NCBI GenBank assembly: GCA_900315265.1
Contig: OMYN01000006.1
Location: 1-64,000, forward strand
Direction of reading: 5' to 3'
Source: an uncultured Eubacteriales bacterium
GTDB lineage: Bacteria > Bacillota > Clostridia > Lachnospirales > Bianqueaceae
Length of the DNA: 64,000 bases
Every line of letters starts with the position of its first letter. Positions within the stretch are counted from its first letter, which is position 1. Made by a program: the position numbers and the translations under genes. The notes below the pieces were generated by a model, which searched no databases, was not told the origin of the DNA, and saw only the letters and a program-made list of their open reading frames with translations. Of the stretch, positions 1 through 64,000 are shown one piece after another.

Positions 1-25
1 AGCTTTGCTGCTGGCTTCCTTTTCA

Positions 26-55
26 AGAAAACAAAAGCACCGGTACCCCGGTGCT
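26..55 (-). terminator. Intrinsic terminator after truA
   Basis: An 8-bp perfect stem (AGCACCGG / CCGGTGCT, positions 36-43 and 48-55) with a 4-nt loop lies 10 nt beyond the truA stop. In the minus-strand transcript it is followed by a T-rich run (TTTTGTTTTC). It probably ends the ecfA1-ecfA2-ecfT-truA transcript. Confidence 0.8.
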
Positions 56-65
56 AATGTTTGAA

Positions 66-947
66 CTAATTCAGGACATTTTCATTTTTGCTTGACAGCC
101 CGTTTTCACTTTTTTTAACAGAATCCTGCCTGACAGAAGGTTCGATCCCGGATGGATCACCGCTGATCATGGTCCGTTCGACTTCTTTGTCGTAGACTAC
201 CTTCATCAGCATCAGCCCGCGCGCTTCGGCGCAGGGTCCCAAAAGCGTCCGGTCGCCCGTCTCATAAGCTTCCAAAATGGCCTCCGGCCGGATCTGTCCT
301 CTTCCGATCTTGCGAAGGGTCCCCGCAATGGTCCGGACCATTTTATACAAAAAGCCGTTCCCGGTGATCTTCAGTGCCATCAGCCTGCCGAAAGGCAGGG
401 GCTCGGACAGTGATAATTCTTCGATCGAAGCGGAATAAATGGTCCGCACCGTTGTCAGATTGACCCCGCCCGAAGCTCGAAAAGCCAGGAAATCATGCTC
501 CCCTTCCAGCATTTTCAGCGCCCGGTCTATCGGTTCAAAGTCCAAAGGTTCCGGGACCAGATCCGCGTAGCGGGCTAGTTCGGGCGGCATTACCGGTCCC
601 ATGAAAAACCGATACCAGTAGGTCTTTTTCTTAGCGTCAAAACGCGGCTGGAAATCCGGGTCGGCCTCGAAAAGCCGGTAGACCCGGATGTCTTTGGGAA
701 GGCCCGAATTCATAGCCCTCTGCAGATTATACAAGGGAATGGGATGGTCAAAGTCCATGGCCGCTACCTGTCCCCGCGCGTGGACGCCTGCATCGGTCCG
801 TCCCGAAGCCATGATATGGACACGGCAGCCGAACTGATGCTGGAAATAGTTTTCCATGGTCTCCTGAATGGTGATAAGGCCCGGCTGCTTCTGCCAGCCG
901 GCATAATCGGTGCCGTCATAACCGATGATCATTCCGATTCTTCGCAT
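66..947 (-). CDS. truA: tRNA pseudouridine(38-40) synthase TruA
   Basis: Isomerises uridines 38-40 of the tRNA anticodon stem-loop to pseudouridine, in the cytoplasm. The protein has 293 residues. The catalytic motif GRTDAGVHA is at residues 49-57, with the family's essential aspartate at D52, and the N-terminal strand with GYDGTDYAGW is typical. It is slightly longer than most TruA proteins: the last 40 or so residues, rich in Ser, Glu and Lys, look like a disordered tail. It starts 4 nt after the ecfT stop, so it is translated from the same mRNA as the ECF transporter genes, an order common in Firmicutes downstream of the alpha operon. A terminator follows directly. Confidence 0.96.
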   Translation of the reverse strand: MRRIGMIIGYDGTDYAGWQKQPGLITIQETMENYFQHQFGCRVHIMASGRTDAGVHARGQVAAMDFDHPIPLYNLQRAMNSGLPKDIRVYRLFEADPDFQPRFDAKKKTYWYRFFMGPVMPPELARYADLVPEPLDFEPIDRALKMLEGEHDFLAFRASGGVNLTTVRTIYSASIEELSLSEPLPFGRLMALKITGNGFLYKMVRTIAGTLRKIGRGQIRPEAILEAYETGDRTLLGPCAEARGLMLMKVVYDKEVERTMISGDPSGIEPSVRQDSVKKSENGLSSKNENVLN

Positions 948-951
948 GGTC

Positions 952-1794
952 TTACCCCGGCAGCTTTCCGACCGCGGCGATCATCTGGCTGATACCGGGC
1001 AGATAACGGGTCCCGATCATGATCCCCAGGCTGGCTAAAAGGGCCGCCTGCGCAATATAATCACGTTTGTCATAAGTAAGATCCTTCATCTTGGTCCGTC
1101 CTTCGTCGCCGCGGTAGCAGCGCGCTTCCATAGCGGTCGCCAGTTCATCCGCCCGCCTGAATGCGGAGAGGAACAAAGGTACCAGAACAGGGATCAGGCT
1201 TTTTGCCCTCTGCATGATGTTGCCGCTTTCAAAATCCGCGCCGCGCGCCATCTGCGCCTTCATGATCTTATCCGTCTCATCCATCAGGATCGGGATAAAG
1301 CGCAGAGCGATGCTCATCATCATGGCAATGTCATGCACTGGAACATGGATCTTCTTCAAAGGCCTGAGAAGCTTTTCCAGGCCGTCTGTCAAATTCAGGG
1401 GAGTCGTCGTCAGAGTCATCATCGAAGCCCCGACCACCAGCAGGATCAGCCTAAGTCCCATGAAAACCGCTGTATACAAGCCTTGTTTGGTGATCTTCAG
1501 AAAACCGATCTTGATCAAAGGATCGCCGCTGCTCATGAAAATATTGAGCACCATGGTAAAGAGCAGCAGAAAGGCGATGGACTTCTGTCCCCGAACGATA
1601 TAGCGGAAAGGGATCTTGGCCAGATGGATGACCACAGCCAGCATGATCCCGGCAATGACAAAGCCAATCAGATTTTTGACCAGGAACAACTCAATTATAA
1701 AAAGGAAAGTTCCGATGATCTTGGTGCGAGGGTCCATGCGGTGTATGACCGAATCCACCCGGTAGTACTGCCCGACCGTAATGTCCTTCAGCAT
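952..1794 (-). CDS. ecfT: ECF transporter transmembrane subunit EcfT
   Basis: Membrane coupling subunit of a group II energy-coupling-factor vitamin/metal transporter; it links the EcfA1/EcfA2 ATPases to interchangeable substrate-binding S components. The protein has 280 residues with several hydrophobic spans (about 25-65, 72-92, 108-132 and a C-terminal one). The coupling helices carry the ATPase-contacting motif Ala-Arg-Gly at 183-185 and a second, altered one, Ala-Arg-Cys, at 224-226. The start overlaps the end of ecfA2 by 7 bp, so translation is coupled. No S component is encoded in this window, as expected for a module shared by S components encoded elsewhere; the transported vitamin cannot be deduced. 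Confidence 0.95.
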   Translation of the reverse strand: MLKDITVGQYYRVDSVIHRMDPRTKIIGTFLFIIELFLVKNLIGFVIAGIMLAVVIHLAKIPFRYIVRGQKSIAFLLLFTMVLNIFMSSGDPLIKIGFLKITKQGLYTAVFMGLRLILLVVGASMMTLTTTPLNLTDGLEKLLRPLKKIHVPVHDIAMMMSIALRFIPILMDETDKIMKAQMARGADFESGNIMQRAKSLIPVLVPLFLSAFRRADELATAMEARCYRGDEGRTKMKDLTYDKRDYIAQAALLASLGIMIGTRYLPGISQMIAAVGKLPG

Positions 1795-2693
1795 GCGCCC
1801 TCCCTCTGACCTTTCAGCTCATTTACCAGAACTTTTTCCATCTGATCGATGTCCAGGACTGTTTCCTTGATGTCAAAGCCGCGGCTTTTCAGCTGCTCCG
1901 CCAATGTCGTGACTTTGGGAACGTCCAGGCCCATCCTGCGCAGTTCCTCGCCGTGCTTGAAGACTTCCGACGGAGTTCCGTCAAACTTGACCTCTCCTCC
2001 GTCCATGGCAATAACACGTTCTGCGAAACGGGCAACGTCATCCATACTGTGCGAAACCAGGATGATAGACATATTGCCCTTGCTCTTGAGCACCTGCAGC
2101 TGTCCCAGGATCTCATCGCGTCCGTGCGGATCGAGGCCGGCAGTTGGTTCATCCAGGATCAGAAAGTCAGGCCGCATAGCCAGCACACCGGCAATAGCCA
2201 CCCGCCTCTTCTGGCCGCCTGACAGTTCAAACGGCGATTTATCCCGGTAGGAAGGATCCAGTCCTACCATTTTCATGCTCTCGTTGACCCGCTGATCGAC
2301 CTCTTCCTTTGACAGGCCCAGGTTGGAAGGCCCGAAGGCAATATCGCGGGCAATGGTCATTTCAAACAGCTGATGCTCCGGATATTGAAATACCAGGCCG
2401 ACCTTTTCCCGGATGGCCCGTATCCGTTTAGCGTGTTCTTCTCTTTCTTTACGTGTCCTTCTTTTACCTTCCTGGGGGAAAATGTCCTTTCCATTGTACA
2501 GGATATGCCCGGACGTGGGCTTGACCAGCCCGTTCAAATGCTGGATCAGGGTCGACTTGCCGGATCCTGTATGTCCGATGATAGCGACAAATTCATTCTC
2601 ACGGAAGGTCAGATTAACATGGTGCAAAGCCGCTGATTCATCCGGCGTGCCCTGGTCGTAAATATAACTTACATCTTTGACTTCAATTGGCAT
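1788..2693 (-). CDS. ecfA2: ECF transporter ATP-binding protein EcfA2
   Basis: One of two paralogous ATPases powering the ECF vitamin transporter. It has 301 residues, with Walker [10 protein letters not shown] at 40-48, a Q-loop in a [10 protein letters not shown] context, the signature LSGGQKRR and Walker B ending LDEPTAGLD, all intact. After the nucleotide-binding domain comes the C-terminal helical extension typical of EcfA proteins. The start codon lies inside the last 25 bp of ecfA1, and the stop overlaps the ecfT start, so the three transporter genes form one tightly coupled unit. Confidence 0.95.
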
Positions 2694-3550
2694 AGGGCAT
2701 TCGTCATCTCCTCCACGGTCAAAATGTCAGCGGGAATATCGAAGCCATCTTTGCGGAGGCGCCATGCCAGTTCCGTCATAGGCGGAACATCGAGCCCTAG
2801 CGCTTTCATCTCCTCGACCCTTACAAAGATCTGTCGGGGAGTCCCTTCCATGACGACCTTACCGTGGTCCATCACGATGACCCGGTCGGCCTCAACAGCT
2901 TCTTCCATATAATGAGTGATATGAACAACGGTCATGTGCCGTTCTTTATTCAGTTTGATAAGAGTGTCCATAACGTCCCTGCGGCCCTTGGGATCCAGCA
3001 TGGCCGTCGGTTCATCCAGAACGATGCATTCCGGAGTCATAGCCAAAATACTTGCGATGGCGATCCTTTGCTTCTGACCGCCAGACAAATGCTGAGGAGA
3101 TGACAAACGGTATTTTTCCATCCCGACTGCTTTCAGCGAATCATCCACGTTTTCACGGATCTGTTTGGGAGGCAGCCCTATATTTTCAGGTCCGAAGGCA
3201 ACGTCGTCTTCGACGATCGATGCGATCATCTGGTTATCCGGGTTTTGAAAGATCATCCCGGCCTTCTGACGGATCGTCCACAGGTTAGCTTCTTCTCTTG
3301 TGTCCATTCCCTCGATCAGCATCGATCCTTCCTGAGGCTGAAGGAGAGCATTGATATGTCTGGCAAAAGTCGATTTTCCCGACCCGTTGTGTCCTAAAAT
3401 TACGACAAATTCACCTTTGCTGATCGTTACGTTGACACCGTTAAGGGCATACACAGGATCTTTGACAGCCGACTGGGTATCGCTTTCATTTTCATCTTCA
3501 TCCTGCTCGTAACGATAAGCAAGATCAACACTGCGGATCATCTCATCCAT
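2669..3550 (-). CDS. ecfA1: ECF transporter ATP-binding protein EcfA1
   Basis: Second ATPase of the ECF module, 293 residues. Walker A is GHNGSGKST at 53-61, the signature is LSGGQKQR and Walker B ends in LDEPTAMLD. Unlike EcfA2, an acidic insertion (about residues 16-30, EDENESD-like) lies between the first strands of the nucleotide-binding domain. The gene starts only 26 nt after the stem of the rplQ terminator, so there is no room for a promoter between them. Expression must come from read-through or from a promoter inside or before rplQ. The ribosome-binding site AAGAGG lies 7 nt before the ATG. Confidence 0.95.
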
Positions 3551-3569
3551 TCAAGAACCTCTTCTTTTT

Positions 3570-3601
3570 AAAAAAACGGGTCAGACTGGTAGTCTGACCC
3601 G
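3570..3601 (-). terminator. Strong intrinsic terminator after rplQ
   Basis: A perfect 11-bp stem (3577-3587 with 3591-3601, CGGGTCAGACT) with a 3-nt loop is followed in the minus-strand RNA by seven T residues. It marks the end of the S10-spc-alpha superoperon. The T run leads straight into the ribosome-binding site of ecfA1. Confidence 0.9.
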
Positions 3602-3637
3602 CTCGATATGCGGAACACCTTTACCGGTTTCGCATGC

Positions 3638-4174
3638 TTATACTAACTCAATGATCGCAACTTCGGCTCCGTCGCCCTTACGGGGACCAACCTTAACGAT
3701 ACGGGTATATCCACCCTTACGGCTCTCGTATTTAGGAGCGATCTCATCGAACATCTTAGCAGGAAGATCTACCTTCTTGGAAAGACTTCTCTTTTTCACT
3801 CCGTCAGCGGGAACTTCAGTGATAGGGGTAAATACAGCCAGCATCTTGCGGCGTGCTGCCAGGCGGGAAGGTTTGTCCTTTTTGATGGTCTTGGTAACTT
3901 CGTCATAAACGGTTACCTTTTTGCCGTCTTTTTCTTCCTTTACGCGATTGCCGTTCTTATCCTTGCGGGGAACTTTTACGGTAACTTCAACGGTCTCGTA
4001 GTTATCCTTTTCCTGGATTGCAAGGGTGATCAGCTTTTCAGCGATCCGGCGGATCTCTTTAGCCTTGGTAGTGGTAGTGGTAATGCTTCCGTGATAGAGC
4101 AGATTCGTTACCTGATTGCGAAGCAGAGCTTTACGCTGAGAAGAAGTTCTTCCAAGCTTTCTGTATTCAGCCAT
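3638..4174 (-). CDS. rplQ: 50S ribosomal protein L17 with internal insertion
   Basis: Large-subunit protein near the exit tunnel. The N-terminal part ([17 protein letters not shown]) and the C-terminal [15 protein letters not shown] are classical L17. The protein has 178 residues instead of the usual 115-130, because of a charged Lys/Glu/Asp-rich insertion at about residues 57-102 (KDKNGNR, EEKDGKK, KTIKKD) before the RLAARRKML helix. I recall such insertions from Lachnospiraceae L17, which supports that placement. It is the last gene of the alpha operon, 196 nt after rpoA, and is followed by a strong terminator. Confidence 0.96.
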
Positions 4175-4370
4175 TGTACTATTCCTCCATTTTGGGGCGG
4201 GTCCTAAAGAACCCTGATGAAAAATACCGTCTTGAAAGATTTGGCGGTATTCCCGGTCTTATGCTTATCCATTTCTGGTAAGCCGCGCATCCTGACTTTG
4301 GCTGCGCGTTCTAAAGCCGTCGCTGACGGTCTCGGCTAAAAGACCGCAGCTTACTTTATCTCAACTGAAC
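4175..4370 (-). other. Structured rpoA-rplQ spacer
   Basis: This 196-nt spacer is long for this operon and holds no gene that I can see. Several inverted repeats are present in the RNA: AATACCG/CGGTATT near 4225-4250, CGCGCA/TGCGCG near 4286-4310, AGCCG/CGGCT near 4315-4337 and GGTCT/AGACC near 4329-4346. None has a T tract, so they look like processing or stability hairpins rather than terminators. The rplQ ribosome-binding site (GGAGGAAT) is at its end. Confidence 0.4.
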
Positions 4371-5333
4371 TTATTCCTCGTGAGAGGGTTTTAAGCTCAG
4401 GCCGAGAGCGTGCAGTTTCGAAAGTACCTCATCCAGGGATTTGCGTCCCAGATTACGGACCTTCATCATTTCTTCTTCGGTCTTGTTGGTCAGATCCTCT
4501 ACCGTATTGATATTGGCTCTCTTCAGGCAGTTATAAGACCGGACCGACAGATCCAGTTCCTCAATGGTCGTTTCAAGAGTTTTGCCTTTGCTGTCTTCTT
4601 CTTTAACGACCAGAGTTTCAGTATTCTTAGCACTATCCGACAGATCGATGAACAAAGCCAGATGGTCGTTCAAAACTTTGGCAGCCAGAGAAACCGCCTC
4701 ATCCGGCCGGATCGTTCCGTTGGTCCAAACTTCCAGGGTGAGTTTGTCGTAGTCCGTGATCTGTCCTACACGAGTGTTCTCAATCTTAAAGTTGACCCGC
4801 TCAACAGGAGAATACAGACTGTCGATGGGAATAACTCCGATCGGCTGTCCGGGATCCTTATTCTTATCGGCTCCGACATATCCTCTGCCCTTGGTGATCG
4901 TAAGATCGATCGCTAATTTGGAATCGGGTCCTCCGCTTAACGTAGCGATGACCTGATCGGGATTAACGACTTCATAATCCTGGTCCATTTTAATGTCCCT
5001 AGCATGAACAACGCCCTCGCCGGCATACTCGATATATGCACTCTTGGGGTCGGTGCTGTCCGTATGGGACTTGATGTGAACATTCTTCAGATTCAGGATG
5101 ATTTCGGAAACGTCTTCCTTAACACCAGGAATGGTAGAAAACTCATGCAGCACACCGTCGATCTTGATCGAAGAGATCGCGGCTCCCGGAAGAGAGGACA
5201 GCATGATCCTGCGAAGAGAATTTCCGAGAGTGGTAGCATAGCCGCGTTCCAGAGGTTCAACAACGAACTTGCCGTAAGTACCATCTTCGCTGATGTCCAT
5301 CACAGCAATTTTGGGCTTCTCAAATTCAAACAC
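4371..5333 (-). CDS. rpoA: RNA polymerase alpha subunit
   Basis: Alpha subunit of RNA polymerase: an N-terminal dimerisation and assembly domain, an acidic linker (about residues 235-255) and the C-terminal helix-hairpin-helix domain that contacts UP elements and activators ([19 protein letters not shown], then [14 protein letters not shown]). Its 320 residues match the family. The start codon is GTG, chosen because AGGAGG lies 6 nt before it and the protein then begins MFEFEKPK as in relatives. It sits between rpsD and rplQ, the usual alpha-operon order. Confidence 0.97.
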
Positions 5334-5371
5334 AGGAAACCTCCTTCATTTATTATGTCTTTCCGGCTGCA

Positions 5372-5965
5372 TTACTTGGAATACAACTCGACGATCTGCA
5401 TCTCATTGACCGGAACATCGATCTGCTCACGCTTGGGAAGTGCTACGACCGTAGCTTTCAGCGTCTCAGAGTTGGAGTCCAGCCATTCGGGTACTACACG
5501 TCCGTTAGTAGCATCCAGGATCTGTTTCATACGATCGGAGGTCTTGCGGCCTTCGCGGATCTCAACCACATCTCCTACCTTAACTTCGTAAGAAGGAATG
5601 TTGACTCTGCTGCCGTTAACGGTAACAAATTTATGATCTACCATCTGACGTGCTTCTTTTCTGGTGCGAGCCCAGCCGCAGCGGAAAAGAATGTTGTCAA
5701 GACGGGTTTCCAGAAGGACCATCAGGTTCTCACCGGTCTGACCCTTCATACGGGTAGCGGTTTCATAGTAAAGACGGAACTGTTTTTCAAGGATTCCGTA
5801 AATGAACTTTGCCTTCTGTTTTTCTCTCAGCTGACTGCCGTATTCAGACATTTTACGATTGGAACGTTTCAAGGTACGTTTGGACTTTTTATCAATACCA
5901 AGATACGTGGGATCCAGGTCAAGAGATCTGCATCTCTTCAGAACCGGGGTACGATTCACTGCCAT
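5372..5965 (-). CDS. rpsD: 30S ribosomal protein S4
   Basis: Primary 16S rRNA-binding assembly protein; in many bacteria it is also the autoregulator of the alpha operon. It has 197 residues. The N-terminal region contains a single cysteine (C12), so it is the zinc-free form, and the S4 RNA-binding domain (MLLETRLDNILFRCGWARTR-type) follows at about residues 85-150. It is the third alpha-operon gene here, 20 nt after rpsK, with a good ribosome-binding site (GAGGAGG). Confidence 0.97.
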   Translation of the reverse strand: MAVNRTPVLKRCRSLDLDPTYLGIDKKSKRTLKRSNRKMSEYGSQLREKQKAKFIYGILEKQFRLYYETATRMKGQTGENLMVLLETRLDNILFRCGWARTRKEARQMVDHKFVTVNGSRVNIPSYEVKVGDVVEIREGRKTSDRMKQILDATNGRVVPEWLDSNSETLKATVVALPKREQIDVPVNEMQIVELYSK

Positions 5966-5985
5966 TTATATTTCCTCCTCTTCGA

Positions 5986-6384
5986 TTAGACTCTTCTGCG
6001 TTTCGGCGGGCGGCATCCGTTGTGAGGAACAGGAGTAACATCGCTGATAGCGGTAACCTGGAGTCCTGCTGCGGACAGAGCGCGGATAGCAGCCTCTCGG
6101 CCGGCACCGGGACCCTTTACGAATACTTCGATACTCTTCAGACCATGCTCCATAGCTGCTTTTGCAGCGGTCTCGGCAGCCATCTGTGCGGCATAGGGAG
6201 TATTTTTACGAGAACCGCGGAAGCCAAGTCCGCCGGCACTTGCCCAGGAGAGAGCATTTCCGGCAGTATCCGTTAACGTTACGATCGTATTGTTGAAGGA
6301 AGACTGAATATGAGCCTGGCCTTTTTCAACGTTTTTGCGAACACGGCGGACCGTGCTCTTTTTAACATTTTTCTGTTGTGCCAC
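5986..6384 (-). CDS. rpsK: 30S ribosomal protein S11
   Basis: Platform protein of the small subunit that contacts mRNA and the S7 region. It has 132 residues, the usual length; the family core [14 protein letters not shown] and the C-terminal [17 protein letters not shown] are intact. It lies 15 nt after rpsM and 20 nt before rpsD. Confidence 0.97.
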
Positions 6385-6399
6385 GATTAACTCCTCCTA

Positions 6400-6768
6400 T
6401 TATTTCTTCTTATTCGCAATCGTGCGGCGAGGGCCTTTGCGGGTGCGGGCATTGTTCTTGGTGTTCTGTCCGCGTACCGGAAGGTTTCTCTTATGACGGA
6501 TCCCACGGTAGCAGCTGATTTCAGTCAGCCGTTTGATGTTGAGTGCAACTTCACGGCGTAAGTCACCTTCAACCATCTGGGAAGCGTCGATCACGTTACG
6601 AATCTTCTGAACATCTTCATCAGAAAGATCGCGGCAGCGGGTATCAGGATCGACACCTGCTTCTTTAAGAATACGCACGGCGCTGGAGGGGCCAATACCA
6701 TAGATATAGGTCAGTCCGGCTTCTACTCGTTTTTCATTCGGCAGATCAACGCCAGAAATACGTGCCAT
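6400..6768 (-). CDS. rpsM: 30S ribosomal protein S13
   Basis: Head protein of the small subunit that contacts the 50S subunit and the P-site tRNA. It has 122 residues with the helix-turn-helix-like [13 protein letters not shown] segment (about residues 22-34) and the basic C-terminal tail [14 protein letters not shown] that reaches tRNA. It is 16 nt after rpmJ. Confidence 0.97.
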
Positions 6769-6784
6769 AAAATGTGTCCTCCTA

Positions 6785-6922
<138 letters not shown>

Positions 6923-7141
6923 TTATTTTGCTCTCCAGACGATTCGGCCTTTTGTAAGATCATACGGCGACAATTCCATCGTAACCTTGTCACCGGGTAA
7001 AATTTTAATGTAGTTCATGCGAAGTTTTCCGCTGATGTGAGCCAGCACGACGACTCCGTTCTGGATCTCAACTTTGAACATAGCATTCGGAAGCTTTTCA
7101 ACAACGGTTCCTTCTACTTCAATTACATCATTCTTAGACAT
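6923..7141 (-). CDS. infA: Translation initiation factor IF-1
   Basis: OB-fold factor that occupies the 30S A site during initiation. It has 72 residues, the full family length, with the S1-like core ([27 protein letters not shown]) intact. It is separated from adk by 255 nt with no gene; methionine aminopeptidase (map), which often lies here in Firmicutes, is absent. Confidence 0.97.
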
Positions 7142-7396
7142 TCAAATCCTCCAAATCAACTTTACACAACGGGATCCATCTTTTATGTGGTCCGGATCCT
7201 TTCCTTTGCCGCTTTGGATAGCAGATCGTCAACTTCTGCTTATCAGTCAATGATCAGATCCTGACGGGCCTTTACGGCCCGTATCAGCCGCGGATCTTTT
7301 CAATATCTTTCCGGTCTGGTATGTTACACCGGAAAGCTGACCGACTCGTTTTGTTATCGATCCGCTTTCACTTAGCGGAAGCACCACCGGCACCGG
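7142..7396 (-). other. Gene-free adk-infA spacer with hairpins
   Basis: No credible coding sequence is present. In the minus-strand RNA several hairpins follow adk: TCCGCT/AGCGGA (7361-7366 with 7374-7379), CCGGT/ACCGG (7311-7315 with 7328-7332) and a 7-bp ACGGGCC/GGCCCGT stem with a 5-nt loop (7264-7282). None has a clear T tract. I see no convincing -35/-10 pair, although TTGACT and TTGACG hexamers occur near 7236-7255. Confidence 0.4.
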
Positions 7397-8026
7397 TCAC
7401 TTTTTAAGTGCTTCAACGATGTCTTGTGTTACCTTATCAACGGATTGAGTTCCGTCGACCTGGATCAACTTGCCTGCCTCCTTATAATGTCCAATCAGAG
7501 GAGCGGTCTGCTCATGATAGACGTCAAGGCGTTTTAATACGGTTTCCGGCTTGTCGTCCTCTCGAATGATCAAAGCCGTTCCGCACCGATCGCAGATACC
7601 TTCTTTTTTAGGAGGTTCATACTTGATATGGTACGGTTCGCCGCAGTTCGGACAAACTCTTCTTCCGGCCATACGTTCAACGATAAGCTTGTCCGGAACA
7701 TCTACATCGATCGCTGCATCGATCTCGACTCTTTCATCCAGGGCTTCAGCCTGAGCCTGAGTTCTGGGAAAACCGTCAAGAATATAACCATTCCTGCAGT
7801 CATTTTCAGCGAGCCGGTCCATAACGAGATCAATAGTGAGTTCGTCCGGGACCAGGAGTCCCTGGTCCATATAAGCTTTCGCTTTCAGCCCAAGAGGCGT
7901 TTTGTTCTTCAGGTTATTTCTGAAGATATCACCTGTTGAGATGTGCGGAATCTTAAAAATTTCTTCCAGTCGCGTAGCCTGAGTACCTTTACCGGCACCA
8001 GGTGCTCCTAAAAGGATCAGTTTCAT
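7397..8026 (-). CDS. adk: Adenylate kinase (zinc-binding LID)
   Basis: Catalyses ATP + AMP = 2 ADP. It has 209 residues. The P-loop GAPGAGKGT is at 8-16, the AMP-binding motif DGFPRT at 84-89, and the LID carries four cysteines (C125, C128, C145, C148) of the zinc-binding long form typical of Gram-positive bacteria. It is co-transcribed with secY, 23 nt downstream of it. Downstream is an unusually long spacer to infA. Confidence 0.97.
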   Translation of the reverse strand: MKLILLGAPGAGKGTQATRLEEIFKIPHISTGDIFRNNLKNKTPLGLKAKAYMDQGLLVPDELTIDLVMDRLAENDCRNGYILDGFPRTQAQAEALDERVEIDAAIDVDVPDKLIVERMAGRRVCPNCGEPYHIKYEPPKKEGICDRCGTALIIREDDKPETVLKRLDVYHEQTAPLIGHYKEAGKLIQVDGTQSVDKVTQDIVEALKK

Positions 8027-8049
8027 TTTGAGACCTCCGTAGTATGCGA

Positions 8050-9312
8050 TCAGTCAGAAAGGAAACCTTTATAATGACGCATTACCAACTGGCTCTCGAT
8101 CTGTTTGACAGTTTCCAGTGCAACGCCGATCGCAATCATCAGAGAAGATCCGCTGATCGACAGATTGTCGATCTTAAAGATGAACTGGAGGATGATGGGA
8201 AGGACGGCAACAATTGCAAGCATAATCGCGCCGATAGTAATAACGTAAGTGGACGTCTTTTTCAGATACTCGGCAGTCGGGGCTCCGGGACGGATACCCG
8301 GGATAAAACCGCCGTTCTTTTTGAGGTTTTCCGCGATTTCTCTGGGGTTATAAGTAATAGCCGAATAGAAATACGTGAAGAAAATGATCAGTGCTACATA
8401 CAAGCAGGCTCCGAAGGGATGAGAAGTATTCAGCCACTTCAGAACAGTCCCCCACCAGCCGGTCGGATTCGAATTGAAGAAACCGGTAATGATCTGAGGC
8501 ATACTGATCAGTGAAATAGCGAAGATGATCGGGATAACACCTGCCATATTCACACGGATCGGGATATATGTCGTGCTGCCGCCGTACATCTTCCGTCCGG
8601 ACATCCGTTTTGCATACTGAATCGGGATCCTTCGCTCTGCCAGCTCCATGACTACAATAAAGGCTGACATGAAAAGCAGAACCACAATGACCGTAATGGT
8701 CATCCAGACATTCTGATAACTGCCAAGCGTTGTGATCGTAGAAGGTACACGGGACAGAACGTTGACCATGATGATCAGGGAAATACCATTTCCTACTCCG
8801 TATTCGGTAATGCTCTCACCGATCCACATAGTAAATACCGCACCTGCGGTAAATACAGCCATCGAAAGGATGATAGACCAAGCAACACCCAGATCGCTGA
8901 CAAAAGCATGTCTGAGTCCGAAGGAAATACCAAAGGACTGGATCAGTGCCAGACCGACCGTAACGATACGGGTAATTTCGTTGATCTTCTTTCTTCCGGA
9001 TTCACCATCCTCCTGAAGTTCTTCCAGTTTCGGAATAGCAACGGTCAGAAGGCTGATGATAATGGAAGCATTGATGTAGGGGGTGATGCCCATAGCGAAA
9101 AGGTTCATCTGACTGAAAGCGTTTCCCGACATGATGTCGAAAAGGGCCATCACTCCGCTGGCGGATGCGAAATACTGTTTAACAGCAGACGCATCCATCA
9201 GGGGGTTCGGGATCAGAGAGCCTAACCGCACCAGCGCAAGCATCATCAATGTGTAAAGGATTTTTTTTCTAAGATCTTTTACTTTGAAGATGTTTTTGAT
9301 AGTAGTAAACAA
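8050..9312 (-). CDS. secY: Protein translocase subunit SecY
   Basis: Channel-forming subunit of the SecYEG translocon, working with the SecE encoded at 34924-35103. It has 420 residues with about ten transmembrane helices; recognisable segments are the plug/TM2 region, GVGNGISLIIM, and the cytoplasmic loops around AERRIPIQYAKR and GFIPGIRPG. The start codon is TTG: AGGAGG lies 9 nt before it, and the resulting N-terminus MFTTIKNIFKVKDLRKK matches SecY proteins. It follows rplO with a 73-nt spacer containing two perfect hairpins. Confidence 0.97.
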   Translation of the reverse strand: MFTTIKNIFKVKDLRKKILYTLMMLALVRLGSLIPNPLMDASAVKQYFASASGVMALFDIMSGNAFSQMNLFAMGITPYINASIIISLLTVAIPKLEELQEDGESGRKKINEITRIVTVGLALIQSFGISFGLRHAFVSDLGVAWSIILSMAVFTAGAVFTMWIGESITEYGVGNGISLIIMVNVLSRVPSTITTLGSYQNVWMTITVIVVLLFMSAFIVVMELAERRIPIQYAKRMSGRKMYGGSTTYIPIRVNMAGVIPIIFAISLISMPQIITGFFNSNPTGWWGTVLKWLNTSHPFGACLYVALIIFFTYFYSAITYNPREIAENLKKNGGFIPGIRPGAPTAEYLKKTSTYVITIGAIMLAIVAVLPIILQFIFKIDNLSISGSSLMIAIGVALETVKQIESQLVMRHYKGFLSD

Positions 9313-9385
9313 GAACGATGCCCTCCTTTATGCAGCCATTCTGCATACAGTGGATTCTGCAAAGGACTCATGGAAAACCATGAGA
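9313..9385 (-). promoter_or_regulatory. Double-hairpin rplO-secY spacer
   Basis: Two perfect stem-loops occupy the spacer: CTCATGG/CCATGAG with an AAAA loop (9367-9384) and ATGCAG/CTGCAT with a 5-nt loop (about 9330-9346, close to the secY ribosome-binding site). There is no T tract, so termination is unlikely. They may set secY translation or mark an mRNA processing point. Function is inferred only. Confidence 0.4.
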
Positions 9386-9829
9386 TCACTCTGCCGAACC
9401 GCCTGCTGCTTCGATTTTTTCTTTAGCAGAAGCGCTGTAACGGCCTACTTTTACGGTCAGCTTTTTAGTAAGCTCACCGTTGCCGAGGATTTTGACACCG
9501 TCTTTAGCGTCACTGATGACTCCGGACTCAACAAGGAGCTCGGGGGTAACAACCGTACCATCTTCGAACTTGTTCAGACGATCAACGTTGATCGCCACGA
9601 TCTCATCCGGGATATGCAGGATCTTCTTATTGATACCACGTTTGGGAAGGCGTCTGTACAGAGGCATCTGACCGCCTTCAAAACCGACACGGGTATGTCC
9701 GCCGGAACGGGCTTTCTGACCTTTCGTACCACGTCCGGAACTTTTTCCGTTGCCGGTACCATGGCCGCGTCCTACACGGAAGCCGTCTCTTTTGGCTCCT
9801 TCAGCCGGCTTTAAATCTAATAACTCCAT
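9386..9829 (-). CDS. rplO: 50S ribosomal protein L15
   Basis: Late-assembly large-subunit protein. It has 147 residues with the Gly/Arg-rich N-terminal rRNA-binding extension ([20 protein letters not shown], about 20-40) and the C-terminal L18e-like globular domain. It lies 11 nt after rpmD, spc-operon order. Confidence 0.97.
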
Positions 9830-9840
9830 GTTGTAACTCC

Positions 9841-10026
9841 TTAATCCTGAATTTCTTCAACCTTTAACAGGTAGCTAACTTTCGCGATCATTCCGCGGAT
9901 AGCAGCGTTATCAGGCTGTACAACACTTCTCTGCGTCTTGGTAAGACCTAACGCTTTAACGGTTGCGCGCTGCTTCGGGATTGCACTGATCGGAGATTTT
10001 GCAAGCGTAATTTTAAGTTTTGCCAT
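9841..10026 (-). CDS. rpmD: 50S ribosomal protein L30
   Basis: Small ferredoxin-fold large-subunit protein. It has 61 residues beginning [13 protein letters not shown], with the conserved [12 protein letters not shown] segment. Full length. It lies 11 nt after rpsE and 11 nt before rplO. Confidence 0.96.
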
Positions 10027-10037
10027 GATCTGTCTCC

Positions 10038-10550
10038 TTACCCTAAGATCTCTTCAACGGTCTTGCCGCGTTTCTGAGCGATTTCCTCAGGAGTGTACAG
10101 GGTTTTAAGTCCTGCAATCGTAGCAGCGACAACGTTGTTCTTATTGTTGGAATTCAGAGATTTGGTACGAATATTCTGAATTCCTGCAAGTTCCAGAACA
10201 GCTCGGGTGGAACCGCCGGCAATGATACCGGTACCTTCTTTAGCGTTCATCAGCAGAACGGAAGCTCTTCCGGCTACACCTTTAGTCGTGTAAGGAATGG
10301 AGTTAGCTTCGTCTCTGGGAACGAAGATCATGTTCTTTTTAGCTTCTTCTTCACCCTTGCGGATTGCTTCGGGAATTTCAATGGACTTGCCAAGACCGTA
10401 ACCTACATGACCGTTTCTGTCTCCGACAACGACCAGTGCGGTGAATTTCATGTTCTTGCCGCCCTTAGTAACTTTGGTTACGCGCTTGATGGTCACCAAT
10501 TTGGTTTCCAGTTCGCCCAGAGTGCTGGGATCAATCTTTACGTTACTCAT
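10038..10550 (-). CDS. rpsE: 30S ribosomal protein S5
   Basis: Small-subunit protein at the mRNA entry channel, with roles in fidelity and helicase activity. It has 170 residues: an N-terminal double-stranded-RNA-binding fold ([21 protein letters not shown], about 30-50) and a C-terminal domain. Loop residues linked to spectinomycin binding ([13 protein letters not shown] region) look ordinary. It lies 15 nt after rplR. Confidence 0.97.
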
Positions 10551-10565
10551 TCATAGCCTCCGTTA

Positions 10566-10928
10566 TCAGAACTTCAGTCCGGCTTCTCTGGCCGCGTCTG
10601 CAAGTGCCTGAACTTTTCCGTGATACAGGAAACCGCCACGGTCGAAAACAACCTCAGTGATACCTTTTTCAAGGGCACGTTTTGCAACCAGTTCGCCTAC
10701 GGCCTTTGCGGCTTCAACGGTATTGGTGTGCTCTACTTTATCTTTAACTTCTTTCTCATTGGTGGATGCAGCGGCAAGCGTGGTAGCGTTCGTGTCGTCG
10801 ATCACCTGAGCATAGATATGTTTGTCACTGCGGAAAACGCTGAGGCGCGGGCGCTGGGTGGTTCCGGTGATCGAAACACGCATTCTGTTATGTTTTTCAA
10901 TGCGGTTACTGTGCTTTTTCGTAATCAT
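10566..10928 (-). CDS. rplR: 50S ribosomal protein L18
   Basis: 5S rRNA-binding protein of the central protuberance, working with L5. It has 120 residues; the basic N-terminus, [20 protein letters not shown] and the C-terminal [21 protein letters not shown] are conserved. It lies 22 nt after rplF. Confidence 0.97.
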
Positions 10929-10950
10929 TGTTCCTTGTCACCTTTCTACC

Positions 10951-11493
10951 TTATTTACCGGTCTTTCCGACTTTACGACGGATATGCTCATAGTCGTACT
11001 TGATACCTTTTCCTTTATAAGGCTCCGGCGGGCGCTTGAAGCGGATATTGGCCGCATGCTGTCCTACCAGTTCCTTGTCGATGCCGCGGACAATGATATT
11101 GACCTGATCTTTGACCTCGGTCTCGATTCCTTCCGGATCCGGAATGATGACCGGATGTGAATATCCAAGGGACAGGTTCAGGTTTTTACCTTCTTTGGCA
11201 GCTCTGTAACCAACGCCGTTGATCTCCAGATGCTTTTCATAGCCCTGGGTTACTCCAACGACCATGTCATGGATCAGAGCTCTGGTCAGACCGTGCAGCG
11301 CGCGATGTGATTTGTCGTCGCTGTGACGGGTTACATGAATTTGATTATCTTTGCTTTCTACCGTGATGCTCTCGGGATACGTATGCGTAAGAGTGCCTTT
11401 GGGTCCTTTTACGGTAATGCTGTGTTCATCAGCGTTAACGGTAACGTCTACTCCCTGAGGAATATCAACAGGCTGTCTGCCGATTCGAGACAT
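10951..11493 (-). CDS. rplF: 50S ribosomal protein L6
   Basis: Large-subunit protein near the factor-binding site, made of two repeated domains. It has 180 residues and begins [15 protein letters not shown]; the C-terminal rRNA-binding segment [14 protein letters not shown] is conserved here as [14 protein letters not shown]. It lies 23 nt after rpsH. Confidence 0.97.
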
Positions 11494-11516
11494 GCTTATT
11501 TACCTCCTAATCTCGA

Positions 11517-11918
11517 TTACCAAACAAATGCTACGACTTCGCCGCCAACGCCCGCTTTACGAGCTTCACGGTCAGTCATAACGCCTTTGTTTGTGGAAAT
11601 GATCGCAATACCGTAACCACCGAGAACCTTCGGCAGTTCGTCCTTGTTGGCATAAATACGAAGACCGGGTTTGGAAATCTTCTTGATTCCGCTGATAACC
11701 TTATCGTTTTTATCTTTGCCGTACTTTAATGTAATACGAATAGTCTTAAACTTGCCGTCCTCAACAACTTCCTGTTTCTGAATATAGCCTTCATTCTGCA
11801 GGATAGCAGCGATGGATTCCTTTTCTTTGGAAAAAGGAACATCAACCGTGTCGTGCTTAGCCACGTTTCCGTTGCGGATACGGGTCAGCATATCGGCAAT
11901 GGGATCACTCATCGTCAT
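11517..11918 (-). CDS. rpsH: 30S ribosomal protein S8
   Basis: Primary 16S rRNA-binding protein; in E. coli it also represses the spc operon. It has 133 residues. The first ATG is taken because AGGAGG lies 10 nt before it; a second ATG two codons on gives the more common MSDPIADML start but would be 16 nt from the site. The C-terminal [21 protein letters not shown] is typical. Confidence 0.96.
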
Positions 11919-11954
11919 CTTGGAATTACCTCCTGTTATGGTTCAAACTTAAGC

Positions 11955-12140
11955 TTACCAGCTGGCCTTTTTAACGCCCGGGATCTGACCCTTATAAGCC
12001 AGTTCACGGAAACAGATACGGCAGATGCCGTACTTACGAATTACGGAGTGGGGACGTCCGCAGATCTTGCAGCGGGTGTACGCTCTGGTAGAAAACTTAG
12101 GTTTGCGCTGCTGCTTAACTTTCATGGATGTTTTAGCCAT
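11955..12140 (-). CDS. rpsZ: 30S ribosomal protein S14 type Z
   Basis: Short zinc-binding form of S14, 61 residues. Two CxxC pairs (RCKICGRPH and ICRICFREL) bind zinc; the C-terminal sequence ends PGVKKASW, as in Gram-positive type Z proteins. It lies between rplE and rpsH, the normal spc-operon place. Confidence 0.97.
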
Positions 12141-12165
12141 GTAACTTTATCCTCCTAAGCGAATC

Positions 12166-12708
12166 TTACTTAACGAACGGCATTCCCATCAGGGCAAGCA
12201 ACTCTTTTGCTTCTTCATCCGTTTTAGCGGTGGTAACGAAGATGATGTCCATGCCGCGTACTTTATCGATCTTATCGTAACTGATCTCAGGGAAGATCAG
12301 CTGTTCTTTGATACCCAGAGCATAGTTGCCGCGGCCATCGAAAGAATCGGCGGAAACACCGCGGAAGTCACGTACACGAGGCAGTGCCAGGCTGATCAGA
12401 CGATCAGCAAAATCATACATTCTAACACCGCGAAGGGTAACTTTGCAGCCAATGGCCATTCCCTCACGAATTTTGAAGTTTGCGATAGACTTTTTCGCTT
12501 TGGTGATGATCGGCTTCTGTCCGGAAATAATTGTCAGATCAGAAACAGCGCTCTCGAGAGCTTTCGGATTATCCTTAGCCTCGCCGACACCCATGTTGAT
12601 GACGATCTTTTCCAGTTTCGGAACTTCCATCATGTTTTTATAATTGAACTTCTTGACCAGTTCCGGAACGACATTATTTAAATAGTACTCTTTCATTCGG
12701 CTACTCAC
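12166..12708 (-). CDS. rplE: 50S ribosomal protein L5
   Basis: 5S rRNA-binding protein of the central protuberance that contacts P-site tRNA. It has 180 residues, full length. The start codon is GTG, supported by AGGAGG 9 nt upstream; the ATG four codons later would be 21 nt away. Conserved segments include [16 protein letters not shown] and the C-terminal [19 protein letters not shown]. Confidence 0.96.
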
Positions 12709-12724
12709 TGTTCATTACCTCCTA

Positions 12725-13060
12725 TTAGTCAATCACATCACCGTTGGACTTGGCGTAACGCGTGCGAGTAACTTTTTCCTTGCCGTCAACAGTCTTAACT
12801 TCTGTCTTGATGCCGACGCGGGTAACTTTTCCGTCATGTACCAGCATAACATTGGATACATCGATCGGAGCTTCCTTATGAACGATACCGGCCTGGTTCT
12901 CAGCATTGGTCTGTTTCATATGCTTGGTAACCATATTAACGCCTTCAACGATCACACGTGCATTCTCCTGATCAACAACAAGGATTTTACCCTCTTTACC
13001 TTTATCTTTACCGCTGATAACGCGAACAGTGTCATTCTTCTTGATCTTCAGTTTTGCCAT
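12725..13060 (-). CDS. rplX: 50S ribosomal protein L24
   Basis: Assembly-initiating large-subunit protein with a KOW motif ([18 protein letters not shown], about 12-29). It has 111 residues from the ATG at 13060, where the protein begins [15 protein letters not shown]. The open frame extends about 40 codons further upstream, but that part overlaps the end of rplN and does not resemble L24, so the internal start with its GGAGGTG site is preferred. Confidence 0.96.
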
Positions 13061-13073
13061 GGTGACACCTCCA

Positions 13074-13442
13074 TTAAAGAACCTCAGGAGCCAGGGAAAG
13101 GATACGCATGTAGTTCTTTTCACGAAGCTCTCTGGCGACAGGCCCAAAGATACGGGTACCGGTCGGGGTCTTATCATCATTAATAATTACAGCTGCATTC
13201 TCATCGAAACGGATGTAGCTCCCGTCCTGGCGACGGATCGGTCTCTTGGTACGAACAACGACTGCTTTAACAACATCGCCTTTTTTTACAACTCCGCCGG
13301 GTGTTGCATCTTTGACAGCACAAACGACTACATCACCAACTGCGGCATATCTACGGGTTGATCCGCCCATGGCACGGATGACCAGAAGTTCTCTGGCACC
13401 TGTGTTATCGGCAACCACCAACCGGCTCTCAGTTTGAAGCAT
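13074..13442 (-). CDS. rplN: 50S ribosomal protein L14
   Basis: Large-subunit interface protein contacting 16S rRNA. It has 122 residues, the exact family length, beginning [18 protein letters not shown]. The ATG at 13442 is preferred over a TTG three codons upstream: AGGAGG is 9 nt before the ATG and the TTG would be too close to it. It lies 22 nt after rpsQ. Confidence 0.97.
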
Positions 13443-13464
13443 GATTGGCAACCTCCTAAATTAA

Positions 13465-13725
13465 TTATTTTGCCTTTTCAACGATTTCGACAACGCGCCA
13501 TCTTTTGTCTTTGGACAAAGGTCTGGTCTCCATAACTCTTACGCGGTCGCCTACATGGCACTCATTGTTCTCGTCATGAGCCTTCAGAGTGTAAGTCTTC
13601 TTAATGATCTTGCCATAGTCCGGATGCTGTACGTTATTAACAACCTTTACAACAACCGTCTTATCCATTTTATCGCTGGAAACGGTACCAACCATGGTCT
13701 TTCTAAGATTTCTCTCCAATTTCAA
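13465..13725 (-). CDS. rpsQ: 30S ribosomal protein S17
   Basis: Primary 16S rRNA-binding OB-fold protein of the 5' domain. It has 86 residues with the conserved [19 protein letters not shown] start and the C-terminal [23 protein letters not shown]. It lies 17 nt after rpmC. Confidence 0.97.
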
Positions 13726-13742
13726 AACCTCCTGTTAGTCCG

Positions 13743-13946
13743 TTACTGATTAGCCTTTTCAGTCAATACAGTCTGGATGCGCGCAATGTTCTTGCGAACT
13801 TCCTTGATACGTGCTGTATTGTTCAGCTGATTGGTGGCATTCTGAAAACGGAGATTGAATAATTCCTTCTTTGCTGCGGTCAATTCTGCCTGCAGCTGAT
13901 CGGGAGTTTTAACTTTAAGATCATTTACGTATTCGGTTTTCTTCAC
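13743..13946 (-). CDS. rpmC: 50S ribosomal protein L29
   Basis: Small helical hairpin protein at the tunnel exit, next to the docking site of signal recognition particle and trigger factor. It has 67 residues with the typical [16 protein letters not shown] core. It lies 27 nt after rplP. Confidence 0.96.
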
Positions 13947-13973
13947 TTTTGTTCACCATCCTCTATCATCCGC

Positions 13974-14411
13974 TTATTCTTTCGGCCCAAGCTGAGCTTC
14001 CAGAGCTTCGCGGGAAATGATCTTGCATTTGATGGGGAGCTTGTAACTTGCAAGGCGAAGAGCCTCTTTAGCATCTGTCTCACTTACTCCGCCGATCTCA
14101 AACAGAACGCGGCCAGGTTTTGCAACAGCTACCCAATACTCAACAGCACCTTTTCCGGAACCCATTCGGGTTTCAGCCGGTTTTGCAGTAACAGGCTTGT
14201 CCGGGAAAATTTTGATCCAGATCTGTCCGCCGCGTTTTACATAACGGGTCATGGCAACACGGGCAGCTTCGATCTGATTGGATTTGATCCATCCGGGTGT
14301 GGTGGCAACTAATCCGTAATCACCGTAAGTAATGCGGTTGCCCTTGGTAACTTTTCCGGCCATGCTGCCGCGGAACTGCTTACGATGCTTTACTCGTTTA
14401 GGCATTAACAT
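13974..14411 (-). CDS. rplP: 50S ribosomal protein L16
   Basis: Large-subunit protein at the A-site tRNA elbow. It has 145 residues, beginning [15 protein letters not shown]; the first ATG fits relatives that start ML(L/M)PKR. The start overlaps the rpsC stop by one base (TAATG), so translation is coupled. Conserved G-K-rich segment: [14 protein letters not shown]. Confidence 0.97.
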
Positions 14412-15070
14412 TAGTTATCGCTCCCTTCTTTCTTGGCTTTTACAGGAAGAACCTCACCATGGTTGATCCATACTTTAACGCCAAGCTTACCATATGCGGT
14501 ATGTGCTTCTGCAAAACCGTAGTCAATGTTTGCGCGTAAGGTCTGAAGAGGAAGCACACCTTCGTTGTAAGACTCGTCACGTGCGATCTCTGCACCGCCG
14601 ACACGTCCGCCGACCGTAGCTTTAACGCCTTTAGCACCGGCTTTCATAGCACGGCTGATGGACTGTTTCATAGCACGGCGGAAAGAAACACGATTCTCCA
14701 GCTGCTGAGCGATGTTCTCAGCAACCAGCTGAGCGTCGCGTTCAGGGCGTCTGACCTCAACGATATTCAGAGAAACTTTGCTTTCGGTCATGGTCTGCAG
14801 CTCATCTTTCAGCATTTTAACGCCGACTGCATCTTTGCCGATGATGATACCGGGCTTTGCGGTATAAACGATCACTTTGATGCGTCCGGCCGCACGCTCG
14901 ATCTCGATTTTGGAAATACCTGCCTGATACAGTTTCTCTTTAAGGAAATTACGGATCTTGCGGTCTTCAACCAGGAGATCTCCGAACTGTTTGGAATCAG
15001 CATACCATTTGGTATCCCAATCCTGAATAACTCCGACTCTCAGTCCATGCGGATTAACTTTCTGACCCAT
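14411..15070 (-). CDS. rpsC: 30S ribosomal protein S3
   Basis: Small-subunit protein lining the mRNA entry channel. It has 219 residues with an N-terminal KH domain ([21 protein letters not shown], about 70-90) and a C-terminal S3 domain ([20 protein letters not shown]). Full length. It lies 11 nt after rplV and overlaps rplP by one base. Confidence 0.97.
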
Positions 15071-15081
15071 GAGTCTCCTCC

Positions 15082-15483
15082 TTATCTCTGATTCAGAATA
15101 ATAGTGATGTGGCTGGATCTCTTCAGAATACGATCCGCTCTTCCCTGAGAGCGAGGTCTGATTCTCTTAAGAGTGGGACCCTGGTTTGCAAAAGCTTCTT
15201 CTACGAAAAGCTTGTTGGTGTCAATATCCATATCACGCTCGGAAGCTGCATACTGTGCATTTGCTACAGCTGAGTCAAGCACCTTGCTGATCACTCTTGC
15301 GCCTTCACGGGGAGTAGCGGCAAGAATAGCAGAAGCAAGGGCAACATCTTTACCTTTAATGGTATCTAATACGATCTTAGCCTTAGTAACGGGAATGCTT
15401 ACATACGTAACGCTTGCTCTCGGACGCTGGTCCTTGTTGGCATTACGTTCCCGCTTAATCTGGCTTCTATGTCCTTTCGCCAT
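15082..15483 (-). CDS. rplV: 50S ribosomal protein L22
   Basis: Large-subunit protein whose beta-hairpin lines the exit tunnel, the macrolide-relevant constriction. It has 133 residues, slightly longer than the 110-115 of many bacteria because of an N-terminal extension ([20 protein letters not shown]). The hairpin segment ending in [19 protein letters not shown] is conserved. Confidence 0.96.
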
Positions 15484-15508
15484 TTTAGATCCTCCTTAAC
15501 GATTTAAG

Positions 15509-15802
15509 TTACTTGGCAGCAGGAGCAACTCCTGCCTTTTTCTCATCTTTAACATGTCCGCGATAGGTGCGGGTAACAACAAACTCACCCAGCTTGTGAC
15601 CTACCATATCCTCGGTTACATAAACCGGAACATGTTTTCTGCCGTCATGAACCGCAAGGGTATGACCAACGAAAGACGGGAAAATCGTAGAACGGCGGGA
15701 CCAGGTCTTGATGACCTGTTTATCGCCGGATGCATTCAAAGCTTCTACTTTCTTTAATAACGATGCGTCCGCGAACGGACCTTTCTTTAAGGAACGCGCC
15801 AT
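15509..15802 (-). CDS. rpsS: 30S ribosomal protein S19
   Basis: Head protein of the small subunit. It has 97 residues beginning [12 protein letters not shown], with [17 protein letters not shown] and [16 protein letters not shown] conserved. It lies 13 nt after rplB. Confidence 0.97.
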
Positions 15803-15815
15803 TTATTATGCCTCC

Positions 15816-16652
15816 TTATTTGCTGCTCTTCGCACGGCTGCGAACGATATATTTGTCGGAATGTTTCTTCTTGCGAGTCTTAAGACCCATTGCAGGTTTA
15901 CCCCAAGGAGTCATAGGTGACGGATGTCCAACAGGAGCTTTTCCCTCGCCGCCGCCATGCGGATGGTCATTGGGGTTCATAACAGAACCACGAACGGTAG
16001 GACGAATGCCCTTGTTTCTCGTACGCCCTGCTTTTCCAACGTTTACCAGCTCATGGTCGCCGTTGCTGACGAGGCCGATGGTGGCGCGGCAGTCAAGAGA
16101 AACCATTCTCATCTCGCCGGAGGGAAGTCTCAGCGTAGCGAAACCATTCTCTTTAGCCATCAGCTGTGCAGCATTTCCGGCTGCACGAACCATCTGGCCG
16201 CCTTTGCCGGCTTTAAGCTCAATGTTATGAACATAAGTGCCGGTAGGAACATCTTTTAAAGGAAGCGCGTTTCCGGTGCGGATCTCGACGCCGCTGCCGC
16301 TTACGACTTTGTCGCCCGCCTTCAGGCCTTCCGGTGCGATGATGTAGCGTTTTTCGCCATCGGCATAAACCAGAAGAGCAAGGAAAGCAGTACGGTTAGG
16401 ATCGTACTCGATCTGACGAACAGTTGCCGGAATGTTGTCTTTATCTCTCTTAAAATCAACGATTCTGTAAAGCTTCTTGGAGCCGCCGCCCTGATGACGG
16501 ACGGTGATCTTACCGTAGTTGTTGCGTCCTGCGTTGTTCTTAACGCGAACGGTCAGCGACCTTTCGGGATCATTTTTGGCAATACCCTCATAAGAGGTGC
16601 TGGTCATATTTCTCCGAGAAGCGGTATAAGGCTTATAGGTTTTAATAGCCAT
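15816..16652 (-). CDS. rplB: 50S ribosomal protein L2
   Basis: Core 23S rRNA-binding protein required for subunit association and peptidyl transfer. It has 278 residues: an OB-like domain, an SH3-like domain and the C-terminal [19 protein letters not shown] segment (about 222-240) carrying the histidine important for peptidyl transferase. It lies 58 nt after rplW. Confidence 0.97.
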
Positions 16653-16710
16653 TATAATTTCTCCTTTCGGTACACTTCATTAGATAATGGAATTACCGGA
16701 TCTGACCGAA

Positions 16711-17010
16711 TCAGATTCCCTGGAAGAATTCGATATCTTTGCTGTCTTCGGTCAGAGTTACGACTGCACGCTTGATATCATTGGTGCGTCCTGTCGTATA
16801 ACCTCTTCTCTTATTCTTGCCGCGGCGGTTCATAGTATTAACACTTTTTACCTTAGCACCGTCGAACATCTTTTCAACAGCTTCATGGATCTGAACTTTG
16901 GTAGCATCGGGATTGACGATAAAGGTATACTTTTTGTCTCCCAGCATGCCCATGCTTTTTTCAGTGATCACGGGTTTGATAATTACGTCGTAGTATTTCA
17001 GATCTGCCAT
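16711..17010 (-). CDS. rplW: 50S ribosomal protein L23
   Basis: Tunnel-exit protein that docks trigger factor and SRP. It has 99 residues with the conserved IIKPVITEKSM start and the loop NTMNRRGKNKRRGYTTGRTND. Its ATG overlaps the rplD stop by one base (TAATG). Confidence 0.97.
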   Translation of the reverse strand: MADLKYYDVIIKPVITEKSMGMLGDKKYTFIVNPDATKVQIHEAVEKMFDGAKVKSVNTMNRRGKNKRRGYTTGRTNDIKRAVVTLTEDSKDIEFFQGI

Positions 17011-17630
17011 TATGCAAACACCTCTTCAATCTTCTCGATCGCATCTTTCGTAGCGACCAGGTTCTCATACTTCAGAACGTCGTAAACGTTAACCTGTTCG
17101 GCAGGAAGCGTTTTTACATCCGGGATGTTGCGGGCTGAGAGAATAACGTTTTTATTGTCACCGGTCAGAAGGACAAGGGCCTTGTTCAGCTTGAACTGAT
17201 CAAGAACTTTGACCATGTCTTTCGTCTTGATCTCGCTGAGGGTCAACTCGTCGAGAACGGTAAGCTTATTCTCCTGAACGCAGCTTGTCAAAGCGCTGCG
17301 GATCGCAACGCGGCGAGCCTTTTTATTCATTTTAACAGCATAATCGCGCGGTTTCGGAGCAAAGACAACACCGCCGCCGACCCACTGAGGTGAACGGATA
17401 GATCCCTGACGGGCACGGCCTGTACCCTTCTGACGATAAGGTTTCTTGCCGCCGCCGCTAACTTCTGCACGGGTCCTTGCACTCTGCGTGCCCTGTCTGA
17501 GCGCTGCCAGGTGAGCAACAACTGCTTCGTGCATAACCGGAACATTGACTTCAGCACCAAAAACGGAATCGTTCAGTTCGATTTCGCCGTTCTGAGTGCC
17601 GTCCATTTTATAAACAGCAACTTTAGCCAT
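17010..17630 (-). CDS. rplD: 50S ribosomal protein L4
   Basis: Early-assembly large-subunit protein whose loop reaches the exit tunnel; in E. coli it represses the S10 operon. It has 206 residues from the ATG at 17630 ([11 protein letters not shown]), which has AAGGAGG 7 nt before it; the in-frame extension of seven codons reads through that site and is rejected. Tunnel loop: [21 protein letters not shown]. Confidence 0.96.
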
Positions 17631-17647
17631 GTTCTTTCCTCCTTCAA

Positions 17648-18280
17648 TCAAGCCTTAACGCTGTTGATAACGGTAACAACAGCTTTCTTCGGTCCCGGAA
17701 CGGAACCTTTGATCAGAAGCAGGTTGCGCTCAGCATCAACGCGAACAACTTCAAGATTCTGTACCGTTACATGAACGTCGCCCATATGTCCGGCCAATTT
17801 TTTGCCTTTGAATACACGGGCCGGATCGGTAGATGCACCAAGAGATCCGGAGGAACGATGGTATTTGGAACCATGCTCCATAGGTCCTCTGTGCAGTCCC
17901 CAGCGGTGGATACCGCCCTGATAACCTTTACCTTTGCTGGTGCCTGCAACGTCAACTTTGTCACCAGCCTGGAACGTGTCAGCCTTGATCTCGTCGCCGA
18001 CCTTGCACTCTTCGGCATTGTCAAGTCTGAATTCCTTTACGGTGCTCTTTACAGCACTGCCGGCAGCTTTGAACTGACCCTTATCCGGTTTGCTGACAAG
18101 CTTCTCGCGGGTATCGCCGAAGCCTACCTTAACAGCCGAATAACCGTCATGCTCAACCGTCTTTACCTGAAGCACCGTGCAGGGACCTGCTTCCAGGACA
18201 GTAACGGGGATCATCTCGCCGGTTTCCTGATCGAAGATCTGTGTCATGCCGATCTTCTTTGCCAGAATGGCTTTCTTCAT
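17648..18280 (-). CDS. rplC: 50S ribosomal protein L3
   Basis: Early-assembly large-subunit protein near the peptidyl-transferase centre. It has 210 residues; starts [17 protein letters not shown], with central [16 protein letters not shown] (the glutamine is the family's methylated position) and [16 protein letters not shown]. It lies 129 nt after rpsJ and 17 nt before rplD. Confidence 0.97.
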
Positions 18281-18409
18281 GGTCTAACCTCCTAATAATC
18301 TACAGCGGACCCGCCTTTATAAGGCGGTTCATCCTAGGTCATTAAGCTGGCACACTATATGTCAACCGAAATAACCGTCTGTGTTAGAATTGCTTGTTCG
18401 GGTTTCTGA
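18281..18409 (-). promoter_or_regulatory. Hairpin in rpsJ-rplC spacer
   Basis: The 129-nt spacer contains a perfect 7-bp hairpin CCGCCTT-TAT-AAGGCGG (18311-18327) 31 nt before the rplC start. It has no T tract on the minus strand. It could be an operon-internal control or processing site; no function is shown by the sequence. Confidence 0.35.
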
Positions 18410-18733
18410 TTAGTTTTTAGCAGTGACCTGAATGTCTACGCCAGCCGGAAGTTCCAGTCTGGAAAGAGCATCCAAAGTCTTTTTGTTGGGATTGAGAATG
18501 TCGACCAGTCTCTTGTGAGTTCTCTGTTCGAACTGTTCCCGGGAATCCTTATACTTGAATACAGCGCGCAGAACCGTTACGACTTCTTTCTGAGTCGGAA
18601 GCGGGATAGGACCGCTGACTTCGGATCCGGTACGGATCGCAGTTTCAACGATCTTCTTTGCAGCCTGATCGATCAGCTGATGATCATAGGCCTTCAAGGT
18701 AATACGGATCTTTGTTGCTTTACTTTCTGCCAT
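18410..18733 (-). CDS. rpsJ: 30S ribosomal protein S10
   Basis: Small-subunit protein that is also NusE, the NusB partner in antitermination. It has 107 residues, with [23 protein letters not shown] at the start and [15 protein letters not shown] conserved; the usual variable loop is present. It is the first gene of the S10-spc-alpha superoperon and is preceded by a strong AAGGAGG site and a leader of about 270 nt. Confidence 0.97.
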
Positions 18734-19010
18734 AAAAAAACAGCCTCCTTAATCGCTTGAATGCACTGAAGACGCAGTGCTGCGACATGTGTGACTGTAC
18801 ACCTAGCCGTGCGTTTCATTTCCTTGAACAAGCAGAAAAAGGAATATGCCGCACTAATTCAATTGTACAGTGACTCTTGTCGTCCGTTTCGTGAACTAGA
18901 CATTCGCTCCCCGTGAATTCCCACACTAAAAGCCTTATTAAAGGATTCTTCCAAGGATTCTTCCGTGTGCAACCTCCCGGATCATCACTCACTTTTTGTC
19001 ACGCTCGAAT
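18734..19010 (-). promoter_or_regulatory. Long leader of the S10 superoperon
   Basis: About 270 nt of RNA separate the predicted promoter from rpsJ, with no open frame that I would call a gene. The leader contains a 6-bp hairpin GCACTG/CAGTGC (18763-18780) about 30 nt before the start codon and an exact tandem 12-bp duplication at 18941-18964. Long leaders here commonly bind L4 or another r-protein for feedback control; which protein would bind this one is not evident. Confidence 0.5.
18941..18964. repeat. Exact tandem 12-bp duplication
   Basis: AAGGATTCTTCC occurs twice head to tail (18941-18952 and 18953-18964) inside the rpsJ leader. In the RNA each copy reads GGAAGAATCCTT; the unit is partly self-complementary (GGA...TCC, AAGGATTCTT). 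A third partial copy (AAGGCTT) follows in the RNA. Confidence 0.85.
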
Positions 19011-19039
19011 ATTTTAACACATGCTTTGCAGGAAAGCAA
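19011..19039 (-). promoter_or_regulatory. Predicted promoter of the S10 superoperon
   Basis: On the minus strand TTGCTT (19034-19039) and TAAAAT (19011-19016) are separated by exactly 17 bp, a good sigma-A type promoter. It lies downstream of the tuf terminator region in reading direction and upstream of rpsJ, and would yield a leader of about 270 nt. Confidence 0.7.
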
Positions 19040-19120
19040 CGATTGTTTTACGCATTTTCATGAAATACTAGAAAACTTTCGGTATTTTTTCGGGATATTT
19101 TTGTGCATTTTCGATAATAC

Positions 19121-19150
19121 AAAAGGAGATGCCTTTCGGCATCTCCTTTA
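19121..19150 (-). terminator. Intrinsic terminator after tuf
   Basis: A perfect 12-bp stem AAAGGAGATGCC/GGCATCTCCTTT (19122-19133 with 19138-19149) with a 4-nt loop starts 44 nt beyond the tuf stop, and the minus-strand RNA continues with TTTTGTATTA. The remaining stretch to the S10 promoter is AT-rich with no gene. Confidence 0.85.
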
Positions 19151-19193
19151 TTAGATCGTTTCGAACAAGGTCCGAAACTTATCTGTTGAAAGA

Positions 19194-20387
19194 TCACTCA
19201 ATGATCTCGGTAACGGAGCCAGCGCCTACGGTATGGCCGCCCTCACGGATGGCGAAACGCAGACCTTTTTCCATTGCGACAGGATAAATCAGCTCAACAG
19301 TCATTTCAACGTTATCGCCGGGCATGCACATATCAACGCCCTCGGGAAGGGTGATAACGCCGGTAACATCGGTGGTACGGAAGTAGAACTGAGGACGATA
19401 ATCAGTAACGAAAGGAGTATGACGGCCGCCCTCTTCCTTCTTCAGTACATATACCTGACCCTTGAATTTGTGGTGAGGAGTTACGGTACCGGGTTTAGCC
19501 AATACCTGACCACGCTGGATCTCCTGACGGGTAACACCACGAAGAAGGATACCAACGTTGTCGCCTGCTTCTGCGAAGTCCAGAGTCTTGTGGAACATCT
19601 CAAGACCGGTAACAACATACTTCTTAACTTCATGATGCAGACCAACCAGCTCAACTTCCTCGGAAACCTTAAGAACGCCACGCTCTACACGGCCGGTAGC
19701 AACAGTACCGCGTCCGGTGATGGTGAAGATATCCTCAACAGGCATCAGGAAAGGTTTATCGGTATCACGAACAGGCTCAGGAATATACTCATCAACGGTA
19801 TCCATCAATTTGATGATATCGTCTCCCCATTTGCTGTTGGGATCTTCCAGAGCTTTCAGGGCAGAACCGCGGATGATAGGAGTATCGTCTCCGGGGAAAC
19901 CATACTCGTTCAGCAGGTCACGGATATCCATTTCATCGATTTCAAGGATTTCCTCGTCATCGACCATATCGCACTTGTTCAGGAATACGACGATGTAAGG
20001 AACACCTACCTGACGAGCCAGCAGAATGTGCTCACGGGTCTGTGCCATAACACCATCGGTAGCAGCAACTACCAGGATAGCGCCATCCATCTGAGCTGCG
20101 CCGGTGATCATGTTCTTTACATAATCAGCATGGCCGGGGCAGTCAACATGAGCATAGTGACGTTTCTTGGTCTCATACTCTACATGTGCGGTGTTGATGG
20201 TGATTCCACGCGCACGCTCCTCAGGTGCCTTATCGATCATATCGAAGGCAACAGCAGAGCCCAGGCCCTCACGTACGGAAAGGACTTTGGTAATAGCTGC
20301 GGTCAGGGTAGTTTTACCGTGGTCAACATGGCCAATGGTACCAATGTTAACATGGGGTTTAGTTCTTTCGAACTTCTCTTTTGCCAT
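19194..20387 (-). CDS. tuf: Elongation factor Tu
   Basis: GTPase that delivers aminoacyl-tRNA to the ribosome. It has 397 residues. G1 GHVDHGKTT is at 19-27, G2 is within [10 protein letters not shown]3 [13 protein letters not shown]4 NKCD and G5 SALK; domains II and III follow. Codon use is strongly biased, as expected of a very highly expressed gene. It follows fusA with a 153-nt spacer that contains its own promoter and is closed by a terminator, so it can be expressed alone. Confidence 0.98.
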
Positions 20388-20430
20388 TATGAATTCCTCC
20401 TATAAATTATAGCCGGCAATAATCACACTA

Positions 20431-20459
20431 ATTATAGTGAAAACATTGCCCATTTGCAA
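20431..20459 (-). promoter_or_regulatory. Predicted tuf promoter
   Basis: TTGCAA (20454-20459), 17 bp, then a perfect TATAAT (20431-20436) on the minus strand, 43 nt before the tuf start codon. A second TATAAT occurs nearer the start but has no matching -35. This allows tuf to be transcribed separately from rpsL-rpsG-fusA. Confidence 0.75.
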
Positions 20460-20490
20460 GACAAATTTCCTGTCTGAAACAGGTTCTGAG

Positions 20491-20518
20491 GCCCTGCAGA
20501 CGATACCGTTTTCAGGGC
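20491..20518 (-). terminator. Possible weak terminator or processing hairpin after fusA
   Basis: GCCCTG/CAGGGC (20491-20496 with 20513-20518), extendable by wobble pairs, lies about 22 nt past the fusA stop; a smaller CCTGT/ACAGG hairpin follows (20469-20483) and is then followed by AAATTTGTCTT. There is no clean T tract, so termination would be partial at best. Confidence 0.4.
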
Positions 20519-20540
20519 TTCAGAAGCTTTGTCTGAATGC

Positions 20541-22625
20541 TTACTTGCTTGCTTTGTCAGCAAGGACTTTTTCAGCAACATTTTTCGGAACAGGTTCCAG
20601 GTGATCAAAGAACATGGAATGGGTACCGCGTCCCTGAGTCTTGGAACGAAGATCCGTTGCGTATCCGAACATTTCAGCCAGCGGAACCATACTGTGAATG
20701 ATCTCGCTGCCGTTCATGGACTCCATACCGCTGACACGGCCGCGGCGGGAGTTGATGTCGCCGATGACATCGCCCATGTACTCTTCGGGAACGGTAATAT
20801 CGACACGCATGATAGGTTCAAGAAGAGTCATCGCACCCTTCTTCATAGCTTCCTTCATAGCCATGGAACCGGCGATATGGAAGGCCATTTCAGAAGAATC
20901 GACTTCATGATAAGAACCGTCATACAGCTCAGCCTTAAGGCCGACTACCGGATAACCGGCCAGCATGCCGGACTGCATCGCTTCCTGGATACCCTCGTCA
21001 ATAGCGGGAATGTACTCTTTCGGTACAGCACCGCCGACGATGGAGTTGACGAACTCGTAGGTCTTTTCACCGTTAGGATCCGTCGGATAGAAGCGGACTT
21101 TACAATCACCGTACTGACCTTTACCACCGGACTGACGAACGAACTTACCTTGTACATCGCAGGGTTTGGTAAGAGCTTCCTTATAGGCAACCTGAGGTGC
21201 GCCGACATTAGCCTCTACGTGGAATTCACGCAGCAGACGGTCAACGATGATCTCAAGATGCAGCTCGCCCATACCTTCGATGATGGTCTGTCCGCTGTCC
21301 TGATCCGTATGAGTACGGAAGGTAGGATCTTCCTCGGCAAGTTTTGCCAGAGCGATACCCATCTTTTCCTGACCAGCCTTGGTCTTAGGTTCGATCGCGA
21401 TCGAGATAACGGGATCCGGGAATTCCATCGACTCGAGGATGATCGGATGGTTCTCATCGCAAAGGGTATCACCGGTGGTAGTGTATTTAAGTCCTACCGC
21501 AGCGGCGATATCGCCGGAATAAACTTCTTCCAGCTCCTGGCGCTTGTTAGCGTGCATCAGAAGGATACGTCCAAGACGCTCCTTCTTGTCTTTGGTCGAG
21601 TTCAGAACATAAGAACCGGCTTTGGCGGTTCCGGAATAAACACGGAAATAAGCCAGTTTACCAACGAAAGGATCGGTCATGATCTTGAAGGCAAGAGCAG
21701 CGAAAGGCTCACTGTCATCCGATTCACGATGATCCTCGGTAGTGCCGTCCAACAGAGTACCCTCGACCGGAGGGATATCCAGAGGTGACGGCATGTAATC
21801 AACGATTCCGTCCAGCAGCAGCTGAACACCTTTATTTTTGTAAGCAGAACCGCAGAATACAGGGAAAATCTTAACTTCGCAGACGCCTTTGCGCAGAACC
21901 TTTTTCAGCTCCTCGATAGAGATCTCCTCGCCTTCGAGGTACTTCTCCATAAGGTCCTCATCCAGTTCGCAGATGGCTTCCACCATCTCGGTGCGGGCTG
22001 CTTCTGCTTCATCTTTCATATCAGCCGGGATCTCTTCGTCGGTGATGTTCTCACCAAGCTCGTCATGGTAGATCTCAGCACGCATGCGCATCAGATCGAT
22101 GACACCGCGGAAGGTGTCTTCTTTTCCGATCGGCAGCTGAACAGCGATCGCATTAGCCTTCAGACGATCTTTCATCATCTGGATAGCATTTCTGAAATCA
22201 GCTCCGACAACATCCATCTTGTTGACGAAAGCAACACGAGGAACATTGTAAACATCGGCTTGACGCCATACATTTTCGGACTGGGGCTCAACGCCGCCGC
22301 GGGCACTGAATACGGCTACAGAACCGTCCAGAACACGCAGAGAACGCTCAACCTCAACGGTGAAATCAACGTGGCCGGGAGTATCGATAATGTTGATACG
22401 GTTGCCCTTCCAAAAACAGGTAGTTGCGGCGGAGGTAATGGTAATACCACGCTCCTGCTCCTCGGCCATCCAGTCCATCTGAGCGGTACCGTCGTGAGTT
22501 TCACCGATTTTATGAGTTTTGCCGGTATAGAACAGAATTCGTTCAGTCAGAGTAGTTTTACCGGCATCGATATGGGCCATGATACCGATATTACGCGTAT
22601 TTGCCAGCGAATATTCTCTAGGCAC
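20541..22625 (-). CDS. fusA: Elongation factor G
   Basis: Translocation GTPase. It has 694 residues with the P-loop AHIDAGKTT at 17-25, the G3 motif DTPGHVDF, G4 NKMD and five domains ending in the domain-IV tip and domain V ([17 protein letters not shown]). Normal length for the canonical EF-G; no tetracycline-protection features. It lies 12 nt after rpsG in the str operon order rpsL-rpsG-fusA. Confidence 0.98.
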
Positions 22626-22637
22626 TGAAGTTCCTCC

Positions 22638-23108
22638 TTAGAATCTGAAGTGAGCGAATGCCTTGTTGGCCTCGGCCATCTTATGGGCATCTTCTCTTCT
22701 CTTAACGGATGCACCGGTATTATTAGCCGCATCCATGATCTCATTGGCCAGACGGTCTTCCATGGTCTTCTCGCTTCTTGCACGTGAGAAGGTGGTCAGC
22801 CAGCGTAAGCCAAGGGTCTGTCTGCGCTCAGGGCGCACCTCCATAGGAACCTGGTAGGTAGCACCGCCGACACGTCTTGCTTTAACTTCCAGAACCGGCA
22901 TGATGTTATTCATAGCGGTCTCAAAGACCTCGACAGGGTTCTTGTCAGTCTTTGCGGCAATCTGGTCGAACGCGCCGTAAACGATCTTCTGTGCGACGCC
23001 CTTCTTGCCGTCAACCATAATGCTGTTGATGAGTTTCGTAACTACCTTATTGTTATACACAGGATCCGGCAGCACGTCTCTGTGGGCAATATGTCCTCTT
23101 CTAGGCAC
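22638..23108 (-). CDS. rpsG: 30S ribosomal protein S7
   Basis: Primary 16S head-domain binder; in E. coli it represses the str operon by binding the rpsL-rpsG spacer. It has 156 residues, with [20 protein letters not shown] at the start and the conserved [16 protein letters not shown]-like region (here [16 protein letters not shown]). The upstream spacer of 117 nt holds a strong hairpin. Confidence 0.97.
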
Positions 23109-23174
23109 GATTCTTCCCTCCTTAATTATAAAATTAGATCACAGGTACTCACATAAAAGCCCTACGTGATTCGC

Positions 23175-23210
23175 ACCAATCAAAAGAGGATGCCCTCTAT
23201 CATGATTGGT
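23175..23210 (-). promoter_or_regulatory. Long hairpin in rpsL-rpsG spacer, candidate S7 site
   Basis: An 8-bp stem ACCAATCA/TGATTGGT (23175-23182 with 23203-23210) encloses an internal 5-bp stem AGAGG/CCTCT (23185-23189 with 23194-23198) with an ATGC loop. There is no T tract. In E. coli the equivalent spacer binds S7 for feedback; the same role here is an inference from position only. Confidence 0.45.
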
Positions 23211-23225
23211 ACCTTTTTCCTACAA

Positions 23226-23639
23226 TTACTTCTTCGGGCGCTTTGCGCCGTACTTGGAACGTCCCTGATGACGGTTGGCAACGCCGGCCGTATCCAGAAC
23301 GCCACGTACGATGTGGTAACGAACACCGGGCATATCCTTGACACGGCCGCCGCGGATCAGGACCACGCTGTGCTCCTGAAGGTTGTGACCTTCGCCGGGG
23401 ATATAAGCGGTAACTTCTACGCCGTTGCTCAGACGGACACGAGCGATCTTACGCAGAGCGGAGTTAGGTTTCTTAGGGGTATCGGTCTTAACGACGGTGC
23501 AGACACCGCGTTTCTGGGGAGAAGAAACATCCGTAGCTTTCTTCTGCAGCGTGTTCCAGCCTTTCTGCAGGGCGGGAGCAGTCGATTTCTTAACGGAAAC
23601 CTGTCTTCCTTTTCTTACCAGCTGATTAAAAGTAGGCAT
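23226..23639 (-). CDS. rpsL: 30S ribosomal protein S12
   Basis: Decoding-centre protein. It has 137 residues. The streptomycin-relevant segments [11 protein letters not shown] and [12 protein letters not shown] carry the wild-type lysines, so ordinary streptomycin-resistance substitutions are not seen. It is the first str-operon gene; its promoter precedes a terminator-like hairpin, and the start codon has AGGAGG 7 nt upstream. Confidence 0.97.
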
Positions 23640-23659
23640 TTTGGCACCTCCTGTTTAAA

Positions 23660-23694
23660 GATTTATATAAAGGGCAGATGGATACCATCTGCCC
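23660..23694 (-). terminator. Terminator-like hairpin between rpoC and rpsL
   Basis: A perfect 10-bp stem GGGCAGATGG/CCATCTGCCC (23672-23681 with 23685-23694) with a 3-nt loop; the minus-strand RNA continues TTTATATAAATC, an interrupted T tract. It could end rpoBC transcripts. Because the rpsL promoter lies before it, it is also the first structure in the rpsL leader and might act as an attenuator. Confidence 0.65.
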
Positions 23695-23711
23695 CTTACA
23701 CAGACTTGTTC

Positions 23712-23741
23712 AGTATAACACTCTGATTCAGTCAATGTCAA
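23712..23741 (-). promoter_or_regulatory. Predicted str-operon promoter
   Basis: TTGACA (23736-23741) and TATACT (23712-23717) on the minus strand with an 18-bp spacer, beginning 12 nt after the rpoC stop. The expected start of transcription, about 23705, would put the 10-bp hairpin within the first 35 nt of the transcript. Confidence 0.7.
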
Positions 23742-23753
23742 TTCTTTTCAGAA

Positions 23754-26700
23754 TTATTTTGTTGTATTATCAGCGCTTTCCTTACCGGATACCATATGGT
23801 CAAGTTGAGAAGAAAGATCATCGTCCACAGTTTCTTCTGCGGGCTCGTCTTCGGTGTTCAGAGAAGCATCCTCCTGCAGAAGATCATCGCCGGTGTCGAC
23901 GGGATCTCCGTACAGTTTATACTGGGTGCGCTGATACTGCGGCATACCGGTCCCGGCCGGGATCAGCTTACCGATAATAACGTTCTCTTTCAGGCCTTCC
24001 AGCGGATCGACCTTGCCTTTGATGGCAGCATCGGTCAGAACGCGGGTGGTCTCCTGGAAGGAAGCGGCGGACAGGAAGGAATCCGTTGCCAAAGAAGATT
24101 TGGTAATACCCAGCAGGATCCTGTTGCCCTGGGCCGGACGAAGGCCGGCTTCTTCCGCTTTCTTGTTCTTATCTTCAAACTCAAGGTAATCTACCAGCGA
24201 ACCGGGTAGCATATCGGTGTCACCGTTATCATCGACGCGGACGCGGCGAAGCATCTGGTGAACAATGATCTCGACATGTTTATCGTTGATATCTACACCC
24301 TGAGAACGGTATACACGCTGAACCTGGGCGATCAGGTAATCCTGGACAGCGATCAAACCTTTCAGGCGCAGCAGTTCCTGAAGATCCATAGAACCTTCGG
24401 TCAGAGGATCACCGGCTTCGATAGTCTCGCCGTCCTGAACGCAGACCGTAGCCCCGAACGGGATCGAATAGGTCTTCGTCTTTGTGCTGTCCTGGTTGAT
24501 GATGGTGATCTCTCTCTTTTTACGGTTGGTATTGTCCTCTACCACGCCGCCGAACTCAGCCATAACGGCAAGTCCTTTAGGTTTACGGGCTTCGAACAAT
24601 TCCTGTACACGAGGAAGTCCCTGAGTGATATCGGCAGCGTTGGCAATACCGCCGGCATGGAAAGTACGCATGGTCAGCTGAGTACCGGGCTCACCGATAG
24701 ACTGAGCGGCAATAATGCCGACTGCCTCACCGACACGTACCGGATTTCCGTTGCTCATATCCGAACCATAGCACTTGGCGCAGACACCGGACCTGCTCTG
24801 GCAGGTCAGGACCGTACGGATATAAACCCTGGTGATCCCGGCTTTCTCGATCTTTCTGGCCTGTTCGGGGGTGATCATGGTGTCAGCCGGAACGATGACC
24901 TCTCCGGTCATGGGATCCTTGACATCCAGGATTGACCAGCGGCCGCGGACACGCTCTTCCAGAGGCTCGATAATGGTCTCGACCTTTTTGGTCTGGTCCC
25001 CCTCCTGGGAGATCTCATAACCCTTGTAAGCCTCGACCCAGATACCTTTGACTTCCCGGCCGTCGGCGCAGCAGTCTTCTTCACGAACGATCATGTTCTG
25101 GGATACATCGACCAGACGGCGGGTCAAATAGCCCGAGTCAGCAGTACGAAGGGCCGTATCGGTCAGACCTTTACGGGTGCCGTGGGCCGAAATGAAGTAC
25201 TCCTGTACATCCAGACCTTCTGCTAGGCAGGACTTGATAGGCAGCTCAATGATCTCACCGGAAGGAGAGGCCATAAGACCGCGCATGGCAGCCAGCTGCT
25301 TCAGCTGATCTTTAGAACCGCGGGCGCCGGAATCGATCATGTAGAAGATTTCGTTATCTTCACCCATGCTGGGTGCCAGCTGTTCGGTGATCTCATTGAT
25401 GGTATGGGTCCAGGTATCAATGGTTTCTTTGTGACGTTCTTCATCGGTCATCAGACCGTGGCGGTACTTTTTGTTGATGGTCGCAACGACATTCTCAGCC
25501 TTGTTGACCATCTCCCACTTCTTATCCGGGATGACAACGTCCGAGATCGCGATGGAAATACCGCTCAGGGTAGAATACTTAAAGCCGAGGGCTTTAATGT
25601 TATCCAGGATATCAATGGTATAGGTGATGCCGTGAACATCGATACAATTCTGCAGGATCGGTTTGATCTGCTTTTTACCGATCGGAGACGGGCATACGAC
25701 CAGATCGGGTGCCTTCTGCCCTTTAAAGCCTTTCTGAGGAACAAACCGGATCTGGTCGGGAGCCAGACTGTCGTCAGCCAGCTGATCGAAATCCAGTTCA
25801 TGAGGAAGGTAGGTCAGAGGATCTGCGGGATCGCGTTTCTGAATTCCCAGATCCTGAGGGATCTTTTCATTCAGGATAATACGGCCGACCGTGGTCCAGA
25901 TGGTACCGGTCACTTCCTGACCGTCCGGAGTCGTAACGGTACGGCGTACACGGATCGGCGCATGCATATCTACTTCTTTGTTGAAGTAAGCTGCCAGCGC
26001 TTCGTTCTCGTCTTTGAACATACGGCCGGTGCCGGGTTTATCGGGACGTACCATCGTCAGATAGTACATGCCCAGGACCATATCCTGAGAAGGAACGGTT
26101 ACGACACCTCCGTCGGAAGGTTTCAGCAGGTTGTTGGTAGACAGCAGCATAAAGCGGCACTCTGTCTGAGCCTCGATGGACAGCGGAACATGAACGGCCA
26201 TCTGGTCACCGTCAAAGTCTGCGTTGAAAGGTGCGCAGACAAGGGGATGCAGCTTGATGGCGCGTCCCTCGACCAGCACGGGCTCAAATGCCTGGATGGA
26301 CAGACGATGCAGAGACGGAGCCCGGTTCAGCATGACCGGATGCTCCTTGATGACCTCTTCCAGCATATCCCATACTTCGGGATTCAGGCGTTCGACCATT
26401 CTCTTGGCCTGCTTGATGTTATGAGCCTTCTCTTTCGCTACCATCTTCTTCATAACGAAAGGTTTGAACAGTTCGATCGCCATTTCTTTAGGAAGACCGC
26501 ACTGATAGAAACGAAGCTCAGGTCCGACAACGATAACGGAACGTCCGGAGTAGTCGACTCGTTTACCCAGAAGGTTCTGACGGAAACGTCCCTGCTTACC
26601 GCGGAGCATGTCGGAAAGAGACTTTAAGGCACGGCTTCCGGGACCCGTGACCGGGCGGCCGCGGCGGCCGTTATCGATCAAAGCGTCGACAGCTTCCTGC

Positions 26701-27575
26701 AGCATGCGTTTTTCGTTGCGTACGATGATATCCGGAGCGCCTAGGCTCAAAAGACGTTTCAGACGGTTATTACGGTTGATGACCCTGCGGTACAGATCGT
26801 TCAGGTCGGAGGTAGCGAACCGTCCGCCGTCCAGAGGAACCATGGCGCGTATATCCGGAGGAATGACCGGGACAACATCCAGGATCATCCACTCAGGACG
26901 GTTTCCGGATTTCAGGAAGGATTCGACGACTTCAAGCCGTTTGATGACGCGGAGGCGTTTCTGGCCGCTGGCAGTTTCCAGCTCCTTGCGCAGCTCCTTA
27001 TCCAGCTTGTCCAGGTCGATGCTCTGAAGCAGTTCTTTAATAGCCTCAGCGCCCATACCGGCGCGGAACTTTTTACCTTCTTCGACTGCCTGATTGTATT
27101 CCGTATCCGACAGCAGCTGCTTATACTGAAGCCCGCTGTCCATGGGATCCAGCACGATATAAGAAGCAAAATACAGAACTCTTTCCAGTGCTCTGGGCGG
27201 GATCTCCAGGATCAGGCCCATACGGCTGGGAATTCCTTTGAAATACCAGATATGAGAGACAGGGCAGGCAAGTTCGATATGACCCATACGCTCGCGGCGG
27301 ACCTTGGCCTTGGTGACTTCAACACCGCAGCGGTCGCAGATAACACCCTTGTAACGGATGCGCTTATACTTTCCGCAATGGCATTCCCAGTCCTTGACAG
27401 GTCCGAAGATGCGCTCGCAGAACAGGCCGTCACGCTCCGGTTTCAGTGTGCGGTAGTTGATCGTTTCAGGCTTTTTGACCTCGCCATGAGACCATTCGTG
27501 GATCCTTTCCGGAGAAGCCAGTCCGATCTTGATCGCGTCAAACTGAATCTGCTGATTGTTGGTTTTTACAGCCAT
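23754..27575 (-). CDS. rpoC: RNA polymerase beta' subunit
   Basis: Catalytic subunit of RNA polymerase. It has 1273 residues: the N-terminal zinc finger with C65, C67, C80 and C83, the active-site motif [12 protein letters not shown] near residue 460 binding the catalytic magnesium, the bridge helix/trigger loop region ([18 protein letters not shown]) and the second zinc site ([11 protein letters not shown]). The length is between Bacillus and long-tailed forms; the last 45 residues are acidic ([22 protein letters not shown]). It lies 17 nt after rpoB and is co-transcribed with it. Confidence 0.98.
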
Positions 27576-27592
27576 TCAAGTACTCCTCTCTC

Positions 27593-30500
27593 TTATTGAT
27601 CTCCACCGTCGAAATAATCATTCTGATCGAGGGAATCCGTGTCCTGGACCGAGAATCCGGATTCCGAGAAATTGGAATCAAGATCATCGTCGTCATCCGG
27701 CTCACTGTCATCATCATAGGAATCGTCGGATTTATCCTTGTCGGAGTTTTCGTCATCGTCGTAGTATACGGCTCCGGTCTCCACATCCTCACGTCCCTGC
27801 ATATTGACCTGGATAGGCTGTCCGTCATCATCGACGTCTTCCTTGATCTCGACTTCCTGAGCGTCTTTAGTCAGGACATGCATATCAAGGCCCAGGGACT
27901 GAAGCTCTTTCAGAAGGACCTTAAAGGACTCGGGCACACCGGGCTCCGGGATATTTTCACCCTTGACGATGGCTTCGTACGCCTTGACACGGCCTACGAT
28001 ATCATCGGATTTAACGGTCAGGATCTCCTGCAGGGTATAAGCAGCACCGTAAGCTTCCAGAGCCCATACCTCCATCTCACCGAAACGCTGGCCGCCGAAC
28101 TGAGCTTTACCGCCAAGAGGCTGCTGGGTAACCAGCGAATAAGGACCGGTCGAACGGGCATGGATCTTATCATCGACCAGATGATGCAGTTTAAGGTAAT
28201 ACATAACGCCGACGGTAATCGGGCTTGCAAACTCCTCGCCGGTACGGCCGTCGCGGACACGGATCTTTCCGTCGCGGCTGATCGGTACGCCGGCCCATTC
28301 CTTCTTATAATCCTGATGATTTTTCAGATAATCGAAGAGATCGTCGTTGATCTTGCCTTCATATTTGGCAGCGAAGCTGTCCCAGCTTGTATTGACATAA
28401 TCGTTTGCCATCTCCAGCATGTCCTGAACATCTTTGGTGGTCGCACCGTCAAAGATAGGAGTGGCGATCTTGATGCCCAGTGCTTTGCAGGCAAGGCCCA
28501 GATGTACTTCCAGTACCTGTCCGACATTCATACGGGAAGGTACACCCAGAGGATTCAGGCAGATGTCCAGCGGACGGCCGTTGGGCAGGAAGGGCATATC
28601 CTCTACGGGAAGTACGCGGGAAACAACACCCTTGTTTCCGTGACGTCCGGCCATCTTATCACCGACGGAGATCTTTCTCTTATGGGCGATGTAAACACGG
28701 ACGGATTCGTTGACGCCGGGAGACAGCTCATCACCGTTTTCACGTGAGAAGGTCTTTACCTCGACAACGATACCTTCCTCACCGTGAGGAACACGAAGAG
28801 ATGTGTCGCGGACTTCACGGGCTTTTTCACCGAAGATAGCCCGCAGCAGTCTTTCCTCAGCCGTCAGCTCGGTCTCCCCCTTCGGGGTGACCTTGCCGAC
28901 CAGTACGTCGCCGGCATGAACTTCAGCTCCGATATGAATGATACCGCGCTCATCCAGATTCTTCAGCGCATCATCACCGATGTTGGGGATATCGCGGGTG
29001 ATTTCTTCCGGCCCCAGTTTGGTGTCATGAGCTTCGGTCTCGTACTCTTCAATATGAACAGAGGTATAAACATCTTCAGCGACAACTCTTTCGGACAAAA
29101 GGACCGCATCCTCGTAGTTGTAGCCCTCCCACTCCGTATAACCGATCAGAACGTTCTTACCCAGCGACAGTTCTCCGCCGTCGGTAGAAGGACCGTCTGC
29201 GATCGCCTGTCCGGCTTTCACATGCTCTCCCTTGTCTACGATCGGACGCTGGTTGAAGCTGGTAGACTGGTTCTGACGCTGATATTTAAGCAATTCGTAC
29301 CGGTCGAATGTGCCGTCGTCCTTGCGGATAACGATATGGGTACCATCGACCGATTCAACGATACCGTCATTTTTAGCAACTACGCAGGAGCCGGAGTCCA
29401 TGGCTGTCTTATATTCCATACCGGTCGCAACGATAGGTGCTTCGGTAGTCAGAAGCGGAACGGCCTGGCGCTGCTGGTTGGAACCCATCAGCGCTCGAGA
29501 GGCATCATCGTTCTCCAGGAAGGGAACCAGAGAGGCAGCGACAGAGAAGACCTGACGGGGCGAAACATCCATCCGATCGAAGTTGGCCGGATCTTCCTCG
29601 ATATTATCCTCGCCGTGACGGCCCTTTACCTGCTTATTAACGAAATGGCCGGTCTCATCAAGAGGTTCGTTCGCCTGAGCGATCTTATAGTCTTCCTCTT
29701 CATCGGCCGTAATATACTCGATCTTATCGGTCACAACGGAATCCTTGCGGCCGTTTTCGCCGACCGGATGCTCAATGATGCGGTAAGGAGTTTCGATAAA
29801 ACCATAGCGGTTGATACGGGCGTAAGTTGTCAGCGAGTTGATCAGACCGATGTTGGGACCTTCAGGAGTCTCAATGGGGCACATACGTCCGTAATGAGAA
29901 TGGTGAACATCTCGAACTTCGAATCCGGCACGGTCACGGGACAGACCTCCGGGGCCCAGGGCAGACAGACGTCTCTTGTGAGTCATCTCTGCCAGCGGGT
30001 TGTTCTGATCCATAAACTGAGACAGTTGGGAACTTCCGAAGAACTCTTTGATGGCTGCCGTTACCGGACGGATATTGACCAGCTCTTTGATATTGATCTC
30101 GTCCGGGTTCTGCGTACCCATCTTTTCGCGGACGACTCTCTCCAGGCGGGACAGGCCGACACGGAACTGGTTCTGCAGAAGCTCGCCTACACAGCGGATG
30201 CGGCGGTTGCCCAGATGGTCGATATCATCCAGACTTCCGATCCCTTCATCCAGATTCAACTGATAGTTGATGGAGGCCATGATATCTTCCATGGTAGCGC
30301 AGCGGGGCACCAGGTCATAGGAGCGCTGTTTAAGTACATCCAGAAGATCCTGTCCGCTAAGTCCCTGATTGACGATCTCCATCAGGACAGGATAATAAGC
30401 CTGTTCGGTGATGCCGCATTTCTTCAGGTCTTCATCATCAACGTCCAGATATTTATGAATATCAACGGCAAGGTTGCTCAGAATCTTGACCTTAACGTCG

Positions 30501-31501
30501 TCCTTCATAACATATACGTAGGGGACACCTGTATCCTGGATACGGTCGCACATGTCGCGGGTCAGTATCTCGCCGGCTGTTCCGACGACTTCACCGGTAT
30601 TGGGATCTGCGACATCTTCTGCCAGCGGCAGTCCGGCGATCCTTCTTCTGAAGGCAAGTTTTTTGTTATACTTATAGCGGCCGACATGTCCAAGGTTATA
30701 GCGCTTATCATCAAAGAACATACCGAGGAGTAAAGAGCGGGCGCTTTCAACGGTAGGCGGTTCACCGGGGCGCAGACGTTTGTAGACCTCGATCAGGCCT
30801 TCGTCAGTGCTCTTGGCGCTGTCCTTTTCCATGGTAGCCTGAAGTTTTTTATTTTCTCCGAACTCCTCGATGATCTGCTGATCGGTGCCGAATCCAAGGG
30901 CGCGTATCAGGACGGTTACCGGCACTTTACGGGTACGGTCGATACGTACGTTGAAAATGTCGTTGGAATCGGTTTCATATTCAAGCCATGCACCGCGGTT
31001 GGGGATGACCTGGCAGGCGTACAGATCTTTGCCGGTCTTGTCGATGGTTTTGGTATAGTAGATTCCGGGGGAACGGACCAGCTGGCTGACAATGACACGC
31101 TCAGCACCATTCATAACAAAGGTGCCGGTATCGGTCATGATGGGGAAGTCACCCATAAAGATCTCACTTTCCTGCATCTCCTTGGTCTCTTCGTTCGTTA
31201 ACCGAACGCGGACTTTCAGAGCGGAAGTGTAAGTCAGATCCCGAGCCTTTGCCTCCTGAATCGTGTATTTCGGAGTCGGATCCAGTTTCGCATCAATGAA
31301 CTCAAGCGTCAGATTGCCTGCATAATCCTTGATCGGATTGATATCATCGAAAGCTTCCATCATTCCTTCGGTGACAAACCAATGGTAAGAATTCTTCTGA
31401 ATATCCAGAAGGTTGGGCATTTTCATAACTTCTTTTTTACGTGCAAAAGAAGTCCGGACGCGATTTCCGTACGACTCTGGATGGAGACGGTTCTTTTCCA
31501 T
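27593..31501 (-). CDS. rpoB: RNA polymerase beta subunit with acidic tail
   Basis: Beta subunit of RNA polymerase, 1302 residues, longer than the roughly 1190 of Bacillus. The rifampicin cluster (about 490-520, [20 protein letters not shown]) has wild-type residues D498, H508 and S513. The body ends near [20 protein letters not shown]; after it comes a tail of about 85 residues dominated by Asp, Ser and Glu with a run of five Asp, likely disordered. Expression: own consensus promoter and a leader of about 240 nt after the rplL terminator. Confidence 0.98.
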
Positions 31502-31748
31502 AAAATGCGTTCACCCCTTTATCGATTTCCTGCTGTCACATAAACAAGGCAGCTGCACCTTCCGAAAAAACAGGAATATGCATCCTGAGCACCACTTTTC
31601 CTTCTGAAAAAACGTGTTGCCCTAAAGATGCTGCGCAGCCTTTCTGTCATGCGTGATAGACGACTGAACCAATATATTTAATCCCGATCTTTGCCCAATG
31701 TCTTTGTGTCCGCAATGGGCAAAAAATCGCAATATAATGCAATTAATA
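31502..31748 (-). promoter_or_regulatory. Long rpoB leader
   Basis: About 240 nt between the promoter and rpoB without a gene. It contains two near-identical 14-mers (31558-31571 and 31600-31613, CCTTCYGAAAAAAC), a 10-bp palindrome GCTGCGCAGC (31630-31639) and a GCCCA/TGGGC pair near 31692-31720. Such leaders can regulate beta synthesis; no specific mechanism can be read. Confidence 0.45.
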
Positions 31749-31777
31749 ACTATAACAAGTAATGGCAAATTTGTCAA
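31749..31777 (-). promoter_or_regulatory. Predicted rpoBC promoter
   Basis: TTGACA (31772-31777), 17 bp, TATAGT (31749-31754) on the minus strand, just after the rplL terminator. It separates rpoBC transcription from rplJL. Confidence 0.8.
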
Positions 31778-31787
31778 GCCCCGGAAT

Positions 31788-31824
31788 AAAAAAAGAACTG
31801 CCGGAAACGATCCGGCAGTTCTTT
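31788..31824 (-). terminator. Strong intrinsic terminator after rplL
   Basis: A perfect 13-bp stem AAAGAACTGCCGG/CCGGCAGTTCTTT (31792-31804 with 31812-31824), 7-nt loop, followed in the RNA by TTTTATT. It starts 21 nt beyond the rplL stop. In many bacteria the rplL-rpoB gap has only a partial attenuator; here a full terminator plus a new promoter are seen. Confidence 0.92.
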
Positions 31825-31845
31825 CGTCTTGTCATAAGGCTTCGA

Positions 31846-32214
31846 TTACTTAAGGGTAACCTTTGCACCAACGTCTTCAAGCTGCTTCTTCAGAGCTTCT
31901 GCGTCTTCCTTCTTCACACCTTCCTTGATGACCTTAGGAGCAGACTCAACGAGGTCTTTAGCTTCCTTCAGGCCAAGTCCGGTAACGTCACGAACGACTT
32001 TGATAACTTTGATCTTGGTCGGGCCGAAATCGGTCAGCTCAACGTCGAATTCGGTCTTTTCCTCAGCGGCAGCAGCCGGAGCAGCAGCAACTGCAACACC
32101 TGCAGCAGCGCTTACACCGAACTCTTCTTCGCATTTGGTAACCAGATCATTCAGTTCCATAACAGACAGCTCTTTCAGAGCGTCGATGATTTCGTCAACA
32201 CTAAGTTTTGCCAT
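31846..32214 (-). CDS. rplL: 50S ribosomal protein L7/L12
   Basis: Stalk protein present in several copies on L10; recruits translation GTPases. It has 122 residues: N-terminal dimerisation helices, an Ala-rich hinge (about 37-50) and the C-terminal factor-binding domain ([21 protein letters not shown]). It lies 39 nt after rplJ. Confidence 0.97.
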
Positions 32215-32253
32215 TTTAAATTTCCTCCATTAATGATTGTGGATGCTTGGATC

Positions 32254-32814
32254 TTACTGCTGTGCGGGTGCTGCTTCTTCAGCAGGTGCCTCGGCTGCAG
32301 GCGCCTCTGCAGCAGGAGCTTCTGCTCCCTCAGCCTGCTTTTTCGCGATCTCCTTGACCACGCGGGCGAAGGAAGACATAGGCGACTTCAAGCTGCCGAG
32401 CAGTTTGGAATACAGAACTTCTTTGGACGGGATCTTGCCGATCGCCGTCAGTCCTTCTGCATCATAGTAGGTGCCATCGATGACGCCGCCCTTGTACTCA
32501 AGAGCTTTCATATCGTCAAGGAATTTGTCGATGGTGCGGGCGCCGCTGGTAGAATCTTCATAAGAAAATACGACAGCGGTAGGTCCGTTCAGATGAGGAG
32601 CCAGGGGCTCGTACTGAGTTCCCTTGATCGCGAAGTTGATCAGGGTGTTCTTGTACACCTTGATATCTACGCCGGCTTCACGAAGGGCTTTGCGCACCTG
32701 GGTATCCTCGGTCACGGTAAGGCCGCGGGAGTTAACCAGGACAACGCCTTCTGCCTTGGACAGTCTCTCTTTGATTTCATCAATGACAGGCTGTTTGACT
32801 TCATAATGAGCCAT
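32254..32814 (-). CDS. rplJ: 50S ribosomal protein L10
   Basis: Base of the L7/L12 stalk and autoregulator of its own operon. It has 186 residues. The N-terminal rRNA-binding domain is conserved (VVLVNSRGLTVTEDTQVRKALRE), and the C-terminus carries an Ala/Glu-rich repeat tail (AEAPAAEAP units, about 165-186) after the L12-binding helix. It is preceded by an L10-type leader with an attenuator hairpin. Confidence 0.96.
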   Translation of the reverse strand: MAHYEVKQPVIDEIKERLSKAEGVVLVNSRGLTVTEDTQVRKALREAGVDIKVYKNTLINFAIKGTQYEPLAPHLNGPTAVVFSYEDSTSGARTIDKFLDDMKALEYKGGVIDGTYYDAEGLTAIGKIPSKEVLYSKLLGSLKSPMSSFARVVKEIAKKQAEGAEAPAAEAPAAEAPAEEAAPAQQ

Positions 32815-32860
32815 TTTGTTACCTCCTTATAGATTTTTAGGACGGAGGAGACAATTGATT

Positions 32861-32897
32861 GAAAAAATCTCCGCCTTTGTTTGACCAAAGACGGAGG
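32861..32897 (-). terminator. Attenuator hairpin in the rplJ leader
   Basis: In the RNA CTCCGTCTTTG pairs with CAAAGGCGGAG (32869-32879 with 32886-32896, one wobble), followed by ATTTTTTC: a complete intrinsic terminator 54 nt before rplJ. A further CTCCTCCGTC segment lies just downstream of it. The position within the leader suggests L10-dependent attenuation. Confidence 0.8.
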
Positions 32898-32917
32898 TTA
32901 TAGAAGCTATACTCAAT

Positions 32918-32995
32918 CACCTCGGCAGGCCACAATGGTTACGGCCAAAGGCCGCCTGCTGTCTCCGGTTATATGTAAGAAACAGGAAGAATACC
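32918..32995 (-). promoter_or_regulatory. L10 leader RNA element
   Basis: The RNA reads GGAGACAGCAGGCGGCC, then a GGCC/GGCC stem with TTT loop, and GGCCTGCCGAGGT on the 3' side. This matches what I recall of the ribosomal protein L10 leader family (Rfam L10_leader): the AGCAGGC/GCCTGC stem with an adjoining kink that mimics the L10 site on 23S rRNA. Excess L10-L12 complex is known to bind such leaders and lower rplJL expression. The attenuator hairpin follows. Confidence 0.8.
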
Positions 32996-33019
32996 TTCCG
33001 TTTCAAACATGCAGGTAGA

Positions 33020-33048
33020 ACTATACTCTAAAACGATCATAGTGTCAA
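33020..33048 (-). promoter_or_regulatory. Predicted rplJL promoter
   Basis: TTGACA (33043-33048), 17 bp, TATAGT (33020-33025) on the minus strand, 64 nt after the rplA stop. Transcription would start about 33013, just ahead of the L10 leader. Confidence 0.8.
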
Positions 33049-33111
33049 GACATCCTGATGTATTTTTATCATTGTCCCAGGAGTATCCTGACCGCTGCCG
33101 CTTCAGTTCGA

Positions 33112-33810
33112 TTACTCGTCTGCGCGGACAGGTGCTACTTTCACGCCGGGACCCATCGTGCTGGACAGGACCAGACTGCGGATATACTGTCCTTTGGCGG
33201 TAGCGGGTTTTGCTTTTATAATGGCACCAATCAAGGCTTTATAGTTCTCTGTCAGTTTTTCGGGGCCGAAGGAAACCTTGCCGAAAGTAGCATGGATAAT
33301 GTTGGATTTATCCAGACGATACTCAACTTTACCGGCTTTGATCTCCTTAACTGCTTTGGCGATATCCATGGTTACGGTACCGGATTTGGGGTTGGGCATC
33401 AATCCTTTAGGACCAAGCACACGGCCCAGACGGCCTACAACGCCCATCATATCCGGAGTAGCGACAACGACATCGAAGTCGAACCAGTTCTCGTTCTGGA
33501 TCTTCTGAACCAGTTCCTGGCCGCCGACATAATCAGCGCCGGCTTCCTTAGCTTCGGTCTCTTTGGGGCCTTCCTTGCAGAATACCAGCACGCGGACCTT
33601 CTTACCGGTTCCGTTAGGCAGAACGACGGCGCCGCGAACCTGCTGATCGGCGTGACGGCCATCGACACCCAGGCGGATATGCGCTTCGACCGTCTCGTCA
33701 AAGTTGGCATGAGCCGCATCGCAGACAGCTTTGATAGCGTCTGCCGGTCCGTACTGCTGGGCCCTGTCGATCTTCTTGACAGAGTCCTGATATTTCTTTC
33801 CTCTTTTCAT
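33112..33810 (-). CDS. rplA: 50S ribosomal protein L1
   Basis: Mobile L1-stalk protein that helps eject deacylated tRNA; also the usual repressor of the rplK-rplA mRNA. It has 232 residues from the ATG at 33810 ([15 protein letters not shown]), which has AGGAGG before it; the 14-codon in-frame extension is rejected because it contains that site. Conserved interior: [15 protein letters not shown]. Confidence 0.96.
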
Positions 33811-33823
33811 CTTGTAAACCTCC

Positions 33824-33853
33824 TGTGGTTGTATCGGGGAGTGCCCTCCCACA
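33824..33853 (-). promoter_or_regulatory. Possible L1-binding hairpin before rplA
   Basis: In the 111-nt rplK-rplA spacer the RNA has TGTGG (33849-33853 side) pairing with CCACA (33824-33828 side) around an inner GGGAG/CTCCC stem; the outer arm is directly followed by the AGGAGG of rplA. Position and purine-rich asymmetric interior resemble L1 mRNA sites, but this is judged by eye. Confidence 0.35.
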
Positions 33854-33921
33854 TGATCACATAACTTTACGCACCCGGCAGCGGTACCGGATCCATAAAG
33901 GAAGCTGTCAACAGACAGTTA

Positions 33922-34347
33922 TCAGTCGGAAACGGTGATTCCCATGCTGCGGGCGGTACCTGCGATCATCTTCATCGCAGTCTCAACAGACGCAGCGTTA
34001 AGATCTTTCATTTTAAGCTCGGCGATCTCTTTTACCTGAGCAGTCGTAACATTGGCGACCTTCTGAGATTTCGGGTTTCCGGAAGCTTTTTCGATACCAG
34101 CGGCTTTCTTCAGCAGAACGGCTGCCGGAGGAGTCTTGGTGATAAAGGTAAAGCTCTTATCGGAATATACAGTGATCACAACAGGAATGATCATACCTGC
34201 CTGATCTTTGGTCCGCGCGTTGAACTCTTTGGTGAACGCGGGAATATTGACACCATGCTGACCAAGCGCAGGGCCGACCGGAGGAGCCGGGGTAGCTTTG
34301 CCTCCCGGGATCTGCAGCTTGATATAACCGGTAATTTTTCTTGCCAT
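33922..34347 (-). CDS. rplK: 50S ribosomal protein L11
   Basis: GTPase-associated-centre protein bound to 23S helices 43/44. It has 141 residues, exact family length; the proline-rich [19 protein letters not shown] and C-terminal [10 protein letters not shown] are intact, so no thiopeptide-resistance change stands out. It lies 34 nt after nusG. Confidence 0.97.
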
Positions 34348-34381
34348 GGTAATTTACACCTCCAAAATGAACATACTCTTC

Positions 34382-34903
34382 TTAATCTAGCTTTTTGATT
34401 TGCGTATAGTTGACTTCAACATCGGTTGCTTTTCCGAAGATGTTCAAAGCAACCACTACGATCCCCTCTTCAGGCCGGATGCCGGAGACCTCTCCTACCG
34501 AACCGTCGTAGGAACCGCCTTCAATCTGGACACTCTCTCCGAGTTCGACATCGATGTTGAACTGAACAGAGCTGATGCCGAGTTTGCGGACCTCCTCGTC
34601 GCTAAGGGCGACGGGTTTCGATCCGGGACCTACAAAGCCCGTAACGCCTCTGGTATTCCGAACGATATACCAGGTATTGTCATTCATGACCATGTTGACA
34701 AGCACATAGCCGGGGAATACCTTTCGTTTGACTTCTACCTGCTTGCCGTTCTTCTCTTCAACACTGTCTTCCATTGGTACGGCAACTTCTTTGACAAGAT
34801 CCTGCATGCCGCGGTTTGCGACCGTTTTCTCGATGCTGTCTTTGACCTTGTTCTCGTAACCGGAATAGGTGTGGACTACATACCATTTAGCTTCTTCTGC
34901 CAT
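34382..34903 (-). CDS. nusG: Transcription termination/antitermination protein NusG
   Basis: Binds RNA polymerase and modulates pausing; couples transcription to translation. It has 173 residues: the NGN domain (WYVVHTYSGYENKVKDSIEK, FPGYVLVNMVMND) and a C-terminal KOW domain (about 125-173, ending in VNYTQIKKLD). It lies between secE and rplK in the standard order. Confidence 0.97.
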   Translation of the reverse strand: MAEEAKWYVVHTYSGYENKVKDSIEKTVANRGMQDLVKEVAVPMEDSVEEKNGKQVEVKRKVFPGYVLVNMVMNDNTWYIVRNTRGVTGFVGPGSKPVALSDEEVRKLGISSVQFNIDVELGESVQIEGGSYDGSVGEVSGIRPEEGIVVVALNIFGKATDVEVNYTQIKKLD

Positions 34904-34923
34904 GAGTTCCCATCCTCTTCATC

Positions 34924-35103
34924 TTATAAGAAAATTTTTTCCAATCCTCTCATGATCCAGTTAAAGAACAGATCGTAGACACCGATGATCACGGATAAAA
35001 TCGCGCACACGAGCAGGGTGATACCGGTCTTTTTCGCAACTTCTTTGGAACTAGGCCAGGTGATCTTCTTGAACTCGCTGCGTAACTCACTCAATTTTGA
35101 CAT
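34924..35103 (-). CDS. secE: Protein translocase subunit SecE
   Basis: Read from the sequence: 59 residues, MSKLSELRSEFKKITWPSS at the start and a single transmembrane helix at about 27-47. This is the short single-span Gram-positive SecE; the amphipathic KKITWPS segment before the helix is the family hallmark. It clamps SecY in the translocon. It lies 30 nt after rpmG and 20 nt before nusG. Confidence 0.96.
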   Translation of the reverse strand: MSKLSELRSEFKKITWPSSKEVAKKTGITLLVCAILSVIIGVYDLFFNWIMRGLEKIFL

Positions 35104-35133
35104 GATCTTATCTCCTCATCGATGAAACCTGTT

Positions 35134-35283
35134 TTATCTGGTCTCCCTGTGAAGGGTATGCTTGCGGCAGAACGGGCAGTACTTCTTGACTTCCATTCTG
35201 TCCGGATGTGCTTTTTTGTCTTTGGTAGTGTTGTAATTCCGCTGTTTACACTCCGTGCACTCTAATGTGATTCTGGTTCGCAC
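35134..35283 (-). CDS. rpmG: 50S ribosomal protein L33 (zinc form)
   Basis: Read from the sequence: 49 residues starting at a GTG ([18 protein letters not shown]) with the zinc pairs C9/C12 and C36/C39 (CTEC, CPFC), so the C+ form. The GTG has GGAGGTG upstream. It is the first gene of the rpmG-secE-nusG-rplK-rplA transcript. Confidence 0.95.
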
Positions 35284-35400
35284 GACTTCCACCTCCATTG
35301 GTTAAAATCTGCTTGAGTCTGGAGCCGATTTCAGGTATTTTTCTATGATCAGCCGTAAAAAAGTACGAAAAAAAAGAACTCCAAACGAGTTAGCTTATCG

Positions 35401-35429
35401 AGTTTATCATGCCTATAGGTCCTTGTCAA
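35401..35429 (-). promoter_or_regulatory. Predicted promoter of rpmG-secE-nusG
   Basis: TTGACA (35424-35429), 17 bp, TAAACT (35401-35406) on the minus strand, 118 nt before rpmG and 11 nt after the comF-like stop. A short inverted pair AACTCG/CGAGTT (near 35380 and 35398) follows in the leader; it is not T-rich enough to be called a terminator with certainty, although AAAAAAAAGAA on the plus strand gives a T run in the RNA. Confidence 0.75.
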
Positions 35430-35439
35430 GCACAAACTC

Positions 35440-36150
35440 TTATTTTTGCCCTGTCATCTGCTTTTTGCGGGTCTGATCCCACTCTTCGCCGGCAAAGGCC
35501 CAGAAAAGAACGTCCGCTCCGGGCAGCTGTCCGGTCAGAGTCTTTTTCGCTTCCATCAAAGTCGCTCCGGTGGTGATGATATCGTCTACCAGCAGCAGGC
35601 GCCAGCTTCCGAACCTTTTCATTTTTTCAAGCAGACCTGGATCTTCAAAAGCAAACGCGTCCCTGATGTTCTTTATCCGCAGATCTTCCCCCAGCTGTTT
35701 CATGGGCATGGTGTCCCTGGTCCGGACAAGAAGATCCGCATAGGGGACCCCCAGCCTTACGGAAAGCCCCCTGGCGATCAGCCCGGCCTGGTTATAGCCC
35801 CTTTCCTGCCTTCGTTTTTGAGAAAGCGGCACCGGGATGATCAGGTCGAATCGGCTGCTTAGGAACCAATCTCTGCCCTCTTGGACCATCCACCCGGCCA
35901 GGGCGTCGGCAATGTCCCGGTCTCCTTCATATTTGAGTCTGAATAAAGCATTGCGGACCTCATCCTGATAGCAGAAACTGCACCGTCCATAAGGGCTTAA
36001 GGGATCCTTCTGGCGGAAAACCTCTTCACTGCAGCAAGGACACAGGCCCAGGTCTTTAAAACGCAATTGGTCCTGACGGCCGGACAGAACAGGTATCTTG
36101 CGGCACAAAAGACAGCGTCTGGGATAGACCATATCCAGAAGGGATGTCAT
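35440..36150 (-). CDS. ComF-family phosphoribosyltransferase-like protein
   Basis: Has 236 residues. The N-terminus has zinc-type cysteine pairs (CLLCRKIP, CPCCSE, CSFC), and the C-terminal PRTase fold shows the PRPP-binding motif LLVDDIITTGATL (about 187-200). This is the architecture of ComF/GntX proteins, which in competent bacteria are needed for DNA uptake, though the reaction is not known. Start overlaps the recD2 stop (ATGA). No other competence genes are in the window, so the job here is open. Confidence 0.88.
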   Translation of the reverse strand: MTSLLDMVYPRRCLLCRKIPVLSGRQDQLRFKDLGLCPCCSEEVFRQKDPLSPYGRCSFCYQDEVRNALFRLKYEGDRDIADALAGWMVQEGRDWFLSSRFDLIIPVPLSQKRRQERGYNQAGLIARGLSVRLGVPYADLLVRTRDTMPMKQLGEDLRIKNIRDAFAFEDPGLLEKMKRFGSWRLLLVDDIITTGATLMEAKKTLTGQLPGADVLFWAFAGEEWDQTRKKQMTGQK

Positions 36151-38639
36151 ATTGGGTCTTCTTCCTCCTCAAAGCCGTCCATGTCCGTCTCTTCCTGCAT
36201 ATCCCGAGCGATCTGATCGATCGAAGGACGTTTATAAGGTCCCGGGGCCGGTAAGGAGGACATCAGGTCCGGCTCCTTGTCTTCCAAACCACGGCCCGGT
36301 GTGCAATTGCTCTGTGAGCAATTGTTCTGCTGGCCGCTGACCAGCTTCCACTGATCGATCAGGGCCCGGCAGAGGCCGGAATACCTCGTTTCCTGCCGGT
36401 TGTTGGCTGTCATCTGAAGGACAGTCTGCCATTCTCCTACGATAACGGCGCACTTTCTGGCTCTGGTGATAGCGGTATAAAGGATACTGCGGTAGCGAAG
36501 CACCGGTGAAACACCGCATAAAGCGATCACTACGACGGGGCTTTCCGACCCCTGTGACTTATGGATCGTCATCGCATAGGCCAGGGTCAGCTGCCTGAGG
36601 GACGGCAGATCATACAGGACATCGTGATCCTGGTCGAACCTGACCAGGACACCTTCATGATCGATACGAAGGATGCGTCCGCAGTCTCCGTTATAAACTC
36701 CTTTTCCTGACCCGATCACCAGGGAATATTTGTTGCGGACATTCCACTCAAGTTCATAATTGTTCCGGGTCTGCATGACCTTATCGCCCACCCGGAAGAC
36801 ATATTGGCCGCTTTCGATCTCTTCCTTGGCCTTTGAGGCCGGGTTCAGCGCCTGCTGCAGCACTTTATTAAGAGCAATAACTCCCATGTCCCCTTTTTTC
36901 TGCGGAGTCAGTACCTGAATATCCATGGATTTGGCATGGGTAAACCGGGGAAGCCGGCTGCGGACCAGATCCGTTAACGTCAGCTGGTTTTTCAGACCCG
37001 CGGCGGGATCCATGGGGATAAAATAAAAATCTCCGTCAGCCCGCGAATTTTCCAGTACGGGAGCCTCTCCGCGGTTGATGCGGTGAGCGTTGGCCGTGAT
37101 GCCGCTGTCCAGATCCTGGCGGTAAATGCGGGTCAGTTTTGCGACCGGTAAAAGATCACAGTCGACCATATCCTTTAAAACACTGCCGGGTCCTACAGAC
37201 GGCAGCTGATCTTTATCCCCCAGCATGATCAGGCGGCAGCCGTCGGGGACCGCTTCCGTAAGCGACGCCATCAGCGAAATATCCACCATGGACATCTCGT
37301 CAACGATGACCGCGTCCGCTTCCAGGGGATGATCCTGATCCTGCTGAAATTCAAGCGTCTGTCCGTCTTCTCCTGCCCCGGACGCGCCCAGCAGGCGGTG
37401 AATGGTCCTGGCTTCCCGTCCTGTCGTCTCTTCCATCCTTTTGGCGGCCTTGCCGGTCGGCGCTGCCAGAAGACATTTACGGCCTTCCTGTTCCAGAAGA
37501 TCCAGCAGCACTTTGATGATAGTCGTTTTGCCGGTACCCGGCCCTCCGGTGATAATGGACACACCTGAAGTCAAGGCCATCTCCACAGCCGACCGCTGTT
37601 CATCGGACAAAGTAAGGCCGAGGCGCTGCTGGCTCTGTTCCAGATCCTTTTTGAAATGACTGCCGCTTAACGATGCCGGCTCCTCTTTTGCCCGATGGTC
37701 CGGGCCGCTGAAAAACTGGTCCAATTCGACCAGCCTTCGGGCCGCCATCCGCTCCGCCAAAGCAAGGTGTTTTAAGTAGACGCACCCGTCCTTTTCGATC
37801 AAAACGCCGCCTGCTTCAGCCTGATCGACCGCATTTTCCAGTTCCTGGTAATCGACCTGGAGCAGGTCGAACATCCTCTGTAACAGATCAGGACGCGGAA
37901 GATAGGTGCTCCCGTTCATAGAAGCATCCGTCAGTACGTAAGAAGCCGCCGCCTTCAGGCGGGCGGGAGCATCCTCTGCAAGGCCGGCCATACGGGCGAT
38001 CTCGTCTGCTTTTTTAAAGCCGATCCCGCTGACCTTTTCAGCCAGAAGATAGGGATTTGCCTCGACAGTACTGATGGTTTTGGCGCCGAAGGTCTTGTAG
38101 ATATTCATGGCCATTCCGGGCGTCAGGCCCAGCTTGGTCAGATAGATCATTACGGTCCTGGATTCTGCTTTTTGGGCAAACTGCTCTCCGATATCGCAGG
38201 CCTTTTTCAGACTGATGCCCTTGATTTCTTCCAAACGTTCGGGCTGAGTCTCCAGAATGGTAAAGGTATCATCCCCGAAGGTTTCAACGATGCGGCTTGC
38301 CAATTTGGGCCCGATCCCTACGATCATGCCCGACCCCAGATAGCGCTCCATGGTTTCCTTATCATTGGGAAGACTCCGCTCGTAGCTCTTGACCTGAAAC
38401 TGACGGCCGTAACGGGGGTGTTCCTGAAAGCCGCCCTTGCAGTCCAGATGCTCTCCCACTTCCACATCGGGCATAGTGCCGGTGATGATCAGCAGTTCGT
38501 GATCCTGATCGGTATCGATCTCAAGCACCCGCCAGTCTGCCTGTTCACTGGAAAATACAATATCCGTCACAAAGCCGGAAACGCCGTCTTTCTGGTCGGT
38601 GATATCTCCCTGACCGGTCAGTGCCCGCTGATATTGCAT
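36147..38639 (-). CDS. recD2: RecD2-type ATP-dependent DNA helicase
   Basis: 5'-3' superfamily 1B helicase of bacteria lacking RecBC; linked to replication fork repair and mismatch-repair tolerance. It has 830 residues: an N-terminal OB-like region, helix-hairpin-helix motifs (about 100-215, e.g. GIGPKLASRIVE, GIGFKKADEIA), Walker A GGPGTGKTT at 365-373, Walker B VIVDEMS at 444-450 and the UvrD-like C-terminal motif AMTIHKSQGSE. The extended N-terminus separates it from RecD of RecBCD. The tail after about 770 is Pro/Glu/Asp-rich. Confidence 0.95.
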   Translation of the reverse strand: MQYQRALTGQGDITDQKDGVSGFVTDIVFSSEQADWRVLEIDTDQDHELLIITGTMPDVEVGEHLDCKGGFQEHPRYGRQFQVKSYERSLPNDKETMERYLGSGMIVGIGPKLASRIVETFGDDTFTILETQPERLEEIKGISLKKACDIGEQFAQKAESRTVMIYLTKLGLTPGMAMNIYKTFGAKTISTVEANPYLLAEKVSGIGFKKADEIARMAGLAEDAPARLKAAASYVLTDASMNGSTYLPRPDLLQRMFDLLQVDYQELENAVDQAEAGGVLIEKDGCVYLKHLALAERMAARRLVELDQFFSGPDHRAKEEPASLSGSHFKKDLEQSQQRLGLTLSDEQRSAVEMALTSGVSIITGGPGTGKTTIIKVLLDLLEQEGRKCLLAAPTGKAAKRMEETTGREARTIHRLLGASGAGEDGQTLEFQQDQDHPLEADAVIVDEMSMVDISLMASLTEAVPDGCRLIMLGDKDQLPSVGPGSVLKDMVDCDLLPVAKLTRIYRQDLDSGITANAHRINRGEAPVLENSRADGDFYFIPMDPAAGLKNQLTLTDLVRSRLPRFTHAKSMDIQVLTPQKKGDMGVIALNKVLQQALNPASKAKEEIESGQYVFRVGDKVMQTRNNYELEWNVRNKYSLVIGSGKGVYNGDCGRILRIDHEGVLVRFDQDHDVLYDLPSLRQLTLAYAMTIHKSQGSESPVVVIALCGVSPVLRYRSILYTAITRARKCAVIVGEWQTVLQMTANNRQETRYSGLCRALIDQWKLVSGQQNNCSQSNCTPGRGLEDKEPDLMSSLPAPGPYKRPSIDQIARDMQEETDMDGFEEEEDPI

Positions 38640-38648
38640 GAACCCTCC

Positions 38649-39629
38649 TTAACGGCTAAGCTGTTCGATATATTTGCCGGTCCCGATGGCTACGCAGGAG
38701 GTCGGGTCGTCCGCTACAAAACAAGGGATGCCGACTTCCTCTCCGATGACCCGGTCCAGCCCTCTGAAGAGACTTCCTCCTCCTGTCATAACGATCCCGT
38801 GCTCCGTGATGTCCGACGCCAGCTCCGGAGGCGTCTTTTCCAGCACTTCCCTGACCGCTTCGGCGATCCGGCCGACCGTGCCCGAGACCGCCTGGCATAC
38901 ATCATCACCGGTAACGTCCGTTTTCATTGGCAGTCCGCTGACCATATGGCGCCCTTTGACCTCCATGGAGGAAGGCTGCTCTTCCCGGTCCGCCTGCCCG
39001 ATCTGGATCTTGATCATTTCCGCTGTCCGTTTTCCGATCAGCAGGCCGGCTTTGTGCTTGACCATTCTGATGATGTCCGCGTCAAAGTTATTGCCGGCAG
39101 CTTTTATGGACGCAGAGCGGACAACTCCGCCCAGCGAGATCACTGCAATGTCGGTGGTGCCGCCCCCAATGTCGACGACCATGCAGCCGGAAGGTTTGGA
39201 TATATCGATACCGGCGCCCATAGCCGCGGCTACCGGTTCCTCGATCAGATGGACCGAGCGGGCTCCGACCTTGAGCATAGACTCAACGATCGCATGCTTT
39301 TCCACGTCCGTGATGCTGCAGGGAGTGCAGACCGCCGCGACCGGTTTTACCATGCGGCGGCCTAAAGCCTTCTGGACAAAATAACGCAGCATCTTTTCGG
39401 TGTAGACATAATCCGAAATGACACCGCCCTCCAGGGGGAAGACGGTGGTCAGCCCCTGGGGAGTGCGGCCAACCATCTGATAAGCTTTTTCCCCGACCGC
39501 AACCAGGCGGCCGCTTCCCTTTTCCACCGCGACGCAGGAAGGCTCCCGTAAAATGATCCCTTTACCGGTCACATAGACCAGCACCGTCGATGTACCTAGG
39601 TCGATCCCGATTCCTGTTGAAAACAGCAT
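38649..39629 (-). CDS. MreB/Mbl-like rod-shape actin homologue
   Basis: Cytoskeletal ATPase that organises lateral wall synthesis under the membrane. It has 326 residues from the ATG at 39629 (MLFSTGIGIDLGTSTV), preceded by AAAGGTGG at 8 nt; a GTG four codons upstream is rejected. Actin-type phosphate loops are visible: IGIDLGTST, VVDIGGGTTDIAVIS and MTGGGSLFRGLD. No mreC, mreD or minCD follows, unlike the main mreB locus; instead recD2 begins 9 nt downstream. It could be mreB, mbl or mreBH; sequence reading does not decide. Confidence 0.92.
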   Translation of the reverse strand: MLFSTGIGIDLGTSTVLVYVTGKGIILREPSCVAVEKGSGRLVAVGEKAYQMVGRTPQGLTTVFPLEGGVISDYVYTEKMLRYFVQKALGRRMVKPVAAVCTPCSITDVEKHAIVESMLKVGARSVHLIEEPVAAAMGAGIDISKPSGCMVVDIGGGTTDIAVISLGGVVRSASIKAAGNNFDADIIRMVKHKAGLLIGKRTAEMIKIQIGQADREEQPSSMEVKGRHMVSGLPMKTDVTGDDVCQAVSGTVGRIAEAVREVLEKTPPELASDITEHGIVMTGGGSLFRGLDRVIGEEVGIPCFVADDPTSCVAIGTGKYIEQLSR

Positions 39630-39664
39630 ATGCTTTTCCACCTTTTACCAAACGTAAGTAGTTT

Positions 39665-39693
39665 ATTATGACACCGCCTCAAAGGCCTGTCAA
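39665..39693 (-). promoter_or_regulatory. Predicted promoter of mreB-like-recD2-comF operon
   Basis: TTGACA (39688-39693), 17 bp, CATAAT (39665-39670) on the minus strand, about 30 nt before the mreB-like start. It lies in the 128-nt gap after nadE, which otherwise shows nothing notable. Confidence 0.65.
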
Positions 39694-39757
39694 CGTAGGG
39701 CATGTCCTTTACCGGGCTTTCATTTGCCATCCACAGCAGCCTTTTGACGCACTCCGT

Positions 39758-41713
39758 TTATCTTCTGCTTTCTTTCGCAGCTTCTCCGAGTTTTTCGGCT
39801 TCTTCCATCCAGGCCGCCCGGGATGCATCCGACGGCATGCGCCAGTCGCCCCGGGGCGACAGAGTGACCGAACCTACCTTAGGTCCGTCCGGCAGGCAGG
39901 ATCGTTTGAACTGCTGGGCGAAAAAGCGGCGGTAAAAGTTCCGCAGCCACTTTAAAAATTCCCGGCTTTCCATCTGCCCGGGCTGATCCAGTTCAAAGGC
40001 TTTTTGAGCCAGGCGGTAGATCTTGGCGGGGCCGAAGCCGAATCGAAGTACGTAATACAATATAAAATCGTGGATCTCATAAGGGCCGACGATCTCTTCG
40101 GTCTTCTGAGAGATCTGGCCGTCCTTGGCGGGAAGAAGCTCCGGGCTGACCGGTGTCGCCAGGATATCCCTGAGGATGGCGCTCAGCTCTTGCCCGCTGA
40201 GCAGGATGTCCGGGTAAGTTGCTACTGTCGAAACAATATGACGGACCAGGGTCTTGGGAATGGACGTATTGACCGCATACATGGACATATGGTCGCCGTT
40301 GTAAGTAGCCCAGCCCAAAGCCAGCTCCGACAGATCGCCCGTACCGATGACCATTCCGCCCGCCTGGTTGGCAATGTCCATCAGGACCTGAGTCCTTTCA
40401 CGGGCCTGAGAATTTTCGTAGGTGACATCCGTATTGCTGCTGTCATGCCCGATATCGTCGAAATGCTGCTGAACAGCCTTGGTGATATCGACCGTGATCA
40501 GCTTGGCTCCGATAACGTCCGCTAATTGTTCTGCATTGGAACGGGTCCGTTTGGTCGTACCGAAACATGGCATGGTAACGGCCGTGATATCGGACCGTTT
40601 CCTTCCCAATCGATCCATAGCGCCGGCGCAAACCAAAAGAGCCAGTGTCGAATCAAGGCCGCCGGACAATCCCACGACGACCGTTTTGGCATGGGTGTGG
40701 TCGATCCGTTTGACCAGGCCTGCTGTCTGCATGGCCAGGATCTTGCGGCACCTTACGGCCGTATCCTGATCCCCGTAAGGGACAAAGGGATTGCGGCTGA
40801 CCGGTCTGGTCAAAGTCGTGACCTCCGGATTCAAATTGAAGGATATGGTCTGATATGCGCTGTCGTCCGCCATGGGAAAGCTCTGGTTTTTCATGCGTTC
40901 CGAAGTGATCCGCTCCAGATCCAGCTCGCTTTCCGTTATCCCGTTGGTAAACAAAGGACTCTCCGCCAGAATGCTGCCGTTCTCGCCTATCAGATCGTGG
41001 CCGGCAAAGACCATGTCCGTGGTCGATTCTCCCGGTCCTGCATCCGCGTAGATATAACCGCAGTAAAGGCGGCCCGAGCAGGAAGCGATCAGTTGGCGCC
41101 GGTATTCTTCCTTACCGATGGTCTCGTCGGATGCGGAAGGGTTGATTACGACCGTTGCTCCGGCCAGGCAATGATGGGTCGCCGGAGTATCCGCCACCCA
41201 CAGGTCCTCGCAGATCTCGCAGGCCACCACCAGAGAAGGCATCTGACGGCAGGCAAATAAAAGTCTGGTCCCGAAGGGGACCGGGGCCCCATTAATTAGG
41301 ACAGTGCTGACCTCCTGAGGAGCAGGCCAGAAATTGCGATGCTCATAAAATTCCTGACTGTTGGGCAGATGGCTTTTGGGGACAGCTCCCAGGATGCGGC
41401 CCCGGTTCATAAAGACAGCGCAGTTAAAAAGCTTACCGCCTTTTACCAGAGGGCAGCCTACGATCACCAGCATGTCTCCGGTAAGGGAAGCCAGTCTGAC
41501 CAGTTCTTTTTCTGAAGCTGTTAAAAGGGTCCTCTGACCGAACAGATCTCCGCAGGTATAACCGGTCAAAGACAGTTCCGGGAATGCCAGTATCTTGACA
41601 TGGTCCCGGGCTGCCTTCTTCATCATGTCAAGGATACGGTCAGCGTTGACTTTAGGGTCCGCTACACAGACCCTGGGAGAAGCAGCCGCTACTTTTATAA
41701 ATCCGTCTTTCAT
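39758..41713 (-). CDS. nadE: Glutamine-dependent NAD+ synthetase
   Basis: Makes NAD+ from deamido-NAD+, ATP and glutamine. It has 651 residues: an N-terminal nitrilase-type glutaminase domain with Glu46, Lys113 and Cys168 as catalytic triad candidates, and a C-terminal synthetase domain with the ATP-pyrophosphatase loop SGGLDS (350-355). The long two-domain form means ammonia is channelled from glutamine. The start overlaps the ispE stop (ATGA). Confidence 0.96.
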   Translation of the reverse strand: MKDGFIKVAAASPRVCVADPKVNADRILDMMKKAARDHVKILAFPELSLTGYTCGDLFGQRTLLTASEKELVRLASLTGDMLVIVGCPLVKGGKLFNCAVFMNRGRILGAVPKSHLPNSQEFYEHRNFWPAPQEVSTVLINGAPVPFGTRLLFACRQMPSLVVACEICEDLWVADTPATHHCLAGATVVINPSASDETIGKEEYRRQLIASCSGRLYCGYIYADAGPGESTTDMVFAGHDLIGENGSILAESPLFTNGITESELDLERITSERMKNQSFPMADDSAYQTISFNLNPEVTTLTRPVSRNPFVPYGDQDTAVRCRKILAMQTAGLVKRIDHTHAKTVVVGLSGGLDSTLALLVCAGAMDRLGRKRSDITAVTMPCFGTTKRTRSNAEQLADVIGAKLITVDITKAVQQHFDDIGHDSSNTDVTYENSQARERTQVLMDIANQAGGMVIGTGDLSELALGWATYNGDHMSMYAVNTSIPKTLVRHIVSTVATYPDILLSGQELSAILRDILATPVSPELLPAKDGQISQKTEEIVGPYEIHDFILYYVLRFGFGPAKIYRLAQKAFELDQPGQMESREFLKWLRNFYRRFFAQQFKRSCLPDGPKVGSVTLSPRGDWRMPSDASRAAWMEEAEKLGEAAKESRR

Positions 41714-42687
41714 GATTCAAAATCCTCTTCTGACCCGTTTTCCGGCAGAGCCGTATCCCGGTCCGCTCCCTGCCTGCCGTCCTTTTCACATAGGTCACCT
41801 TGGCCGCCGTGATAGGGATCCTTTCCTCCGATCCGGCACATGATGATCTCCATGCGGCCCAGCTGCCTGCGCAGGGTCATAAGGGCCTTCTGTGCTTTCA
41901 AGGCATCATCGAAGATGCCGAAGACCGTGGGACCGCTGCCCGTCATCCGGGCTCCCAGAGCACCCAGATCCATCATAGTGCTTTCGATCCTGCCCAGTAC
42001 GGGATAGTGTTCGACAGCGATCTTTTCCAGCTGATTACGCATCATCGAAGCGCTTTTGGCAAGGTCGGACGCCTTCATTGCCTCGATCATACCGTCTATA
42101 TCGGCAGGAGGATTATCCGGGGTAACATGATACTGTTGATAGGACCAGGGAGTAGAGATCCCGAAATTGGGCTTTACCAGAATACACAAGGCCTCCGGAA
42201 AAGGATCGATCCTGGTCAATTTCTCCCCTCTTCCTTCGGCAAGACAGGTACCGCCGATCACACAGTAAGGGACGTCGGAGCCCAGCTGCTGAGCCAGTTT
42301 CATCAGGCGCTCGTCCGGTAGATCAAGCCCGTAAAGGCGGGAAGCTCCCCTTAGAACGGCCGCTGCATCCGCGCTGCCTCCGGCCATGCCGGCCGCCACC
42401 GGGATCTTTTTAAAAAGACGGACATGTACCCCGCCGATCCCGTAGGTCTTCTGCAGCAGGCGTACGGCTTTGACAGCCAGGTTGCGTTCGTCTTTTACCA
42501 GATAAGGCAGATTGCACTCCAAGCTGGCTTCAAAACGCGGACGTTTATAAAGGTCGATCTCATCCCAGACATCGACCTGCTGCAGGATCATGGTTACTTC
42601 GTGATAGCCGTCCGCCCGTATGCCACCCACATTCAAAGCCAGGTTGACTTTGGCAAAAGCGCGTTCAAAGACACCGCTTTCCTTCAT
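41710..42687 (-). CDS. ispE: 4-diphosphocytidyl-2-C-methyl-D-erythritol kinase
   Basis: GHMP kinase of the non-mevalonate isoprenoid pathway. It has 325 residues. The GHMP ATP loop PVAAGMAGGSADAAA is at 96-110; AFAKVNLALNVGG at the start carries the substrate-site residues. It is about 35-40 residues longer than usual because of a polar C-terminal extension (GGKDPYHGGQ ... EEDFES) reaching into the nadE overlap. The ATG is only 17 nt after the base of a terminator stem, so no promoter fits between. Confidence 0.95.
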   Translation of the reverse strand: MKESGVFERAFAKVNLALNVGGIRADGYHEVTMILQQVDVWDEIDLYKRPRFEASLECNLPYLVKDERNLAVKAVRLLQKTYGIGGVHVRLFKKIPVAAGMAGGSADAAAVLRGASRLYGLDLPDERLMKLAQQLGSDVPYCVIGGTCLAEGRGEKLTRIDPFPEALCILVKPNFGISTPWSYQQYHVTPDNPPADIDGMIEAMKASDLAKSASMMRNQLEKIAVEHYPVLGRIESTMMDLGALGARMTGSGPTVFGIFDDALKAQKALMTLRRQLGRMEIIMCRIGGKDPYHGGQGDLCEKDGRQGADRDTALPENGSEEDFES

Positions 42688-42701
42688 AGCACTGCCTCCT
42701 T

Positions 42702-42739
42702 AAAAAAGCGGCCCCGCAAGCAAGCCCGGCCGCCGCTTT
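42702..42739 (-). terminator. Terminator hairpin abutting ispE
   Basis: AAAGCGGC/GCCGCTTT (42705-42712 with 42732-42739) with a GC-rich interior, then TTTTTTAAGGAGG in the RNA: the T tract runs directly into the ispE ribosome-binding site. It is the second of two hairpins after pgcA. Confidence 0.75.
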
Positions 42740-42743
42740 ATGG

Positions 42744-42780
42744 AAAGGGCCTTCAGCAAGAACCTGCCGAAGGCCCCTTT
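42744..42780 (-). terminator. First hairpin after the phosphoglucomutase gene
   Basis: GGGCCTTC/GAAGGCCC (42747-42754 with 42769-42776), extended by AAA/TTT with one bulge, 16 nt beyond the pgcA stop. The following TTTCC is a poor T tract, so alone it would terminate weakly. Confidence 0.55.
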
Positions 42781-42795
42781 TGGTCAAAAATGAAC

Positions 42796-44487
42796 TTATG
42801 CGTTGGGAAGAACGTCTTTCTTCAAGGTTTCGATCATCGTTTCCGCTTCTTTTTCGTCCTTGCCCTTGACGCCGAAATAGAACTTGATCTTGGGCTCCGT
42901 TCCCGAAGGACGTACACAGAACCAGCAGTTGTCCTCCAGCGTGAAGCGAAGCACATTGCTCTTGGGCAGGCCGTCGATCCCCTTGGAGTAATCCTTCAAT
43001 ACCTGGACTTTCAGGCCGCCGTAGCTATCCTTGTGATTATTGCGCAGGCTGTCCATCAGATCCCGGATCTTATCAGCCCCTTCAAGGCCCTCGAAAGTAA
43101 GGGAGATGGTCTCTTCTTTATAGTAGCCGTACTTCTTATACAAAGCTTCCAGGGCATCGACCAGGGTCATGCCCTTGGCCTTATAAATAGCTGCCATCTC
43201 GCTGATCATCAGGACCGCGCTGACGGAGTCCTTATCACGTGCATAGGTGCCGCACAGATATCCGTAGCTTTCCTCGAAACCGAACAGATAATGTCCGATC
43301 CCGGTGTTTACAGAATTGGTGATCTGCTGGCCGATGAATTTGAAGCCGGTCAGAACATCGCGCACTTCGACTCCGTAAGACTCGGCAATAGCGCGGGCCA
43401 TCTCGGTCGAAACGATGGTTTTTACGATAAAGCCATCCTTGGGCAGCGTGTCGGTCTTTTTACGGGCTTCCAGAATATAGGAAAGAAGCAGGGTCCCGGT
43501 CATATTGCCTGTAAACTGATGGAAAACACCATCTTTGGTGCGGACCAGAATGCCCATACGGTCAGCATCCGGGTCAGTTGCGATGCAAATGTCCGCGCCG
43601 ATCTGATCAGCCAGCTTTTGGGCCGGTTCGAAGACGCTCAGCACCTCGGGGTTCGGGTAAGGGCAGGTCGGGAAGTCGCCGTCCGGCATTTCCTGGCTGG
43701 GAACGATGACAGGTTCGAAACCGGCCTGTTTCAGTGCCCTCATGACCGGCATACGTCCCGTTCCGTGAAGAGGGGTATAAACGATCTTCAAATCTTTTGC
43801 GTATTTTTTGACCGCTTCTTTATCAATGATCATATCGGAAGCGGTATCGATGAATTTCTTATCGATGTCTTCGCCGATCTCAATGTAAAGTCCTTTGGCT
43901 TCCGCTTCGCTGCGGGGCATAGCCCTAACCCCGTCGAACAGATCGACCTTTTCGACCTCATCGATGATCTCTTCGTCCATTGGAGGCGGTACCTGGCATC
44001 CGTCCTCCCAGTAAGCCTTGTAGCCGTTGTACTTGGACGGGTTGTGGCTGGCCGTGATAACGACTCCGCCTTTGCATCCCAGTGTACGGATGGCAAAGGA
44101 AAGTTCCGGGGTAGGACGCAGCGACTCGAACACATAGGCCTTCATCCCGCTGGCGTTAGCGACTGCCGCTGTTTCACGGGCGAAAACATCCGACATATGA
44201 CGGGAGTCATAAGCAACGGCGATACCCTTTTCTTTCGCTTTCGGGTCTTTCTTGATCAGGTAGTTGACCAGACCCTGAGTTGCTCTGCGGACCGTATATA
44301 CATTCATACGGTTGGTACCTGCCGCGATCACGCCCCGAAGGCCGCCGGTACCGAATTCAAGATCCTTGTAGAATCGTTCCTGGATCTCTTTGTCATCATC
44401 TTTGATCGAACGAAGCTCTTCTTTGGTCGCCTCGTCGATGGCGTCACTCGTGAGCCACTGCTGATAGCGCTCTTTATAATCAGCCAT
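42796..44487 (-). CDS. pgcA: Alpha-phosphoglucomutase/phosphomannomutase family
   Basis: Interconverts hexose 1- and 6-phosphates, feeding UDP-glucose and glycogen or capsule synthesis. It has 563 residues. The phosphoserine loop TASHNPSKYNGYK has S147 as catalytic serine, the metal loop DPDADR is at 305-310, the sugar loop GFEESYGYL and the C-terminal phosphate-binding RPSGTEPKIKFY are intact. The length fits Firmicutes PgcA. It follows the PEGA protein gene by 36 nt and ends in two hairpins. Confidence 0.95.
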   Translation of the reverse strand: MADYKERYQQWLTSDAIDEATKEELRSIKDDDKEIQERFYKDLEFGTGGLRGVIAAGTNRMNVYTVRRATQGLVNYLIKKDPKAKEKGIAVAYDSRHMSDVFARETAAVANASGMKAYVFESLRPTPELSFAIRTLGCKGGVVITASHNPSKYNGYKAYWEDGCQVPPPMDEEIIDEVEKVDLFDGVRAMPRSEAEAKGLYIEIGEDIDKKFIDTASDMIIDKEAVKKYAKDLKIVYTPLHGTGRMPVMRALKQAGFEPVIVPSQEMPDGDFPTCPYPNPEVLSVFEPAQKLADQIGADICIATDPDADRMGILVRTKDGVFHQFTGNMTGTLLLSYILEARKKTDTLPKDGFIVKTIVSTEMARAIAESYGVEVRDVLTGFKFIGQQITNSVNTGIGHYLFGFEESYGYLCGTYARDKDSVSAVLMISEMAAIYKAKGMTLVDALEALYKKYGYYKEETISLTFEGLEGADKIRDLMDSLRNNHKDSYGGLKVQVLKDYSKGIDGLPKSNVLRFTLEDNCWFCVRPSGTEPKIKFYFGVKGKDEKEAETMIETLKKDVLPNA

Positions 44488-44523
44488 GTAAAGAAACCTC
44501 CTGTAAAATATGATTCTTGCCGA

Positions 44524-46539
44524 TCAATTTCCGCTGTCTGAATCTGATCCTGTTTCTTCGCCATTGCCGGATCCGGAGTTTGGATCATCCGGTGTTGAAC
44601 TGGGATCCGGCTGCTCCGGACTGCTTTCCGGCTGACTGGAAGACTGACTGGGCTCTTCCTGCCTGGACGACTCACTTGATTCGCTGCTTGATTCAGACGA
44701 ATTTTCGACCGGCGTAAAACCCGAAAAGTACAGGACCTGGTCGGTCAGATCGTCTCCGATGGTCAGGGTCTGGCTCTGATCATAGTAGCCGGTCTTGGTG
44801 CAGGTAACCGTGTAGGTGCCTGCCTCAAGTTCTGTCGTAAAGCTGGTCTCTGTCGAAACCTCCCCCTGATAGGTGGAATCGATATAAAGCGAAACCCCGT
44901 CAGCACTGACTGAAATGGTCACTTTTGCCGTCTTCTTCTCGAAGGTGACCGTCACTTCCTGATAGGGCTGAGAAACCGTAAAGGGAATCGTCTGGTCGTC
45001 GTAGCCGTCCGCCTTGATCACAGCATTGTAGTCACCGTAAGTCAGACTGATCTGGTCGGATGGGTCGTAGGTCTTTCCTTTGATTTCAACAGTAAACGTC
45101 ACATCCTGATCGGTCGTAAAGGAAACTTTTCCTTTCTTCTCTTGATAGGTCGGAGCCGTCACCGTGACGGTTTCTCCTGCCGTCACAAAAACGTTCTCCT
45201 GATAGGCGGTACTGGTCTGATTGTCCTTGGTCACATTGATCTTGACCAAAGCAGACCCCTCTTCCACCTGCGTCTTCATGCTGTCGCTGCTGATGGACTG
45301 GCTGATAGGACTGCCGTCCGAAGGTGTGATCACAAGCTGTCCTCCCACATCCTTATAACTGGACAGATTGAGGACCTCGACCGTACCCGTACTCTCTTCT
45401 TTTTCGATCTCGATGGTATATATATGCTTGTCTAAAATATAAGCCGTAAAGACTGTATTTTTATTGATGGCCCGCCGGTCGTAGGCCTTGCCCTGATAGC
45501 GGCAGACCGTATAGTCATCGACCGTATACGGAACTTTATCGATCACGATGCTGGTCTCGGCAGGAGTTACGCCGCTGACGCCCGTCAGCTTGACTACGTC
45601 CTTGGCGCTCTGCACCTTCGTTACCTTAGGCTGGTCTCCTTTATCATAACTCAGCGTGATGATATCGCCTACCTGGAACTTCGACAAAGCCACCTCATCA
45701 TCAAAATCCGAAAAACTCATTTCCTTCTTGGTATCCGCGCTGTAGACCAGCATGGTCTTATGTTTGGTATCAAGATTGGTGATGACTCCGCTGACCGAAA
45801 CCGATTCTGTCTCTACAAGGCTTGAAGAGGAATCATCGACCGGCACGGTTATTTTATGCTGGCCGAAAATCAGTACAACAGCGATCGCTGCCAGAAGAAG
45901 AACGATAATGGCGGAAATCACGCCGATAGTCAGGCCCTGGTGCTTATCCCGGTCATCGTCGTCGTCATTTTCGTCATCGCTGTTGTAATAACTGTCGTCA
46001 TCCTGCTCATCATAATCATAATCGACGTCGCTCCGGTAATCGGTATCTTCTGTCCGGTCGTCCATTGACGGGGGATATCCTTCCCCGGAATCTGACGGAT
46101 GCTCCGGCTCCTGGTAGGATGAGGAGCCCTCTGCATAGCTTTGGCTGTTGTTAAGAGGTTCTGTCTCAAATCGTCTGGTCGTACCCATATCCTGGCTGTT
46201 TGAAAAACCTTCTTCCTGCTGTCTTCTTTCTTCCTCTTCCATCGAAGTGATCTGTACCGATGGATTGAGCCGCTGCATAGAATACCGTTCTGTATCTGAA
46301 AATTCTTCGATGTCCGGTCCTTTCTGCGAAGCACTGCCTTCCGGAAGATTCCGCATGCGGCTTCTGGAAGCGGCTTCATCCGCTTTCATAGCAGCGCTTT
46401 TCCGGGCATTCTCTAAATTATGGCGGGCATGTTCCCGTTCATAAGCCTGCCTGGCATCGCTTTCGACCTGTTCACGGTCACGGAACAGATCGGTAAACTC
46501 AACTTGATCATCGCCCTCATAATGATCCTGATTGCTCAT
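44524..46539 (-). CDS. Membrane-anchored PEGA-domain protein, function unknown
   Basis: Not a characterised family that I recognise as a whole. It has 671 residues from the ATG at 46539 (MSNQDHYEGDD), preceded by GGAGGAG at 5 nt; an upstream start is less likely. Layout: residues 1-200 are cytoplasmic, polar and very acidic (runs of Asp near 180-197); one transmembrane helix at about 203-226; then an extracytoplasmic region of beta-rich segments. Near 540-605 a PEGA repeat is clear (GVSLYIDSTYQGEVSTET, LEAGTYTVTCTKTGY), with a related unit before it (PSDQISLTYGDYNAVIKADGY). The last 65 residues are Ser/Pro/Glu low complexity. It lies between cca and pgcA. It may bind wall or surface polysaccharide; that is inference. 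Confidence 0.85.
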   Translation of the reverse strand: MSNQDHYEGDDQVEFTDLFRDREQVESDARQAYEREHARHNLENARKSAAMKADEAASRSRMRNLPEGSASQKGPDIEEFSDTERYSMQRLNPSVQITSMEEEERRQQEEGFSNSQDMGTTRRFETEPLNNSQSYAEGSSSYQEPEHPSDSGEGYPPSMDDRTEDTDYRSDVDYDYDEQDDDSYYNSDDENDDDDDRDKHQGLTIGVISAIIVLLLAAIAVVLIFGQHKITVPVDDSSSSLVETESVSVSGVITNLDTKHKTMLVYSADTKKEMSFSDFDDEVALSKFQVGDIITLSYDKGDQPKVTKVQSAKDVVKLTGVSGVTPAETSIVIDKVPYTVDDYTVCRYQGKAYDRRAINKNTVFTAYILDKHIYTIEIEKEESTGTVEVLNLSSYKDVGGQLVITPSDGSPISQSISSDSMKTQVEEGSALVKINVTKDNQTSTAYQENVFVTAGETVTVTAPTYQEKKGKVSFTTDQDVTFTVEIKGKTYDPSDQISLTYGDYNAVIKADGYDDQTIPFTVSQPYQEVTVTFEKKTAKVTISVSADGVSLYIDSTYQGEVSTETSFTTELEAGTYTVTCTKTGYYDQSQTLTIGDDLTDQVLYFSGFTPVENSSESSSESSESSRQEEPSQSSSQPESSPEQPDPSSTPDDPNSGSGNGEETGSDSDSGN

Positions 46540-46586
46540 ATATCTCCTCCGCCGCCTCATTGTTTCGCTCGCGGCTGTCATTGTTA

Positions 46587-47798
46587 TTATACCATATCCG
46601 ATAGAGGTGCGCTGAAAAAATGGTCCTTTGCCGCCCCTATCAGACGTTCTTTTGTATTCAAGGCCGGATCTTCAACGACCTTCTGCTGCAGATAGGCCAG
46701 GACCCGGCCTACCTCTTTTCCTTTAGGGATACCGGCTCCTATCAGATCGTCCCCGTCAACAGCCAGTTCTATGACGGCTATAGGCGCATCCTTTTGAGAC
46801 CGGTACAGACCGTCAAGCTTAGCTTTTTGCCCGCTGCCGACCCTGCCGGCCGCGTAAAAAAGCTGGATCAGGCCCGGCACCGCTTCTTTACCGACTGCCA
46901 GCATCAGCCTGCGCATCGCTGCCTCGTCCTCTGGGATAGGATCATTGATATGAGTAGTCCAGAGGACCGCGGCTTTAATGGTGTCATTATCGAATTTCAG
47001 CTCTTTCAGCACCTTCCGGCACTTATCCGGACCGCCCGGATACAAAAAGGCAGCAAAACGGAGTGCTTTTACAGGCTCCACTTTCCCCGGTGCTTCCATA
47101 TCCGCCAGGGACAGATCTTCCGGATGGGGGATCAGATAGTCAAACAGATTCAGATCCTTCAGCATAGAAATCTTCTGGGGATGACTGCCTGTCAGCATCT
47201 TGGTCAGTTCTTCCTGAACTCTTTCCCGGCTGACCTTAAGCAGGGTCGGAGCCAGTTTGATGGCAGCTTCCCGGGTAGCCGGATCGATCGAAAATCCCAG
47301 CCTGCCGGCGAAGCGGACGGCTCTGAGCATGCGAAGGGCGTCTTCGTTAAAGCGTTTTTCGGGATCGCCGACACAGCGGATGACCTTTTTTTCCAGATCC
47401 CGGCGGCCGCCGAAATAGTCGACGAGCCCTCTGTCGGGATGGTATGCCATGGAATTGATAGTAAAATCGCGGCGGGCTACATCTTCGTAAAGACTGGCCG
47501 TATACTCCACATGGTCAGGCCTGCGGTGGTCGCTGTACTTACCGTCCAGGCGGTAGGTCGTTACCTCATAGCCGGCCCTGCCCATCAGCACCGTGACCGT
47601 CCCGTGTTCGATCCCCGTATCAAAAGTATGGGAAAAGAGTAGTTTGACTTCTTCGGGCCGGGCAGACGTCGTAATATCCCAGTCTTCCGGTTCGATACCC
47701 ATCAGGGCGTCGCGTACGCAGCCGCCGACAGCATAGGCTTCAAAACCGGCGGATTCCAGCCGGCGGATGATCTTTTCTGCGTTATCGTCCAGTCTCAC
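46587..47798 (-). CDS. cca: CCA tRNA nucleotidyltransferase
   Basis: Adds or repairs the 3' CCA of tRNAs (class II nucleotidyltransferase). It has 403 residues starting at a GTG supported by GGAGGG 7 nt upstream. The motif GGCVRD (25-30) and the metal aspartates D39-W-D41 are present, then the RRDFTINSMAY and RMLRAVRFAGRLGF motifs for base recognition. No HD domain is evident. Length fits Firmicutes enzymes. It begins 24 nt after a terminator stem. Confidence 0.95.
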   Translation of the reverse strand: MRLDDNAEKIIRRLESAGFEAYAVGGCVRDALMGIEPEDWDITTSARPEEVKLLFSHTFDTGIEHGTVTVLMGRAGYEVTTYRLDGKYSDHRRPDHVEYTASLYEDVARRDFTINSMAYHPDRGLVDYFGGRRDLEKKVIRCVGDPEKRFNEDALRMLRAVRFAGRLGFSIDPATREAAIKLAPTLLKVSRERVQEELTKMLTGSHPQKISMLKDLNLFDYLIPHPEDLSLADMEAPGKVEPVKALRFAAFLYPGGPDKCRKVLKELKFDNDTIKAAVLWTTHINDPIPEDEAAMRRLMLAVGKEAVPGLIQLFYAAGRVGSGQKAKLDGLYRSQKDAPIAVIELAVDGDDLIGAGIPKGKEVGRVLAYLQQKVVEDPALNTKERLIGAAKDHFFSAPLSDMV

Positions 47799-47815
47799 TC
47801 TTTTCCCTCCTTTCT

Positions 47816-47863
47816 TAAAAAACCGCCTTTCCGGAATGGCTGCGGGCCTGCCCGGTAAGGCGG
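47816..47863 (-). terminator. Intrinsic terminator after the sugar-kinase-like gene
   Basis: CCGCCTT plus CCGG pairs with CCGG plus AAGGCGG (47823-47834 with 47852-47863, one mismatch), followed in the RNA by TTTTTTAAG. The T tract runs into the cca ribosome-binding site. Confidence 0.8.
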
Positions 47864-47903
47864 CGTATTAATAAAGAATACCCGCTTGCAACAGGTTTCT
47901 TTT

Positions 47904-49013
47904 TTATTGCTGCTGAGCTTGTTGCCAATATTTTTCGACGATCTCAAGCATTTGGGGAAGTTTCCCTTCCATATCTTCCACCAGCTTGAGCTGGGTGCGG
48001 GCCCGGTCAAGGTTATGCTGAGGACGGGCTACTTTAAAGTAAACATCCCCGTTCAGATAATCGCCCAGGAAACGGATGCCCGTCTCGAAAGTGATCACGA
48101 TGCTGCCTTCGGCCAGGCTCCTTGCCTCGGCCAGGGAAAGCTTTTTGCCGACTGCTCTCATATAACCGCGGGTGAAGGCTTCGAACAGATCCATCCTCAT
48201 GAAGACCTTGGACAGATCCCGCTCGTCTTCTTCCGCATTGCTGGCGCCGAAACGGATACTGTCGCCGAAGTCATAAGCGGCGGCTCCGGGCATGATCGTA
48301 TCCAGATCGATGATGCAGACCGGCTGATTGGTCGTTTCATCCATCAGGATGTTATTGATCTTGGTATCGTTATGAGTGACCCTGAGCGGGATTTTTTCCT
48401 CTTCCAGTTCCTTTACAAGGACCTCTGCCAGTTCTTTTCTGGCCAGGGCGAATTCGACTTCTTTGCGGCAGCTGTCCAGCCTGCCTGCCTTATCGGCCTT
48501 TACTTCTTTTGTAAAGGTCTCGAAACGTACACGGGTATTATGGAAGTTTTTGATAACTTCGCCCAGCCGGTCGGCCGGGAAGGAGGACAGATCCGACAGG
48601 AAGCTTCCGAAAGCCACACCTGTCTGCTCGAACATTTCCGCGGAAGTGCACAGATCGAAAGAATGGGTATGGGAGATCAGGTCTTCCAGTCTCCAGACCT
48701 TTCCGTTTTCATCGGTATAATAATATTTTCCGTTATCGGCCGGGTAGAAATGAACGGTCTCGCGGGACACGTCCCCGCCCTTCTCTTCTACGATCTTTGC
48801 AAGATACTGAGTGACCTGGACCGCATTGTTCATCAAGATATCCGGATCCGGAAATACATTGGTATTCAGGCGCTGCAGCACATAGGAATGCTCTTTGCCG
48901 CTTCCTGCAGTGACCACGTGGATCGTATCGTTGATATGACCGGAACCGAAAGGCTCCGCGCTGACGATCGGATCCGTAATACCGAAATGAACCATAATGG
49001 ATGCGTAATCCAT
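47904..49013 (-). CDS. Aminoglycoside-phosphotransferase-fold kinase, NahK-like
   Basis: Has 369 residues from the ATG at 49013 (MDYASIMVHFGI); a longer frame upstream is rejected because GGGGG lies 9 nt before this ATG and the upstream part overlaps the promoter. Catalytic loop HNDTKINN (214-221) and metal-binding D236-L-D238 are those of the APH/choline-kinase fold; GSGHINDT (23-30) is the nucleotide loop. The overall pattern resembles N-acetylhexosamine 1-kinases that phosphorylate GlcNAc or GalNAc, but no lacto-N-biose pathway genes are near, so the substrate is a guess. Confidence 0.82.
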   Translation of the reverse strand: MDYASIMVHFGITDPIVSAEPFGSGHINDTIHVVTAGSGKEHSYVLQRLNTNVFPDPDILMNNAVQVTQYLAKIVEEKGGDVSRETVHFYPADNGKYYYTDENGKVWRLEDLISHTHSFDLCTSAEMFEQTGVAFGSFLSDLSSFPADRLGEVIKNFHNTRVRFETFTKEVKADKAGRLDSCRKEVEFALARKELAEVLVKELEEEKIPLRVTHNDTKINNILMDETTNQPVCIIDLDTIMPGAAAYDFGDSIRFGASNAEEDERDLSKVFMRMDLFEAFTRGYMRAVGKKLSLAEARSLAEGSIVITFETGIRFLGDYLNGDVYFKVARPQHNLDRARTQLKLVEDMEGKLPQMLEIVEKYWQQAQQQ

Positions 49014-49086
49014 AAATAAATCCCCCGTAATATTTGTAAATTTTGTCGTTAACTTTTCTTTATCGCTGTTCATGTAATAATAAGGG

Positions 49087-49116
49087 ATTATAACATACCT
49101 ATCTTTCAAAATACAA
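49087..49116 (-). promoter_or_regulatory. Predicted promoter of the NahK-like kinase
   Basis: TTGTAT (49111-49116), 18 bp, perfect TATAAT (49087-49092) on the minus strand, giving a leader of about 67 nt. It is divergent from the promoter at 49144-49172. Confidence 0.65.
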
Positions 49117-49143
49117 GACGCCCTTTAGGTCCGCTGCGCCGGC

Positions 49144-49172
49144 TTGCAAACCGGCTTTTCCTTCTTTATAAT
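49144..49172 (+). promoter_or_regulatory. Predicted promoter of the PHP gene
   Basis: TTGCAA (49144-49149), 17 bp, perfect TATAAT (49167-49172) on the plus strand, only 22 nt before the ATG at 49195, so the leader is very short. A CCGGCTTGCAAACCGG inverted repeat (49139-49154) covers the -35 box and could be an operator. Confidence 0.7.
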
Positions 49173-49194
49173 ACAATGCCGAAGGAGGAAGACC

Positions 49195-50097
49195 ATGGTT
49201 TCCAATACCCCCATCCCTTTGATCGGCAGCAATGCCCACACTCATACGACCTTCTGCGACGGCCATGACAGTGCCCGTACTATGCTGGATGCCGCTATCA
49301 ATAAAGGTTTTTTTGCTCTGGGCTTTTCGTCCCATTCATATTTGGATCAGGAAGACTGGACTATGACCCGGCAGGGCACCCTTGACTATATAGCCCGGAT
49401 CCGGCAGTTGAAAGAGGATGAAAACGGCCGCATCCGCGTCTATCTGGGCACCGAACTCGACGCCATGTCCGACGTTGACCTGACCCCCTATGACTACCTG
49501 GTCGCCAGCGTCCATAATATTTATGCGGATCCGGCTGCCCTTAGTGCCCCCTGCGGCAAACCAGTCTTATCCAACGGTAAAGTCCGCATCGCTTATGATG
49601 AGAGTCCCGGCTCGCTTTCCTATATCGTAACCAATCTCTACCATGGAGACTGGCTGTCTCTTTCCAGGGATTACTATCTGGCTGTCCGCGATCATATCGA
49701 AAAAACGACCCGGGCTTTTACCAAGGGGCCGGTCATCTTAGGCCACTTCAATCTGATCACCAAATTCAATTACACCCTGGGCCTGATCGATGAATCGGAT
49801 CCTGCTTATCAGAAGATCGCCTCTCAGGTCCTTTTGGACTGTGCTGAGATGGGGGCCATCCCCGAGATCAACACGGGAGGCATGTGGCCGGGCCGCAATA
49901 AAGAACCTTATCTGAATCAATGGATGCTGCGTCTTTTGAAGAGCCACGGTTATCCTGTCATCATCGATTCCGACTGCCATCGGGCTGGAGACATCGACCA
50001 TGGTTTTTGCGAAGCGGTCGATGCAGCAAGGCAGGCCGGTTATACTTCCGTCATGGCTCTGGGCAAAGATAATATTTTAGAAGAGATCGGTTTATAG
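49195..50097 (+). CDS. PHP-domain histidinol-phosphatase-like hydrolase
   Basis: Has 300 residues from the ATG at 49195, which has GAAGGAGGAAGACC before it. The PHP metal motifs are visible: NAHTHTTFCDGH (H15, H17, D22, H24), GFSSHSY, a central GTELDA, LGHFNLI and DSDCHRAGD. The fold fits HisK/HisJ-type histidinol-phosphate phosphatase. No other histidine genes are near, so another phosphoester substrate is possible. With the next gene it forms the only plus-strand operon of the window. Confidence 0.85.
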   Translation: MVSNTPIPLIGSNAHTHTTFCDGHDSARTMLDAAINKGFFALGFSSHSYLDQEDWTMTRQGTLDYIARIRQLKEDENGRIRVYLGTELDAMSDVDLTPYDYLVASVHNIYADPAALSAPCGKPVLSNGKVRIAYDESPGSLSYIVTNLYHGDWLSLSRDYYLAVRDHIEKTTRAFTKGPVILGHFNLITKFNYTLGLIDESDPAYQKIASQVLLDCAEMGAIPEINTGGMWPGRNKEPYLNQWMLRLLKSHGYPVIIDSDCHRAGDIDHGFCEAVDAARQAGYTSVMALGKDNILEEIGL

Positions 50098-50133
50098 TTT
50101 TACGGTTAAACTCGTTAAGGGAAAGGAGACCTT

Positions 50134-50976
50134 ATGCATTTTCAATATCTTGGGACCGCGGCCGCCGAAGGCTGGCCGGCCGTATTCTGCAACTGCCCTT
50201 TATGCAAAAGAGCAGCCCTTCTGGGCGGGCGCAACATCCGTACCCGGTCTCAGGCTCTTATCAATAAAGACCTTCTGATCGACCTTCCCCCCGACACTTA
50301 TATGCACAAACTGACCCACGGCCTGGACCTGACTGCCGTACGCTATCTGCTGGTCACCCATATGCACATGGACCATTTTTATCCTCAGGAACTGACCGTA
50401 CGGGGAAGCGGCTACAGCCATGACATGGTCAGCCCCGACCTGAACATTTTCTGCGCTCAGGAAACCAAAGATTATTTTTATCAGGTTTCCAAAGACGAGT
50501 TGGACGCAGAATCGGACCGCCATCTGATCTGGAACGTTCTGAAGCCGTTTGAGACCGTCCAGGCGGGTCCTTATACGGTCACTCCTCTGCCCGCTTCCCA
50601 TATGAGTGACCGCAACCAGCCTTTTATCTATCACATCACGGACAGGGAGGGTAAACAGGTCCTCTATCTGCACGACAGCGGCTGGTACGAGGATGACGTG
50701 TGGGATTACTTCGCAGGTCTTTCAAAACCGGTCGACATGATCAGCCTGGATTCCACCAACGGAGCGATCGAGTCGCACCGGGGCCACCACATGGGTGTCA
50801 GCGAAGCCGCCGAAGTCCGCGACCGTCTCAGAGAACTCGGCGCCATCGATGACCATACCCGCTGTTTCCTCAATCATTTCTCCCATAACGGAGGCCTCCT
50901 TTACGACGATCTGACTGCAAAGGCTGCTCCTCTGGACCTGGAAGTATCCTATGACGGTATGGAAATCGACCTGTAA
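50134..50976 (+). CDS. Metallo-beta-lactamase-fold hydrolase, PhnP-like
   Basis: Has 280 residues. Core metal motif HMHMDH at 76-81, then further ligands in PASHMSD, and LHDSGWY and LNHFSHNGG near the end. The N-terminal C19-N-C21-x-x-C24 cluster (CNCPLC) followed by RTRSQALI is the zinc-site arrangement of PhnP phosphodiesterases. No phn (C-P lyase) genes are near, so the role is likely cleavage of some cyclic or diester phosphate, not phosphonate use. It starts 37 nt after the PHP gene, AAAGGAG site. Confidence 0.82.
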   Translation: MHFQYLGTAAAEGWPAVFCNCPLCKRAALLGGRNIRTRSQALINKDLLIDLPPDTYMHKLTHGLDLTAVRYLLVTHMHMDHFYPQELTVRGSGYSHDMVSPDLNIFCAQETKDYFYQVSKDELDAESDRHLIWNVLKPFETVQAGPYTVTPLPASHMSDRNQPFIYHITDREGKQVLYLHDSGWYEDDVWDYFAGLSKPVDMISLDSTNGAIESHRGHHMGVSEAAEVRDRLRELGAIDDHTRCFLNHFSHNGGLLYDDLTAKAAPLDLEVSYDGMEIDL

Positions 50977-51018
50977 AAGGCAGCCGCCCGATAGCGGCCG
51001 GCCCTATATATGTAAAAA

Positions 51019-51075
51019 AGAAAGCCTGTCTCTTTGACCCTTCCGTAACAGGAGGGCAAACAGACAGGCTTTTTC
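51019..51075. terminator. Bidirectional terminator between convergent genes
   Basis: AAAGCCTGTCT/AGACAGGCTTT (51021-51031 with 51062-51072), 11 bp, with an inner CCCT/AGGG pair, has A and T tracts on both sides (AAAAAG before, TTTTTCAATTTTG after). It can stop the plus-strand operon and the minus-strand ABC operon. A 10-bp unit TTCAATTTTG is repeated exactly in tandem at 51073-51092. Confidence 0.85.
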
Positions 51076-51110
51076 AATTTTGTTCAATTTTGTAAAAGGG
51101 CTCCCAACCG

Positions 51111-52916
51111 TCACGGCTGGGCGCCGGCAGGCTGTTTCTCTTCTACCTGAGCCTTGATCAGGCCGTAGTAGATGCCGCCCAAATCATACAGCTGCTGATG
51201 GGTGCCGCGCTCCCTGATCTGTCCGTCATCGATGACGAAGATCTGGTCACAGTTTTCGATGGTTGACAAACGATGGGCAATAAAGATAGAGGTGCGTCCC
51301 TTTGAGATGTTTTCAATGGACTTCTGCACTAATTCCTCTGTATTGGTATCGATATGAGCGGTCGCCTCATCCAGGACCAGGATGGCCGGATCATGCGCGA
51401 TGGCCCTGGCAAAGGACAAAAGCTGGCGCTGACCGGTGGAAAAGTTGAACCCCTGCTCGATCACCGGCGCTTCCAGGCCTCCTATGCTGTTGACAAAATC
51501 ATCCGCATCGGAAATGGCCAGAGCGCGCTCCATCGTCGGCCGGTCCAGGCTGGCGTGCATATCCAGGTTGTCGGCGACGGTCCCCGTGAAAAGGAAGACA
51601 TCCTGCATGACGGTCGAAACACCCTGACGCAGATCTTTCAGTTTCCACTGTTCGACGGGAATGCCGTCCACCAGGATCTGTCCCTTCTGGATCGTATAGT
51701 AGCGGCTGATCAGGTTGATGATGGTCGATTTTCCCGCTCCGGTATGGCCGACGAAAGCGATCTTCTGCCCTTTTTCGACTTTGAAGCTGATCCCCTTCAG
51801 GATCCAGTCTCCTTCGTTGTAGGCAAACCAGACATCTTTGAATTCTACCGTACCCTGGACCGGGCCCCCGTGCGTGCCTTCCGCAAGGTCCTCGACCGAA
51901 GGTTCGTCAAGCACTTCATAGATCCGTTCGGTCGAAACCAGGGCCGACTCGATGGTGGTATATTTTTCGGCCAGGTCATTGATGGGGTTGAAAAACTGTT
52001 TGACGTAATTGGTAAAGGCGTAAAGGACGCCGACCTGCAGCGTGCCTCCGCTGATGCGGCCGTAGCCGTACCAGATCAAAAGGGCAATGATCAGGCTGTT
52101 CACGACCTCCATGACCGGCCGCAGAAAGGAGTTCAAAAAGACCTGCATCATGGTCCGGTGATAATATTTCTTGTTCAGGTCTCTGAATTCTTCCAACTTG
52201 TCGGACTGACGGTTGAAGGCCTGAATGACCTTCATGCCGGAAATATTTTCGGCGAAAAAACCGTTGATGCGGCCGATCAGCTGTTTGATCTGCTTGAAAT
52301 TGCGCTTGATGATCCGCTTCATGGAAAAGGTAATGCCGAAAATGATCGGCACACCGATCATGGCAACCAGGGCCAGCTGCCAGTCCATGATAAACATGAC
52401 CACAATGATGCCGGCCAGTAAGAAGACATCTTTGAACAGATTCAGAAAGACATCCGAATAAAACTCGTTGATGGTCTCTACATCGTTGGTGGACCGGGTG
52501 ATCAGACGGCCCGTCCCATATTTATCCAATGCCTTCATGGTCATATGCAGGATCTTGTCAAAGACCTTTTGCCGCATAGTATTCAGGATATTCTGGGAAA
52601 GCCGGGCCATGAGGCGGACCTGGGTCATAGAAAAGGCAGCACCCAGTAAAGCGACCACGAAATACATGACCGCCATGCCTGTGATGGAATACAGACCGTG
52701 CTGAGCCTGGCCGCCGACCAGGAAATCATCGATGATGATCTTGGCCACATAGGGCTTGCCCAGTTCCGCCAGGTTGACGATCAGGACACAGATCGCACAG
52801 ATGATCAAGGTGCCCGTATAAGGCTTCATCAGGATCATCAGCCGCACCAGGCTTGAATGACGGTCCTTGGCCCGTTCCGGCTTTTTATCTCCCGGGATCA
52901 TATTATTGCTGCTCAT
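51111..52916 (-). CDS. Heterodimeric ABC exporter subunit with canonical Walker B
   Basis: Type IV ABC exporter half, 601 residues from the ATG at 52916 (AAGGAGG 9 nt before it). Six transmembrane helices (to about 310), then the ATPase: Walker A GHTGAGKST (390-398), signature altered to FSTGQ (492-496) instead of LSGGQ, and Walker B ending LDE with the catalytic glutamate E517. This pattern is that of BmrD, LmrD or TM288: the partner with the working glutamate but a degenerate signature. Its start overlaps the stop of the partner gene by 14 nt. Confidence 0.93.
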   Translation of the reverse strand: MSSNNMIPGDKKPERAKDRHSSLVRLMILMKPYTGTLIICAICVLIVNLAELGKPYVAKIIIDDFLVGGQAQHGLYSITGMAVMYFVVALLGAAFSMTQVRLMARLSQNILNTMRQKVFDKILHMTMKALDKYGTGRLITRSTNDVETINEFYSDVFLNLFKDVFLLAGIIVVMFIMDWQLALVAMIGVPIIFGITFSMKRIIKRNFKQIKQLIGRINGFFAENISGMKVIQAFNRQSDKLEEFRDLNKKYYHRTMMQVFLNSFLRPVMEVVNSLIIALLIWYGYGRISGGTLQVGVLYAFTNYVKQFFNPINDLAEKYTTIESALVSTERIYEVLDEPSVEDLAEGTHGGPVQGTVEFKDVWFAYNEGDWILKGISFKVEKGQKIAFVGHTGAGKSTIINLISRYYTIQKGQILVDGIPVEQWKLKDLRQGVSTVMQDVFLFTGTVADNLDMHASLDRPTMERALAISDADDFVNSIGGLEAPVIEQGFNFSTGQRQLLSFARAIAHDPAILVLDEATAHIDTNTEELVQKSIENISKGRTSIFIAHRLSTIENCDQIFVIDDGQIRERGTHQQLYDLGGIYYGLIKAQVEEKQPAGAQP

Positions 52917-54636
52917 CCTGCTGCGCCTCCTTTGACTGTTTTTCGTACACGTCATAGTAGACGCCTTTTTGAGCCATCAGCTGCTCATGAGTACCCTTTT
53001 CGATGACCGATCCGTTTTCCAGATATAAGATCAGGTCTGCTCCTTTGAGAGAAGACAAACGATGGCTGATGATGATCGAGGTTTTTTCCCTTAACTCGCC
53101 TTCAAGGTTTCCTACGATCTTACGCTCGGTGATATTGTCCACGGCTGACAAGGTATCATCCAGGATCAGCAGTTTCGGGTCGCGGACCAAAGCCCTTGCC
53201 AGGGCGATGCGCTGCTTTTGTCCTCCCGAAAGGCGGGTGCCTCTTTCTCCTACCGCTGTTTGATAGCCATTGGGAAAGGCCATGATATCTTCGTCGATGT
53301 TGGCAAGCTGAGCGGCCTTGCGTACTTCCTTCTGACCGACTCCCTGTGAATAAAAAGCGATATCTTCCTGGATGGTCGTACTGAACAAAAAGCCGTCCTG
53401 GGGCACATAGCCGACTGCTTCGCGGATGGCCCTGGCCGGGATATCGTTGATATCGACTCCGTCAATAAAAAGTTCTCCCCGGGGAACGTCGTAAAACTTA
53501 AGCAAGAGCTCGATCAGCGTTGTCTTCCCGCTGCCAGTCTTGCCGGCGATCCCCAGCGTAGCTCCGGCCGGAATCGTAAAGGAAACATCTTCCAGAGCCG
53601 GAGTTTGTGCACCCGGATACGTGAAGGTCAGATGACGGGCTTCTATCTGCCCCTTGATCTGTCCCTCATAATCCGCGTACTCATCATCCGGGATGGAAGG
53701 AGCCTTAAAGATAACGTTCAGCCGTTTGTAGGATGCGATACCGCGGTACAGCATATTGACGACCCTGCCCAGCGAAACCACCGGGTTCTGGATCAGCAGA
53801 AGATAGCCCAGGAAAGAGACCAGTTCGCCCAGCTGTATGGTGTCGGCAGCGACCATACGGCCTCCGTAAATCATGGCAATGGAATAAGAAAGGCCGAAAG
53901 TAATGACGGTGATGGGGTTCAGCCAGGCAGAAGCATCCGTGAGCGCAACGTTAGCATCCCGCATGTCGGTCGATTTCTGAGTAAACTGCTGCTGCCACTC
54001 ATCTTCGCGGGCAAAAGTTTTGATGACGCGGGAGCCCATAATGGATTCATTTACGAAACCGGACAGCTGAGAGAAAAGCTCCTGTACCCGTTTGAACCGT
54101 TTCTGGACCAGATTGCCGATCAGGATGATCGATGTGACGGCGACCGCTACCGGTATCAAAGCCAGCATGGTCAGGCGTCCGTCGATCTGCCGGGTCATAG
54201 CATATATCGATAAGAAAGCCGTGGATACACCGTTGACGATCTGAGCCAGCAAAGGACCCGCTGTCATACGGACCGCTCCTACATCGTTGATGGCATAAGC
54301 CATCAGGTCACCGGAGCGCTGCTTGGCATAAAATTCAGGAGGAAGCTTCAGCAGTTTGACAAACAATTCCTCCCGTAAAAAACATTCCATATGGCGTCCG
54401 TTGCGGATGATCAGCATACGCCATATAAAACGGGTCGCGAACACTCCGACCGCTATCAGCACGATCAGGAGCGCCTGATGCATAACGGCTTCCTTGTCCG
54501 GCGGAGATGCTTTCAAGTAATCGATGGCTCTTCCCAAAGCCTTGGGAGCCTGGTTTTGGATCAGTGTATTCAAAATCAGGAAAAAAAAGCCGGGAATATA
54601 CAGCCACCCATACTTTTTCAGGAATTTACGGAACAT
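52903..54636 (-). CDS. Heterodimeric ABC exporter subunit with degenerate Walker B
   Basis: Type IV ABC exporter half, 577 residues. Six transmembrane helices, Walker A GKTGSGKT (365-372), canonical signature LSGGQ (469-473) and a Walker B reading LILDDTLSAVD: D494 replaces the catalytic glutamate. This is the BmrC/LmrC/TM287 type. Together with the following gene it forms an asymmetric exporter with one active and one inactive site. Likely cargo is drugs or lipids; not evident. The operon has its own promoter and an inverted repeat near the start site. Confidence 0.93.
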   Translation of the reverse strand: MFRKFLKKYGWLYIPGFFFLILNTLIQNQAPKALGRAIDYLKASPPDKEAVMHQALLIVLIAVGVFATRFIWRMLIIRNGRHMECFLREELFVKLLKLPPEFYAKQRSGDLMAYAINDVGAVRMTAGPLLAQIVNGVSTAFLSIYAMTRQIDGRLTMLALIPVAVAVTSIILIGNLVQKRFKRVQELFSQLSGFVNESIMGSRVIKTFAREDEWQQQFTQKSTDMRDANVALTDASAWLNPITVITFGLSYSIAMIYGGRMVAADTIQLGELVSFLGYLLLIQNPVVSLGRVVNMLYRGIASYKRLNVIFKAPSIPDDEYADYEGQIKGQIEARHLTFTYPGAQTPALEDVSFTIPAGATLGIAGKTGSGKTTLIELLLKFYDVPRGELFIDGVDINDIPARAIREAVGYVPQDGFLFSTTIQEDIAFYSQGVGQKEVRKAAQLANIDEDIMAFPNGYQTAVGERGTRLSGGQKQRIALARALVRDPKLLILDDTLSAVDNITERKIVGNLEGELREKTSIIISHRLSSLKGADLILYLENGSVIEKGTHEQLMAQKGVYYDVYEKQSKEAQQDEQQ

Positions 54637-54656
54637 CGTTGGCCTCTCTTATTAAA

Positions 54657-54673
54657 ATACATTAAATATGTAT
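54657..54673 (-). promoter_or_regulatory. Inverted repeat at the ABC operon start site
   Basis: ATACAT-TAAAT-ATGTAT (54657-54662 and 54668-54673) lies directly downstream of the -10 box, about over the transcription start. Position fits an operator for a MarR- or TetR-type repressor, but no regulator gene of that kind is adjacent. Confidence 0.5.
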
Positions 54674-54674
54674 T

Positions 54675-54703
54675 ATGATACACCTGTGAGAAACCAGCGT
54701 CAA
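54675..54703 (-). promoter_or_regulatory. Predicted promoter of the ABC exporter operon
   Basis: TTGACG (54698-54703), 17 bp, TATCAT (54675-54680) on the minus strand, about 39 nt before the first exporter gene. Confidence 0.65.
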
Positions 54704-54729
54704 CACAAATCGTTGCAAACGCAACTTTT

Positions 54730-55542
54730 TTATTCCAGCCAGTCAAGGAACTTCTGCACCCAATGGTCCCAGAATTCCCAGTTATGAGAGCCGGGCCCTT
54801 CCTGATAGGTGTAATCGATGGAGGGATGTTCGCTGAACCAGTCGCGGGTCATGCGGGCGCAGCCTACCAGCGGGTCTTCTGTGCCGCAGGCATGGAAGAA
54901 ACGGGGCATTTTTTTGCCGGCTGCCATGTTCTCGACCGCTGCTACATACGGATCCCATTTGGTGCCCTGCAGGCTTTCACGGTCCCGGGTCCCGTAGACA
55001 GCTTCCAAAACCGGAAATCCACCCGACGGGCGGTTTATGACCGGACGCTCTGTCTCTTTACCCCGGTAAAAGAAATTTCCTGCGGAAAAAACACCGACAG
55101 CCCCATATCGTTCGGGCAGGGTCAGCCCCATCTTCAAGGCACCCATGCCTCCCATGGACAGACCGGCTACATAGGTTTTGGCAGGATCATCGGTAATGGG
55201 GAAGAAGTCCTTCATGATGCGGGGCAGGTCCTCTGTGATATAGTCGAACCACCTTTGCCCGTGCTCCATGTTTTCATAGCTGGACAGCTGGGCTTCGGGC
55301 ATGACGACGACCAGGCCTTTTCCGGATACATAGCGTTCGATCGAGGTGCGGCGCAGCCATATGGTATGGTTATCCGACGCTCCGTGAAGAAGGTAGAGGA
55401 CAGGATAGCCCTCTGTCTTTTGCTCCTCCGGATCAGGCGCCCCTTCGATGCCGATCCCATGTGTTTTTTGAGGCACGATCACATATGCGGACGTGCACAT
55501 TCCCAATACCGGTGAAAAAAACTCTGCTTCCATCAGTGCCAT
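54730..55542 (-). CDS. PF00756-type esterase, second of a tandem pair
   Basis: Alpha/beta hydrolase of the esterase D / tributyrin esterase (EstA) kind, cytoplasmic (no signal peptide). It has 270 residues beginning MALMEAEFFSPVLGM. Oxyanion segment LLHGASDN (about 51-58), nucleophile S129 in GLSMGG (127-132), and the C-terminal GSHNWEFWDHW with catalytic H253. It starts 1 nt after the stop of its paralogue and aligns with it from the first residue; an internal duplication is clear. The natural ester is unknown; short-chain acyl or acetyl groups on sugars would fit the family. Confidence 0.9.
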   Translation of the reverse strand: MALMEAEFFSPVLGMCTSAYVIVPQKTHGIGIEGAPDPEEQKTEGYPVLYLLHGASDNHTIWLRRTSIERYVSGKGLVVVMPEAQLSSYENMEHGQRWFDYITEDLPRIMKDFFPITDDPAKTYVAGLSMGGMGALKMGLTLPERYGAVGVFSAGNFFYRGKETERPVINRPSGGFPVLEAVYGTRDRESLQGTKWDPYVAAVENMAAGKKMPRFFHACGTEDPLVGCARMTRDWFSEHPSIDYTYQEGPGSHNWEFWDHWVQKFLDWLE

Positions 55543-55543
55543 A

Positions 55544-56323
55544 TCAATCCGCCTCCTTTTTATCTAAAGGCAGCCAGTCCAGGACTCTTTGGATGTTGCG
55601 GTCCCAAAAGCCCCACTCGTGGATGCCCGGCTCCTCGAACCAAGTCAGATCGATCTTATCCTTGCAGCGGTCCTTAAACTGTTTGTTCATGGGATAGAGA
55701 AAATCCTCCGTCCCGCAGGCTACATAAAACCTGGGCAGGGTAAGGCCGGCAGCCAGCTGCTGATCGATCCGTGCCGGCAGATCATTGATCGACCCTTCCA
55801 CATCCTCCAACGTCCCCATCGACAGGCTTGCATGGCCGCCCCTGTCATGCTCAAAGGCGTAAACAGGGTCGACAAAGCCCGAAAGACTGGCGGCGTAACT
55901 GAAGCGTTCCGGACAGTTGATACCCAGCTTTAAAGCACCGAAACCTCCCATGGACAGACCGGCCACAAAGGTCCCACTCCGTTTGGACGAGATCATGGGA
56001 AACAGCTCGCATACGATCTGCGGCAGTTCGTCGCTGAAAAACCTCCAGTAATCGTAACCGTACTGCTGATCGCAGTAAAATCCCAGATCCGTGGAAGCCA
56101 TCACCACTGCCAGTCCTCTTTCGACCGCGTACCTTTCGATCGAGGTGCGCCGCTGCCATATGGTCTGATTGTCCGAATAGCCATGCAAAAGGTAGAGCAC
56201 GGGCACCTTACCGCTTTTTTGTCCGCTCTGCCCGATCCCGTTGTCTTTTTGAGGCAGGATCACATCGGCCGCCCTTTCCATACCCAGAGTCTGTGAGAAA
56301 AAATTTGCATGAATCAGTGCCAT
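55544..56323 (-). CDS. PF00756-type esterase, first of a tandem pair
   Basis: Paralogue of the next gene, 259 residues from the ATG at 56323 (MALIHANFFSQTLGM), supported by AAAGGAAG before it; the in-frame extension overlapping birA is rejected. LLHGYSDNQTIWQRRTSIERY, nucleophile S124 in GLSMGGFGA and the C-terminal GIHEWGFWDRN histidine are present. It lies 58 nt after birA, and with the second esterase forms an operon that could start at birA. Confidence 0.9.
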   Translation of the reverse strand: MALIHANFFSQTLGMERAADVILPQKDNGIGQSGQKSGKVPVLYLLHGYSDNQTIWQRRTSIERYAVERGLAVVMASTDLGFYCDQQYGYDYWRFFSDELPQIVCELFPMISSKRSGTFVAGLSMGGFGALKLGINCPERFSYAASLSGFVDPVYAFEHDRGGHASLSMGTLEDVEGSINDLPARIDQQLAAGLTLPRFYVACGTEDFLYPMNKQFKDRCKDKIDLTWFEEPGIHEWGFWDRNIQRVLDWLPLDKKEAD

Positions 56324-56381
56324 TTTTATGCTTCCTTTCCCTAAATTTTTCTCTGAATAGAATTCGCCCGGAATATTTGAC

Positions 56382-57224
56382 TTAGTCCAAAAGAAGACTG
56401 ACTTCACCGGAATTGATCGTGCGGACGTGTCCGTCCGGCTCTTTGACGATCAGTTCCGCCCTGTCGCCGATCCCCGTTACCGTGACCGGCGGCTGATCCT
56501 CGATGATCTTATGATCCACATCCATCAGCCGTACCGTTTTACCGACCACAAAGGAGCGGCGGCGGTACTCGTCCATATAATGCTGGGTCAGAAGATCCGG
56601 ATAAATTTCCATATATTCGTTCAAAATGGCCGCCGCCAGCCGGCTGCGGATAGGTTCGTCCCGCCGCTGATCCGGCTCCAGAAGGGCTCCGGCAATATGA
56701 CGGATATCCTCAGGGAAACCGCCTTTCGGCGCCCACACATTGACTCCGATGCCGATGACGGCCCAGGACAGTTTTGACCCTTGTCCGGGAATGGTACCCG
56801 CTTCCGTCAGGATGCCCGTCACCTTGCGGCCTCTGCAGTAGACGTCGTTGACCCACTTGATCGATGTTTCTACTCCCAGAACGGTCTCAATGGCCTTGCA
56901 GACAGCAACGGCCGCCGCTGTCGTCAAAGACAGGCTGTCCTCGGCAGACATGTCCGGTCTTACTAGGAGGCTCAGATATAAGCCAGTATCGTCCGGCGAA
57001 TAAAAGCTGCGGCCCCGGCGCCCTTTTCCGGCTGTCTGATGAGCCGCGACGATCGCCTTGCCGCTCGGAACATGGTTGGCGGCGTCGATCTTTAACAAAT
57101 CATTGGTCGAGGTGACCGTATCTTCCACTACCAGCTGCAGCTGTCTGGCCGGACCGGTCAGATAAGAATACACATCCTCCCGGCTCATTTTTGCCGTCTT
57201 GGACGGTTCTGAAATTTCGTTCAT
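56382..57224 (-). CDS. birA: Biotin-[acetyl-CoA-carboxylase] ligase without HTH
   Basis: Attaches biotin to carboxylase carrier domains. It has 280 residues with TSTNDLL (38-44), the biotinyl-AMP loop KGRRGRSF (67-74), the WVNDVYCRGRKVTGILTE core and the small C-terminal SH3-like domain. The first 30 residues do not form the helix-turn-helix domain found in bifunctional BirA, so this looks like an enzyme-only ligase that cannot itself repress biotin genes. Start chosen at the first ATG (AAGAGAG upstream). It starts 21 nt after a terminator stem. Confidence 0.92.
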   Translation of the reverse strand: MNEISEPSKTAKMSREDVYSYLTGPARQLQLVVEDTVTSTNDLLKIDAANHVPSGKAIVAAHQTAGKGRRGRSFYSPDDTGLYLSLLVRPDMSAEDSLSLTTAAAVAVCKAIETVLGVETSIKWVNDVYCRGRKVTGILTEAGTIPGQGSKLSWAVIGIGVNVWAPKGGFPEDIRHIAGALLEPDQRRDEPIRSRLAAAILNEYMEIYPDLLTQHYMDEYRRRSFVVGKTVRLMDVDHKIIEDQPPVTVTGIGDRAELIVKEPDGHVRTINSGEVSLLLD

Positions 57225-57240
57225 ATTCTCTCTTTTCTGT

Positions 57241-57263
57241 AAATAAAAAGGCAGCAGCCTTTT
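57241..57263 (-). terminator. Terminator-like hairpin between M23 gene and birA
   Basis: AAAAGGC-TGCT-GCCTTTT (57246-57252 with 57257-57263) followed in the RNA by TATTT, 50 nt beyond the M23 gene stop and 21 nt before birA. A TATAAT (57279-57284) precedes it with no good -35, so a birA promoter upstream of the hairpin is possible. Confidence 0.6.
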
Positions 57264-57313
57264 GGATGATCTATAACGATTATACCAAAAGAACTGCTGT
57301 CTGCATCTTTGTC

Positions 57314-58858
57314 TTACAGATAATTTTCAGGATCCTGCAATACTCCGTAATAGTAAACTTCAAAGTGCAGGTGAGGGCCGGTCGACATACCGGTCGTACC
57401 GACATAACCGATCACCTGACCCTGGTAAACGGTATCCCCGGCGCTGACAGCGACCGAACTCATATGTCCGTACAGGGTGCTCAGGCCGTTGCCGTGATCG
57501 ATGACGACATAATTGCCGTATCCGCTGCCCCATCCGTCAGTGTTGGCTGTAACGACCGTACCGCCCTGGGCAGCATAGATCGCATCGCCGTAATTTGCCA
57601 GAATATCGATCCCGTTATGGCTCCTCCATTCCTGAAGGATCGGATGGAAACGCATACCGTACAGAGAAGACAGGACATAATGCCAGCCACCGCCGTCCAA
57701 AGGCCAGCCCAGGACACCGCTGCCGATGCCCGGCCAGGTATTCCAGTAGCCGTCCGAGCGGGCCCGCCCGTCAGCAGGATCTGCCGTACCGGCCGTATTG
57801 CTGCCTCCGCCGCTGGAAGAACCGCCGCCGTTTGACCCGCTGTTTTCTGAATTACTAGATTCGCCGTTGTTACTACCGCTGTTTTCGGTATTGCCTGCTT
57901 CACCGCTGCCGCCGGCATTGCTATTGCTTCCGCCATTGCCACCTGTCTCCGACGATGAAGATTCCGCATTAGCCGTATTTGCCTGCTGTGCTTTTGCTTC
58001 CGCCTCTTTTTCAGCCTCCAGCCGGGCCGCCTCTTCGGCTGCAGCCTGCTCCGCGGCCAGCCGCTGTTTCTCCTGAGTCTGAGCATCCGCATTGGCCTGC
58101 AGCATGGCAACGATCGAATCCTGCTGTTCCTGCTGCTGTTGAGCCAAGAGTTCCAGGGCTACTTTATCATCGTTTAAAGAATCAAGAGTAGCCTGCTTTT
58201 CATCCAAAGCGGACTGCAGCTGCTGCTGTTGGTCTTCCAGATCGGCTTTGTTGGTCTCCAGATCCTTCTGAGTCGCTTCGATCTGGGATTTGGACTGCTC
58301 GATCTTTGCCTGGACAGCTTTCATGTTGTTCATGACATTATTGTCATAATCAACTACCTGGGAAACATATTCCAGACGGGAGAAGAAGTCGGAAATACTG
58401 CTGGCATCCAGCAGGACTTCCAGATAACTGGTGCGGTCGTTTTCGTACATCATCTGTACACGGCCCTTAAACTTATCGTAATAGGTAGCCAGCTCAGCCT
58501 TCTGCTCTTTCAGCTGCGCTTTGGTGTCTTCCAGTGTCTTCTCATTATCAGCGATCTTATTGTTCAGATCGGTGATCTTCTCACCGACCGACTGGATCTG
58601 ATCATTGATGTCGGCAACTTCACTCGTTACCGCATCTACTTTTTCCTGCGCGTCCTGCAGCTGCTGCTGAGTCGCGTTTTGCAGTTCCTGGTTTTGCTGC
58701 TGCTGGTCTTCCAGATTCTGCTGCTCCTGCTGCATCTGGCTCAGATCATCATCTGCCAGTGCCTGAACGCAGCAGCCGGCTATGATCGAAACGGCCAGCA
58801 CAAGAGCCAGGACAGCCGTTACGATCCGTTTCATCCTGTTTTTAGCGATTGCTTTCAT
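57314..58858 (-). CDS. Secreted coiled-coil peptidoglycan hydrolase (M23/LytM), PcsB/CwlO-like place
   Basis: Has 514 residues: a signal peptide (basic start MKAIAKNRMKR, hydrophobic core about 12-28, Ala-rich cleavage region near QALADD), a long Gln/Glu-rich coiled coil (about 35-270), a Gly/Ser/Asn linker (about 300-355) and a C-terminal LytM domain. Zinc ligands fit H414 and D418 (HNGID) and H498 in HLHFE, with H465 in YGHM as catalytic helper. It lies 30 nt after ftsX. Coiled-coil hydrolases encoded next to FtsEX (PcsB, CwlO) are activated through FtsX, so the same control is expected here. Confidence 0.93.
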   Translation of the reverse strand: MKAIAKNRMKRIVTAVLALVLAVSIIAGCCVQALADDDLSQMQQEQQNLEDQQQQNQELQNATQQQLQDAQEKVDAVTSEVADINDQIQSVGEKITDLNNKIADNEKTLEDTKAQLKEQKAELATYYDKFKGRVQMMYENDRTSYLEVLLDASSISDFFSRLEYVSQVVDYDNNVMNNMKAVQAKIEQSKSQIEATQKDLETNKADLEDQQQQLQSALDEKQATLDSLNDDKVALELLAQQQQEQQDSIVAMLQANADAQTQEKQRLAAEQAAAEEAARLEAEKEAEAKAQQANTANAESSSSETGGNGGSNSNAGGSGEAGNTENSGSNNGESSNSENSGSNGGGSSSGGGSNTAGTADPADGRARSDGYWNTWPGIGSGVLGWPLDGGGWHYVLSSLYGMRFHPILQEWRSHNGIDILANYGDAIYAAQGGTVVTANTDGWGSGYGNYVVIDHGNGLSTLYGHMSSVAVSAGDTVYQGQVIGYVGTTGMSTGPHLHFEVYYYGVLQDPENYL

Positions 58859-58888
58859 TCTTCGTAACCTTACTCCTTTCCCGATCGA

Positions 58889-59806
58889 TCAAACCTTCAG
58901 GTGGCGGCGGATGGAAATAGTACTTCCAAGCGCACCGACCACTATACTAAGAATCAAGAAAATAGGAAGCAGCCCATGCATGATCTCTCCCAGGCTCAAG
59001 AAAGTAAAGAGCTGGGAAATAGACGAAAAGCGCTCTGCCATCAGTTTTACCAAAGCGTTATAGCCGAAGAAGACCAAAGCAGTCGGCAGGATCGCTCCCA
59101 AAAAACCGATCAGGATACCTTCTACCAAAAAGGGCAGCCTGACAAAGGAGTCCGTCGCGCCGATATACTTCATGATGCTGATTTCATTTCTTCTGGTATA
59201 GACCGAGACCCGGATGGTGTTGGTGATCAGAAGAAGGGCTACGAAAATAAGGAAGAGGATCAGTGCCCCGCCCACATACGTCACCAGCTTGGCAAAAGAA
59301 GCCAGCGTCCTTGACGCATTTGCAGAATAACTGATCTTTCGTATCTGACTGAAGGACTTAAGAAAATCCACGACCTGCTGCTGTTTCTCGGCGGAAACAG
59401 CGTAGACCTCGAAGTTGGCTGAATTTTTAAGAGGGTTGTCGTTGTCAAGTTGTTCTACCAGATCCGAATCATTGGCGGAATCTCCCAGCATCTCGGATTT
59501 AAAATCCTTCCATGCTTCATCGGAAGAAACATAATTCCAGCTGGCAATATCCTGATTCTCATCTAATTTTTTAGAGATATCATCGATCTCTTCCTGGCTG
59601 AGCTGGCCGTTCAGGAAAGCAACGATGCCCAGGTTTTTATCAAGGTCATTGGTAAAGCTGCGGACATTCATGACCAGGCAGTATACGATACCGAAGATGA
59701 TCAGGACGGCGGAAATGGTGCCGACCGAAGCCAGCGACATAAGACCGTTCCTGAAGACGCTTTTGAAGCCGTCCCGTATACAGCTGTTGACAGTTCTAAT
59801 CTTCAT
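58889..59806 (-). CDS. ftsX: Cell-division ABC transporter permease FtsX
   Basis: Membrane partner of FtsE that activates peptidoglycan hydrolases rather than moving a substrate. It has 305 residues from the ATG at 59806 (MKIRTVNSC), with AGGAGG 8 nt before it; two upstream in-frame codons are rejected as too close. Four transmembrane helices: about 20-45, then the extracellular loop (about 50-170) and three clustered at about 175-295. The start overlaps the ftsE stop by 11 nt. Confidence 0.95.
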   Translation of the reverse strand: MKIRTVNSCIRDGFKSVFRNGLMSLASVGTISAVLIIFGIVYCLVMNVRSFTNDLDKNLGIVAFLNGQLSQEEIDDISKKLDENQDIASWNYVSSDEAWKDFKSEMLGDSANDSDLVEQLDNDNPLKNSANFEVYAVSAEKQQQVVDFLKSFSQIRKISYSANASRTLASFAKLVTYVGGALILFLIFVALLLITNTIRVSVYTRRNEISIMKYIGATDSFVRLPFLVEGILIGFLGAILPTALVFFGYNALVKLMAERFSSISQLFTFLSLGEIMHGLLPIFLILSIVVGALGSTISIRRHLKV

Positions 59807-60482
59807 CGTCATACCCTCCTGTTTCCGAATCGCGGACAACAACTCCGCGCACCAGGTGGATGACGCGTTTCTGCATCTCGTTTACGATATCTTTATCATG
59901 GGTCGCAACAATAACGGTCGTGCCCCGGCGGTTGATGGCCTCAAGCACCTCCATGATCTCCTCGGAATTGCGGGGATCGAGGTTGCCGGTAGGTTCGTCC
60001 GCGATAACGATCGAAGGATTGTTGACAATAGCCCGGGCGATGGCCGTGCGCTGCTGTTCACCGCCGGAGATCTCATTAGGCATGCTCTTGGATTTGTGGG
60101 ACAGCCCGACCAGATTCAGGGCAGCCGGCACCGACCGGCGGATCTTACGCTGGGAGACTTCGATTACCTCCAGGGCGAAAGCTACGTTTTCGTACACCGT
60201 CCGTTTGGGAAGAAGGCGGTAATCCTGGAAAACGATGCCCATATTCCGCCTCAGGGCTGCAACTTTTCCTCTCCTAAGTTTGGTAATATCCTTGCCGTCG
60301 ATAATGATCGACCCTTCGGTGGGCTTGAGTTCACGCATCAGAAGGCGCAAAAGCGTACTCTTGCCCGAGCCGCTCTCGCCGACGATGAAGACAAACTCAC
60401 CGTCATTGATGCGAAGATTCACGTCGTCAACGCCCGTAACGTTTCCTTCGTAAATCTTCGTCACATGATTCAATTCAATCAT
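59796..60482 (-). CDS. ftsE: Cell-division ATP-binding protein FtsE
   Basis: ATPase of the FtsEX complex. It has 228 residues with Walker A GESGSGKST (35-43), the signature ISGGEQQR, Walker B ending IADEPTGNLD and an H-loop (VATHDKD). Full length. ftsE-ftsX-hydrolase is a compact operon; the sequence before it (60483-60578) shows no clear promoter, and the repeat array lies beyond. Confidence 0.96.
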   Translation of the reverse strand: MIELNHVTKIYEGNVTGVDDVNLRINDGEFVFIVGESGSGKSTLLRLLMRELKPTEGSIIIDGKDITKLRRGKVAALRRNMGIVFQDYRLLPKRTVYENVAFALEVIEVSQRKIRRSVPAALNLVGLSHKSKSMPNEISGGEQQRTAIARAIVNNPSIVIADEPTGNLDPRNSEEIMEVLEAINRRGTTVIVATHDKDIVNEMQKRVIHLVRGVVVRDSETGGYDDED

Positions 60483-60578
60483 CTATGACTCCTGTAAATT
60501 GATTTATTGCTCTTCTCTTTTTCAGGTTTTCCCCCGCCCTTCTGCGCTTTTTTAAGCTGTCTCTATGAGCGGTTAAAG

Positions 60579-60655
60579 GCACGTTTCGTGCCTTGCACCT
60601 TCTGTGCCTTGCATGTTCCATGCCCTGCGTGTGCCGCGCCTTGCACGTTCCGTGT
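60579..60655. repeat. Array of five 16-bp self-complementary repeats
   Basis: Units at 60579-60591 (short first), 60592-60607, 60608-60623, 60624-60639 and 60640-60655 follow with an exact 16-bp period; plus-strand consensus CTTGCAYGTTCCRTGC. On the minus-strand RNA each unit can form a 5-bp hairpin with a 3-nt loop (GCATG-GAA-CATGC or GCACG-AAA-CGTGC) separated by AAG. Between units stem bases change in a paired way (C-G to T-A) in the first and third units; the other three carry one mismatch each. It begins 15 nt beyond the stop of the PucR-type regulator. Confidence 0.85.
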
Positions 60656-60670
60656 CTTTTTATACGGACA

Positions 60671-61771
60671 TTATTTGAAACCGTTTTTCTCCATATAGGT
60701 CATGTACTTGGCAACCATCAGCGCGATCTTGAAGGTAATGGCATCGTCAAAGGTACGCACATCCAGCCCGGTATTTTTCTGAAGTTTATCCAGACGGTAT
60801 ACCAGGGTATTGCGGTGGATGTACAGCTGACGGGAAGTCTCCGAAATATTCAGATTATTCTCGAAAAACTTATTGACCGTGTTAAGGGTCTCTTCATCGA
60901 AGTCCTCGACCTTGATATCTTTGAAGATCTCATTGATATACATCTTGCACAAAGACAGGGGCAGCTGATAGATCAGACGGCCGATGCCCAGGCGGTTGTA
61001 ATTGATGACATACTTCTCTTCGTAGAAGATCTTTCCGACTTCCAGCGCGATCTTTGCTTCCTTATAGGAACGGGAAATATCTTTCAGATCGGTCACGACG
61101 GAACCAAGCGAAATACGCACATGGCCCAGCGCCTCCGAACTTAAGGTATCGGAAATGGTCAGGGCGACCTTTTCCAGTGCCTGACGGGAGGAATCCTCCT
61201 CCACCTCTTTGACCAGGATGATATTGTCCTCGTCTACCGCCGTAATAAAGTCTTTCGTTTTGACCGGGTAAATGCTGCGGATGATCTCCATCACGCTGGC
61301 ATTCGTGTCCTTATCGTTCTTGGACTCGACCAGATAAACGACACGCTTGACATTATTATCGATGCGCAGCTTTTTAGCCCGCATGTAAATATCTACCAGA
61401 AGCAGATTATCAAGCAGCAGATTTTTGATAAAGTTATCTTTGTCGAAGCGCTCTTTATAAGCGGTCAGAAGGCTCTGGATCTGAAAAGCCGCGATCTTTC
61501 CGACTTTATAAGCTTCCTCATCCTCGCCGCGGATAGCGACGATATACTCGACCTCATTGTTGTCGAAGACTTTAAAAAGCTGATAACCGGCCAGGAGCAT
61601 ACTTTCCGCCTGGGTATTCATCATTTCCGGGACCAGCGAGATCTTGCGGACGTTGCGGTTTTCTTCCGTTGTAGCCAGCAGGCTGCCTTCGACATCCATT
61701 ACCGAGATATCGAAGCGAGTGATCGATTTGAGACCATCAATCGTTGTTTGAAGAATCTGATTTGAGATCAC
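60671..61771 (-). CDS. PucR/CdaR-type transcriptional regulator
   Basis: Has 366 residues from a GTG at 61771 with AGGAGG 7 nt before it (first residues MISNQILQTTIDGLK); a frame extension is rejected. N-terminal putative sugar-diacid-type sensor domain (about 1-130), a central GGDEF-related region (VRISLGSVVTDLKDISRSYKEAKIAL, about 225-255) and a C-terminal helix-turn-helix (NISETSRQLYIHRNTLVYRLDKL, about 305-335) characteristic of the CdaR/PucR family. The effector and targets are unknown; the next genes are ftsEX and lysC, neither a usual target. A palindrome covers its promoter, so it may be autoregulated. Confidence 0.88.
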   Translation of the reverse strand: MISNQILQTTIDGLKSITRFDISVMDVEGSLLATTEENRNVRKISLVPEMMNTQAESMLLAGYQLFKVFDNNEVEYIVAIRGEDEEAYKVGKIAAFQIQSLLTAYKERFDKDNFIKNLLLDNLLLVDIYMRAKKLRIDNNVKRVVYLVESKNDKDTNASVMEIIRSIYPVKTKDFITAVDEDNIILVKEVEEDSSRQALEKVALTISDTLSSEALGHVRISLGSVVTDLKDISRSYKEAKIALEVGKIFYEEKYVINYNRLGIGRLIYQLPLSLCKMYINEIFKDIKVEDFDEETLNTVNKFFENNLNISETSRQLYIHRNTLVYRLDKLQKNTGLDVRTFDDAITFKIALMVAKYMTYMEKNGFK

Positions 61772-61860
61772 ACTAACACCTCCTATTTCGTCCTTACCTA
61801 GCAAATTGTAACATAATCAACCTTGAAATTCCATAGAAACCCGCAATATTTCCGATATAG

Positions 61861-61889
61861 ATTGTAACAATTCTGTTACATCTTGCGAA
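61861..61889 (-). promoter_or_regulatory. Candidate promoter with overlapping palindrome
   Basis: TTCGCA (61884-61889), 17 bp, TACAAT (61861-61866) on the minus strand. A perfect 18-bp inverted repeat TGTAACA-ATTC-TGTTACA (61863-61880) covers the -10 box and most of the spacer. A second TACAAT with the same TGTAACA half-site lies at 61805-61813 but lacks a good -35. This is a candidate operator for the PucR/CdaR-type gene that follows. Confidence 0.6.
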
Positions 61890-61923
61890 CATTTCATGCG
61901 GTATCTTAAGATCTCGGCTCGTT

Positions 61924-63264
61924 TTAATCTACTTCTGACTGTTCTTTTTCTGCCTTTTGGCGATATTCATAAAGGCATTCGACTGTCTTTTCGAAGTCTT
62001 TTTCATCGACGCCCACGATCAAAGTGATCTCGTTGACGCCCTGGATCACCAGACGTACACCGATATTCTGGTCGGCAATGGCCTTAAGGATCTGATAAGT
62101 AGAACCGATCACATCCGCGATCCTTTGTCCTACGACCGCGACCAGAGCCAGATTGCGTTCGACTTTCATGCTGTAGGGATCGATCTCCCGGCGGATCCTG
62201 CGCAGGATACTCTCCTCTTTTCCCTTGATCTCATCCGCGCTGACTACGACCGTCATCGTACCGATGCTGGAGGGCACATGCTCGACCATGACCATGGCCT
62301 CCTCGAAGACCTGAAGGATCTTGCGGCCGAAAGTCAGACGGTCCGAACCGATATCCTTCTCAAAAGACATGGCCACAAAGCCTTTTTTGCCGGTGATGCC
62401 GGTAATAAAGGCATGTTTTCCCGTGATCTGGTCGTCCGGCAGGATCCAGCTGCCCACATCCTGAGGACGGTTGGTGTTTTTGATGTTGATAGGGATGCCG
62501 GCCGAACGGGCGGGAAAAATGGCCTCTTCATGAAAGACCTGGGCTCCCATGTAAGACAGCTCCCTGAGTTCGCCGTAGCTGACCTCTCTGACCGATCCGG
62601 GATCGTCGATAATGTTGGGATCTGCTACCAGAAATCCCGACACATCGGTCCAGTTCTCATAGACATCGACATTCATCGCCTTGCTGACGATGGATCCAGT
62701 GATATCGCTTCCGCCCCGTGAGAAGGTGCGGGTACGGCCGCTTTCATTGGCTCCGTAAAAGCCCGGCATGACAAACTTCTCCATACCGGAAAATTTCTCA
62801 AATGCCGCGTAGGTCAGATTTTCATCGAACTGACCGCGGGCGTCGAACCGGATACACTCCTCCGGATCCAGAAAAGGATAGTCCAGGATCTTTGACAACA
62901 GACGTCCGCACAGATATTCGCCCCGACTCACCAGATATTCCCGTGACAGGCCTTCTTCCATGCGGCTGATAATGGTCCGGTACTCGTTTTCCAGTGAAAA
63001 GTCCAGGCCCAGATCACGGATGATCTCGTTGTAACGCTCTTCGATCTTTTTGAAGTATTCTCTTCCTTGGTCGGAATCGTGTTTCTGGATCTCAAAGCAT
63101 TTAATAAGCATATCCGTTACTTTGACATCCCCCTTGAAGCGCCTGCCCGGCGCGGACGGGATCACATAAAGGCGGGAAGGATCGGCTTTGATAATGTCGA
63201 CGACCTTCTGAACATGCTCGGCGTCCGCAAGGGAACTGCCGCCGAATTTAACTGTTTTTCTCAT
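61924..63264 (-). CDS. lysC: Aspartate kinase
   Basis: Phosphorylates aspartate, first step to lysine, threonine, methionine and diaminopimelate. It has 446 residues from the ATG at 63264 (MRKTVKFGGSSLADA), chosen because GAGG is 7 nt before it. The kinase domain (KFGGSS, RGGSDITGS, WTDVSGF) is followed by two ACT-type regulatory regions (about 290-430, e.g. LVIQGVNEITLIVGVDE). Long single-chain form without homoserine dehydrogenase. It follows the ftsZ terminator by about 45 nt. Confidence 0.93.
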   Translation of the reverse strand: MRKTVKFGGSSLADAEHVQKVVDIIKADPSRLYVIPSAPGRRFKGDVKVTDMLIKCFEIQKHDSDQGREYFKKIEERYNEIIRDLGLDFSLENEYRTIISRMEEGLSREYLVSRGEYLCGRLLSKILDYPFLDPEECIRFDARGQFDENLTYAAFEKFSGMEKFVMPGFYGANESGRTRTFSRGGSDITGSIVSKAMNVDVYENWTDVSGFLVADPNIIDDPGSVREVSYGELRELSYMGAQVFHEEAIFPARSAGIPINIKNTNRPQDVGSWILPDDQITGKHAFITGITGKKGFVAMSFEKDIGSDRLTFGRKILQVFEEAMVMVEHVPSSIGTMTVVVSADEIKGKEESILRRIRREIDPYSMKVERNLALVAVVGQRIADVIGSTYQILKAIADQNIGVRLVIQGVNEITLIVGVDEKDFEKTVECLYEYRQKAEKEQSEVD

Positions 63265-63306
63265 CAGCATGCCTCGTTAAGGGAGAAATTTCGGACTGTC
63301 GGAGTC

Positions 63307-63336
63307 AAAAAAAGCGGTCTGCAGTTGCAGACCGCT
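63307..63336 (-). terminator. Intrinsic terminator after ftsZ
   Basis: A perfect 11-bp stem AGCGGTCTGCA/TGCAGACCGCT (63313-63323 with 63326-63336) with a 2-nt apex, followed in the RNA by TTTTTTTGAC, 17 nt beyond the ftsZ stop. Confidence 0.9.
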
Positions 63337-63353
63337 CTGTCTGGCTTACTTAC

Positions 63354-64000
63354 TTACTTTCTTTTCTTGCGCTGTAGGAAACCGGGAATGTCGATCGGGA
63401 CTTCATCGGTATCGGTCTTATCGGATGAAAAAGAAGAATAGGAATCCGCCGTGCTCGTCTGTACCGGAGTGCGGTAGGAAGAACCCTGGAAACCGGACGC
63501 CTGTCCGACCGGCTTGAAGTTCTTGGAAGTCAGCTCAACAGCGCTGTCTTCGGTCTCGGTTTTTTTAGCCGCGGGCTCATTAGTATCGGTCTTGGTCGCG
63601 TCATTATCACCGAAATCGGTAGCGATAACGGTTACCATGATCTCATCGTCCATCGAATCATCCGTAGAAGTACCGATGATGATCTCCGCGTTTTCATCGA
63701 CCAGAGAACTGATATAATCGGAAACTGCATCAAATTCATACAGAGTCATATCGGGACCGCCGCAGATATTGACCAGAACAGCCTTTGCGCCTTCGATCGA
63801 GGTATCCATCAAAGGAGAAGCAATGGCCTGCTCTGCCGCTTTTCTGGCTTTATCCTCACCGGTAGCGCGGCCGATACCCATATGGGCAAGGCCTTTGTCA
63901 TGCATTACCGTGCGGACATCGGCAAAGTCAAGGTTGATCATGCCGGGCCGGTAGATCAGATCGGAAATGCCCTGAACGCCTTCCCTGAGGACTTCGTCCG
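63354..64000 (-). CDS. ftsZ: Cell-division protein FtsZ, 3' part
   Basis: The frame is open to the window end, so the N-terminal GTP-binding half lies outside. The visible 214 residues start at DEVLREGVQGISDLI and include the catalytic T7 loop NLDFADV, the GIGRATGEDKA segment, the C-terminal domain, a Thr/Ser/Asp-rich linker (about 60 residues) and the conserved tail DEVPIDIPGFLQRKKRK that binds FtsA and SepF-type partners. An internal ATG at the MINLDF position is not the real start. Confidence 0.95.
   Translation of the reverse strand, partial: DEVLREGVQGISDLIYRPGMINLDFADVRTVMHDKGLAHMGIGRATGEDKARKAAEQAIASPLMDTSIEGAKAVLVNICGGPDMTLYEFDAVSDYISSLVDENAEIIIGTSTDDSMDDEIMVTVIATDFGDNDATKTDTNEPAAKKTETEDSAVELTSKNFKPVGQASGFQGSSYRTPVQTSTADSYSSFSSDKTDTDEVPIDIPGFLQRKKRK

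Follow-up and report, generated by a model that had tools for sequence, protein, structure and literature searches.

A PEGA-containing envelope protein of one Clostridia order: a possible wall-zone rod with a lineage-specific cytoplasmic arm

The window, by which we mean the whole stretch of 64,000 nucleotides analysed here, carries a minus-strand frame that is open from an ATG at 46539 to a stop ending at 44524 and translates to a PEGA-type envelope protein of 671 residues (44524–46539). An alternative in-frame ATG further upstream would give 685 residues, but since a GGAGGA-type ribosome site immediately precedes the ATG at 46539, the shorter product is the likelier. The gene lies 47 bp downstream of cca (46587–47798), which encodes a CCA tRNA nucleotidyltransferase (NF009814, E = 7.6e-98, over its cut-off, and Pfam), and 36 bp upstream of a phosphohexomutase gene (42796–44487) with four Pfam domains (PF02878, PF02879, PF02880, PF00408); all three are on the same strand. 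The original prediction, made from the sequence, had placed the gene between cca and pgcA. The position and the first name hold, and the name pgcA is provisional because the phosphohexomutase reaches no NCBIfam cut-off. An ispE-type gene, also on the minus strand (41710–42687), was assigned from its Pfam GHMP kinase N and C domains and is syntenic in loci of the family. Scanning for promoters and terminators was uninformative, with 7 promoter-like sites against 5.7 expected and 13 terminator-like sites against 8.2. A 705-residue frame antisense to the phosphohexomutase gene (42424–44541, plus strand) is probably a by-product of codon usage. Upstream, positions 57314–64000 hold division and wall genes (ftsE-like, ftsX, a PcsB-type M23 hydrolase gene and then ftsZ, crossing the window edge), and beyond ftsZ the contig continues with genes that by inspection are ftsQ-, ftsW- and murD-like. 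The apparent truncation of ftsZ is an artefact of the window edge, as its frame is intact in the longer contig.

A single transmembrane helix at approximately residues 207–225 (45865–45921; all features of the protein are on the minus strand) marks the hydropathy maximum of 3.4 and aligns with the helices of relatives. Residues 1–206 before it (45922–46539) form an acidic, probably disordered cytoplasmic region, judged by composition to contain 28% Asp and Glu with a net charge of –35, which apart from short motifs cannot be aligned across genera. The protein thus has the size, the acidic cytoplasmic stretch of about 200 residues and the one helix originally described for it, and the beta-rich outside part and Ser/Pro/Glu tail of that description are likewise borne out, by an all-beta AlphaFold2 model of residues 240–615 and by the last 57 residues (44527–44697), of which 82% are Ser, Glu, Pro, Asp, Thr or Asn. 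An FtsQ-like protein (L196:6704-7765) has a long C-terminal tail too, rich in Ser, Asp and Gln, so a tail of this kind may be common to outside proteins of the lineage and not peculiar to the PEGA protein.

The AlphaFold2 model, for which the input was the window protein with 13 relatives, has a mean pLDDT of 89.8 and a pTM of 0.50. Because the latter is so low, we treat the individual domains as confident and their mutual arrangement as not. In the model of the outside part, a pair of OB-like barrels is followed by an Ig/FnIII-like domain and then by two PEGA-type modules. The first barrel (residues 240–314; 45598–45822) matches CusF with a VIA Z of 10.3 (r.m.s.d. 2.2 over 73 aligned residues). 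The second (residues 311–383; 45391–45609) has a pLDDT of 91.8 in a model of its own, but its top VIA Z is just 6.8, with no fold match at Z ≥ 8; as the majority of its rows are OB-type barrels, we would call it OB-like at best. The Ig/FnIII-like domain (residues 382–466; 45142–45396) gives a VIA Z of 9.0 to a rhamnogalacturonan lyase domain (r.m.s.d. 2.5, 80 aligned), and in fold comparison resembles FnIII- and Ig-like domains from polysaccharide-active enzymes. Where a PEGA repeat had been predicted, there are at least two modules, both transthyretin/CnaB-like in fold, as PEGA should be. The repeat itself is confirmed at residues 539–597 (44749–44925) by PF08308 (E = 8.2e-6; 26.1 bits against a curated cut-off of 20.8), with VIA Z of 8.3–8.5 to carboxypeptidase D TTL and CnaB domains. 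Just before it, at approximately residues 468–536 (44932–45138), the model places a PEGA-like/transthyretin-like module with a conserved YGDY..GY pattern, which receives no Pfam call in the window protein. Two relatives (L039:3611-6796 and L042:8503-11358) have 7 and 6 PEGA stretches respectively against the usual 1–3, which lengthens the outside rod; variable copy number is what would be expected of a spacer, and we counted it in favour of a rod.

Conservation was scored over 29 order-wide sequences, in which 51 positions are shared by 60% or more, and glycine occupies all three that never vary. There is no catalytic-looking set among these 51 positions, and those outside the membrane are mostly glycine and other structural positions. 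Metal binding, raised by the CusF-like first barrel, was dropped, as the 29 sequences share no conserved set of metal ligands. The folds are common rod-building ones, and a shared fold shows neither ligand nor function.

Beyond PEGA, which accounts for approximately 60 of the 671 residues, no Pfam or NCBIfam model covers the protein, in keeping with the original remark that no function is known for the whole architecture. Of the two outcomes named originally as refuting, a full-length match to a characterised family and an unconserved neighbourhood, neither occurred. The window protein scores over the cut-off of no NCBIfam model, four diverse relatives match no NCBIfam family at E ≤ 0.001, and the two barrels and the Ig-like domain reach the cut-off of no Pfam or NCBIfam model. 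No convincing relative came out of sequence searches against solved structures. Models for DUF3244, a carboxypeptidase regulatory domain and a toxin B-subunit fell below cut-off and were taken to reflect shared small beta folds and not relationship. We took the same view of a phage tail tube C-terminal domain, which matches the same residues as PEGA marginally over its cut-off, at 24.9 against 24.1 bits. Among the open-licence papers listed for PEGA, Clostridia or Lachnospirales, none treats the protein by title or abstract. The target is one of an unnamed, order-restricted family that contains a known small domain.

Searching with the single protein found relatives in 18 of the 19 genomes and all five genera of the window's family. 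With a profile of the outside part (A2), 265 of the 295 genomes of the order carry the target, usually in one copy, in 116 of 129 genera and 24 of 25 sampled families; the 30 genomes giving A2 no match include one (G001) from the window's own genus. A broader profile (A5) was run at E ≤ 1e-8 on 148 genomes of the class and matched six, exactly those that belong to this order; the other 142, all from other orders, gave no match. Named relatives come mostly from uncultured Clostridia or Bacillota, many of them from rumen; Lachnospiraceae and Lachnoclostridium also appear, so the order is probably the one to which the Lachnospiraceae belong. A conserved, usually single-copy gene that keeps its place across five of five family genera and 116 of 129 order genera is more than chance would leave.

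The cytoplasmic arm is conserved quite differently. In 62 relatives surveyed, between 6 and 339 residues precede the helix, with a net charge anywhere from +17 to –74; in many families the arm is shorter than 25 residues, and some arms consist of simple repeats. Long acidic arms are typical of the window's family and, in part, of one other family. In f6 (all five loci) and f21 (its single locus) the protein looks like a lipoprotein with no cytoplasmic part, by a crude pattern that flagged 9 of the 62, with L105 looking false by eye and L126 looking missed. We therefore do not take the acidic domain to define the protein: since the arm shrinks or, in lipoproteins, vanishes, the conserved function lies outside the membrane.

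Short motifs were counted in the tails of 122 proteins, of which four were left out for want of a recognisable helix in the stretch fetched and a further 30 for having fewer than 40 residues or no clear helix, leaving 88. The helix of L027, missed in the survey of 62, was set by hand, and because starts were placed at the first possible codon some tails are overlong. In the window protein, EFTDLF at residues 15–20 (46480–46497) is of a DLF type found in 10 of the 17 tails of its family (shuffle mean 0.46 of 88 tails). QITSME at residues 96–101 (46237–46254), LTSVE in relatives, was recognised from alignment columns; this LTS motif occurs in 7 of the 17 family tails and also in 8 of 23 tails of f5. 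The pattern G[VAM]xYxP[SGH] is present in 22 of the 88 tails against a shuffle mean of 0.01 (f11 9/9, f16 3/3, f23 2/2, f18 1/1, f19 4/7, f5 3/23), and is common to the otherwise hard-to-align tails of six families (L086, L088, L155, L177, L180 and others). In f17, 21 of 22 tails carry T[IVQ][RK][LIV]D. As the patterns were picked post hoc and the sequences are related, these counts speak for conservation, partly through common descent, and not for independent origin. The motifs would nonetheless suit short docking peptides within a disordered arm.

Wide variation in arm length and charge, simple repeats and a variable number of PEGA copies are what one might see if the protein were a passive surface stalk whose cytoplasmic arm is unselected filler enlarged by repeat expansion. 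Nevertheless, arms that otherwise defy alignment retain short motifs far more often than shuffled ones do, and near-universal retention argues for a selected function, making such a stalk unlikely.

The gene neighbourhood was compared across 56 wide loci, 16 from the window's family and 40 from others, which were hand-picked for family spread from mainly stronger matches; those close to contig ends cannot reveal all neighbours. Neighbours were identified with TIGR02906, TIGR02855, PF12673 and PF04932 on scanned representatives and by BLAST clustering for the remaining members. Order-wide, the target usually has cca, a CotS-type spore-coat kinase, the phosphohexomutase, YabG and SipL for neighbours. 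The linkage that the original prediction proposed surveying is conserved: cca lies within 3.5 kb upstream in 15/16 family loci and 15/40 others, and the phosphohexomutase within 0.6 kb downstream in 12/16 and 15/40 respectively. A CotS-type kinase is found within 2.5 kb upstream in 4/16 family loci and 23/40 others, and among the latter yabG is downstream in 8 and sipL in 13. Downstream of the phosphohexomutase, 10 of the 56 loci have a small gene for a lipoprotein-like product that contains a PrcB_C domain (e.g. L028:11738-12178). In six of the 40 other-family loci (L078, L079, L085, L096, L113, L114) the gene directly upstream is of the Wzy_C/O-antigen-ligase-like type, and the one of these six that was scanned matches PF04932 with E = 8e-19.

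The presence of the phosphohexomutase and of the O-antigen-ligase-like enzyme at these loci would suit an accessory or scaffold protein that works with them in building or attaching envelope polysaccharide. Many families with the target, however, lack both neighbours at its locus, and the Ig-like domain only resembles carbohydrate-binding folds, so that we consider this role improbable. Joint function with the phosphohexomutase, hinted at originally by its place next door, is at most possible; many genomes retain the target with no phosphohexomutase gene at its locus.

The spore-coat kinase, YabG and SipL raise the question of sporulation. SpoIVA is found in 216 of the 295 order genomes, and the target in 195 of these and in 70 of the 79 SpoIVA-negative ones (a hand tally of the search rows, 8 of the 216 lacking a match over the SpoIVA family cut-off), from which we conclude that target and SpoIVA are unrelated. 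YabG is present in just 40 of the 295. Within the window's family, SpoIVA and Spo0A over cut-off coincide in 4 of 19 genomes (G007, G008, G010, G011); CotS goes beyond weak matches in these four, where it sits between cca and the target, and as fragments in the 66%-complete G009. The three family genera that lack SpoIVA have no CotS at the target locus, yet 13 of their 14 genomes keep the target, counting fragments in G005, the exception being G001. The window's own genome has no match to SpoIVA, YabG or CotS and no Spo0A over cut-off. The target keeps its position beside cca even where no CotS gene separates the two. As CotS is the usual neighbour order-wide, it would most simply have disappeared together with sporulation and left the target in place, the direction of change being what we infer. 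The target is not a sporulation gene: a sporulation function deduced from neighbourhood alone was rejected on the distribution of SpoIVA, CotS and Spo0A, and function should not be read off its sporulation neighbours. Linkage to spore genes is conserved in sporulating relatives, which leaves room for an additional sporulation role. That the protein belongs primarily to sporulation or the spore envelope, made together with its CotS, YabG and SipL neighbours as their frequency at these loci might suggest, is very improbable given how often it is kept where SpoIVA, Spo0A and CotS are absent.

PEGA is described for cell-surface proteins of archaea and bacteria (PMC2447325); the window protein resembles such proteins in having one PF08308 module over cut-off and a second by structure, and differs in having two barrels and an Ig-like domain outside the PEGA model. 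The best whole-model Foldseek match is the TIE protein of Bacillus anthracis (6fwv; E = 7.8e-11, global TM 0.33, 13% identity), which is a modular stalk. This likens the target to the CnaB/transthyretin-like stalks of pilins and adhesins, from which it differs by inspection in being anchored by an N-terminal helix and not by a sortase signal.

The nearest analogue in working is MapZ of Streptococcus pneumoniae, whose disordered cytoplasmic arm binds FtsZ via a conserved N-terminal stretch (PMC7055233) and whose outside part comprises two subdomains with a serine-rich linker between them (PMC4931243). The likeness is one of layout only: a single helix, a cytoplasmic arm with a conserved N-terminal stretch and a multi-domain outside part, the target's N-in helix and disordered arm being predicted from hydropathy and composition. 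The target's outside folds are of other types, and some of its relatives are lipoproteins. No sequence relation between the two was found, and no MapZ family appears among the 11 Pfam matches at E ≤ 1 or the fold matches listed, from which MapZ-type domains could still escape.

Our best reading, which we hold tentatively, is that the target is a housekeeping, non-enzymatic rod or tether of the envelope in one Clostridia order, with a lineage-specific cytoplasmic docking arm. Order-wide retention with no match in the other orders sampled, independence of SpoIVA, the place beside cca, the confident all-beta modular model, the lack of a catalytic-looking set and the motifs favour it. The rod, comprising the two OB-like barrels, the Ig/FnIII-like domain and at least two PEGA modules, would rise from the membrane within the wall zone, anchored by the helix or, in some families, by lipid, and would most likely bind or span wall polymer. 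In helix-anchored lineages, the window's included, the arm motif would most likely dock a protein of the cytoplasm, for example one acting in growth or division, and bring it to the rod. Of the 19 family genomes 17 have PASTA domains, the window's among them, so a PASTA-type kinase may exist there; a Ser/Thr kinase of this type might control the arm, although phosphorylation is a guess. Some families manage without the arm, as their lipoprotein forms show, which counts against the docking-arm part; the 30 order genomes with no match count against the reading too. The original prediction of a signal or tether between envelope and cytoplasm accordingly survives in part: it is plausible for helix-anchored forms because several lineages keep their own short arm motif, whereas the acidic domain is not the core and it is the outside rod that is conserved.

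A bolder version of the rod-and-arm reading, which we think rather unlikely, is that of an order-specific, near-universal wall-to-cytoplasm organiser with a MapZ-like part in growth or division, in which the outside rod is conserved and the docking peptide exchanged between lineages (DLF/LTSVE, GVxYxPS, TIRLDDIN, or nothing). We know of no MapZ-like organiser in these bacteria.

Some 90% of the sampled genomes of the order keep the target, also after loss of sporulation, and it is thus probably important for the envelope. Gut bacteria that carry it are abundant, and still the family has had neither a name nor a model beyond one small domain. If the motifs do dock the growth or division machinery, they would offer a direct handle on how wall and cytoplasm are coupled in these poorly studied cells.
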